From a virus: a stretch of 35,191 nt of DNA. Within the stretch, counting starts at the first letter, position 1. Each line of letters begins with the position of its first letter. The DNA lies in IMG/VR virus record IMGVR_UViG_3300005095_000111, positions 1 to 35,191 of that record, one strand, 5' to 3'. This document shows, in pieces, positions 1 to 35,191 of the stretch. The notes under the pieces were generated by a model, which was given only the letters and a program-made list of their open reading frames with translations, ran no database searches and was not told the DNA's origin. A program made the position numbers and the translations under genes.

Positions 1-301
1 ATTGAGTAACGGGGCTTTTTTGTGTCTTAAATTTTTTGTTGAGTCGTTCTTGGCAGCATACTGAGTGTGCAGAGAAGTCAAAATGTAGCGCGCCAGGTTA
101 TTTACTGCTGTACGACACTTAATTCACTGAACTTAAAATACTCTTAAACATTAATTAAACGTAAAGTTATACACAGTCTTAAATATGTAATAAGTTGTTT
201 TAAAGCATTTTATATAAAAATAAAAAAAACTATTTCAATGAAATTTGATAATTAGTATATTTAATTTAAAGCGACTTTGCTTTTTAAAAAAAGGAATGAA
301 T
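1..301. other. Host flank and right end of the prophage, AT-rich, no gene seen
   Basis: Bases 7-24 read as a G-rich arm followed by a T-run (ACGGGGCTTTTTTG). This looks like the descending half of a factor-independent terminator whose other arm is outside the window, so a host gene probably ends just before base 1. From about 120 the sequence becomes very AT-rich and continues so through the start of the next gene. The prophage boundary should lie in this stretch, most likely between 80 and 120, but its exact base is not visible. Confidence 0.5.
101..121 (-). repeat. Candidate transposase-binding site at the right phage end
   Basis: On the minus strand this reads TAAGTGTCGTACAG. It shares the ten-base core TAAGTGTCGT with the two direct repeats next to the repressor gene at 32561-32612, in inverted orientation, as expected for terminal MuA-type sites at opposite ends of a transposable phage. 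About 15 of 21 positions match. A TG dinucleotide at 109-110 or 106-107 could be the phage terminus, but no matching duplication was found at the other end. Confidence 0.45.
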
Positions 302-499
302 ATGCAAGAAATAGAATTAAAATGCTGCAAATGTAAAAATAATGTTGAAATTGTAATTAATGTGAAATGCAACAATAAAATTATGTATAAATGTGAAAAT
401 TTAAATTGTAATTTTGAAATATGTGAAGAGTTCTACGAACAAGAGAAAGCTCCAGAGCCTGATGAAAGCCGTCATCCTAGCATAGGGCCCCAACGATAA
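302..499 (+). CDS. Small cysteine-rich protein at the phage right end (Com-position gene)
   Basis: A 65-residue protein with the start at ATG 302, which has AAGGA six bases upstream; the ATG at 296 is too close to that site. The pattern CCxC (residues 8-11) with further cysteines near 22, 30 and 35 suggests a zinc ribbon. It lies where Mu carries com, a zinc-finger translational activator of 62 residues, and has a similar size, but the cysteine spacing differs, so homology is not claimed. It runs against the late operon and ends ten bases from the DUF1353 gene. Its first two-thirds are far more AT-rich than the neighbours, a sign of separate origin. No mom-like gene follows. Confidence 0.55.
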   Translation: MQEIELKCCKCKNNVEIVINVKCNNKIMYKCENLNCNFEICEEFYEQEKAPEPDESRHPSIGPQR

Positions 500-509
500 T
501 TTGTTCAAG

Positions 510-866
510 TCAGACAATATGAATTTTGAAGTAATCATCATGCTTCTTAATAAATCCAAACATTACAACGCCCATAAACATCGCACTTGCTACCCAGTTT
601 CTGGCACCGTACGCCTTCATTGCTCGCTTGAATAAGCAGTCACATCTGTACCTATTTATGCCATGTGTTAGCAGATAGTCGTGTAGCACTGTTGCTTCTA
701 AATACACGCTGATCGGTGGGAACAGTGGCCACATCAGCCTAGGCACAGTTGCACCGTCGGTAATGAAGCCTTTTTTGACTTTAATGCCTAAAATGACTTC
801 ATCATTTAAAAGCTCATATTTTGCACATCCGAATATTGAACTGGGCTTGATGATATTTACTACCAC
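510..866 (-). CDS. DUF1353 family phage protein
   Basis: A 118-residue protein. The segment GFITDGATVPRLMWPLFPP followed by EATVLHDYLL (roughly residues 33-68) is the signature of DUF1353, a family of small proteins often found near tail and lysis genes of tailed phages; the function is unknown. Translation starts at GTG 866 with GAGG eight bases upstream, and the start overlaps the end of the DUF4376 gene by seven bases, so the two are probably coupled. A hydrophobic stretch near the C-terminus (about residues 92-108) may touch a membrane. It is the last gene of the late operon in this orientation. Confidence 0.75.
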   Translation of the reverse strand: MVVNIIKPSSIFGCAKYELLNDEVILGIKVKKGFITDGATVPRLMWPLFPPISVYLEATVLHDYLLTHGINRYRCDCLFKRAMKAYGARNWVASAMFMGVVMFGFIKKHDDYFKIHIV

Positions 867-1354
867 GCCAAAGCCTCAACCTCGCTTACCGTAGCTGCTT
901 GATTAATAGCATCTTCTAAAGCTTGACGTTTACCCACCAAGGTTAATGATGCTAGTTTAAACCCATCTGCTTTAGCTACGATCAGGTTAGCTAACACATC
1001 TACAGTTACACCACGCGCTAAAGCTAGTGCTTCAAGAGGAGGTAATACAAGTGTATTATCCGCTAGGTATTCTCTAGCCATTTGCTCTTGAGCTGTCCAT
1101 GTGTCACGTTCTAGCTGAGGGTACGCGTCTACTAGTAAACCTAGCTCAGTGTTGAAGGATTGGTTAACCCCCTCCAGGGCATTGCCCTTAGTGTGCACTA
1201 AGTCTTTTACAAACACCCCTGATGCTTTGTCTAGTACCCTACCCATGTATGAAGAAGAGTTGCTTACTTCAACAACTTCCCAATTTTCAATGTCATCCGG
1301 GGCATGGCTCTCTTGAACAGTCCCATCAGCCTTATTGACGTATATTACAATCAT
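860..1354 (-). CDS. DUF4376-type tail fibre accessory protein
   Basis: A 164-residue protein. The C-terminal half (YPQLERDTWTAQEQMAREYL, then LPPLEALALARGV and the KADGFKLASLTLVGKRQALED segment) matches DUF4376, a domain common in proteins encoded beside phage tail fibres and thought to help fibre assembly or attachment. The start is ATG 1354, which overlaps the preceding stop as TAATG and has a GGGGGG ribosome-binding stretch about eight bases upstream. Position next to the fibre gene supports the assignment. The N-terminal part has no recognised domain. The family role is known only by association. Confidence 0.72.
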   Translation of the reverse strand: MIVIYVNKADGTVQESHAPDDIENWEVVEVSNSSSYMGRVLDKASGVFVKDLVHTKGNALEGVNQSFNTELGLLVDAYPQLERDTWTAQEQMAREYLADNTLVLPPLEALALARGVTVDVLANLIVAKADGFKLASLTLVGKRQALEDAINQAATVSEVEALAW

Positions 1355-2237
1355 TAATAAACCCCCCATACTTCTCGTACCCCATAAGTACCACCGATAA
1401 TAGATACTGCAATCTGCGTAGAAGAGATATACGCAGCCTTAGAGCCATACCAAACATATGAATGGTGCATATACCCATGTACAGGGTTACTTACAAAAGA
1501 GTCTACAGGAATCGAAACAGCATCTTTTTGCGGCATGCCGGCAGAGCTATCGAAGATAATGCAAATGGACTTAAAGCTACCCATGTCGTTATTTAACGTA
1601 ATAGTTGCCGCCGACACAAACCCTGACCATAAGAGTAATGGCCGATCAAGCCCTGTGATAATCGGTGTAAAGTCAGCAGCATCTACTTGGGTCGCAAACC
1701 CCATCGAGCCATCCGCTAACATAATGAATTTTCTTGCAACACGCCCTCCCCAGTGAAAAGTGATTGCTGGAGCATACTTAGGGGTATTTTGTGCAACAGT
1801 TACTAATGCTGCCTCCCTCACTTGGATAGGTGCTCGGATGTATGCTCCTGTTATATCGTTTGTATGGAACTCATTGCCACCAGATAGATTGGCAAGTAAC
1901 GAGGTATCGATACTAGAAGCACTCGCAGCAGCATTATTTTCTGATACTAAAGCGGCACTTGCTGCTGCTGATGCAGTATTAGCATCTGAAGCAGCCTCGC
2001 CTGCTTTTGTTGTTGCGATTCCAGCATTGCTTAATGCCGAGATAGCATTATCAGATGTTGTTTGTGCATTGTTGCAACTTGCTGTGCAGCTGTATTCATC
2101 CAGGCACCAAGCTGATTAACATCACTTGCAAGACTAGGCAAAGATCCTGCAAAGGCGTTGGCTTTAGCTGCAAAGACAGCTGGATCTTCCCCTCGCGTCG
2201 GAGCGGCGGGCAGATCGTTTACTATTGGTTGTGCCAT
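1354..2237 (-). pseudogene. Tail fibre gene split by a frameshift
   Basis: Two frames together make one fibre-like protein of about 294 residues. The N-terminal frame (from ATG 2237) encodes MAQPIVNDLPAAPTRGEDPA and a helix-rich segment and stops at 2031. The -1 frame is open from about 2070 to 1354 and begins TTSDNAISALSNAGIATTKA, an alanine-rich coiled stalk typical of fibres, then a C-terminal region (KFIMLADGSMGFATQV, SGFVSAATITLNN) like a fibre tip. One missing or extra base near 2060-2072 explains the break. No slippery heptamer is seen there, so mutation or sequencing error is more likely than programmed shifting. The C-terminal part could be made alone from an internal start at 1821. 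Confidence 0.75.
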
Positions 2238-3107
2238 TTAGATCATTCCTTCTATTTCTAAACTACAAATTGATTTAATGCTATTCGGTACGACGATTTG
2301 AAAGTCTTTGTAAAAACCGAAAACGTAAGACCCTGGCGTATTTTTATCAGTCACAAAGATGGTTGGTGTTGCTCTAATGCTTGCCAAAAAATGCTTAATA
2401 CTTACACGCTCTGATGTGTTTATCTCAACTGTTACGCTCTCTTTATCTGAATAAGCACGTTCAATAATGGTTGTCTCGCCAAACACGTCTTTTGTTTTTG
2501 CAGAGTAATCTGTAATACCCGTGCTGAAGCCGTAATTAGATTCGCCAATTTTCTTTTGCGAGCCAATTACACACATTCCGCACTTAATGAGGCCGCCTGA
2601 ACGGATTGTAATGTTGACTGTTACGGCGGCGTAAGGTGGTAAATCTAGTGCTAAATATGAGCTGTCGTAATCGTAGTCATTAAAGTAGTGCTGCCACCAG
2701 TCCTCAACCCCAATATCGGCCATATAAGCCGTTTTTGAATACACAATACCCTCGTAGGCATCGACAACTTCAATCGTGACTGATTCAGCGTCTAAGTTTA
2801 AAAAACCGATTGCATTAACCAAGCCTGCCACAGATATTGAATACGTTATTTCTGTTTGTAATTCAGTGCTTGTATTGAGCTTAGTATCAAACAGCTTCAT
2901 TCGATTAGTTGCGCCAAGGTCTAGCCATTTAGTTGCATCACTTGGCACAGTTCCCGTGGTTCCATCAGTTAAGCACTCGTAATTTTTGTCTTGGTAAGAA
3001 ACTAAATCGCCAGTGCTGTAAGTGGTGACTGCATCATATTCAGGATTGTCGTTCACAGGGATATTAGATGCATCAACCGTAAAGTCGGTCGGTTTAATAA
3101 TAATCAT
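2238..3107 (-). CDS. Distal tail structural protein with CBM5/12-like segment
   Basis: A 289-residue protein between the tape measure and the fibre; stop and start codons are directly adjacent on the upstream side (TAAATG). Residues about 26-70 (AVTTYSTGDLVSYQDKNYEC, then a WLDLG end) resemble the aromatic-rich repeat of carbohydrate-binding modules of the CBM5/12 type found in many phage tail proteins. The rest is predicted beta-rich. As the only large gene between tape measure and fibre it may take the place of distal tail and hub proteins. The exact family is not recognised. Confidence 0.6.
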   Translation of the reverse strand: MIIIKPTDFTVDASNIPVNDNPEYDAVTTYSTGDLVSYQDKNYECLTDGTTGTVPSDATKWLDLGATNRMKLFDTKLNTSTELQTEITYSISVAGLVNAIGFLNLDAESVTIEVVDAYEGIVYSKTAYMADIGVEDWWQHYFNDYDYDSSYLALDLPPYAAVTVNITIRSGGLIKCGMCVIGSQKKIGESNYGFSTGITDYSAKTKDVFGETTIIERAYSDKESVTVEINTSERVSIKHFLASIRATPTIFVTDKNTPGSYVFGFYKDFQIVVPNSIKSICSLEIEGMI

Positions 3108-6100
3108 TTAAAGAACCCTCACTTCTGGCTGTCCGTCCACATCCCACTTATCAAGCATTCTGCTTGTCTTACCTGCACTGGTTGCGATTGCTATATTTGC
3201 GCCATAGAGCTGTTCTCGCATAACAACAACTTCTTTGCGTAAAGCTTTAATCTCTACGATTAAATCCGCGTTGTTATTTGATGAGGTAGAAATGCCATAC
3301 TTACGCATTCCACTCATTGTTCGTGCATCAATAATGGCCTCATCTTTGTGAAGCTCAGCACGGTAACCGTCAAACGGCACATTAGAAAGACCAGTGGCGT
3401 GGGAGCCATCGACCCCAACGCTTACGACGTTTACGACGTTTACGACGTTTAGATTATTTAACGCATCTGTTTGAGCTTGTAACTCTGCGAGCATTTGATC
3501 TTCAACTGTAATGGCCGCATCGGTGTAGCCCATCAGCTCATCAAGCATACTTGCAGTGACCATTTGATCTCGCTGATAGTCTGCAAAGGTTGCGTAATTT
3601 GCGGTTGAGTTTTGGCCGACAACTGACAAAGCACTTTGAATACTATCCAGGGCTGGTAGATTGCCATTTCTTGCATCGCCCAATGCACTTGAGATAGTTG
3701 ATTGTGCGGTCATGTACTTCATTGAATACGCAACAACGCTACCTGTTATGCTGTCAAAGGAGCCTTGAAGCGCGTTTTTTAGGATTTGGTATTCGCTAAT
3801 CGTTGTTTGAATTAAACCGATTTGTAGATCAAATGATTCTTGCTGAGCGCTGTTTAGATAGTCGTAATAGTCTGCTGCTGTTTCTGACAAATTCATTAAT
3901 GCAACGTACTGTTCTTGACCAGCTTCAGTGCCCAAATCTAAGCTCTCAACTAAATCTCTGTAGCCGTCTTTTGCAATAGGCAATAATAGATTTTGTTGTG
4001 CTAACGCTTCAGTTAGATACTCTTGATTGCGCAGTGCTTTTTCTGATTCTGAAAAGAACGCATCGTAATAATTAGCGGCGGCATCACTTAATTCATCCAA
4101 GCCACCAGCGATATCAATCAAGGCCTGTGACAGTTCGATTGCATCGCCGACGATACTTAAATTTGTCATATCCAACACATCAGCGATCACGGCTTTTTCA
4201 CCGATTAAACGACTGATAGTTTCGTATGCGCCTTCACTTAATTTGCCGTAGTCGTCAATCAACCCGCCAAAGAAATTGTAAGCTATACGGTCAGCTTGAC
4301 CACTAATCGCTTCGGTTAACGCCTGTTCAACTTCCTCGCCTGTTTTGCCATTCGTGCTGATTTTTCCAAGGTTGATTGTAAAATCATCAACCTGGTCGGC
4401 AATGGACATCCCAAGCGAATCTCCAAGCGCTACAGTCGTGTCGCGTAGGTTTTCAAAGACTAGATTAAAGAGGCGTTCTGACTCACCTGAAATGTCAGAA
4501 TAGATGTCATAGTAAGATGTTTTAGAACTACCAAACCAACCGCCATCGGTTTTCTTTTTAACACGGTCATAGCCTCGTAAGTCGGCTTCACCACCGAGCT
4601 GAAAGCTAGTTGCAGCTAAACCGTAATCGACAACAGAACGCGTAGTTCCACCACCAAAAATTGACGAAATAATGTTTCCCAAAAAACCACTGGAGCCTGT
4701 GCTTTTAGAATTGAAGCTTTCAGCAATGGCAGAGATTTGCGCTAAGTCACCCGTGCGATACAGACTTGAAACAACGCCTGTCAAATTGCTGTTTAAGTCT
4801 TGCATGCCTCTGTTTATATCACGCAACTCGTTGTACTGATCGGCTTGAATATCATCGTAAAACTCAAAAGCATTAGCGATTGATTCACTTGGGTCTGTTG
4901 AGCCGAGCGGAGATCCATCAGGCGCATTAACAACACTCAATTGTGGAGCAGAGCCAGAAGCTCCACCGAATGAGCCGCCGATTTGTGACAGCAAGCTTGC
5001 CATCATTACGGACATAGAGCCTATTCGCGCCCAAGCCGTATACGGATCACCCTTACCTTGTTCTGCAACAGCCACAGTTGCCGCAGAAATAGCTTTTTCA
5101 ATGTTCATTGCCATTTCGATGGCATGGAAAGCTAGACTGGCTTTATGCGCTGCTTCTTGAGCAACAGAGCCTTCATCAAACATAGCAACAGAAGCATCGA
5201 GCATAGCCATAGAGCCTTGTAGACTATTCTTTGTACGGGCTTCTTCTAACTTTACTTGATCTTTTGTGAGCTTAGCTTCGTTATCTTTCCACTTTTTACT
5301 GTCTTTTGCATAGTGAGCATCGTTTTCATAACGTAATGATTGAATTTTTAGTGCATCTTCTGCATATGCAGATTCTTTAGAGTTGGCTTTTTCGAGCACT
5401 TGGCCAACTGATGACATGGCATCAATTATCTGATTACCCGTTCGAACCCAGGCTTCTCCAAAGTTACTCGATGAAAGTGTAAGTTTGTCAATTTGACTTT
5501 GAAGTTTGAGGGCGGCTCGCTCTTCTTCTTTAAGACGTTGTTCAGACTCTTGATCCAAGAATTTGAAATCAGTTCCTGCATTTTTAAAGCCTTCATTAAA
5601 CCAACTGTCATCTTCCTTTTTTTGTTTTTTAGTTACTTTTTGCAAGTCTTCGGCTAGCCATATACGGGTTTGGATTTTGGCATTTTCTTGATCTAAAGTT
5701 TTTAAAATAGCGGAACGTTGATCACCAACACTCGCTGTTAATTCAAACTCTCGAGCAAGCAGTTTAGATTTTACTTTGGCATTATCTGCTTCGAACTTTT
5801 CTCGTGTAGCAAAGCCTTCTTTCATCTGAAATTCTACATGCTCAAAGTTAAAAGAATTATCAATTAATTCACCTCTAGCAGCAGACCCAAGCGAGAATAA
5901 TTTATCTTTTAATACTTCAACCTGAGTTTGGGTTTGAGTGATCTCATTGCGATATAGATCAATTTGTTCTCTTGCCCATGCTGATTTTTGAAAAGGTTCT
6001 ATTTGTAACGTAAGAATTTTGATTGACGATAGTGCACTGTCAACCCCATCTCGATAGATGTTAATGTAGTCAGTATCTTGTTTTGCAAACAAACTTACGC

Positions 6101-6959
6101 GTAATTTATCGCTTTCAGCTCGTAATTTATCTGTCTCTGTAAATACTCTACGGACTGCCTCAGCTAAGCTTCCAAGCCCATCAATAGTCGTACTGATAAC
6201 GCCACTATTACTCTCACCAATCGCATTAAATGCCTTATCCCAACCATCACTTAAATTTGATAGTTTGCCGCCGATAGTGTCCATTTGGCGAGCCATTCCT
6301 CCTGCAAACTGGGTTTCACCTAAACCGATTAGGTATCCTTGGATTTCATCTGCATTTTTCCCAACGGTGGTTGTAACGCCGCCAAAAGTAAAGCTAACCT
6401 CATCCCCTTGTTGACGGGCTTTAATTCCAAATTCCTTAAGGCGTTCAAACTCTCCTGTTGAAGCATCAGCAACGGCTTCAATCATCTGATTAAGTGATTT
6501 ACCCATTGCCGAAGCTGTGTCTCCGTAAGAAGTCATCGCTTTTTCGGATGGATCAAGCCCTAGAGCCTGCATTTTTATAAATGCATCAGTTACTTCTGTA
6601 AGTTGGTAAGGTGTGCTTTTTGCAAAATCAGTGATTTCTTCAAACATTTCATTTGCAGCAGCGGATGAACCCGTGACAGTAACTAATGAAGCCTCAAGCT
6701 TTTGAAATTCTGCTGTCGTTTGAATGATTTTAGACGATAGCTGATGAAGACCAATCGCACCGATAATTCCAGCAGCACCACGCTTTAAACTGGAGATAGA
6801 ACTCTCCATTCCCTTAAAGCCATCAGTCCCTTTTTTAGTCTGGGTCTGAGCTGTATCACCAAAGCTTTTAAAATCAGCTTCCGTACTTTTTAACTTGCCT
6901 GTCAGTTCACCCGTTTCAGCATTAAATGAGAGGCTAATTTTTAAGTTTTGATTACTCAT
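3108..6959 (-). CDS. Tail tape measure protein
   Basis: A 1283-residue protein, the longest in the phage. The N-terminal region (about 60-250) has the FAKSTPYQLTEVTDAFIKM and GLDPSEKAMTSYGDTAS motifs of the lambda-like tape measure domain. Long helical and coiled stretches follow (about 390-580), then hydrophobic, glycine-rich segments near 650-690. The C-terminus carries FDGYRAELHKDEAIIDARTM, common in tape measures of transposable siphophages. A short tandem repeat gives NVVNVVNVV near residue 1185. It follows the two chaperone frames, as in siphophages. At about 0.15 nm per residue this would set a tail near 190 nm (inference). Confidence 0.92.
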   Translation of the reverse strand: MSNQNLKISLSFNAETGELTGKLKSTEADFKSFGDTAQTQTKKGTDGFKGMESSISSLKRGAAGIIGAIGLHQLSSKIIQTTAEFQKLEASLVTVTGSSAAANEMFEEITDFAKSTPYQLTEVTDAFIKMQALGLDPSEKAMTSYGDTASAMGKSLNQMIEAVADASTGEFERLKEFGIKARQQGDEVSFTFGGVTTTVGKNADEIQGYLIGLGETQFAGGMARQMDTIGGKLSNLSDGWDKAFNAIGESNSGVISTTIDGLGSLAEAVRRVFTETDKLRAESDKLRVSLFAKQDTDYINIYRDGVDSALSSIKILTLQIEPFQKSAWAREQIDLYRNEITQTQTQVEVLKDKLFSLGSAARGELIDNSFNFEHVEFQMKEGFATREKFEADNAKVKSKLLAREFELTASVGDQRSAILKTLDQENAKIQTRIWLAEDLQKVTKKQKKEDDSWFNEGFKNAGTDFKFLDQESEQRLKEEERAALKLQSQIDKLTLSSSNFGEAWVRTGNQIIDAMSSVGQVLEKANSKESAYAEDALKIQSLRYENDAHYAKDSKKWKDNEAKLTKDQVKLEEARTKNSLQGSMAMLDASVAMFDEGSVAQEAAHKASLAFHAIEMAMNIEKAISAATVAVAEQGKGDPYTAWARIGSMSVMMASLLSQIGGSFGGASGSAPQLSVVNAPDGSPLGSTDPSESIANAFEFYDDIQADQYNELRDINRGMQDLNSNLTGVVSSLYRTGDLAQISAIAESFNSKSTGSSGFLGNIISSIFGGGTTRSVVDYGLAATSFQLGGEADLRGYDRVKKKTDGGWFGSSKTSYYDIYSDISGESERLFNLVFENLRDTTVALGDSLGMSIADQVDDFTINLGKISTNGKTGEEVEQALTEAISGQADRIAYNFFGGLIDDYGKLSEGAYETISRLIGEKAVIADVLDMTNLSIVGDAIELSQALIDIAGGLDELSDAAANYYDAFFSESEKALRNQEYLTEALAQQNLLLPIAKDGYRDLVESLDLGTEAGQEQYVALMNLSETAADYYDYLNSAQQESFDLQIGLIQTTISEYQILKNALQGSFDSITGSVVAYSMKYMTAQSTISSALGDARNGNLPALDSIQSALSVVGQNSTANYATFADYQRDQMVTASMLDELMGYTDAAITVEDQMLAELQAQTDALNNLNVVNVVNVVSVGVDGSHATGLSNVPFDGYRAELHKDEAIIDARTMSGMRKYGISTSSNNNADLIVEIKALRKEVVVMREQLYGANIAIATSAGKTSRMLDKWDVDGQPEVRVL

Positions 6960-6995
6960 AGCAATGGCTTTGGCCCTATCTCTTTAGGTTATAAA

Positions 6996-7424
6996 TTAAT
7001 TAGCTTCATTAAAAATCGATAGAGCTTTAGACTCCAAAATTTGTAACCGCTCAAATAGATCTATTTTGTCTTCATCTGGATAATAAATATCGATTAACAG
7101 GTTGACTGCCTGGTAATCTAAACCGCTATAAATAACCTGGCTACCAGTCATTGATGTGATAACAATCTTTTCCCATTGTGTTCTACAGAGGGAGAGAAGA
7201 TTAACTGCCGCCCAATTTTCAGGAAGCACTAAAAACTCAGGATTGTTTTTTTTGCTTGAGTGAAAAGTAGGCTTTAGTCCCATCTCAATTAATTGATGAT
7301 TGGCTTCATCAACATCAACAGGAGAGGAGGGAGCAATTAAGTTTCTAACTGCTCCGTGTAAGTTCGGGATTTCTTCAAAAGCTTCTCGTTTCCCATATTG
7401 AATGCCTGCATAATCAACATACAT
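6996..7424 (-). CDS. Tail assembly chaperone extension (T-like), read by -1 frameshift
   Basis: A 142-codon frame overlapping the preceding chaperone gene by 88 bases in the -1 frame. The segment LSLCRTQWEKIVITSMTG followed by GLDYQAV resembles DUF1799-type proteins found before phage tape measures. An ATG exists at 7424, but no good ribosome-binding site precedes it, and a GGGAAAC slippery heptamer lies 30 bases inside. It is therefore most likely made as the C-terminal half of a fusion of about 226 residues (96 from the upstream frame plus 130 from this one), as with lambda gpG-T. The fusion would bind the tape measure during tail assembly. Confidence 0.78.
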   Translation of the reverse strand: MYVDYAGIQYGKREAFEEIPNLHGAVRNLIAPSSPVDVDEANHQLIEMGLKPTFHSSKKNNPEFLVLPENWAAVNLLSLCRTQWEKIVITSMTGSQVIYSGLDYQAVNLLIDIYYPDEDKIDLFERLQILESKALSIFNEAN

Positions 7425-7675
7425 GCAACTGAATCATCTAAAACAGCTTCTAGTTCTTCAGCAATAGAGACTTCAATTTTGCCATCCGGATCAATAATTT
7501 TTTTGTAGCCATCTACTGATACAAGCATGTCTTCGATTAAGCTCTTAGAAGCAATCGTTGCTTTACGCCCTAGGATTTTAATGGTTGCTTTAAATGTCAG
7601 AATCTCACCAGATTCATTTTCAATTGGTACGGTAATTACGGTAGTTCGGTTAGAGTTTAGCTTTAACTTTGTCAT
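7337..7675 (-). CDS. Tail assembly chaperone (G-like)
   Basis: A 112-residue protein, first gene after the third late promoter. An N-terminal beta-rich part (KLNSNRTTVITVPIENESGE) is followed by helices. Its size, position just before the tape measure and -1 overlap with a second frame match the G/GT pair of siphophages, in which the abundant short form and the rare fusion coat the tape measure and recruit tail-tube subunits. The start at ATG 7675 has AAGAG close by and AAAGGG further upstream. The sequence does not clearly match a named family to me; the call rests on architecture. Confidence 0.75.
   Translation of the reverse strand: MTKLKLNSNRTTVITVPIENESGEILTFKATIKILGRKATIASKSLIEDMLVSVDGYKKIIDPDGKIEVSIAEELEAVLDDSVACMLIMQAFNMGNEKLLKKSRTYTEQLET
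7388..7394 (-). promoter_or_regulatory. -1 programmed ribosomal frameshift site GGGAAAC
   Basis: On the minus strand the heptamer reads G GGA AAC in the frame of the chaperone gene (codons Gly-Asn at residues 95-96), the canonical X XXY YYZ form. After slipping one base back the ribosome reads GGG AAA and continues as CGA GAA into the T-like frame, which is open from there. Lambda uses GGGAAAG in the same context. No clear downstream stem-loop was found by eye. Confidence 0.85.
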
Positions 7676-7730
7676 CTCTTAATTTCCCTTTAAATACTGT
7701 TTAATGAATCTTTAAATTCGATTAATACTT

Positions 7731-7777
7731 AGTTTAAACAGTCTGGTAAAAGAGTTAATTTCAAGGGTTTGAGAAGG
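7731..7777 (-). promoter_or_regulatory. Late promoter, tail module (PP-like)
   Basis: On the minus strand, CCTTCTCAAACCCTTGAAA (7759-7777) is followed after exactly 22 bp by TAAACT (7731-7736), the same layout as at 12860-12906 and 22648-22694. The motif falls at about -53 to -35, where Mu's Mor and C proteins bind. Predicted start is about 50 bases before the chaperone ATG, so unlike the other two this mRNA has a leader. The -10 lies in the 8-bp palindrome GTTTAAAC. Confidence 0.8.
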
Positions 7778-7788
7778 TTTCTGTAGAT

Positions 7789-7817
7789 ATAAAAAAGCCT
7801 CCAAGAAAGGAGGCTTT
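7789..7817 (-). terminator. Factor-independent terminator after the tail tube gene
   Basis: Nine-base perfect arms AAAGCCTCC and GGAGGCTTT with a six-base loop, followed on the minus strand by a run of T (complement of 7791-7796). It lies 20 bases past the tail tube stop and just before the next late promoter, so it probably separates two late transcription units and protects the message of an abundant protein. Confidence 0.88.
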
Positions 7818-7837
7818 GGCGTGTCGTACTGCTAATT

Positions 7838-8779
7838 TTATAACTGAGTAAGGATCAAGTCATTGTTACGTGCATTTGGAACAATGTCTGCAACCACATT
7901 ACAGTATGCAAACTCACCGTCCCAGTTAACATCTGAAGTTTTAACTTGGATTTGAGGGACATCAATTTTTAGCTTCTGTCCAGCAACTAAGCCTTGCTGA
8001 TAAATAAAGTCACCCAATGCATTTGTGCTGGCATTATCAATGGCATCTACTAAAGACTGCTCTTGTGTTCTAAAACTAATAGAAACTGAGCCGTTGCGTG
8101 ACTCTATTGCAACTTCTTCTGCATCGACGTCGTCCAAGTGTTTAACACCAATACCGACATCGACAGTGAGCTTACTCATTGCAACTTCTACGCCCAAAAA
8201 CTTACAGCTGGTGACCGACTCGCTTGTTACGCCCACAGGCAATTTATAAGCAGAGTCATCCACGCCAGTCATATCTGTTAATTCAATCGTTGGTTTTTTA
8301 TATAAGCTAATTAAATCAAATTTAACACTGGGAATTGAACCTTTATCCAGGTTAAATACCAACTTACCACGGGTACCTGCTAAAATTTGCTGTAGTTTCC
8401 CAATGCGATAATACAGCGTGGCGCTCGTAAAGCCCGCATCAATAGGTGTATAGCTTACCGTATGGTTGACAGCGTCAATGACCTGAGCAAATCCGCATAT
8501 TTTTAACAAAGCAGCCCAAGCTGGAGCAAAATCAGGGTCACCTGATCCTGCGAATTCAACTCCAAAACTTGAAGTGGTTCGACGAGAGGTTGTAATGGAG
8601 CCTTGAGCACCCATTCGACCGTTAATGTTGTTACGAGTAGCAGTGTCTGCTTCAAGCATCTTTACACTCATATCTTGCGCTAAAATTACATTTGCGCCAG
8701 TTGGGTTAGCATCGATGCCGTAGGATACTTCTTCTTTGATAACGAGCACTTGTTGTTGTTTTCGTAAAAGTTCAGCCAT
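7838..8779 (-). CDS. Major tail tube protein
   Basis: A 313-residue protein. The N-terminus (RKQQQVLVIKEEVSYGIDAN) followed by SVKMLEADTATRN and a GRMGAQGSITTSRRTTSSFG segment is typical of major tail proteins of transposable siphophages. The rest is beta-rich (for example ATLYYRIGKLQQILAGTRGK and GSVSISFRTQEQ), as expected for tube subunits. Its place after the tail terminator and before chaperones and tape measure fits, and the strong terminator after it suits a highly expressed structural gene. It starts at ATG 8779 with AAGGAGTAAGTC just upstream. No contractile sheath gene is found next to it. Confidence 0.8.
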   Translation of the reverse strand: MAELLRKQQQVLVIKEEVSYGIDANPTGANVILAQDMSVKMLEADTATRNNINGRMGAQGSITTSRRTTSSFGVEFAGSGDPDFAPAWAALLKICGFAQVIDAVNHTVSYTPIDAGFTSATLYYRIGKLQQILAGTRGKLVFNLDKGSIPSVKFDLISLYKKPTIELTDMTGVDDSAYKLPVGVTSESVTSCKFLGVEVAMSKLTVDVGIGVKHLDDVDAEEVAIESRNGSVSISFRTQEQSLVDAIDNASTNALGDFIYQQGLVAGQKLKIDVPQIQVKTSDVNWDGEFAYCNVVADIVPNARNNDLILTQL

Positions 8780-8782
8780 GAC

Positions 8783-8947
8783 TTACTCCTTTGCCTTTTC
8801 GACTTCTTCAGACTTATTAATAGCCTTACCATCTTGAATAATGTAATCGCCACCAGTGTGAACATTTTTTAAAGCATCGTTACGCGTTTTTTCTGCTTGC
8901 TCAAGTTTTTTTAGTTCCACTTCAGCAGCTTTTTTTCTGGGTGTCAT
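8783..8947 (-). CDS. Small charged protein before the tail tube gene
   Basis: A 54-residue frame beginning MTPRKKAAEVELKKLEQAEK and ending EEVEKAKE, with a central HTGGDYIIQDGKAINK segment. The start ATG 8947 overlaps the stop of the tail terminator gene (ATGA), and the end provides the AGGAG used by the tail tube gene, so it fits tightly in the operon and is probably real. The N-terminal third is a lysine- and glutamate-rich helix. Small proteins of this kind occur at the same place in Mu-like phages, but the function is unknown. Confidence 0.6.
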   Translation of the reverse strand: MTPRKKAAEVELKKLEQAEKTRNDALKNVHTGGDYIIQDGKAINKSEEVEKAKE

Positions 8948-9384
8948 AAGAGACTCTCCTTAGTTATGATGTGTGCGGTTTGAAAGCGCTCTACCCAAAA
9001 AACCGCATTATTTGAAAAACGTAAAAGCTCTGCTCCAGCTAGGGTAAAAGCCTCATGGCCAACTTCAGGAACCATTCCAAATAACGCTTGTCTAACGGCT
9101 AATCGTTGGTTTTCTAGCTTTTCGACAGAATTGGAACCTGTTGGGTCGTTATGACTTCTAATACCGATCAGAACTGCATACACTTGTGGTTCACGCTGAA
9201 TTGGAGAACCTATATCCCTGATGTTTGGGTCTGGATTAGCGAGTAATTCAATGACCCATGCTTGTGCATCTCCGACAATTATTTGCTTTTTTAAATCGGG
9301 TACACCAAGCGCAAGATCAACCCCTGAAAATGTATTAGCTTGCTTGAGGGCATCAATAATGATGTTTTGAATTGCTAAACTCAT
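8944..9384 (-). CDS. Tail terminator / Gp37-like minor tail protein
   Basis: A 146-residue protein. Features are an N-terminal helix (AIQNIIIDALKQAN), a central PQVYAVLIGIRSHNDPTGSN strand region, then a helix with LENQRLAVRQALFGMVP and a C-terminal strand VFWVERFQTAHII. The length, secondary-structure order and place between the gp36-like and tail tube genes match the tail terminator / Gp37-type proteins of Mu-like siphophages, which cap the tail tube and join it to the head. The family assignment is from pattern and position, not from a strict motif. Confidence 0.6.
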   Translation of the reverse strand: MSLAIQNIIIDALKQANTFSGVDLALGVPDLKKQIIVGDAQAWVIELLANPDPNIRDIGSPIQREPQVYAVLIGIRSHNDPTGSNSVEKLENQRLAVRQALFGMVPEVGHEAFTLAGAELLRFSNNAVFWVERFQTAHIITKESLL

Positions 9385-9393
9385 TGTTAATCC

Positions 9394-9813
9394 TTAAATA
9401 AAACCTTTAGACCTTCTACGATCCCAGACAGGTTTTGAGCTTGTCATCTGCGAGAGAGACTCTGACTGATTAGCACGTTCACCTGTTGTTGAAACACCCA
9501 ACTGAACAATTCCTTTTGAAACATCCGCTAGATATTTAATGGCATCTTTATGAGCTTTCTCTACAGATTCAGTCATCTGATCGTTATACAAATAGTATCT
9601 GGCCACACTACATGCCGTACGCGCTAATACAGTTGGCACAGTGGTAAGAGGAAGCTTGTAACGACTACCAAGATAGGAATCAATTAATGAGCCAGCATCA
9701 ATCATTGCTTGGTCTAAAACAGTCTCATCGATGATAGCTTGACCAGGGGACGTTAAATTAATAATCTCCTGTTCACCGAACCTGGCAACCATGTCAGCTA
9801 CAGTGCAATACAT
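9394..9813 (-). CDS. Mu gp36-like protein (DUF1320), head-tail joining
   Basis: A 139-residue protein. The N-terminus MYCTVADMVARFGEQEIINL and the middle segment (IDSYLGSRYKLPL, then a VARYYLYND stretch) are the hallmark of DUF1320, the family of Mu gp36. It is thought to act at the head-tail connector, comparable to other neck adaptor proteins with a helical core. It starts at ATG 9813, overlapping the upstream stop as TAATG. The C-terminus (VWDRRRSKGFI) is a typical ending for this family. Position between the gp35-like and tail terminator genes matches Mu. Confidence 0.88.
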   Translation of the reverse strand: MYCTVADMVARFGEQEIINLTSPGQAIIDETVLDQAMIDAGSLIDSYLGSRYKLPLTTVPTVLARTACSVARYYLYNDQMTESVEKAHKDAIKYLADVSKGIVQLGVSTTGERANQSESLSQMTSSKPVWDRRRSKGFI

Positions 9814-10295
9814 TAGCTTTCAGAACCTGAATTATCATCTTTAGACTCATTACTTGAGTCGGTGTTTTGATCTAATAACTCAGCCTGTTGCGCTACATAA
9901 AGATCAAAAGCTTCATCGCGTAGAGCCGCGGTAACATAGACTCCTGCAGCGCCTTCTAAGGCCTTAACTTGTGGTTTTCCATCGCCAGTCCAGTTACCAG
10001 CTATATCGATGTTTAGCAAAGCGATATGCTCGACAAGATCAGCGGCTGAAATGTCTGGTGTATCGGTTTCTGAATCAGACTGTTGTTGTACAACGGTGTT
10101 TTGACCTACTAAAAATAGCGGAGCACCTTTTTCGATAACTTTCGTTACAACTAAATTAGGCTCTGAATTTAGAGCTATAATTTGTTCTTCAGATAAATCT
10201 TTAGCGTTTAATGTGACTTCCGTTTGTGAAAATGATAATCCAGCTCGACGAAAGTGTCGGGGAATTGAACGAACTCTTAATTTTTTTTGTGACAT
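9813..10295 (-). CDS. Mu gp35-like (FluMu-type) head protein
   Basis: A 160-residue protein if started at ATG 10295, which has GAGG nine bases upstream; a TTG 21 bases earlier is less likely. The N-terminal 60 residues (KLRVRSIPRHFRRAGLSFSQ and LSEEQIIALNSEPNLVV) match the small fold seen in the Mu gp35 / HI1506-like proteins, which binds or decorates near the major head protein. The middle (VEHIALLNIDIAGNWTGDGK) looks like a HeH/LEM-type helical motif. The C-terminal 25 residues are acidic and serine-rich. It lies directly after gene T, as in Mu. Confidence 0.75.
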   Translation of the reverse strand: MSQKKLRVRSIPRHFRRAGLSFSQTEVTLNAKDLSEEQIIALNSEPNLVVTKVIEKGAPLFLVGQNTVVQQQSDSETDTPDISAADLVEHIALLNIDIAGNWTGDGKPQVKALEGAAGVYVTAALRDEAFDLYVAQQAELLDQNTDSSNESKDDNSGSES

Positions 10296-10367
10296 GGTTG
10301 TGTCCTCGGTCAACAAATTAACCCTGGTACCAGATTAGGTGACCAGGGGAGTGGGGGAGAGGGAGGT

Positions 10368-11273
10368 TTAAGTAGTACCGTCTGATCCGTAAGCTAACTG
10401 CCAAAACGCATAGCCACCGCTCATACGTGCTTCGGCACCAAATAAGAATTTTCGAGAGTTAAATACGGACTCGTTATCCATCGACGTTTGACTAACTAAT
10501 ACAGGAGCTTTACGTTCTTGTAGGATGTATGGCAGTACCGTTTTTGAAGTATCTAATAGGAACCAAGCTGTGTCAGATGTCAGCCCAGGCATTACGACAA
10601 CTTCTGCTGTGCCTTTGTAGATGTTTATTGAGCCATCTGGCAACTTGTCTGATGTCATTAATACGTTGGCCGTATCTTCTAATGCAGGCGGCACTAACAG
10701 CACATTTGGATTAACACGTAAAGAGCGACCTTCATCATCTTTAAACTCACGCATCGCTGTTCGTGCAGCACCGTAAGAAGCGGCTGCGGTTGCGGCAGTC
10801 GACGCATCTAACTTGGATGTACCCTTGTTAGAAACAGAGGCGCCATTTACTTCGTGATCAGTATCTAAGAAGAATTGACCGTCATAACACTTACTGTCAA
10901 AACTACGATTCACGAGTTCTTCAATAATTTCTTCAGGTAAATTTTTAGCAGATTCACCAGCTCCTGCTGCTTCAATGGCTAGACCACCAATTTGCCCATC
11001 TTCAACATCATTACGATCAACTTCAATCGTTACTTCAAAGTCGTCATTTTTAATGGTGTATTCAAATGCTTCTAATGACTTGATGTGCTTATTACCCACC
11101 CATTTACGCATTTTCGGAAACTTACTTAACCACTTGTAGTTGTTTTCAGCGCCTGTGGATTGCACTTTCATCGCAATTTTTGGCCATACCGTTTTAGTGG
11201 CTGTAAAAGCCTTGTTAAATGCGAGTTTTAAATTTTTAAAAATCTCGTCTAAGTTCGCTTTATTGACAATCAT
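10368..11273 (-). CDS. T: Major head (capsid) protein, Mu gpT family
   Basis: A 301-residue protein. The start MIVNKANLDEIFKNLKLAFN, the segment YKWLSKFPKMRKWVG, then FEYTIKNDDFEVTIEVDRND (about residues 70-90) and RSLRVNPNVLLVPPALE are characteristic of the Mu major head subunit gpT (HK97 fold). The length matches Mu T (305 residues). It assembles the icosahedral head on the scaffold made from the I reading frame. It is preceded by decoration and protease genes, the usual order. The start ATG 11273 has AGGAGAATCAA upstream. Confidence 0.93.
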   Translation of the reverse strand: MIVNKANLDEIFKNLKLAFNKAFTATKTVWPKIAMKVQSTGAENNYKWLSKFPKMRKWVGNKHIKSLEAFEYTIKNDDFEVTIEVDRNDVEDGQIGGLAIEAAGAGESAKNLPEEIIEELVNRSFDSKCYDGQFFLDTDHEVNGASVSNKGTSKLDASTAATAAASYGAARTAMREFKDDEGRSLRVNPNVLLVPPALEDTANVLMTSDKLPDGSINIYKGTAEVVVMPGLTSDTAWFLLDTSKTVLPYILQERKAPVLVSQTSMDNESVFNSRKFLFGAEARMSGGYAFWQLAYGSDGTT

Positions 11274-11328
11274 TTGATTCTCCTAATCGTCTTTTTAAAT
11301 AAAAATGGTTGTGTTTGATAAACGTGGG

Positions 11329-11724
11329 TTATTCGACCCAAACACCGTCTGAGTCAATTCCTACGACAATGCCTGCTGCTGAACGGGTACCTGCACCATC
11401 CGTGGCTGCCAAAGTTTCATCATCAACGATGTAGCACTCCTTGCCAAAGTTGACCTGAGTGATTGAACCGTCGTTTTTAAACTGAAAGGCACGTTTACGC
11501 ATAATCGTGATTTCTGTCGCACCATCGATGCCCGACGTGTTATCAACTGCTTCTTCAGCACGGCCTAAATATGTCAAGCCTGTTGCTGTAGAGCCAGCCT
11601 CGGCAAAACCTGTCGCGCTGGCAACAACTAAAGCACCTGCGTGGATGTATGCTCCAGCAGCCATTGCAATCACAATGGCATTGGCTTTTTGTGAGGCTGT
11701 ATTTCTATCTTGTGTTAAAGCCAT
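11329..11724 (-). CDS. Head decoration (cement) protein
   Basis: A 131-residue protein, rich in alanine, glycine and valine and predicted all-beta: AIVIAMAAGAYIHAGALVVA, then GLTYLGRAEEAVDNTSG and SAAGIVVGIDSDGVW. This pattern resembles DUF2190-like or lambda-D-like decoration proteins, which bind the outside of the expanded head and stabilise it. It lies between the protease/scaffold gene and the major head gene, where Mu-like siphophages encode such a protein. The start ATG 11724 has AAGGAGAAC upstream. The exact family is uncertain. Confidence 0.65.
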   Translation of the reverse strand: MALTQDRNTASQKANAIVIAMAAGAYIHAGALVVASATGFAEAGSTATGLTYLGRAEEAVDNTSGIDGATEITIMRKRAFQFKNDGSITQVNFGKECYIVDDETLAATDGAGTRSAAGIVVGIDSDGVWVE

Positions 11725-11770
11725 CTTGTTCTCCTTAGATGAGGTTTTTAATTAAAGTATCAAACTCTGT

Positions 11771-12277
11771 TTAAGCGCTTACTTGATGATCTTCATCTGA
11801 AAAGCCAAATGAAGCTCGAATCTGCTTTTGATCTGCTGTAAGTGCTGCGACATGTGATTTAGGGGCAGGGTCATCACCTGATGACTGTTGAGTACCTAAT
11901 GCACTGATTGGTGTAGCATTTTCGATAAAGTTTGTCAGTGCTGCCATATCACTATTACCTAAGCTGGTTGCCCATGCTTGTTGCGCTGGCAAAAGATGGC
12001 CAGATGCCAAAGCATTATCAACGGTCGTTGTTACAGATGATGACGCCTGCTTATTTGTTAGCGCTACAACTTGTGCTTGCAACTCGGCTACCATTGAAAC
12101 TGGTGCATATTCAGAAGGGTCAGGAGTAGATACTGCTTCAACTTTAGCTGTTAAAGCAACAATGGACGCTTGCGCTTCTGTATTCGCAGATTGAAGAGCC
12201 GTTAAAGCCGCAAGCGCTTCTTCTTCGGTTGTGTTTTCGGGCATGTTTAGCGCAATGAGCAGTGTCTTCAAGTCCAT
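11771..12277 (-). CDS. Internal in-frame scaffold (Z-like) product of gene I
   Basis: Inside gene I, ATG 12277 (residue 193, start MDLKTLLIALNMPENTTEEE) is preceded by TGAGGACAATCC, a good ribosome-binding site at normal distance. In Mu, gene Z is made the same way, from an internal start in I, and gives the scaffold without the protease. The product here would be 168 residues, mostly helical. The main support is the internal site and the precedent in Mu; there is no direct proof of expression. Confidence 0.6.
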   Translation of the reverse strand: MDLKTLLIALNMPENTTEEEALAALTALQSANTEAQASIVALTAKVEAVSTPDPSEYAPVSMVAELQAQVVALTNKQASSSVTTTVDNALASGHLLPAQQAWATSLGNSDMAALTNFIENATPISALGTQQSSGDDPAPKSHVAALTADQKQIRASFGFSDEDHQVSA

Positions 12278-12853
12278 TGGATTGTCCTCAGGTTGATTAG
12301 ATTGATTGGTAAGCTGCTGAAAGTTTTCGAGCGTTAATTTGGCAAGGTTCTCCATGCCATCTATCGCTGGATGGTTTGTGATTGCAGCCATAATAATGTC
12401 AAGTACGTGCCCAGTTTTAGGGTCGTAAATCATGACGGGAGAGATGTAGCGGTATTCGCCATCCAAAATCATGCGTTCGGCAGTAGGTGTCCAGGTGACA
12501 TTAGTCGCCCACAGACCTGATTCACGCCATTGCAATTTTGAAAACCAACCCGCAGCAGGGGCCGGTTGGCCGTTTTGTTCTTTTAAGAGAGTTTGGTGTT
12601 CGTAATCGATGACTCGATCATTTGAGTAACTCGTGTATTCAATGAGCTTTTTAGCAATAGACTCATCGATAAACCAGCCGTCCGTTAGGTCAACAGGGCG
12701 GCCATCTTTGGCTTTAAAGAAACCAACAGGGGTCAGTTGGATTTCGTTTGGGGCTTTTTGGTTTTCAACAATTAAGTTGATAGATAGCGCAGCGACCGCA
12801 ACAGGTTGCGATGGGCTAGATGTTTTGGAATATTGGGGTGTTTTTGTTTTCAT
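11771..12853 (-). CDS. I: Head maturation protease and scaffold, Mu gpI family
   Basis: A 360-residue protein. The N-terminal half (AALSINLIVENQ, IQLTPVGFFKAKDGRPV, VIDYEHQTLL, PAPAAGWFSKLQWRESGLW, EYRYISPVM) is the Mu I protease domain. The C-terminal half is a helical scaffold (NPMDLKTLLIALNMPENTTE, then coiled, alanine- and glutamine-rich). The ATG at 12853 coincides with the predicted start of transcription from the late promoter, suggesting a leaderless message. I is known to cleave scaffold and itself during head assembly. Confidence 0.9.
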   Translation of the reverse strand: MKTKTPQYSKTSSPSQPVAVAALSINLIVENQKAPNEIQLTPVGFFKAKDGRPVDLTDGWFIDESIAKKLIEYTSYSNDRVIDYEHQTLLKEQNGQPAPAAGWFSKLQWRESGLWATNVTWTPTAERMILDGEYRYISPVMIYDPKTGHVLDIIMAAITNHPAIDGMENLAKLTLENFQQLTNQSNQPEDNPMDLKTLLIALNMPENTTEEEALAALTALQSANTEAQASIVALTAKVEAVSTPDPSEYAPVSMVAELQAQVVALTNKQASSSVTTTVDNALASGHLLPAQQAWATSLGNSDMAALTNFIENATPISALGTQQSSGDDPAPKSHVAALTADQKQIRASFGFSDEDHQVSA

Positions 12854-12859
12854 GCCTCA

Positions 12860-12906
12860 AGTGTAGAGGCATGGTGATTAGAGGTGATTTCAAGCGTTTG
12901 AGAAGG
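12860..12906 (-). promoter_or_regulatory. Late promoter, head module (PI-like)
   Basis: CCTTCTCAAACGCTTGAAA (12888-12906, minus strand), 22 bp, then TACACT (12860-12865). The -10 sits in the loop of a perfect 8-bp inverted repeat (CATGCCTC / GAGGCATG, 12851-12873). The predicted +1 is 12853, the A of the gene I start codon. It begins two bases after the stop of the GHKL-nuclease gene. Position matches Mu PI, between G and I. Confidence 0.82.
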
Positions 12907-12908
12907 TT

Positions 12909-14933
12909 TTAGCTTGCTTCTTCAAGATCATCTATCTGCACTGATTCTGTGTACTGAGCATATTTTTCTTTTAAAAAACGCAGACTATCTTCTTGTGAGG
13001 CATTTATATCTAGATGTTTTTTAAGAAAATCAAGGCGATGACTGGCTTGAGCAAAAAGCATTGACCATGTTACAGCTTTTATTTTATATGACATGTTTCC
13101 AACTGTATTTTGTTCAATTAAGCCTGAGCTATCATTTTTCAACTTTGATCTAACAAAGTTGTCTGAAGCGTAATCATCACCAATAATCCAAAATTCCCAA
13201 GTACTTTTTACAGTTTTAAACCTAGGATCGTTAACTATCGCGATTTGATAATCCTCGACTTGTCTGTATTGTTTTTGTCCGATATGTTCTGTAGGCCTTT
13301 TTAGCTCTATCACAAGATAGCTGATTTCATCAGGTTTAGAATTCCCTAAAGATCTTGTTAACATTAAATCAACAATACCGTTAGTGCCATCAATTCTTTT
13401 AACTGGTTTATCAATAACAACATCAGTTATATTTCTACTTTTAAGGTGTCCTTCCAACACTTTTGTGAGTGATTGATCATTAACCGTAAGAGTAAACTGT
13501 TCGCCGAAAATCCAAGTATTGTCGGCCAAAATTTTGTGAAGTTGTGATCTCTCTTTGATGTGTTTGGCAATATCTTTATCGTAAATTAACTCTTTAAGGG
13601 CAGTAATAAATTTAATTCGATCTGAAACTTCCTTAGAGGTCTTAATCATATTAGACAGAGATGATTCTTCTAGCAGTTGTGCTAGTTCTTTTTGTTGGTT
13701 TTCAGGTAAATCTAGAACTTCCTTGAAAATTCGTTTTAGTGTTGTGTCACCGCTTTCAATTGCTTGTCTAAGCATGTGCAATTGAAATTTTTTAGTTTTA
13801 GGGGCCTCGTCATTAAAACCTGGCAAACTTTCTGTAACGGTAATGGCAAGAATATCAAATAACTCTTGCTCTGCTTTTTCGACAGGGGCTAGGCCTTCAT
13901 GAGTTTTTAATATCTCATCTGCGGAATAGGGATATATACCTGCACTGCGCCAATCTTCAAAAATAGTCTTGTGGTCTTCCAGTTTTCTCTGCTTAAAATG
14001 TTCTTTAAGAGTCTTGATTGCCTCTTCAATATTTCTATTCACGTCATTACTTAGCCCACTTAGGCTGAGTAAGTTTTGATGGTTTAAAACTCTAAATAGA
14101 TCAGATGAAAGGTAGGCTGTATAGGAATAATCACCGATACTTCTAATCTGCTTATCATATTCTTGAAGTGGTACTTCGTCTTTGGAGCAAAGCCATACTT
14201 CTTTATGGCTACCAATTTCGGCAGCCCATTCAACTATTTTTAGTGACAAGGGATATTTTGAACCTTCATATTCGATATCATCTAACTCGATATCTATTTC
14301 GTCTGCTATATATAGTGACGGGTCTATACGAGTGCCATTAATGGTTAAGTTGATATCAGAATGGTTCTTTAGATAGAGAGAGAAAACAGGAGCAATTTTT
14401 TGAATCAATTTTGTAGGGTCTTCTAGGAATTCAAACTGTTTGAATAACTCATCCACCACAACAGTGACGCCAGTTGGTGAGCTTTTTTTATTATGTTCAT
14501 CAAACTCAAAGTCAGTTGGGTTGTCGGCTTTTCCAGAGATTTTAAATGAGAATGTATCATCAGATTTATCTTTGTAAGTTGACGTCCAATTCATTACTCG
14601 CCCTAAAGCATAACCTTTAAACCTTCCATGTCCTTCACTGCCATGTAACTTTCTACCTAAGAGAGTGGTGTGTGTGTTTTTTTTCCAAGATGCACCTAGG
14701 TTTCCAAAAAGAAGTTCTTTTTTGCCCCAATTGATCCCTGTTCCATTATCTGTAATGACAATTTTTTTATCGCCAGGTAAAAGACCTGATGATGGAAATG
14801 TAACAGTAACAATTTTTGAATCAGCATCAAGAGCATTCCAAATCATCTCACAGATGGCTTTATCAGGCTGTGCACGCTTGATTTTATTCATATAGTCATT
14901 AGTGATTTGTACTTTTACGATATTTGAAGTCAT
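12909..14933 (-). CDS. GHKL ATPase fused to DUF4263/Shedu-like nuclease, candidate defence protein
   Basis: A 674-residue protein. Residues about 10-260 are a GHKL (Hsp90/MutL-type) ATPase: E29, N33 and D36 in EMIWNALDAD, D62 in TDNGTGI, and the glycine-rich lid HGSEGHGRFKG (97-107). After a helical linker, the C-terminal part (about 465-620) has NTWIFGEQ, then VDLML (D522), IELK (E543, K545) and QVEDY (Q558, Y562), the layout of a PD-(D/E)xK nuclease of the DUF4263 family that includes Shedu SduA. The ATPase would be the sensor or switch, the nuclease the effector (inference). It is cargo between G and I, just upstream of the late promoter and in the same direction. Not needed for virion assembly in relatives. 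No strong promoter of its own is obvious. Confidence 0.82.
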   Translation of the reverse strand: MTSNIVKVQITNDYMNKIKRAQPDKAICEMIWNALDADSKIVTVTFPSSGLLPGDKKIVITDNGTGINWGKKELLFGNLGASWKKNTHTTLLGRKLHGSEGHGRFKGYALGRVMNWTSTYKDKSDDTFSFKISGKADNPTDFEFDEHNKKSSPTGVTVVVDELFKQFEFLEDPTKLIQKIAPVFSLYLKNHSDINLTINGTRIDPSLYIADEIDIELDDIEYEGSKYPLSLKIVEWAAEIGSHKEVWLCSKDEVPLQEYDKQIRSIGDYSYTAYLSSDLFRVLNHQNLLSLSGLSNDVNRNIEEAIKTLKEHFKQRKLEDHKTIFEDWRSAGIYPYSADEILKTHEGLAPVEKAEQELFDILAITVTESLPGFNDEAPKTKKFQLHMLRQAIESGDTTLKRIFKEVLDLPENQQKELAQLLEESSLSNMIKTSKEVSDRIKFITALKELIYDKDIAKHIKERSQLHKILADNTWIFGEQFTLTVNDQSLTKVLEGHLKSRNITDVVIDKPVKRIDGTNGIVDLMLTRSLGNSKPDEISYLVIELKRPTEHIGQKQYRQVEDYQIAIVNDPRFKTVKSTWEFWIIGDDYASDNFVRSKLKNDSSGLIEQNTVGNMSYKIKAVTWSMLFAQASHRLDFLKKHLDINASQEDSLRFLKEKYAQYTESVQIDDLEEAS

Positions 14934-15078
14934 TTAAAAATCTGCCTTAGCGTTTGATATTGGTAATACTACTGCATTATCAGCCCAACCTCTACTCAAT
15001 AGATGCGCTAAACACCGTTTAAATTTTCCAGTAAACGTTTAAGTCTTTTTAATCTATGGCAATGTATAGGTTCTGCAC

Positions 15079-15100
15079 TAAAGCCGCTGTATGGGCTTTA
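15079..15100. terminator. Hairpin between gene G and the GHKL-nuclease gene
   Basis: Perfect 7-bp arms TAAAGCC and GGCTTTA with an 8-base loop lie 15 bases past the stop of gene G. On the plus strand it is followed by TTTTC, on the minus strand by a mixed sequence, so as a terminator for the phage transcript it is weak. It may mark the join between phage backbone and inserted cargo. The rest of 14934-15114 shows no gene and no convincing promoter. Confidence 0.4.
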
Positions 15101-15114
15101 TTTTCGTAGTAGGT

Positions 15115-15570
15115 TTAATCAAATGCAAGGGACAAATGATCTGCAACTATGTCGAGTATATCTGTTTCATCTTTTGGCGTCAGACCAAGAAAAGGTCGAG
15201 ATGGGATGCCGCTTGGTTTGTTGAAACTTCCTGCGTCTGAACCAAACTGATGGATGGCTGCATATTTACGATCGGAACCAAACTCCAAACCTTTCCCTCC
15301 ATTGACGAGTTGGTAGGTTAATTCTCGAAATAAATCACCTGATTCAATAAGCACATTATCTTTGTTTCGTTTTTTACGTTTAACGGTTAGATATTTTAGT
15401 GGGGTGAACTTTTGACCATGTATATCATTGCCTGCTGTTAACCTATCGCGAGTATTATTGAGCAGAATCTCTCCCATATCTAAAAACACAGGCTCTAAAC
15501 TTGTAGTAAGCTGGTTTAATTCACTAAAGGCTTGTGTAACTTGTGTTAAATCTACCTTTACGCCGGCCAT
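15115..15570 (-). CDS. G: Virion morphogenesis protein, Mu gpG family
   Basis: A 151-residue protein of the phage virion morphogenesis family (the family of Mu gpG and P2 gpS). Markers are the N-terminal helix ending LLNNTRDRLTAGNDIHGQKF, then LIESGDLFRELTYQL, the strand-turn GLEFGSDRKYAAIHQFG and the C-terminal IPSRPFLGLTPKDE. It acts in head or tail completion. The start ATG 15570 has AAGGAAAAC upstream. It lies between F and the cargo gene; in Mu, G is followed directly by I. Confidence 0.9.
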   Translation of the reverse strand: MAGVKVDLTQVTQAFSELNQLTTSLEPVFLDMGEILLNNTRDRLTAGNDIHGQKFTPLKYLTVKRKKRNKDNVLIESGDLFRELTYQLVNGGKGLEFGSDRKYAAIHQFGSDAGSFNKPSGIPSRPFLGLTPKDETDILDIVADHLSLAFD

Positions 15571-15650
15571 TTGTTTTCCTTTTACTTATGTATTAAAATG
15601 GAGTTCTTGGGTTGATTAGCTGAAGCACACTTCAATAGCTATGAAAACTT

Positions 15651-15678
15651 GCCCGCGCTGTGTGTAGCGAGTGAGGGC
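15651..15678 (-). terminator. Weak hairpin between F and G
   Basis: On the minus strand the arms GCCC...GGGC enclose a second stem CGCT...AGCG, and the hairpin is followed by AAGTTTTC. The short T-run makes it at most a partial terminator that would lower G expression relative to F. The 120-base gap between F and G holds nothing else that I can identify. Confidence 0.3.
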
Positions 15679-15690
15679 TTTCTATTTCGT

Positions 15691-16923
15691 CTACTCTTCT
15701 TCTACAATCTTCCCGTATATCAACTTTCCATTTCTCTGACGATTTATATACTTTAAATCTGATGTTGGAATCATTGTCCAAGATTCTAAAATACCTTTAT
15801 TTGCTTGTGCGCTGATAAGTAGAACTTTACCTCGGCCGATATCAAATGCTTTAACAATTCTGGTGCGTAGCGCGACTTTACCTGTCGCTTGATGTTCGTC
15901 AAAGTTCATCCATACTTCAAATGGGTCCTCTAAGGTATCTAGTAAAAGTGGTAAATAAATAGATCTATTAGGATCTAAATGTTCCGCTAAACTTTGTGCA
16001 TTGACCAAAACCGGCAGGCCTTTTACATCAATAATTCTTTCAGTAGCACCTAATTGAGATTCAATTAATAGCGCCATTTCAGCCACTGTTAGTCCCTTAT
16101 CGGTTAATGACTGCTTGGGTTGAGCAAGTGGCAATTTTCTTGGACGACCTAATTGTTGGTAATCATGTTTAATAATGGATTGCCAAACCTTTGCGCCTGA
16201 TGCTTTAAAATCGGCCATAGCTGTTTCGCTAAGCTGCTGACCCCATGCTGCTTTTCCAGGATTGTAAGCAAAACCAGCATCAACTCCGTCTGTGACTTGT
16301 ATGACTCTTGGATTGGTGGTCACCCCAATCGTTTTATCTGTCCACTCTACTTTTGGAGAGTTTGCCAAGGTTAGGCCTTGAGCATCCAGTTCTCGCTGTG
16401 AGAGAGTTTTAGCGTAACATTGACAACCCCAACCATTGGGCGGGTAATGCGTATTCCACCAAGGATCATCTACAGACAACACCATACCGTGCCAACCTAA
16501 GTGCTGAGGGCGTGCGTTTTCGACTGCAATAGAGTGCTGATATTGCAAGTATGGGCGAGTTCGTTTGACAGCTTGCATTTGCTGGTAACGGCCTGCGGCG
16601 TAGGCCATTCTTGTATTTGTTTCGTAGATTATTCTTGAGCGCCAATTTCGACCTCCGTTATAACTCCAACCATGTTTTTTGACAGTTGCATCAAAGTCTT
16701 TTCTAAAGTCTTCAAGCGTGCTGCCACCTTCAACAGCTTTGAGTACTGCCGATTGAAAGTCTGCTAATATTTCATCTTGTATTGCACCAGCAACCACAAA
16801 TGCTTTTGCATGCTGTACTTGCCAAATATCCGCATAAGTTTCTGTAGGAAGGGCGAGTTTATTTTTAACAAAGTCAATTTTTTGCTTAAAAATGATTGAA
16901 CCGTACTGTGTTTTACTTGCCAT
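15691..16923 (-). CDS. F: Minor head protein, Mu gpF family, with C-terminal nuclease-like domain
   Basis: A 410-residue protein. Residues about 45-180 are the phage Mu F-like (SPP1 gp7) head morphogenesis domain: RSRIIYETNTRMAYAAGRYQ, RPQHLGWHG and the cysteine-containing end DPWWNTHYPPNGWGCQCY. F is a minor head protein involved in early head assembly at the portal. From about 285 on (EHLDPNRSIYLPLLLDTLED, VWMNFDEHQATGKVALRTR, then VLLISAQANKGILESWTMIP) it matches the phage-barnase-EndoU-colicin-RelE-like (PBECR) nuclease fold found in such heads. It may be injected or act on host RNA (inference). Confidence 0.88.
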   Translation of the reverse strand: MASKTQYGSIIFKQKIDFVKNKLALPTETYADIWQVQHAKAFVVAGAIQDEILADFQSAVLKAVEGGSTLEDFRKDFDATVKKHGWSYNGGRNWRSRIIYETNTRMAYAAGRYQQMQAVKRTRPYLQYQHSIAVENARPQHLGWHGMVLSVDDPWWNTHYPPNGWGCQCYAKTLSQRELDAQGLTLANSPKVEWTDKTIGVTTNPRVIQVTDGVDAGFAYNPGKAAWGQQLSETAMADFKASGAKVWQSIIKHDYQQLGRPRKLPLAQPKQSLTDKGLTVAEMALLIESQLGATERIIDVKGLPVLVNAQSLAEHLDPNRSIYLPLLLDTLEDPFEVWMNFDEHQATGKVALRTRIVKAFDIGRGKVLLISAQANKGILESWTMIPTSDLKYINRQRNGKLIYGKIVEEE

Positions 16924-16946
16924 GTTAAAGCCTTGTTAAATCTAAT

Positions 16947-18566
16947 TTAAAGCACATTTAAGGCTTCATCTAATACGTCGCTTCGACCTTGTAACTCTGC
17001 TAATACCATCGCTTGTTCAATTAACTCAGCTTGCTTTGACTTGTTTTGGCCAGCGAGTGCTAACAGGTCATTCTTTAGCTGTTCAAAGCTCTCTGCCTTA
17101 TTGACTAAATCCCGAATTTTATCAACAAACTCTGTTTGTGGGTTATCACTCTCGACCTGTAATTGATGAGAGATAATATCTGATGGGGTTTTCTGAACAG
17201 GATCTTCTACAGTCGTCTCTGCGGTTAATACAGCAACTGACTGACAACCTGAACAACTACAGCCTTGATGGTGTTTTTCAGCGGTTAAAGTGGCAGTATC
17301 AGCCCCGACAATCGGCTTTAGAATGTCACTCTCATCTTCAGGCAATGGGATTTGTGTGCTTTCATGTAGCCATTTTCGTGAAATTTTCATACCGCTTTTC
17401 TGTAACCCAGGTAAGGCTTCAGACAGCAACTTAATATCCCCAGCTTCAGCTGTGTTAAAAACAAATTTAGGACAACGGTGAAAGCTACTGATGCCATTTA
17501 AGTTAAATACGACCATAGGCCACAGAAGGTCGCGAGTAAGTGTGTTGGCGATCTGGCGTAAGTCTGCATCACGAATATCGTGTCGCACTTCATTGTGAAC
17601 ATTGCCCAATGCGTTGGTGCTACTAGTACCATCGGCCTGACTCGTTAGCGTCGCTCCTAAGATTGCTTTTGAAACGGTTTTTTCTGCCCAAGCCACCATT
17701 GCTAAAAATGGGTCGGCTTGGCCTTTAGCAGCTTCTTTAAAGTCTAGGGTCATACTCTCAGGAATAATCCCAGCGGCATTGTGACCAATCTCTACAACGG
17801 CTTGTAGTAGTCGTCCTTTCTCTTGCTCAGTTGCACCAGACGGGTATTTCCCTAAACGCAGCGGCAAGCCATAAATCTCTAAAAACTCGGCTAGATCGCG
17901 AAGAGAATAGTTTTTAAATAGATATGGCCAGGCTAAGGTTCGTACTAGGCCAGAGCGCCCTAAATAACCGCTCTTTGATTTATGGTGGTGCATAATCCAC
18001 CCACCAGCCCAGAGGGCTTGTCCTTGACCTGTATCGTCTATTAGTTGCAACTTATTACGATCATCATTAGCTGTCGTGAACCAGGACGCAGGCACATGCT
18101 CAATCGCAATAGGCATTTGCATTTTTTCGACAAGTTGCCACTTTATTGTTTGAGCACTATAGCCTTTTAAAATGCCGTCAGACATATCAAGAATAACCTC
18201 GGCCATGTCAATATTTGCTAGACGCTCAGTTAAAACTTCTGCGGCCTTTTTCTCAACGATATTCGCATTGTATGGAGGTTCAATTTGCCATTTCACTGTT
18301 GTAAGGGCTAACTTACGCTTTTGCATCTCTGCAAATAGGTGTCCATCTTTTTCTTCCATATCGGCTGCAAGCTCGGCTTGATCAGTCAATTGGTGTCGTT
18401 CTGCATCTTGTAATATATTGGCAAGCCTATAGGGTGTCAGACCACTAGACGGGTGCTGGTCGAAACGCTGATGCAAACTACCGAGCTTGGCGCTATCAAT
18501 TTGAGTTTCTTGAACAGCTAATGGCTCAAAGGGCAGGCCTGTTCTTGGGTCGAGTATTTTAGTCAT
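16947..18566 (-). CDS. Portal protein, Mu gp29 family (DUF935)
   Basis: About 539 residues from ATG 18566 (MTKILDPRTG); an ATG 12 bases earlier overlaps the terminase gene and cannot be excluded. DUF935 markers are DPRTGLPFEPLAV, LAADMEEKDGHLFAEMQKRK, ALTTVKWQIEPP, YSAQTIKW, GGWIMHHHKSKSGYLGRSGL, FLEIYGLPLRLGKYP and SKAILGATLTSQADG. The portal forms the dodecameric ring for DNA passage. A cysteine cluster CSCSGC near residue 430 is seen in many relatives. It follows the large terminase, as in Mu. Confidence 0.94.
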   Translation of the reverse strand: MTKILDPRTGLPFEPLAVQETQIDSAKLGSLHQRFDQHPSSGLTPYRLANILQDAERHQLTDQAELAADMEEKDGHLFAEMQKRKLALTTVKWQIEPPYNANIVEKKAAEVLTERLANIDMAEVILDMSDGILKGYSAQTIKWQLVEKMQMPIAIEHVPASWFTTANDDRNKLQLIDDTGQGQALWAGGWIMHHHKSKSGYLGRSGLVRTLAWPYLFKNYSLRDLAEFLEIYGLPLRLGKYPSGATEQEKGRLLQAVVEIGHNAAGIIPESMTLDFKEAAKGQADPFLAMVAWAEKTVSKAILGATLTSQADGTSSTNALGNVHNEVRHDIRDADLRQIANTLTRDLLWPMVVFNLNGISSFHRCPKFVFNTAEAGDIKLLSEALPGLQKSGMKISRKWLHESTQIPLPEDESDILKPIVGADTATLTAEKHHQGCSCSGCQSVAVLTAETTVEDPVQKTPSDIISHQLQVESDNPQTEFVDKIRDLVNKAESFEQLKNDLLALAGQNKSKQAELIEQAMVLAELQGRSDVLDEALNVL

Positions 18567-18571
18567 CTTAT

Positions 18572-20131
18572 TTACCATGCACCTTGTTTGCTAAAGTGGT
18601 TATTGTTTTCAGTGCTCAAGCCCATGTCACGAGTGAGTCGATTGTCGTTTAAATTCTTGGGAACAGCTGTCCAATCGGCTTCCCAGAAATCCTGAGTACT
18701 TGCGCTGTACCCGAGGGCGATAGCGATAGCCGCATCACCGTGTCGGCCTTTTTGTGTTTGCCCATCGGGTACTTTTGGAATACCTTTAACCAGCTGAATA
18801 GCACGTAGATCATTAAGAACATCCGCATCTTTGGGGATGGATATTTCATCATCATCAAAGGCTGATTTCATCTTTGGCATATTGTCCAAGTACCATCTTT
18901 GAGAGAGCATGACCTCTTGAATTCGACCAGAACCATATTTAAACTTAGCCTGTTCTGCCATATATTGGCCGTTACCACGCGCATCTAAAGCACCGCCGAT
19001 TAATCTAGGTAGGCGGTCGACAATGTAGTTAAGTATTTGCTCTTGAGAAGTAAACGGCATGTTTTTCAGTTCAACCAAAAACGGCACTTGACGCTTAAGA
19101 TTCTGATTGATTGCAACGGGAGCAATGACCGTTAAATCACCTGAACGGGCAAAATCTTCACCAAAAGCGTGTTGCTCATCAGGGTTGAGTTTTTGTAGTT
19201 CGGGTAGAAGTACTGCTTGACACCAGTCGGCTATTTCGGCTTGACGTAAATGGAGTGGCCAAGTGTTAAATTCAGCAGAACCCTCGTAACGAATAACTAC
19301 GCCTTCGACCATTCTGGATTCAATTAAGGCTCGGCTTAGATAAGCACCACCGCCTTTCTTAGGAACGCAGTAGTATTCTTCTAGGGCATCGTCTTCTGTT
19401 GCTGTATCTTTGAGCAGATTGGCTGTCCATTCTTCTTCAGATAGCTGTGACCACTCGATGTTTCTCATTTGGCATATACGTTTGTAAAGCCCTTTCTCAC
19501 GTGCATCATCTAGCGTAATGCGGTGTACCGAATAACGCTTTTTGCCTGCGCGAGAATCTTGAATGAGTTCATTAAAAATACTGTCCCAGCCGTTGTGGGT
19601 TGAGATAATACGAACTTTAGCGCCCCACATAGTGAGTGCTAGGGCGGCTTTAAGTACTTCGGCAAGGCGTTCGTGAAAGGCCGCTTCATCAATGGTGACA
19701 TTCCCTTGGCGACCACGTAGGTTTGACGGATTGGAGCTGAGTGCTTGAATTTTGAAGCCACTGGCAAATTTAATATTAAAAATGAGAATATCTTTATTCT
19801 CATCTATAAATATCTCTTCTTCAATTTTTCCACCTGCTTTATTGAATGCTTTTGCCCACATCGCACAGGCGTCGATAAACTCAATGGCCATCTCTTTATT
19901 GGAACCAATGTAGTAGTGATTGGTACCGCCCGCAGATTTTTTTGAACTTGCGGTTAAAACTGCATCGGCTGCCTCTGCCCAGGTAAGTCCTGTACGACGT
20001 GATTTTTCAGCTATTTTTAGCGGTGAATCGTCTTCAATCCAGTCTTTTTGATAGCTTAGAAGGAGATCATTAGCGTTGTAACCATCTTCATTTAATACAG
20101 ATTTAACGCTTAAATCGGTTTCTGTTGACAT
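18572..20131 (-). CDS. Terminase large subunit, Mu gp28 family
   Basis: A 519-residue packaging motor. ATPase motifs are the Walker-A-like AEKSRRTGLTW (41-51), Walker B VTIDEAAFH (145-153, D148 and E149) and the coupling motif IISTHNG (about 174-180). The RNase-H-like nuclease part has FGEDFARSGDLT (about 308), a GGALDARGNGQYMAEQ stretch and RHGDAAIAIALGY near the end. It cuts and packages phage DNA, in Mu by headful with attached host DNA. The start is ATG 20131. It follows the gp27-like gene as in Mu. Confidence 0.93.
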   Translation of the reverse strand: MSTETDLSVKSVLNEDGYNANDLLLSYQKDWIEDDSPLKIAEKSRRTGLTWAEAADAVLTASSKKSAGGTNHYYIGSNKEMAIEFIDACAMWAKAFNKAGGKIEEEIFIDENKDILIFNIKFASGFKIQALSSNPSNLRGRQGNVTIDEAAFHERLAEVLKAALALTMWGAKVRIISTHNGWDSIFNELIQDSRAGKKRYSVHRITLDDAREKGLYKRICQMRNIEWSQLSEEEWTANLLKDTATEDDALEEYYCVPKKGGGAYLSRALIESRMVEGVVIRYEGSAEFNTWPLHLRQAEIADWCQAVLLPELQKLNPDEQHAFGEDFARSGDLTVIAPVAINQNLKRQVPFLVELKNMPFTSQEQILNYIVDRLPRLIGGALDARGNGQYMAEQAKFKYGSGRIQEVMLSQRWYLDNMPKMKSAFDDDEISIPKDADVLNDLRAIQLVKGIPKVPDGQTQKGRHGDAAIAIALGYSASTQDFWEADWTAVPKNLNDNRLTRDMGLSTENNNHFSKQGAW

Positions 20132-20155
20132 GATTCACCTGTGTTTTGCATGGCA

Positions 20156-20722
20156 CTAAGTAGTTTGAATGCCTAAAATTTGGTTTTTAATTTCTGTGAC
20201 CGCTTGCTGGCTTAGTCCATTTGCCTTACCAACGGAGGCTGCGGTTTCAGCAGCAGCTTCTGTTGCACGTGCACGCTCTTGTTTACGAATCTCTTCATCA
20301 CGCTTTAGATTGTCTGTAGCAGAGGCTTCTAAACGCTGCACTGCTAAAGCAAGCTGAGAGAGTAGCTTTGGACTGGCTGGTTCCTCGTTTTCGGCAATAC
20401 TCATAGTGGTTTCAAAAGCAAGAGTACGGATGATCTCATTCAGCAATTTACCTGTTTCACCTTGCGGCTGAGAGCCAAGTTTACCTATCCACATCTTTGC
20501 CATCTCGCGACTTTGTGTAAGGCGTTCGCCAACTTTTTGCATACGCATTGAGTAGCGATTAACTGCGCTTTTTGACACCGACTCATCATGACCCTGCGCC
20601 TCTAAAATGGCATTAATTTGCTCAGTGGCCTCTAACTGGGTGATGCGTGGGTCTCGCAGTAAGCTTTGAAGTGCTTCGAGGATATCTGGAGGGAGTCGTT
20701 CAACACTGGATTTACGTGCCAC
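20156..20722 (-). CDS. Terminase small subunit-like, Mu gp27 family (DUF3486)
   Basis: 188 residues if started at GTG 20722 (MARKSSVERLPPDI), which has GGGGG about six bases upstream and overlaps the previous stop; ATGs at 20734 and 20746 are alternatives. The opening RKSSVERLPPDILEALQSLL, then TQLEATEQINAILEAQGHD, SKSAVNRYSMRMQKVGERL and TLAFETTMSIAENEEPASPK match DUF3486 (Mu gp27). This family has an HTH-type N-terminal part and a long helix and probably recognises DNA for packaging. The gene order gp27-gp28-gp29 is that of Mu. Confidence 0.88.
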   Translation of the reverse strand: MARKSSVERLPPDILEALQSLLRDPRITQLEATEQINAILEAQGHDESVSKSAVNRYSMRMQKVGERLTQSREMAKMWIGKLGSQPQGETGKLLNEIIRTLAFETTMSIAENEEPASPKLLSQLALAVQRLEASATDNLKRDEEIRKQERARATEAAAETAASVGKANGLSQQAVTEIKNQILGIQTT

Positions 20723-20924
20723 AATAGCCCCCATTGAAACATGCAAAGAGTAGCCAACCTGCGATAAATAATGCGGATAAGACCCAGTTAAAGGTCTCTT
20801 TCATAAACTCTTTATAAGCTTTTTTTTGTTCCATCTTCTGCTGTGCGAGTGTTGTACGACGTTGTCGCCACATATAATCGTGTTGCTGTTCTAGAGTTCG
20901 ATTTTTTTGCGTTAATTTCCTCAT
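20712..20924 (-). CDS. Small single-span membrane protein
   Basis: A 70-residue protein with a basic, glutamine-rich N-terminal half (EQQHDYMWRQRRTTLAQQKM) and one strong membrane segment at about residues 47-64 (WVLSALFIAGWLLFACF). It overlaps the gp27-like gene and starts two bases after the preceding gene, so it is part of the operon. No family is recognised. Its place near the lysis genes would allow a spanin or lysis-control role, but it lacks a lipobox or signal-type N-terminus. A hypothetical with a plausible coding context. Confidence 0.55.
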   Translation of the reverse strand: MRKLTQKNRTLEQQHDYMWRQRRTTLAQQKMEQKKAYKEFMKETFNWVLSALFIAGWLLFACFNGGYCGT

Positions 20925-20926
20925 GA

Positions 20927-21217
20927 TTAAAGTCCTTTTCTGGCGATGCCCGGCACTTGTGCCGCGCCCGTAGCGACATCTTGGCCTCGTGCAGTTAAGC
21001 GGGCGACTCGAATCTCTCCGACAAGCTCAACGGTAATTAATGACAGCTCTTCAAGCCAGGCAAGTTCAGAATTGAGTTTGTCTGTAGATAGGTTATGGCC
21101 AAGAGACTTGAGGGCTGATTTTAAAATCAGTTCATTGTGCGAGTAATCAGAATCCTTTTCTAAGACTTCAATAATGACGCGGCGTTGGTGAAGTGTCTCT
21201 TGCTGTTTAAAATCCAT
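20927..21217 (-). CDS. Winged-helix phage protein, Mu gp26-position (VpaChn25_0724-like)
   Basis: A 96-residue protein: RRVIIEVLEKDSDYSHNELI, LKSALKSLGHNLSTDKLNSE, LAWLEELSLITVELVGEIRV and ARLTARGQDVATG make a helix-helix-helix-wing pattern of small winged-helix proteins. This gene type is conserved in Mu-like phages just before the packaging genes, matching gp26 of Mu. The role is unknown; DNA binding is inferred from the fold. The start ATG 21217 overlaps the previous stop by one base. Confidence 0.75.
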   Translation of the reverse strand: MDFKQQETLHQRRVIIEVLEKDSDYSHNELILKSALKSLGHNLSTDKLNSELAWLEELSLITVELVGEIRVARLTARGQDVATGAAQVPGIARKGL

Positions 21218-21555
21218 TATCTTTTACCTTTGTTAATCATGTAATCATGCATTCTCTTGACTGCTTCAGAGGTTTGTTTAAACTCCCCTGATAGCTGACT
21301 GACTTCTCTACTGATACCGTTGAGACGTTTGTGAACGTCATTGATTTCTTGATTATGATCTGGCTTTTCTTCAAGTCTGATTACACGGTCTTTAATATCT
21401 TCAAACCCACTGTTTACATGTTTTTCAAAGCTATCTATACGCTTTTCATTAACTTGAGATTTACGCGTTACCGCGACATAAACGAACAACGCTAAGGTTG
21501 CAAAAATTTGAATAACACTTAACCAAAATTTGGCGGCTTCGTAATCAAGTTCCAT
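21217..21555 (-). CDS. DUF2730 membrane-anchored coiled-coil protein (Mu gp25-like)
   Basis: A 112-residue protein with one membrane segment (WLSVIQIFATLALFVYVAV, residues 11-29) followed by a long coiled coil (IDSFEKHVNSGFEDIKDRV to GEFKQTSEAVKRMHDYM). This is the layout of DUF2730 (Mu gp25), found in lysis/packaging blocks. It has been suggested to help lysis or membrane attachment in Mu-like phages, without a proven function. It follows the holin-like gene by 16 bases. Confidence 0.8.
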   Translation of the reverse strand: MELDYEAAKFWLSVIQIFATLALFVYVAVTRKSQVNEKRIDSFEKHVNSGFEDIKDRVIRLEEKPDHNQEINDVHKRLNGISREVSQLSGEFKQTSEAVKRMHDYMINKGKR

Positions 21556-21571
21556 TTTAAAAAATAGCCTC

Positions 21572-22126
21572 TTAATGGCGCTTTACAGGGCGAGAACCAA
21601 ACCACCAAGTAACAGAGGTTGTGGCTAGAAAAATACAGGTATTAATGACTTCTTTAAGTAAATACTGTGCTGTGGCACTCCCAACCATTTGTCCAGTTAT
21701 TTGAAAGAGCTGGTATGTAATGAGCGCCATTAATAATGCAAAGTAAACGGTTAAAGCAGGGCGCATTAAACCGCGTATCGTATCGACCAAGCCACCACCA
21801 TATGCAGTTTTATCATTTGCATAACTTTGTGTACGTAAGTCCATTTCTGCTAACTCAACATCTGCTGCAGCTTGGGTTTCTGTTGCTAGACGATCTTGTT
21901 CAGCTACGGCGATATCTCGATTGGCGTTGGCTTCTGTCTCCTTCATTTTGAACTGATGCTCAAGCGACATCTCTTCACGATCCGCTTTACGCATTGCAAT
22001 GTCATAAGCAAATTTAGCTTGCTCAGCTTTATGACTCGCCCACATTTTTGCACCTACACCAAAAAGGCCTAATATACCGCCTGATGCGGCTGCGCCAAAT
22101 GCGCCTAAAACTGTGCTTACGTCCAT
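21572..22126 (-). CDS. Holin-like membrane protein
   Basis: A 184-residue protein. A short hydrophobic N-terminus (VLGAFGAAASGGILGLFGVG) is followed by a long charged helix (about 30-100) and then two membrane segments, PALTVYFALLMALITYQLF (about 125-145) and VINTCIFLATTSVTWWFGSR (about 160-180). The RPALT and WWFGSR ends resemble the three-span holin family (GTA/phage 3TM holin). Located directly after the DUF5675 gene with overlapping stop and start, so it is probably the holin of the lysis cassette. The long helical middle is unusual for a simple holin. Confidence 0.65.
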   Translation of the reverse strand: MDVSTVLGAFGAAASGGILGLFGVGAKMWASHKAEQAKFAYDIAMRKADREEMSLEHQFKMKETEANANRDIAVAEQDRLATETQAAADVELAEMDLRTQSYANDKTAYGGGLVDTIRGLMRPALTVYFALLMALITYQLFQITGQMVGSATAQYLLKEVINTCIFLATTSVTWWFGSRPVKRH

Positions 22127-22641
22127 TAGAGTATCTCCAGGTAAAAGTTTTGTCGGTTTGTGATAGCGTGAATTTTGTGTAGTGCACCGCGTGATGCGAG
22201 GCCTGCGAGTTGGCCGTATAACATGCCCAAACGCGTAGCAGGCAGTAAACAGCCCCAGCTATGCGTTTTAAAGCCTTTAAATTTGTCACCTGCCACATTT
22301 CCTGCATGAGTTAAAACGCCGCTACGACTGGGTACTTTTGTGACGTGATAAACGTCTCTGTATTTACCTGACGCTGAGCGTTTTAGGTATTTAACAAGGT
22401 ACATCCCTGGTGGAATTCGGCTTATATTACGGGCGTTGTTACGATCGGGTAGCTCCATCATGTAGCAGACTCGTCGCTCATTAAACATAAGTCGACCTGT
22501 CGTACCGTGATCGGTTGATGGCGCACGATAGAGTTGGAGAGTTTTAAGTGAGCAATGGTTGCATAATGCGCTCTTAACCACCGTTTTAATGGCAGTTTTG
22601 AGTTTATTATGGGGTGACTTTAGGGGGTTAATTACTTTCAT
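22126..22641 (-). CDS. DUF5675 family protein, candidate endolysin
   Basis: A 171-residue protein. Markers are LYRAPSTDHGTTGRLMFNER, VCYMMELPDRNNARNISRIP, PGMYLVKYLKR, then VLTHAGNVAGDKFKGFKTHS with WGCLLP. These match DUF5675, with the histidine and cysteine of the H..GN....GC pattern (similar to L,D-transpeptidase-like active sites). It is the first gene of the lysis unit, and no lysozyme, amidase or lytic transglycosylase is found elsewhere, so it may cleave peptidoglycan (inference). Its ATG falls on the predicted transcription start of the late promoter, suggesting a leaderless message. Confidence 0.75.
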   Translation of the reverse strand: MKVINPLKSPHNKLKTAIKTVVKSALCNHCSLKTLQLYRAPSTDHGTTGRLMFNERRVCYMMELPDRNNARNISRIPPGMYLVKYLKRSASGKYRDVYHVTKVPSRSGVLTHAGNVAGDKFKGFKTHSWGCLLPATRLGMLYGQLAGLASRGALHKIHAITNRQNFYLEIL

Positions 22642-22647
22642 ACCTCT

Positions 22648-22694
22648 AGAATAGAGGGTTTTACGATAGGGTGAGTTTCAAGTGTTTGAGAAGG
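22648..22694 (-). promoter_or_regulatory. Late promoter, lysis and packaging genes (Plys-like)
   Basis: CCTTCTCAAACACTTGAAA (22676-22694, minus strand), exactly 22 bp, then TATTCT (22648-22653), which lies inside the inverted repeat CCTCTA-TTC-TAGAGG. The predicted +1 is 22641, the A of the next ATG. It shares its 19-bp motif with the two other late promoters, with only the centre base varying. Confidence 0.82.
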
Positions 22695-22725
22695 ATCTAA
22701 AAGAGGGGTGCATTAAGCTGGTATG

Positions 22726-22923
22726 CTAATTATTTTGCTGTATTGCCTGAAGTTCAATAGAGTCTAATTCACTAAATAGCTGACCGATTGCCTTTATATT
22801 TATGCCTGTTTCACAAGCCTCTTCTGTATTGTAAAAAGTCATTAAATCATTAATTACAGAGCGATATGAGCGTATGTTGTCGATGACATCGATTGGGCGG
22901 TCTTGAAGTTTTATGTTTGTCAT
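22726..22923 (-). CDS. Small hypothetical protein upstream of the lysis promoter
   Basis: A 65-residue protein starting at ATG 22923 with GGAG about nine bases upstream. It is predicted mainly helical (IDVIDNIRSYRSVINDLMTF; GQLFSELDSIELQAIQQ) with no motif that I recognise. In Mu the late activator C lies at this point, but this protein has no HTH of the Mor/C type and is too short. It is separated from the early operon by 270 bases and has its own possible promoter, so it may be a middle gene. Hypothetical. Confidence 0.5.
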   Translation of the reverse strand: MTNIKLQDRPIDVIDNIRSYRSVINDLMTFYNTEEACETGINIKAIGQLFSELDSIELQAIQQNN

Positions 22924-22966
22924 TGTTTTGTTTCTCCACTAGAAATAGTCTTAAAAAAATAAGGTT

Positions 22967-22982
22967 TGATATCAAGATATCA
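22967..22982 (-). promoter_or_regulatory. Perfect palindrome, candidate middle promoter operator
   Basis: TGATATCAAGATATCA has perfect 7-bp arms around AA. On the minus strand its TTGATA is followed after 22 bp by TATTTC, the same spacing as between TTGAAA and the -10 in the late promoters, and then by the ribosome-binding site of the 65-residue gene. It could be a Mor-type middle promoter, but the motif itself differs from the late one. The rest of 22924-23125 shows no gene. Confidence 0.4.
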
Positions 22983-23125
22983 TTTTTATAAATTCTGCCA
23001 AACTTTTAGAGTGTTTTAAGCACGTTTACCTTTAAAAAATAGTGTTTAAGTTATAGAGGGCTTTTAAAATTGAGGAGAAATTGCTAGAAAGTTGGTTTAT
23101 GTCAAAAAATTAAAGTTTATTTTTT

Positions 23126-23188
23126 ACAGCTCCTACAACAGTTACATCCCTTATGTTTAAAGGGAGTGGTATGGGTTGTAGGAGTTGT
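23126..23188 (-). terminator. Large hairpin after the RepA-like gene
   Basis: Fourteen-base arms (23126-23139 and 23175-23188, one mismatch that can pair as G-U) enclose a second 6-bp stem TCCCTT / AAGGGA (23147-23165). It begins five bases after the stop of the RepA-like gene. No T-run follows directly on the minus strand, so it may act as an mRNA end stabiliser or as a factor-dependent stop for the early operon rather than a simple terminator. Confidence 0.5.
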
Positions 23189-23192
23189 AGAG

Positions 23193-24083
23193 TTACTGAA
23201 TCAGGCTATAGGTGTAAATACCTTTAACCTTACTGCAAGCCCAGTAAATGTCTTGGTATTGATCTAATCTGTCACGGGCTGTTTTGTCTGTTTTTTCATA
23301 GCCACAGGTGTTAAGTAAGTCAGTTTTATTAAGATTTAACCCCTTTCCTAGGGCGGCTTTCACTTCATTGATAAAGCTCTTTTCTTCGGTATTTAGCCTG
23401 GCATCTTGAAGGTCTATTGTCAGTAGGCTTAGATCATCTATTTTAACTTTAAAAGCGATATCGATAATATTTGCGCGCTCTTTCTTAACCGTTAAAATGA
23501 AGTGAATCTCACCCGTTGGTGACTCCGTTTTAGTCAGTAGATACATGTTGTCTATTGAATTACGGATGTTGTTTGATCCCTGGTAGTTGCGGCCGTCTTT
23601 GTTTGAGTGATGTAAAACGATAATTGTTGCGCCTGCTTCACGAATGTTTTTAAGCTTTTCACCTAAGCGCATACTAGCACCGTCGTTGTTGACATCACCA
23701 AAATCACGAAGACTATCAATGACAAATAGCGTGTTGTTGTAGTTGTTTCCTGATGCGTTGTCTTCAATTGCTTGGAGCATCGCAAGAGGCTGTAATTCTG
23801 TTTTTGAACGATGGGAGTAGTGCAGGTTAGGGCAGACTTGAATAAGTTTAGTTTCAATACCACGCTCTTTAAGAACGTTCATCGGGTTGTCGTAGTCTAA
23901 ATAGATTGCATTCATGCCATTGATTTCTGCAAATTTAGCGATGGCCATAGCAAGCCAGCTTTTACCCATGCCTCCATCGGCATAGATCATGGTAATCAGG
24001 TGTTTGGGGATGAAACCGTCAATTAAGAACTCAGTTTTTTGATTAAAATCTTCTAGCTTTAATGGGTTTAAAAAAGGGTACAT
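23193..24083 (-). CDS. RepA/RecA-like ATPase (AAA_25 type)
   Basis: A 296-residue protein. Walker A is ADGGMGKSW (about 35-43), Walker B is TLFVIDSLRDFG (about 117-128, with D after VI), followed by TIIVLHHSNKDG, the sensor histidines of RepA-like hexameric helicases and related AAA_25 ATPases. The C-terminal 90 residues look like a small winged-helix domain. Such ATPases serve replication in plasmids and other phages; Mu itself replicates by transposition with host helicases and does not encode one. Here it is the last early gene, six bases after the Mor-like gene, with AGGA before the ATG. Confidence 0.8.
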   Translation of the reverse strand: MYPFLNPLKLEDFNQKTEFLIDGFIPKHLITMIYADGGMGKSWLAMAIAKFAEINGMNAIYLDYDNPMNVLKERGIETKLIQVCPNLHYSHRSKTELQPLAMLQAIEDNASGNNYNNTLFVIDSLRDFGDVNNDGASMRLGEKLKNIREAGATIIVLHHSNKDGRNYQGSNNIRNSIDNMYLLTKTESPTGEIHFILTVKKERANIIDIAFKVKIDDLSLLTIDLQDARLNTEEKSFINEVKAALGKGLNLNKTDLLNTCGYEKTDKTARDRLDQYQDIYWACSKVKGIYTYSLIQ

Positions 24084-24088
24084 AGGGT

Positions 24089-24544
24089 TTAGTCCTGAAA
24101 TAAGGAGGGTTGTATTTTGTTGTGTCGAATACGATGTTGATTAGCAAGTGCTGTTCTAATCGTCATTTCTGATACTCTGAATTTCTTGGCTAATATTTGG
24201 TGATTATTACCGGTAAACGCCTTCCAAATTTTAATATCTCGTATGGCTCGCTCTAGTTTCTGATTATGGGGAAGGTAGAAGCTAACGCCACCAAAATGGT
24301 TGGCAATAGCAGTAACCAGTACTGCGGAAAGTTTGTTATTCTGTTCGTCTTGTATCTCTCCAACTGTTGATAGGCAGTGGCTTAGAATTTCATAAAATTC
24401 AACTAACCGAGCAGGCCAGAGTAACTTTAAGTCTTCCATATCTAAGTCAGTAAGGTTTTCGAGCATCTCATCCATTGTGGCAGTAAAGTGATCGCCAAAT
24501 AGGTCTTTACTTGCCTCGTTATAGGGCTCTATTGAATTATTCAT
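24089..24544 (-). CDS. mor: Mor/C-family transcription activator
   Basis: A 151-residue protein from ATG 24544, which has GTGGAGC upstream and overlaps the previous stop; a longer form from 24640 would overlap that gene by over 100 bases. The C-terminal half is the Mor/C domain: VLVTAIANHFGGVSFYLPHN, then RAIRDIKIWKAFTGNNHQIL and the HTH AKKFRVSEMTIRTALANQHR. In Mu, Mor turns on the middle promoter and C the late ones, binding as dimers around -51 to -33. Only one family member is seen in this phage, so it may control the three late promoters directly. Confidence 0.88.
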   Translation of the reverse strand: MNNSIEPYNEASKDLFGDHFTATMDEMLENLTDLDMEDLKLLWPARLVEFYEILSHCLSTVGEIQDEQNNKLSAVLVTAIANHFGGVSFYLPHNQKLERAIRDIKIWKAFTGNNHQILAKKFRVSEMTIRTALANQHRIRHNKIQPSLFQD

Positions 24545-25097
24545 TGCCTGCTCCACTTTGTGCTTTTTTGAACTTTTTATTTTTGAAAATAGCCTGTAGG
24601 GTACTGGTACCGAGTTGCTTGGACTGCTCTGTTGCGACATCTACTTTTTTTGCAACAGGCCTGTTACGTAGGCTTTGACGCTTATTTTCGTTTTTTTGTT
24701 CCTCATGTGCTTCTAATGAATTTTGCTCTGAACTGATAATTTCGTATAAATAGCCGTGATTTTTTAGCGGTAATTTAAGTGTTTGGGAGTCTGATTTTTC
24801 TAAAATAGTGGTGAAGGCTTTATGCCAAAGATTTTCTGGTGCTTGCCATATTCTGTTGTGGCGCTCTATTCGTCCTGCATCAATATCTGTTTTAAGTTGA
24901 TGCATTATTTTGAGTGTTCTATCCCAGGTTAGACTGCGAGTTGCAGGGCGAAACAGCCCTATATAGCGCATGATTAACCTGCCTAATGGCTTGGGTAGGT
25001 TAGAGGCTAAATAGACCGCTTGACGGGCTGATTCTTCATTGCTGAAGTCAATCATTGCTGCGGCATGACCACAGTTTGGACAGCGTAATTTCATCAT
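24537..25097 (-). CDS. Hypothetical early protein with N-terminal zinc ribbon
   Basis: A 186-residue protein. The N-terminus has one CPNCGH motif (about residues 5-10), then a conserved-looking helical block LPKPLGRLIMRYIGLFRPAT followed by SLTWDRTLKIMHQL. The C-terminal 80 residues are polar and basic (EEQKNENKRQSLRNRP, IFKNKKFKKAQSG). Genes of this type sit next to gemA in Mu-like phages, but the role is not known to me. The start overlaps the gemA stop (ATGA) and the end overlaps the Mor-like start. Nucleic-acid binding is a guess from the basic tail. Confidence 0.6.
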   Translation of the reverse strand: MMKLRCPNCGHAAAMIDFSNEESARQAVYLASNLPKPLGRLIMRYIGLFRPATRSLTWDRTLKIMHQLKTDIDAGRIERHNRIWQAPENLWHKAFTTILEKSDSQTLKLPLKNHGYLYEIISSEQNSLEAHEEQKNENKRQSLRNRPVAKKVDVATEQSKQLGTSTLQAIFKNKKFKKAQSGAGNE

Positions 25098-25537
25098 TTA
25101 TCCTCTTTCTGAATTTTTAACTGCTCGCGTTTAATCCATTTTTTGAGAGTTTCAATAATACGGCTAGCCGTGGTAGGATCACAGAATTGAGGTGCATGGT
25201 ATTTGCCTTTTGTCATACGCTTTACATAAGCCATTAACGCGGGTTCGGTACGGTCTCTAACAATGCATAAGTCAGCTAATTTTAACCAGAGTGCACGAAT
25301 CTTATCGCCTTGACTTTTGCTGTTTTGACGTGCTGTAGCCCCCAGTTTTTTACTTGCTTTGACCTTAAAACCGAGCTGTTTTAATCGTTGTATAACGGCA
25401 GTTTGTTGATGAAAATCAAGTTTTGAAGCAGAATTGACCCCTGCCACATCATTAAGCATGGCTCTGTAGGCATCGTCACCCATGTGAAGCTCTTTTTTGG
25501 CGATGTGTATCTTTGCTAAATTGGCTTGTCGGCTCAT
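25094..25537 (-). CDS. gemA: GemA-family protein (Mu gp16, DUF1018)
   Basis: A 147-residue protein. The segment LAKIHIAKKELHMGDDAYRA followed by MLNDVAGVNSASKLDFHQ, then VIQRLKQLGFKVK, and the C-terminal KIRALWLKLADLCIVRDRTE plus YVKRMTKGKYHAPQFCDP are diagnostic of DUF1018/GemA. In Mu, GemA alters host gene expression and DNA supercoiling. The start is ATG 25537. It lies upstream of the Mor-like gene in the early operon. Confidence 0.9.
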   Translation of the reverse strand: MSRQANLAKIHIAKKELHMGDDAYRAMLNDVAGVNSASKLDFHQQTAVIQRLKQLGFKVKASKKLGATARQNSKSQGDKIRALWLKLADLCIVRDRTEPALMAYVKRMTKGKYHAPQFCDPTTASRIIETLKKWIKREQLKIQKEDK

Positions 25538-25562
25538 TTTGGACTCCGTTTACTTTGTCATC

Positions 25563-25647
25563 ATTTATTAAAATGGCTTTTAAATAGACTTAAGGCCGCT
25601 TTAATAAATGGCCTGTATACCAGGCCTGTATACCCCCTTGAGGGTAT
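25563..25647. repeat. Cluster of repeats upstream of gemA
   Basis: Three elements are packed together: a 10-bp inverted repeat (ATTTATTAAA near 25563, TTTAATAAAT near 25600), a direct repeat of GGCCTGTATACC (25609-25620 and 25622-25633), and an inverted repeat ATACCC / GGGTAT (about 25630-25647). They fill the 148-base gap between the 58-residue gene and gemA, the longest gap inside the early operon, so they probably hold a regulatory site or transcript-processing structure. No clear sigma-70 promoter was read. Confidence 0.45.
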
Positions 25648-25685
25648 CGTTGTTTTGATAAGAATTTAAGTCATTAATGTCCGTG

Positions 25686-25862
25686 TTATAGTTCGGCCAA
25701 AGCATCCCACTCTTGGTCGTTAATCTGCTTTTGACTGCTTATCTCTAACATTCGTTTTCGAGCATTTACATCTTTTTCAATTAACTTGTTATTGGATTTT
25801 TTAATGTCTGTAGGCGGTGTGTAGCGACGAGGCTTTAGCCAAGGGTTATATACTGCATCCAT
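25686..25862 (-). CDS. Small hypothetical protein, 58 residues
   Basis: A frame from ATG 25862 with GGAG at good distance. It starts MDAVYNPWLKPRRYTPPTDI and ends KQINDQEWDALAEL, with a basic middle (KKSNNKLIEKDVNARKRM). It sits nine bases after the DUF3164 gene and in the same direction, and it has coding-like composition and a good ribosome-binding site, so it is likely real. Small proteins with an N-terminal NPWL motif are found at this point in Mu-like phages; the function is unknown. Confidence 0.6.
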   Translation of the reverse strand: MDAVYNPWLKPRRYTPPTDIKKSNNKLIEKDVNARKRMLEISSQKQINDQEWDALAEL

Positions 25863-25870
25863 ATAATCTC

Positions 25871-26485
25871 CTAAATTGAGGCAATGTCGAGTACGATTGA
25901 TTGATAGTTTTCGCTGTTATTGATGCGCTCATAAATTCGTAAATAGCTTTTTGAACCCGATACTTGAATACTGTCTTTTATGGCATTCATTGCGCTAACC
26001 CAGTCGTCATCTTTAATATCTAGCTTCATTAAACTAAAGATTCTTGCGGTGCTTATATTGCCTTGCTTGTCAGTTTGAAATGCATGTTCTATAAGCGCCC
26101 GTATTTCAGGGTTAGAGCCTTCTGTCCAACGGTGAATACACTTATCGACAAGCTCTTTGGCAACTTGTAGGCGTTCATCAAACATGAGCTTTTCACTAAC
26201 GGCTCTTTGTACTTTGAAACGACCATCAAAACTCATTAAAGTAATGTTTCCTTTTTGCCCACCCATTGAAATATTGTATTTCTCGGCTGAGAGTTCTATA
26301 AAAGCCGCAATATCTTCCATGGTTCTATTTTTGAAAACACTAAGTAGTCGGTTTGTTTCTTGTGCTTTGGCAATGATTTCTTGAACAAGGTGGTCTCTAG
26401 TTTTATCAATATCAGTCACTAGGTTGATGGGTACAAGACGGCCTGATGCATCTTTCATATAGCCTTCTGGGGGTTGAGTTATCAT
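25871..26485 (-). CDS. DUF3164 family protein
   Basis: A 204-residue protein. The N-terminus MITQPPEGYMKDASGRLVPI, NLVTDIDKTRDHLVQEI, the KYNISMGGQKGNITLMSFDG strand and RFKVQRAVSEKLMFDERLQVAKELVD are the core of DUF3164, a family restricted mainly to Mu-like phages and related elements. The middle ends with HRWTEGSNPEIRALIEHAFQ, TARIFSLMKLDI. The function is unknown; the early position suggests a role in replication or host takeover. It overlaps the previous gene by four bases (ATGA type). Confidence 0.88.
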   Translation of the reverse strand: MITQPPEGYMKDASGRLVPINLVTDIDKTRDHLVQEIIAKAQETNRLLSVFKNRTMEDIAAFIELSAEKYNISMGGQKGNITLMSFDGRFKVQRAVSEKLMFDERLQVAKELVDKCIHRWTEGSNPEIRALIEHAFQTDKQGNISTARIFSLMKLDIKDDDWVSAMNAIKDSIQVSGSKSYLRIYERINNSENYQSIVLDIASI

Positions 26486-26784
26486 TGATTAGCTCCTCTT
26501 GTATTGTTTGTCGATGGGTGTACCCACATGATGTAGTGATCTAGACGTCCAAAGTGGTGTTTAGGGACTAAATCATAGGTTCCAAATGTTTGGCTCTCGT
26601 TATAAATCGGGTGGTTGTCTTCCGGGGTTTCTATACGTAGAATTGGTACGTTGTCTTCGATGCTAATTGCTTTTATTTGAAGCTCGGCCTGATCAAGTTT
26701 GGCAATAGCTTGCTGGGCACTTAGTATTTTCTCGACCATATTGATATTGGCTCTTTTGGTTTGTAGATTGATTATCTCTGACAT
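26482..26784 (-). CDS. Hypothetical early protein
   Basis: A 100-residue protein. The N-terminal half is helical (NMVEKILSAQQAIAKLDQAE), the second half beta-like with VPILRIETPEDNHPIYNESQ and HHFGRLDHYIMWVHPS. No known domain is recognised by me. It is tightly packed (overlap with DUF3164, 11 bases from the next gene) and has AGAGGATAC upstream of ATG 26784. Likely a genuine small early gene. Confidence 0.6.
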   Translation of the reverse strand: MSEIINLQTKRANINMVEKILSAQQAIAKLDQAELQIKAISIEDNVPILRIETPEDNHPIYNESQTFGTYDLVPKHHFGRLDHYIMWVHPSTNNTRGANQ

Positions 26785-26795
26785 GATGTATCCTC

Positions 26796-27011
26796 TTATT
26801 TGATTGCCCTAATCGCTTCATCAAGTATTTTTCTAAGGGCTCTAGCATCCCATTCAGGGAGCTTCAACTTAATGAGTTGGTTGTGGTTGTGGTACACGCT
26901 AAACATGATTTCTTTATTTGGCGTGGTGAGCATTGTGATGATGTAAACAGGTCTTTCAGGGTCAGCACCATTTCCAATCTTTTGCTCTTTGTAAAACTTG
27001 ACCTTACTCAT
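26796..27011 (-). CDS. Hypothetical early protein, 71 residues
   Basis: The likely start is ATG 27011 (MSKVKFYKEQKIGNGADPER), which overlaps the stop of the HTH gene as ATGAGTAA and is probably translated by coupling; the frame is open further upstream, but that part lies inside the HTH gene. The protein has three strands (VYIITMLTTPNKEIMFSVYH) and a C-terminal helix with LPEWDARALRKILDEAIRA. The function is unknown. Confidence 0.58.
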   Translation of the reverse strand: MSKVKFYKEQKIGNGADPERPVYIITMLTTPNKEIMFSVYHNHNQLIKLKLPEWDARALRKILDEAIRAIK

Positions 27012-27345
27012 GTGAGTCTGCTTTTGGATTATTGAGACATCTTTGACAAGCCTTATATAAGCTGACTCGCATTGGGTTGTTTGGCATAAAGCCTTTGTTG
27101 CGATGACTTGCACAAATGTCGGTGGTAATCACATCTAACACAGGGCAAACAACACTTTGCTTGAGCAATGCACCTTTGACTTTTTCTGCAACATTTTCGA
27201 TGCTGCCAGGGTATGCACCTTTTAGAACTTGATTTACTGCGGTGCCGCTAATACCGCATTTAGCGGCCAACTTTGCTTGTGAGGTGGTTTGTAGCGCTTC
27301 TTTAAGAGCGATAAACCAGGCCTCATTTTGGTATTTAATAGTCAC
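27004..27345 (-). CDS. HTH DNA-binding protein with cysteine-rich tail
   Basis: 113 residues if started at GTG 27345, which has AAAGGAG nine bases upstream; an ATG 30 bases earlier is possible. Residues about 15-55 hold an XRE-like helix-turn-helix (SQAKLAAKCGISGTAVNQVL). The C-terminal 45 residues carry four cysteines (CPVLDVITTDIC and CQRC), likely a metal site. Genes of this kind occur in the early operons of Mu-like phages. It overlaps both neighbours. It probably controls a host or phage gene (inference). Confidence 0.65.
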   Translation of the reverse strand: MTIKYQNEAWFIALKEALQTTSQAKLAAKCGISGTAVNQVLKGAYPGSIENVAEKVKGALLKQSVVCPVLDVITTDICASHRNKGFMPNNPMRVSLYKACQRCLNNPKADSHE

Positions 27346-27958
27346 TTTGTATGTCTCCTTTTTTTGGGTAAACAATTTCGTGTATGTTCTGGTCGTAGAC
27401 CACGTGTATGCGTTTAACCATCGGCGGTTTTGCGCCAGTCCATGCCGCTGGCTTCAGCATGTAAACAGCTAGACCTCCGTGGGTGTTCGAAGGTTTTGTT
27501 ATTTTTAAGTAACCAGCTCTGTAAAGAGCTGATACATAAGACTTTGCTGTAGCTTCTGCAATAATTACATCTTCCGTGCTAGCAGTTACAGCAAGTTGTT
27601 TATGAGTAAACTCTCCTGTTATTCGCATTGTTCTCCACATTTGCTCTCGACCGAGACCTTTAGTGAGCTTGTTACCTTTGGAATCGACCCTAGGCGGCTC
27701 GATTCCTGTGTCTTTAATTAACGTATACCTGTTTTTCGGCTGAAGAATATCTTTTGAATGAATGCACTCTTTTCCTAAAAAACCAGCTGCGACCCAACCT
27801 TTTATATGGTAATTAACCTTTTCTTTACTTAGCTTGTAGCTCAAAGGTGCATTGCTACTGATGTGAGAAATAGTGAATGTTTTTAATTCTCTAATTTGTG
27901 ACCAGACGTACTCTTTAGCCGTCATTTGTCCACTTCTTTTTACACGTGTTCTTTTCAT
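27335..27958 (-). CDS. Winged-helix early protein
   Basis: A 207-residue protein. Two helix-turn-helix-like parts can be seen: residues about 12-60 (FTISHISSNAPLSYKLSKEK, then VNYHIKGWVAAGFLG) and about 105-155 (MRITGEFTHKQLAVTASTED, then YVSALYRAGYLK). This tandem layout recurs in a family of early proteins just after MuB in Mu-like phages. The function is unknown, but DNA binding is likely. The start ATG 27958 lies two bases after the MuB stop; an internal ATG at residue 12 is an alternative. Confidence 0.65.
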   Translation of the reverse strand: MKRTRVKRSGQMTAKEYVWSQIRELKTFTISHISSNAPLSYKLSKEKVNYHIKGWVAAGFLGKECIHSKDILQPKNRYTLIKDTGIEPPRVDSKGNKLTKGLGREQMWRTMRITGEFTHKQLAVTASTEDVIIAEATAKSYVSALYRAGYLKITKPSNTHGGLAVYMLKPAAWTGAKPPMVKRIHVVYDQNIHEIVYPKKGDIQSDY

Positions 27959-27960
27959 AT

Positions 27961-28701
27961 TTATCCACTTATTCCATTTCGAATAGCCGCCTGTCCAGTG
28001 TAAAGTTCTTTTTTACCCCACATGCTCATGTCAATTTCAGCCCAGCCGTTCTGCTTTGCCGTGTCGTTGATATGATTTAAGTTTACGCAGATCCGTCGTG
28101 TGACATTGCGGCTTGCTTCAACTAAACTGATTAATAAATCATCGTGTACTTTTACGTCGGGAGCATAGATATTAGCGAGCGTTCTTGCGTCTTCTAGAGA
28201 AGACGGCTGGGCTTGTACCCAAGCGAGCACACGATTGTGAAAGCGTTCCCATCTTTTGAGTTTGGCTGGCAAATGTTCTTCGCCAATTAGCAAAATAGTC
28301 CCAAAACTGCTTTCGTAGATATCTCTGACGATTTCGATAATTTTCTTTTCAACGAGAAAATCAGCTTCATCAATAATCAACGGGCGGCTTGATAATGCGA
28401 CTTCTTGAGAAATCTGGTCGACCATTTCGTAGATTGTGGCGGCAGGAGAGATTCCCATCTCCATTAAAATAGCTTTTAAAAACGCTTTCCGTGTCCAGGC
28501 GCTTTTGCATTGCACGTAATATGCGCGATATTTATTAGCACTCCAAGTTGCGGCAAAAGTTTTCCCCCATCCTGAGGGGCCGTATAACACGACGATGCCA
28601 GGTAGGCTCTCTCCGCGCGTCAGAGAGCGAGTAATCGCTTGAGAGCATAGCGCGACGTTTTGTAACGGGGCGATTGTGTTTCCAATGCTTTGTGTTAACA
28701 T
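27961..28701 (-). CDS. B: Transposition protein B, MuB-type AAA ATPase
   Basis: 246 residues from ATG 28701 (MLTQSIGN), which has AAGGAAG upstream; an ATG 30 bases earlier is less favoured. Walker A is GPSGWGKT (41-48), Walker B is LIIDEAD (about 108-114), and LIGEEHLPAKLKRWERFHNR holds the sensor and arginine-finger region. MuB binds target DNA as an ATP-dependent filament, delivers it to the transposase and gives target immunity. It is directly downstream of A, as in Mu. Confidence 0.92.
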   Translation of the reverse strand: MLTQSIGNTIAPLQNVALCSQAITRSLTRGESLPGIVVLYGPSGWGKTFAATWSANKYRAYYVQCKSAWTRKAFLKAILMEMGISPAATIYEMVDQISQEVALSSRPLIIDEADFLVEKKIIEIVRDIYESSFGTILLIGEEHLPAKLKRWERFHNRVLAWVQAQPSSLEDARTLANIYAPDVKVHDDLLISLVEASRNVTRRICVNLNHINDTAKQNGWAEIDMSMWGKKELYTGQAAIRNGISG

Positions 28702-28771
28702 TAACAGTACTTCCTTTGCATTTTTATGCATTTAATGCTTGTTTAAATGGCGGTTTAAACCAGCGTTTTCA

Positions 28772-30910
28772 TTAAAGTGAGCTTGTTTCCAAGCCCAATC
28801 CAAAGTCTTCAAAAAACTCTTTCATATTTGTGTATTCGGGCGTATTTTCATAAGCGTTGTAAAACCTTTGATCTTGCTCAGAGACACTTTGCCCAGTGAC
28901 CATTTTTTGCTCAATTCGTAAGAATTTTCTGTGTGTTTCTTGCGGGTCTGTTACTACATGCGTCACCGCAGTCCTTAAAGGTTTAGACTGTGCGATATTA
29001 TTACTTTGTAAGCTAGCGGCTTGTGCAGCAGCCTCTAGGTTGTCATTGGTATAAACTGTTGTGGATTTTGGCAGCATAGTGATATTGTTTACTTGGCGTT
29101 TTGATTCAAGAATCTCTTCAGCAAGCCCTTTAACCTTTTGTCGGCTTTTCATGCCTCGGATTTCTTTCTTAGCCTGAGCAATATTTTTAAGCGCGTTCTG
29201 TTTAGCTTGACGTGCAATTTCCTGCCTTTTTATACCGACGAAACGGGTGTCTTCAGCAATACATATAAACTTACCGTTTTGAAATACATGAATTGTTCCA
29301 ATGTCAACGGGGTCTTTCCGTATATTGACTCTTTCAGTCGTCATATGACCCAGTTCAGGAGCTATATAAGTAAATCCATCTAAGCGTATTCCTTCTTTAC
29401 CGATCGTTCTCTCGCCAACTTCAGCTAATAAAATATCTAGCGCACGTTCGTTTTGAATCATGCTGATAGGTGCTGTCCATTCGCTGACCATTTGAAATGG
29501 GGTCTTGCCGTTTATGCCGTCACCCGTATGGCTGTTATGCATGTAGATGTTATCTATCCATTCGTCTACAAACTTTTGCAGATCTTGAGACGACATATCG
29601 ATATCGATTACGCTGCCTTTTTTGAAGAGACGTTCACTAAATTGTTTGCGGTCTTCAATAACAGATCGTTCTGCAACGTTGTGTCCGATGAATCCAGGCA
29701 TGATCTCTAAAAGACCGTGCGAAAAGGTTCTAAAGAATCTTTCTATATGCGGCTTTTCCCAGGGTGAAAAGGGTGCTGAGATATTTTGTTCAATTCCCAG
29801 TGAGTAAAATGCAGTTTTCATCTGTACAGAGACATAGTCAGCACCGTTGTCGGTCTTGACTATTTCCGGTACTCCCCATTCTAGCAAGCAGTCACGCATT
29901 AACTTAGAGACTGAAGCGGCCGTTGAACTCTTTGAAACTAGCAATTTGACGCGTCGACTGTAGACATCAATAGCGCCAATCAGGTTGTATCTCCCGTCTG
30001 TTAGCATAATATCTGCAGGTGTTGAATCTAGTTCCCACTTTTCATTTAAAGCTGCAACACCAACCGTACCTTGGGCGGGCATGTATTTATTTTTCCACTT
30101 GTCAGGATTAGTGATCGCAGAAAATAATTGGGCATTTTCTGTTTTGTAAGATTTAACCCATCTTTCTAAAGAACGCTTTGATGGAACATCAGTTTCAGTA
30201 CATTTAAATCGCGATTCAATCGCTTCAAATAGCTGTGAGATATAGATATGTGGGTATTCATAAATAGCGGCAGTTATAAACTCACGCAGAATCTTTTGAC
30301 GATCAATTTTGCTACTACCTTTGCGGTGCCCGTGCTTGTCTATAATGTTTTCTGGTTTTTTTTCCCAGTTATTGAGCGTTGTGGGATGTAGGTTTTCGTT
30401 AATATGATCTTTGATCCAAATGTAATCGTCTGGAATGTTAAGTTGGCCTGACGACCAGAGCGCTAAGAATTCTTGAGTCGCTTTTGTTTTGCATAGCTTT
30501 GAATTTTTAACAAATTCGCTTCTCATGCTTAATAGTAAAATTTTGCTTTCGGCACGAGCTTTTTTAGAGCCTGAAAGGCCTGCAATTTGTTCAGTTATTT
30601 TTGCTCTTCGCTTAGTCGTTATAGTGAGCTTAATTGAGTTTTTAACAGCAAGCGTGCGAGCAAATTCGGTAGCTTGTTTATTAGCGGATTTTTTTGCCTT
30701 GGTCAGCTGTGCTTCGGCTGCCAATTGTGCAAAGTGATTTTGTGTTTCAACTGGCAAGCTATCGATGTGGTATTCCTTACCTCCACCTTTGCCTTTGCGT
30801 GGGCGTGATAGCCAGTTTTCTTTTTTTGCTTTTACATTAATGTTTTGCGGGGTTGTTGGAAGTCCCGGTAGCCCAGATAACTCTTGAACACTGTGATATT
30901 GGTTATTCAT
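28772..30910 (-). CDS. A: DDE transposase A, MuA family
   Basis: 712 residues from ATG 30910 (MNNQYHSV), with GGAG seven bases upstream; the frame is open 45 bases further but without a ribosome-binding site. The N-terminal winged helix (about 1-65, NWLSRPRKGKGGGKEYHIDS) would bind the internal enhancer. The middle has end-binding helical domains. The catalytic core has D295 in ELDSTPAD, D354 in KTDNGADY and E390 in KPHIERFF, a DDE triad with the usual 35-residue last spacing. The C-terminal beta-barrel and basic tail follow. Full length for MuA (663 in Mu), so the prophage may transpose. Confidence 0.95.
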   Translation of the reverse strand: MNNQYHSVQELSGLPGLPTTPQNINVKAKKENWLSRPRKGKGGGKEYHIDSLPVETQNHFAQLAAEAQLTKAKKSANKQATEFARTLAVKNSIKLTITTKRRAKITEQIAGLSGSKKARAESKILLLSMRSEFVKNSKLCKTKATQEFLALWSSGQLNIPDDYIWIKDHINENLHPTTLNNWEKKPENIIDKHGHRKGSSKIDRQKILREFITAAIYEYPHIYISQLFEAIESRFKCTETDVPSKRSLERWVKSYKTENAQLFSAITNPDKWKNKYMPAQGTVGVAALNEKWELDSTPADIMLTDGRYNLIGAIDVYSRRVKLLVSKSSTAASVSKLMRDCLLEWGVPEIVKTDNGADYVSVQMKTAFYSLGIEQNISAPFSPWEKPHIERFFRTFSHGLLEIMPGFIGHNVAERSVIEDRKQFSERLFKKGSVIDIDMSSQDLQKFVDEWIDNIYMHNSHTGDGINGKTPFQMVSEWTAPISMIQNERALDILLAEVGERTIGKEGIRLDGFTYIAPELGHMTTERVNIRKDPVDIGTIHVFQNGKFICIAEDTRFVGIKRQEIARQAKQNALKNIAQAKKEIRGMKSRQKVKGLAEEILESKRQVNNITMLPKSTTVYTNDNLEAAAQAASLQSNNIAQSKPLRTAVTHVVTDPQETHRKFLRIEQKMVTGQSVSEQDQRFYNAYENTPEYTNMKEFFEDFGLGLETSSL

Positions 30911-31385
30911 TATTAACTCCAAAATCAAATTCAGGCATAGCAGACTTTTGTACATTCTCTCTATGAAATGCTAAGTCATTCATAGAGCAAGTTAATGCTG
31001 CCGTGGTTTCTTCTGTAGTAGCCTCGCCTGTTGCAAACTTAATTAACAAGCTCATAGCATGATTAAAGGTGCCTTGCATTTTCATTACAGAGACCTCTTT
31101 CAATGACTTTCCTGTAGGCATATTGATTAGCAATTTGCTATCACTAGATGCTAGATACACGCTTATAAAATTTGCACCGCATACATATTCAAAACTGTGT
31201 AATTTGTGGACTGGCATAGAGCCATTTTTCATCCACTTATATAAAAGTGACTCATCTTCTAAGCCCATCAACTCAGCAATGCGTGCAACGGATAAATTTC
31301 TCTTTGTTTTGCCATGCTCTTTTACCAACCAAAAAGCCTCGGTAAGAGTTTTAGCATGAGCATTTTTCCAGTTTATATAACTCAT
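30903..31385 (-). CDS. Hypothetical early protein before transposase A
   Basis: 160 residues from ATG 31385 (MSYINWKNAHAKT), with GAGAGG upstream. Residues about 25-60 (RNLSVARIAELMGLEDESLL, then YKWMKNGSMPVHKLHSFEYV) read as a helix-turn-helix, and the C-terminal part is helical (LKEVSVMKMQGTFNHAMSLL). It lies between ner and A, overlapping the A start by eight bases. A gene of this type occurs at this position in several transposable phages. Probably a DNA-binding regulator (inference). Confidence 0.6.
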   Translation of the reverse strand: MSYINWKNAHAKTLTEAFWLVKEHGKTKRNLSVARIAELMGLEDESLLYKWMKNGSMPVHKLHSFEYVCGANFISVYLASSDSKLLINMPTGKSLKEVSVMKMQGTFNHAMSLLIKFATGEATTEETTAALTCSMNDLAFHRENVQKSAMPEFDFGVNNE

Positions 31386-31486
31386 TGGAAACCTCTCAAG
31401 ATGGCAGTTCCAAACAAACGGCTTTCGCATTTCTGTGCATTTAGATAATCTGGTATTAACGAAAAAAATGAGATTAATAGCATGAC

Positions 31487-31765
31487 TTATGCAACATACT
31501 CAGATAAACCAGCATCTTTTAAGATTTGCTTAGCTCTATTGACATTGCTTTCTCTAGCCGGCATGGCATATTGCGGTACATCTGGAAAAACATCAGAAAC
31601 AGGCATGCTTAAAGCACCTGCAATAATTAAGGCTGACGGTCTGCCTTTTGCCTTACGTTGTGAAACGATAGTAAGAGACATATAGGTTCTGCCAGTTGCT
31701 TTAGCGATAGCAGCAAAACTCAACCCTCTTTCTTGAAGTGCTTTTTTAATTTGTTCGTGAGTCAT
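31487..31765 (-). CDS. ner: Ner-like regulator
   Basis: A 92-residue protein. Residues 1-60 (MTHEQIKKALQERGLSFAAI, AKATGRTYMSLTIVSQRKAK, GRPSALIIAGALSMPVSDVF) form the Ner/Nlp-type HTH domain; Mu Ner (75 residues) shuts down early and repressor transcription in the lytic cycle. It is the first gene of the early operon, reading away from the repressor. GGAG lies about nine bases before ATG 31765. Confidence 0.85.
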   Translation of the reverse strand: MTHEQIKKALQERGLSFAAIAKATGRTYMSLTIVSQRKAKGRPSALIIAGALSMPVSDVFPDVPQYAMPARESNVNRAKQILKDAGLSEYVA

Positions 31766-31840
31766 GATAGAATCTCCATTATCTTTTGTTTTTTATATAG
31801 GTGTCTACAATCATGCGTGCTTGTGTGCCTATTTGTGTTT

Positions 31841-31869
31841 ATTATGGACTTGTTTAGACTCAAGTGCAA
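31841..31869 (-). promoter_or_regulatory. Early promoter Pe
   Basis: On the minus strand, TTGCAC (31864-31869), 17 bp, then CATAAT (31841-31846), a good sigma-70 promoter reading toward ner. The -35 lies inside the left arm of the inverted-repeat operator, so repressor binding there would block it. Confidence 0.75.
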
Positions 31870-31890
31870 GCATTAAAGTTTGCATTTGAG
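31859..31890. promoter_or_regulatory. Inverted-repeat operator shared by the divergent promoters
   Basis: CTCAAGTGCAA (31859-31869) and TTGCATTTGAG (31880-31890) are inverted copies (consensus CTCAARTGCAA, one mismatch) separated by ten bases. Each arm contains the -35 element of one promoter, so one bound dimer pair could control both directions. This is the expected place for the phage repressor and Ner to compete. Confidence 0.7.
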
Positions 31891-31908
31891 GTTGGAGTCT
31901 TGTTATTC
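31880..31908 (+). promoter_or_regulatory. Repressor promoter Pc
   Basis: TTGCAT (31880-31885), 17 bp, then TTATTC (31903-31908) on the plus strand, a moderate sigma-70 promoter about 40 bases before the repressor ATG. Its -35 overlaps the right operator arm, consistent with autoregulation. Confidence 0.6.
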
Positions 31909-31945
31909 ATATTTTTTACTTATATTTCAACAGCTTGAGGTTAGT

Positions 31946-32566
31946 ATGAATAAGTCTTGTAAACCTGAATGTGAGCATTCAGGTAGTGTTTCTAACGTTG
32001 AACCATTTTTTGAGCGCTTAAAACAGGCTTTAGGGGAGAAGAGTGCGCGGTCTCTGGCTCAAATGTGCTCATTGTCACCTACCGTCATTGTTAAGTATAT
32101 TAATGGGGACTCAACGCCTAATGTGGAACGTCTTATTGTTATTGCTAATGCTTTAGGTGTCACTGTTGAATGGCTGGCGACAGGGCGAGGGGCTAAAACA
32201 TATACTGACGCAGTGGATAGACCGGCTGATAATGTATTAATAGGGCAGGCTGACTCGGTTGTATCGAATGTAATCCCTGTGCCGATAGCGAATAGAGTTA
32301 TTGAAAAAATGGTTGATAATGAGGTGGTTTTTGATCACGATGCGCTTCATGCTCGCACCTTTATAACCATCTTTAATAGTCTGGATGGTTTTTCGGATGA
32401 TCAAATTGAGTTAGCAGTGCATAGGTATATGAAAGCTTTCTATCAGCAGCAGCTTGCTAGTATGCTGTCGTGGTCTGGTGAGGCTGAGGTATCTGAAGCT
32501 TGGGTAGAAGATCTAAAGTATCGTATTAATGAAACAGATGAGAAAATTAAAGCTCTAGTAAACTAA
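31946..32566 (+). CDS. Phage repressor, Cro/C1-type HTH
   Basis: 206 residues from ATG 31946, which has GAGG five bases upstream; an ATG-like extension from 31880 covers the promoter and is unlikely. Residues about 20-80 hold an XRE-type HTH (EKSARSLAQMCSLSPTVIVK, YINGDSTPNVERLIVIANAL, then GVTVEWLATG). The C-terminal half has no LexA-type serine-lysine protease motif, so induction may not be by RecA-driven self-cleavage. It is opposite to the early genes and next to the left phage end, the position of Mu c. Confidence 0.85.
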   Translation: MNKSCKPECEHSGSVSNVEPFFERLKQALGEKSARSLAQMCSLSPTVIVKYINGDSTPNVERLIVIANALGVTVEWLATGRGAKTYTDAVDRPADNVLIGQADSVVSNVIPVPIANRVIEKMVDNEVVFDHDALHARTFITIFNSLDGFSDDQIELAVHRYMKAFYQQQLASMLSWSGEAEVSEAWVEDLKYRINETDEKIKALVN

Positions 32567-32612
32567 GCGTCGTTTAAAAATGCGGCCACATAACTAAGTG
32601 TCGTTTAAAAAT
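32561..32612 (+). repeat. Tandem end-binding sites at the left phage end
   Basis: Two copies of AACTAAGYGTCGTTTAAAAA lie exactly 31 bp apart (32561 and 32592), differing at one base. The first overlaps the last codons of the repressor gene. A related, inverted core (TAAGTGTCGT) is at 101-121 at the other phage end. Their position, spacing and orientation fit transposase-binding sites of a Mu-type left end. The terminus itself should be within a few tens of bases beyond 32612. Confidence 0.65.
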
Positions 32613-33059
32613 ATTGTTAGATCACTTGTTAATGTATATTTAAAGGTTGGTTAACCTCTTAATTAAGTAGGCTCTAGACAAGCTTAATGACTAATCCCTG
32701 TAGGCTGTTGTTGTTTCACCTTTCCTCTTGTGTCCAGCTATTTACATAGGTTTCGGCTGTCTAGCTATAGAGTTTAATTTCAGTTTTTTCTTAAGCAGTT
32801 GTGATAATTTATGATGGGAATTTCCCACTATTAATTACATAATCCCGTTATTTAAATCCTTCTTCCCATGTTTAGTAATCTATCTGTCTCTCTACAGCTA
32901 TTAGAGCGAGAGGGGTAAGAGTTGAAGTGGTTGAGTTTCAAGGCTCTGTAGGCATATAGATTAAAATAGGTCAGGCTGTTTGCTGGAGGTGTTTATAAAG
33001 GGCTTGATAGGGATTGTTTAGAGCAGTTTATATTTAAAACTGCTCAATTCTTTGATGGA
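32613..33059. other. Intergenic region, phage left terminus and host flank
   Basis: No gene longer than trivial length or RNA gene could be read here on either strand. It contains the phage-host junction, probably close to 32620, and ends in a hairpin before the host reductase gene. An imperfect palindrome (TTAAAGGTTGGTTAACCTC near 32640) is present, with no clear role. Confidence 0.5.
33021..33045 (-). terminator. Hairpin after the host reductase gene
   Basis: GAGCAGTTT (33021-33029) and AAACTGCTC (33037-33045) are perfect 9-bp arms with a 7-base AT loop, 15 bases past the stop of the reductase gene. No strong T-run follows on the minus strand (TAAACAATCC), so it is a probable but not ideal terminator. 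Confidence 0.5.
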
Positions 33060-33830
33060 TTACTTTAGATGTTGCTTGGCAATCTGTTTAAGTGTCTTTA
33101 CACCTAAGTTGGCTTGTTCGGCAAAGGCAAGTGCGCGAGTAAGTCTTGCGGGTGCTGAACGGCCCATGCAGCCGTGCTCAAGATCTCCGTTAATCGCTTC
33201 AAGCAGTCCTTCCATTAAAGCCGCTCTATCATTTGATTGGTTTGTTAACCAATCCTGAATATCAAGCACATCCTTAGCAACTTGATTCATGACGGTTTTG
33301 TGAGTAGTTGCCAATCCTTCGACATTACCGCCTACTTCTAACCCTGCGATATTCGTCGTTAAAATATAGAGATTTTTTCTTACCAGTTCATAGGTAAGTG
33401 CGGCTTCTGAATCTAAGATAAAGCTAGGTAGGTCTAGCTGAGATAGGGCTTCAAAGACCAGCTTGGCATTCGGTCCATAAATAGGCGAAGGCAGAACTAC
33501 CTTACTGTCCATTCCACGCTTTTTTTCAAACCAGACTGAGACAACGGTTGGGTCAACAATATTCGCAGACAGCCAATCTCTAGGCAGAAGTTCATTCTGA
33601 AGCAGGATAAGTCTGTCCTTCCACTGTTCAGGTAGGCTACTGAGTACAGAAGCAATGTCCGCCTCACCTACCGAGACTAGAATCGCCGCAGGGTTTGGAA
33701 TCTCTTTTGCAACCGTGTGTGTGTTCATCTGTCGAGTGATGCCTTGAACGGGGTAGCCTAATTTTAAAAAACCGTGAGCAAATACGCTGCCGAGTTCACC
33801 TAAGCCAATGACAATAATGGTATCTTTCAT
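33060..33830 (-). CDS. NAD(P)-binding Rossmann protein, ketopantoate-reductase-like (host)
   Basis: 256 residues from ATG 33830, with AGGTG upstream. The N-terminus IIVIGLGELGSVFAHGFLKL carries the GxGxxG dinucleotide-binding loop, followed by a PVQGITR strand end. The remainder alternates strands and helices with an all-helical C-terminus (about 170-256), as in the 6-phosphogluconate/ketopantoate reductase superfamily. The substrate is unknown; it lacks the classical ketopantoate reductase signature that I would look for. Host gene outside the prophage. Confidence 0.65.
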   Translation of the reverse strand: MKDTIIVIGLGELGSVFAHGFLKLGYPVQGITRQMNTHTVAKEIPNPAAILVSVGEADIASVLSSLPEQWKDRLILLQNELLPRDWLSANIVDPTVVSVWFEKKRGMDSKVVLPSPIYGPNAKLVFEALSQLDLPSFILDSEAALTYELVRKNLYILTTNIAGLEVGGNVEGLATTHKTVMNQVAKDVLDIQDWLTNQSNDRAALMEGLLEAINGDLEHGCMGRSAPARLTRALAFAEQANLGVKTLKQIAKQHLK

Positions 33831-34188
33831 GTGTATCACCTATTGAGGCCTCTGGATAATGGGCGCTCTGTTTATGTTTATCAGCCCTTCAAATAAAAGA
33901 GGGGGTGAAGGTTACTTTAAGGGGGGAATAATGCTGTGCACCTATGCACCAAAATGGACTAAATAGCCCGTTTTGTGCAGCGCTTTTCTTGTAGAATATA
34001 GCGTAGCGAACTTTGTATACGGCGACTGTTTACCAAGGTATTAAAGTTTTTCTGAATGTGACGGTCATTTGCGTCAGTCTCTACCGACACCCTAGATATG
34101 CCTCTATTCAGAAATGCTTTACCGCTTTAGAACAGTGTGCTTGTGAGATAAAGTACCCTCTTAAATAATAGTGATTAGGATATTAGCA
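33831..34188. other. Divergent intergenic region between host genes
   Basis: No gene is seen. Inside are TGCACCTATGCACCAAAATGG near 33938 and, 15 bases on, GTTTTGTGCA, which form an imperfect inverted repeat and could be an operator. The segment also holds the plus-strand promoter listed separately. Confidence 0.4.
34141..34169 (+). promoter_or_regulatory. Promoter for the small membrane protein gene
   Basis: TTGTGA (34141-34146), 17 bp, then AATAAT (34164-34169), close to the sigma-70 consensus. It lies 20 bases before the ATG of the small membrane protein gene and probably also serves the DtxR-type gene behind it. Confidence 0.6.
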
Positions 34189-34443
34189 ATGAATGATGAA
34201 AAAGCAAAGTTTACTTGGCATTATTATGTGATGGCATTGGGTGCATTAGGCGCGATGTTAGCTGCGACCTTAGGTGCTAGTGGCGGGATTGTTTCAGGGC
34301 TGGCTTTAGCGATTATCAGCCACCCAAGAATTCCGTTTAAAACGCTTACTCGTGTATTCTTTATGGTGCTCTTTATGATTCTGTATGTCTTTGCTTTTCC
34401 TGAGCCAGAAGTGGTTCGTGCATTAATGGCTGAAAACCAGTAA
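34189..34443 (+). CDS. Small two-span membrane protein (host)
   Basis: 84 residues from ATG 34189; a GTG 18 bases upstream is an alternative. Two hydrophobic segments (HYYVMALGALGAMLAATLGA, about 12-31, and RVFFMVLFMILYVFAFPEPE, about 55-74) flank a glycine-rich loop (GGIVSGLALAIISHPRIPFK). It precedes the DtxR-type gene by 80 bases and may be in the same unit. Not recognised; possibly linked to metal transport because of its neighbour (weak inference). Confidence 0.55.
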   Translation: MNDEKAKFTWHYYVMALGALGAMLAATLGASGGIVSGLALAIISHPRIPFKTLTRVFFMVLFMILYVFAFPEPEVVRALMAENQ

Positions 34444-34523
34444 CCAGAAAGTATAGATGAACGGTGTAACCGACTAGGTGTGGTGACACTGCTCGATTTT
34501 TATGTATTTATTAGGGATGGATT

Positions 34524-35191
34524 ATGTCGACTAAGGCATTGGAAGATTATCTTAAAATTATCTATAAGCTTGAAGGCGCAGCACCCAGTGGAAAAGGGGT
34601 GCAGACCTCAGCCATCGCTGAGCGTTTATCAATCTCACAGGCCTCAGTCTCTAATATGCTGAAAAAATTATCGGCGAATGACTATATTGAGTATGCACCT
34701 TACTATGGCGTAAGCTTGACAGACTCAGGTCGAAAAATCGCTTTGAATATGATTCGCCGTCACCGCATTTTAGAACAGTATCTTGTCGAACGCTTAGGCT
34801 ATACCTGGGATGAGGTGGATGAAGAAGCCGAGGTATTGGAGCATACTATTTCAGACAAACTTACCAACCGTATGTGGGATGATTTAGGTCAACCGACCCA
34901 TGATCCTCATGGTTCCCCCATCCCGACGGTAGATGGGGTGGTGATGGAGCAGTTAGGCTCCCCTTTAACGGATATTCAAATAGGCCAAGGGGTTAAAATT
35001 CGACGTATTAAAAATCGCAGTCCAGAAGAGTTGCGTTATTTGGCTTCTATCGGTGTTACGACAGGGGTAGAAATAGAGGTTAGGAATATCGCGCCGCTGA
35101 ATGGTCCTTTATTGGTGGCTGTTAACGAGGTGAATTTACACGCCATAGACTACCGCTTGGCAATGGCATTGATGGTGACGGTTTGTGAAAG
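34524..35191 (+). CDS. DtxR/MntR-type metal-dependent regulator (partial, host)
   Basis: 222 codons visible from ATG 34524; the end is outside the window. The N-terminal winged helix (1-65: IAERLSISQASVSNMLKKLS, YIEYAPYYGVSLTDSG) is typical of the DtxR family. The dimer/metal domain has IRRHRILEQYLVERLGY and E103, E106 and H107 in EVLEHTISDKL, the ExxEH set of MntR-like members, followed by HDPHGSPIP. The C-terminal FeoA-like SH3 part begins near residue 145. It represses metal uptake or activates export genes in response to Fe or Mn. Host gene. Confidence 0.88.
   Translation, partial: MSTKALEDYLKIIYKLEGAAPSGKGVQTSAIAERLSISQASVSNMLKKLSANDYIEYAPYYGVSLTDSGRKIALNMIRRHRILEQYLVERLGYTWDEVDEEAEVLEHTISDKLTNRMWDDLGQPTHDPHGSPIPTVDGVVMEQLGSPLTDIQIGQGVKIRRIKNRSPEELRYLASIGVTTGVEIEVRNIAPLNGPLLVAVNEVNLHAIDYRLAMALMVTVCE

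Follow-up and report, generated by a model that had tools for sequence, protein, structure and literature searches.

What does a gene for a long ATPase-nuclease do between two structural genes of a transposable phage? The gene lies in a 35,191-nucleotide stretch of viral DNA (IMG/VR virus record IMGVR_UViG_3300005095_000111), analysed here at its full length and referred to as the window. The window carries the gene set of a Mu-like transposable phage, including the genes for the transposase, terminase, portal, gpF, gpG, protease I, major head and tape measure proteins, as well as GemA, the Mor activator and gp27. The gene under study (12909..14933, minus strand) starts with ATG, encodes a protein of 674 amino acids and belongs to phrog_6203. 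It is the single open reading frame between homologues of Mu G upstream (15115..15570; tail completion or Neck1 protein, phrog_26, E=5.8e-31) and Mu I downstream (11771..12853; head maturation protease, phrog_328, E=1e-101), and all three genes are on the minus strand. These matches confirm the position between G and I given in a preliminary description of the sequence, which had also held that G and I are adjacent in Mu; they are indeed 196 bp apart there. The GC content of the gene is 35.3%, compared to 41.4% in the rest of the window. An identical copy is present on a contig of a gammaproteobacterial metagenome-assembled genome, where it is flanked by matching phage genes.

The match to phrog_6203 covers nearly the full length of the protein (residues 22–653 on profile positions 25–641 of 644, E=4e-70), and Pfam HATPase_c_3 is matched with E=2e-12; at such E-values, chance is excluded as the source of these profile matches. 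The N-terminal module (residues 9–321; 13971..14909, minus strand) was assigned as a GHKL ATPase with an S5-like transducer part by the HATPase_c_3 match, by conservation and by alignment to MORC3. It includes the GHKL residues E29, N33, D36, D62, G64 and G66, and the lid residues H97-G98, G101 and G103-R104. Together with the nuclease residues D522, E543, K545, Q558 and Y562, they are invariant in a 13-row alignment. In a larger alignment of the window protein and 81 relatives, each 30–40% identical to it, the same residues occur in 82 of 82 rows, except for E29 (81 rows, one gap) and Q558 (81 rows, one E). The 81 relatives were drawn from 120 collected loci; to limit the size of the alignment, fragments and split genes, close duplicates, the identical copy (L056) and also some full-length rows were omitted. 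The claim of an intact GHKL ATP site is thus upheld.

A structural model was built by AlphaFold2 with the 82-row alignment (mean pLDDT 88.2, pTM 0.68), which was used in place of a single-sequence run (pLDDT 33). Residues 9–320 of the model align with the ATPase module of MORC3 (5ix2_B) in VIA-align with Z 19.9 and rmsd 3.7 over 281 aligned residues. The MORC3 module includes the S5/transducer part, and the alignment supports such a part after the GHKL domain in the predicted structure. The ATPase modules of MORC2 and TRAP1 match as well, the latter with Z 18.3. Foldseek placed TRAP1, an Hsp90, first; a MutL match was also obtained for this half by structure search, and in sequence profile comparison MutL, topoisomerase VI B and MORC rank above Hsp90. 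The earlier label of an Hsp90-like ATPase is therefore fair as a name for the fold, although MORC3 is above TRAP1 by VIA-align and the profile order puts Hsp90 below the three other families. The proposed check of this half by structure prediction thus yielded the MORC and TRAP1 ATPase fold.

In the search with the whole model, matches fill the ATPase half (residues 8–425), and the C-terminal half was analysed by the secondary structure of the model, conservation and profile comparison. A helical middle segment (residues 322–461; 13551..13970, minus strand) is seen in the model and is followed by the nuclease domain (residues 462–641; 13011..13550, minus strand). The PD-(D/E)xK core has a strand-strand-helix-strand order. 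The model shows this order in strands 520–528 (with D522) and 537–544 (with E543), helix 553–568 (with Q558 and Y562) and strand 577–585, and with the conserved D and ExK these elements fit a PD-(D/E)xK core in the predicted structure of the C-terminal half. Residues E461, D522, E543 and K545 are present in 82 of 82 rows, which fits a C-terminal restriction-fold domain with an E-D-ExK motif, in which we ourselves assigned E461 to the leading E.

The relation of this half to Shedu nucleases was assessed by hhalign. Residues 370–674 of the 82-row family were compared with ten SduA proteins (318–471 aa), collected with PF14082 from genomes in the same class as G001. The resulting probabilities were 92.1% for global and 78.9% for local alignment, and the D, ExK, Q and Y positions are lined up. 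Among the controls, ten column shuffles and a reversed alignment stayed at or below 0.2%, gpI at or below 0.1%, and the GHKL half of the family itself at or below 1.1%. Two HSDR_N sets, used as a PD-(D/E)xK control, gave 0.1% in global mode and 3.8% and 5.7% in local mode; they are small sets of 5 and 11 proteins, trimmed by position. The profile comparison favours SduA over HSDR_N as the nearer relative, and a remoter link to HSDR_N may exist.

Pfam SduA_C (PF14082) has no match to the window protein at E≤10. It is also missing from the Pfam families reported at E≤1 for 13 relatives, and was not found in four genomes that hold relatives. In the Pfam scan the C-terminal half of 12 of the 13 relatives is matched by HSDR_N_2 (best 3.1e-6), and one relative scores 26.3 bits, which is above the Pfam cut-off. 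The PADLOC SduA model matches the window protein weakly (18.7 bits, 2.3e-4) and two of the 13 relatives. A distant GHKL-nuclease protein (L237) scores 24.5 bits with SduA_C, for which the cut-off is 27, and 29.2 bits with its neighbours in frame. A match to PF14082 is a detection threshold and not a definition of the fold. The DUF4263-type core of the preliminary description is accordingly supported by its residues and by the hhalign comparison with SduA, but not by a Pfam SduA_C match, and membership of the Shedu group is suggested by the profile comparison together with a published extension of the group (type I-D).

Two descriptions in the literature cover this architecture. The paraMORC3 proteins were defined by Iyer, Abhiman and Aravind in 2008 as a GHKL and an S5 domain with a C-terminal restriction-fold domain bearing E-D-ExK, of sporadic distribution and on mobile elements; the review exchange printed with that paper mentions standalone paraMORC3 genes (PMC2292703). 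The window protein shares the domains, the motif and the sporadic, mobile spread. It differs in context: in the 2008 paper, MORC-like genes are linked chiefly to restriction-modification operons, whereas the window gene is alone in a phage. In 2025, VcSduA from the VSP-II island of Vibrio cholerae WASA was reported as a Shedu protein with an N-terminal GHKL ATPase (PMC12137116). It acts against T1-like phages, and E27A and K557A abolish its activity; growth curves at all multiplicities were reported to be consistent with direct restriction and host survival. Its authors classed it as type I-D and linked it to paraMORC3. As far as the published description allows comparison, the two proteins share a GHKL domain with intact motifs, a middle part and a C-terminal PD-(D/E)xK domain, encoded by a single gene of a mobile element, which is a genomic island for VcSduA and a Mu-like phage for the window gene.

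The published positions in VcSduA give a spacing of 530 (27 to 557) between the catalytic E and K, as against 516 in the window protein and 496–521 in the 82 rows, and VcSduA may for this reason belong to another, neighbouring subfamily. A spacing of 530 was not found in the 82 rows or in nine further aligned relatives. A search for VcSduA-like proteins covered 196 genomes of the genus of a Vibrio locus (L058) and five extra regions; a motif search did not find the GHKL motif in four of these regions, and the fifth is L251. Several further GHKL-nuclease subfamilies were seen in this genus and its class (L246, L247, L248, L249, L237 and L251). Where such a protein can be aligned with that of the window, the identity is about 23–26%; L237 matches PADLOC REase_II with 3.1e-92.

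Canonical SduA proteins share the related C-terminal nuclease half (92% in global hhalign); the ten compared are shorter, and a Pfam scan of one of them (L224) shows no GHKL domain. The window protein has its GHKL half as the N-terminal regulatory domain fused to the nuclease, whereas EcSduA is described in a review as a tetramer that senses DNA ends via its own N-terminal clamp (PMC12904381). Hypothetical ORFs of the Pasteurella phages Pmp3 and Pmp14 belong to the same family (33–34% identity over 97% of the length), but are located among tail genes and not between G and I. The view that the locus is the best candidate for an undescribed defence system is thus not sustained, as both paraMORC3 and VcSduA had been described in these publications. 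The fusion of a GHKL ATPase to a Shedu-like nuclease as cargo of a Mu-like phage is borne out by the fold, the hhalign comparison and the borders of the insertion. The window gene adds a member to a type of defence gene that is already known, here carried by a virus, and does not represent a new system. A text search with incomplete journal coverage found no paper on the family in a Mu-like phage.

To characterize the insertion site, we surveyed 80 Mu-like viral loci found by gene I, for which a single-protein scan of the viral contigs returned no relatives and an alignment-based scan found them. Both G and I were found in 54 loci, a number that includes near-copies; no G was found in the other 26. 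The G–I gap has a median of 212 bp (40 loci with at most 320 bp, two with 321–450 bp and 12 with more than 450 bp), and is 2261 bp in the window. Among eight phage records opened, JBD26 and CF74a have an enlarged gap, and in the other six the gap is 90–258 bp. Ten ORFs from seven of the 12 enlarged gaps were compared with three family libraries. The inserts include AcrF3 in two loci (L161 and L188), a phage membrane moron in L187, and in L175 (4461-6940) a cassette of two genes, one of them a KAP P-loop NTPase that corresponds to the PADLOC candidate PDC-S20 (E=1.2e-77). ORFs from L151 and L172 have no match in the three libraries. The second gene of the L175 cassette encodes 367 amino acids and is similar over part of its length to phrog_9267, a family of unknown function (1.8e-12). 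In the record of Mu, a gyrase cut site is marked between G and I.

In JBD26, type I-E and I-F anti-CRISPR genes are located between G (Neck1) and protease I. Pseudomonas Mu-like phages have been reported to contain a low-GC region of genomic plasticity G, the home of anti-CRISPRs (2014, PMC4378225), and from the position of the JBD26 genes it follows that this region is the G–I gap. The window gene thus shares with the Pseudomonas locus its position, low GC and exchangeable cargo, but is one long nuclease gene in place of short counter-defence genes. The comparison of the G–I gap across Mu-like phages that had been suggested for finding other cargo therefore returned anti-CRISPRs, a candidate-defence KAP ATPase cassette and a membrane moron, in keeping with the cargo slot that had been postulated.

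The borders of the slot were aligned between the window and three related loci, L144 without a long insert and L145 and L146 with small inserts or remnants. The gene thus occupies a G–I gap that lacks it in the relatives and whose borders are conserved, as expected of a moron. The window cargo stops only a few bases away from the points at which short coding ends stop in L145 and L146, just before the I-side leader (12851..12908, minus strand). These two ends (L145:3456-3506 and L146:6848-6922) resemble each other (IIENH...EN...) and lie directly before the I leader; they are perhaps remnants of an older shared cargo gene. In the G-side leader (14934..15114, minus strand), all four loci contain a block after G with two TTAAACG repeats about 20 bp apart (around 15043-15016 in the window), which L144 and L145 keep and in which L146 has one base changed in the first repeat. 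The repeats are possibly a site for a late activator or a repressor.

An inverted repeat, CATGCCTC/GAGGCATG (12851-12858 and 12866-12873), lies over the start codon of I and forms a hairpin with perfect 8-bp stems (-14.1 kcal/mol). The hairpin on the far side of the gene is therefore real, but since it overlaps the I start codon and recurs in L145 and L146, and in an imperfect form in L144, it looks like a part of the I leader and not of the cargo. A role as the cargo terminator was set aside; the hairpin may instead govern how I is translated or transcribed. Terminator-like sites are more frequent than in shuffled sequences (9 versus a mean of 3.1), with eight of the nine on the strand opposite to the gene. 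Matches to a sigma-70-like promoter are fewer than in shuffles (6 versus a mean of 10.2), and none is on the minus strand within 14934-15114, where the search thus found no promoter specific to the window gene. It gave no support to the late promoter that the preliminary description had placed right beside the gene.

The family is widespread. A scan of viral contigs with the single cargo protein gave no relatives, and an alignment-based scan identified 40 viral loci. Relatives were found in two of 50,697 phage records, both of them Pasteurella phages, and in 46 of 72,556 plasmid records (36 over at least 80% of the query). In the genome collection 386 of 398 pattern matches are relatives, of which the best 80 were kept. 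Many relatives are chromosomal or plasmid genes. Among 12 plasmid neighbourhoods opened, five contain restriction, methylase or other defence genes (a type ISP enzyme; Drt2 with dcm and LlaMI; an N-6 methylase; a helicase with an Abi protein; a DNA methyltransferase), two contain only toxin-antitoxin genes, one a DEAD/DEAH helicase, two none of these, and two have no gene table; these are counts without a background rate. The annotations of Pmp3 and Pmp14 show neither a restriction gene nor a methylase gene beside the family gene. On two transposable-phage contigs with MuB-like genes (L035 and L038), the gene runs against most flanking ORFs, which suggests that it has its own promoter there. 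The member on a Streptomyces plasmid (L009) may belong to a Tn7-like element, with genes for a TnsA-like endonuclease and for a transposase of the Mu type close by.

On a 94-row tree, the viral label, carried by 26 rows that may include IMG/VR contigs other than true phages, needs 14 changes, at least 12 of which are forced by well-supported branches. The label is also clustered (mean of 22.9 changes in shuffles, with none of 500 as low). The gene has thus passed between viruses and cellular genomes on many occasions, where the changes may be gains or losses.

Taken together, we consider it probable, at about three chances in four, that the gene is a moron of the Mu-like phage that encodes a single-protein anti-phage nuclease of the GHKL-Shedu (paraMORC3) type. 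ATP binding would close the GHKL modules of a putative dimer, in the manner of MutL and MORC, so that they clamp invading phage DNA. Clamping would position the C-terminal PD-(D/E)xK domains, with D522, E543 and K545, to cut the DNA selected as target, hydrolysis dependent on E29 would reset the clamp, and the lysogen would survive infection by other phages. This reading is favoured because the active sites are conserved in 81 or 82 of 82 rows, the fold matches and hhalign connects the nuclease half to SduA; because VcSduA, of the same architecture, was reported to restrict phages and to need both sites (PMC12137116); and because defence-type genes occur in five of 12 plasmid neighbourhoods and the viral label changed repeatedly. 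We counted against it the promoter search, which makes expression in the lysogen putative; the SduA_C, HSDR_N_2 and PADLOC results; and the difference in spacing from VcSduA, the clustered viral label and the neighbourhoods without defence genes.

A role as a restriction subunit, in which the GHKL domain would loop DNA between recognition and cleavage sites and a methylase or helicase would be encoded elsewhere, was proposed for MORC and paraMORC proteins in 2008 (PMC2292703) and is in agreement with the several relatives near methylases, helicases or restriction enzymes. We regard it as unlikely for the window gene, which is alone between two structural genes, and the two Pasteurella phage members have no restriction or methylase gene among their annotated neighbours; in addition, the 2008 exchange mentions standalone paraMORC3 genes (PMC2292703), and VcSduA and its neighbour GrwAB were reported to be independent systems in E. 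coli (PMC12137116). A late gene of the lytic cycle, for example one that degrades host or competitor DNA and gives no defence to a lysogen, is no more probable. It would explain the common strand with the late genes, the place in the middle of the head module, the phage leader block that is conserved next to G and the lack of a separate promoter in our search, but 53 of 54 other loci have no gene of such size in the slot, the exception (L175) having different genes. Moreover, the GC content is low, many relatives are encoded on chromosomes or plasmids, and the orientation in L035 and L038 is against the flanking ORFs. A MutL-like protein for repair or DNA processing without a role in conflict is very improbable: the ATPase half is related to MutL, but the patchy spread, the mobile contexts and the Shedu-type nuclease half speak against it, as does the defence phenotype of the same architecture in VcSduA (PMC12137116).

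Under the preferred reading of an anti-phage nuclease, the locus shows that a defence nuclease of a type validated in recent work is carried by a transposable phage, in the very gap that holds anti-CRISPR genes in its Pseudomonas relatives, and makes the G–I slot a practical place to seek further defence and counter-defence genes. We speculate that the gap could be an exchange slot for both kinds of cargo shared beyond Pseudomonas, and that an end-sensing nuclease could suit a transposing carrier, a doubtful extension. If the nuclease recognised DNA ends like EcSduA, a phage that replicates by transposition within the chromosome would offer few of them, and the prophage could carry, and even express, the nuclease during its own growth. 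Surveys based on Pfam SduA_C or models of the PADLOC type probably undercount the family, because of the absent SduA_C match and weak PADLOC match of the window protein and the label "ATP-binding protein", which stands bare in 30 of 40 plasmid matches listed (of 46 records). Elsewhere in the window, just downstream of the Mor gene, an ORF for an AAA_25 (RecA/KaiC-like) ATPase (23193-24083) overlaps a drop in GC content at 22501-23500.
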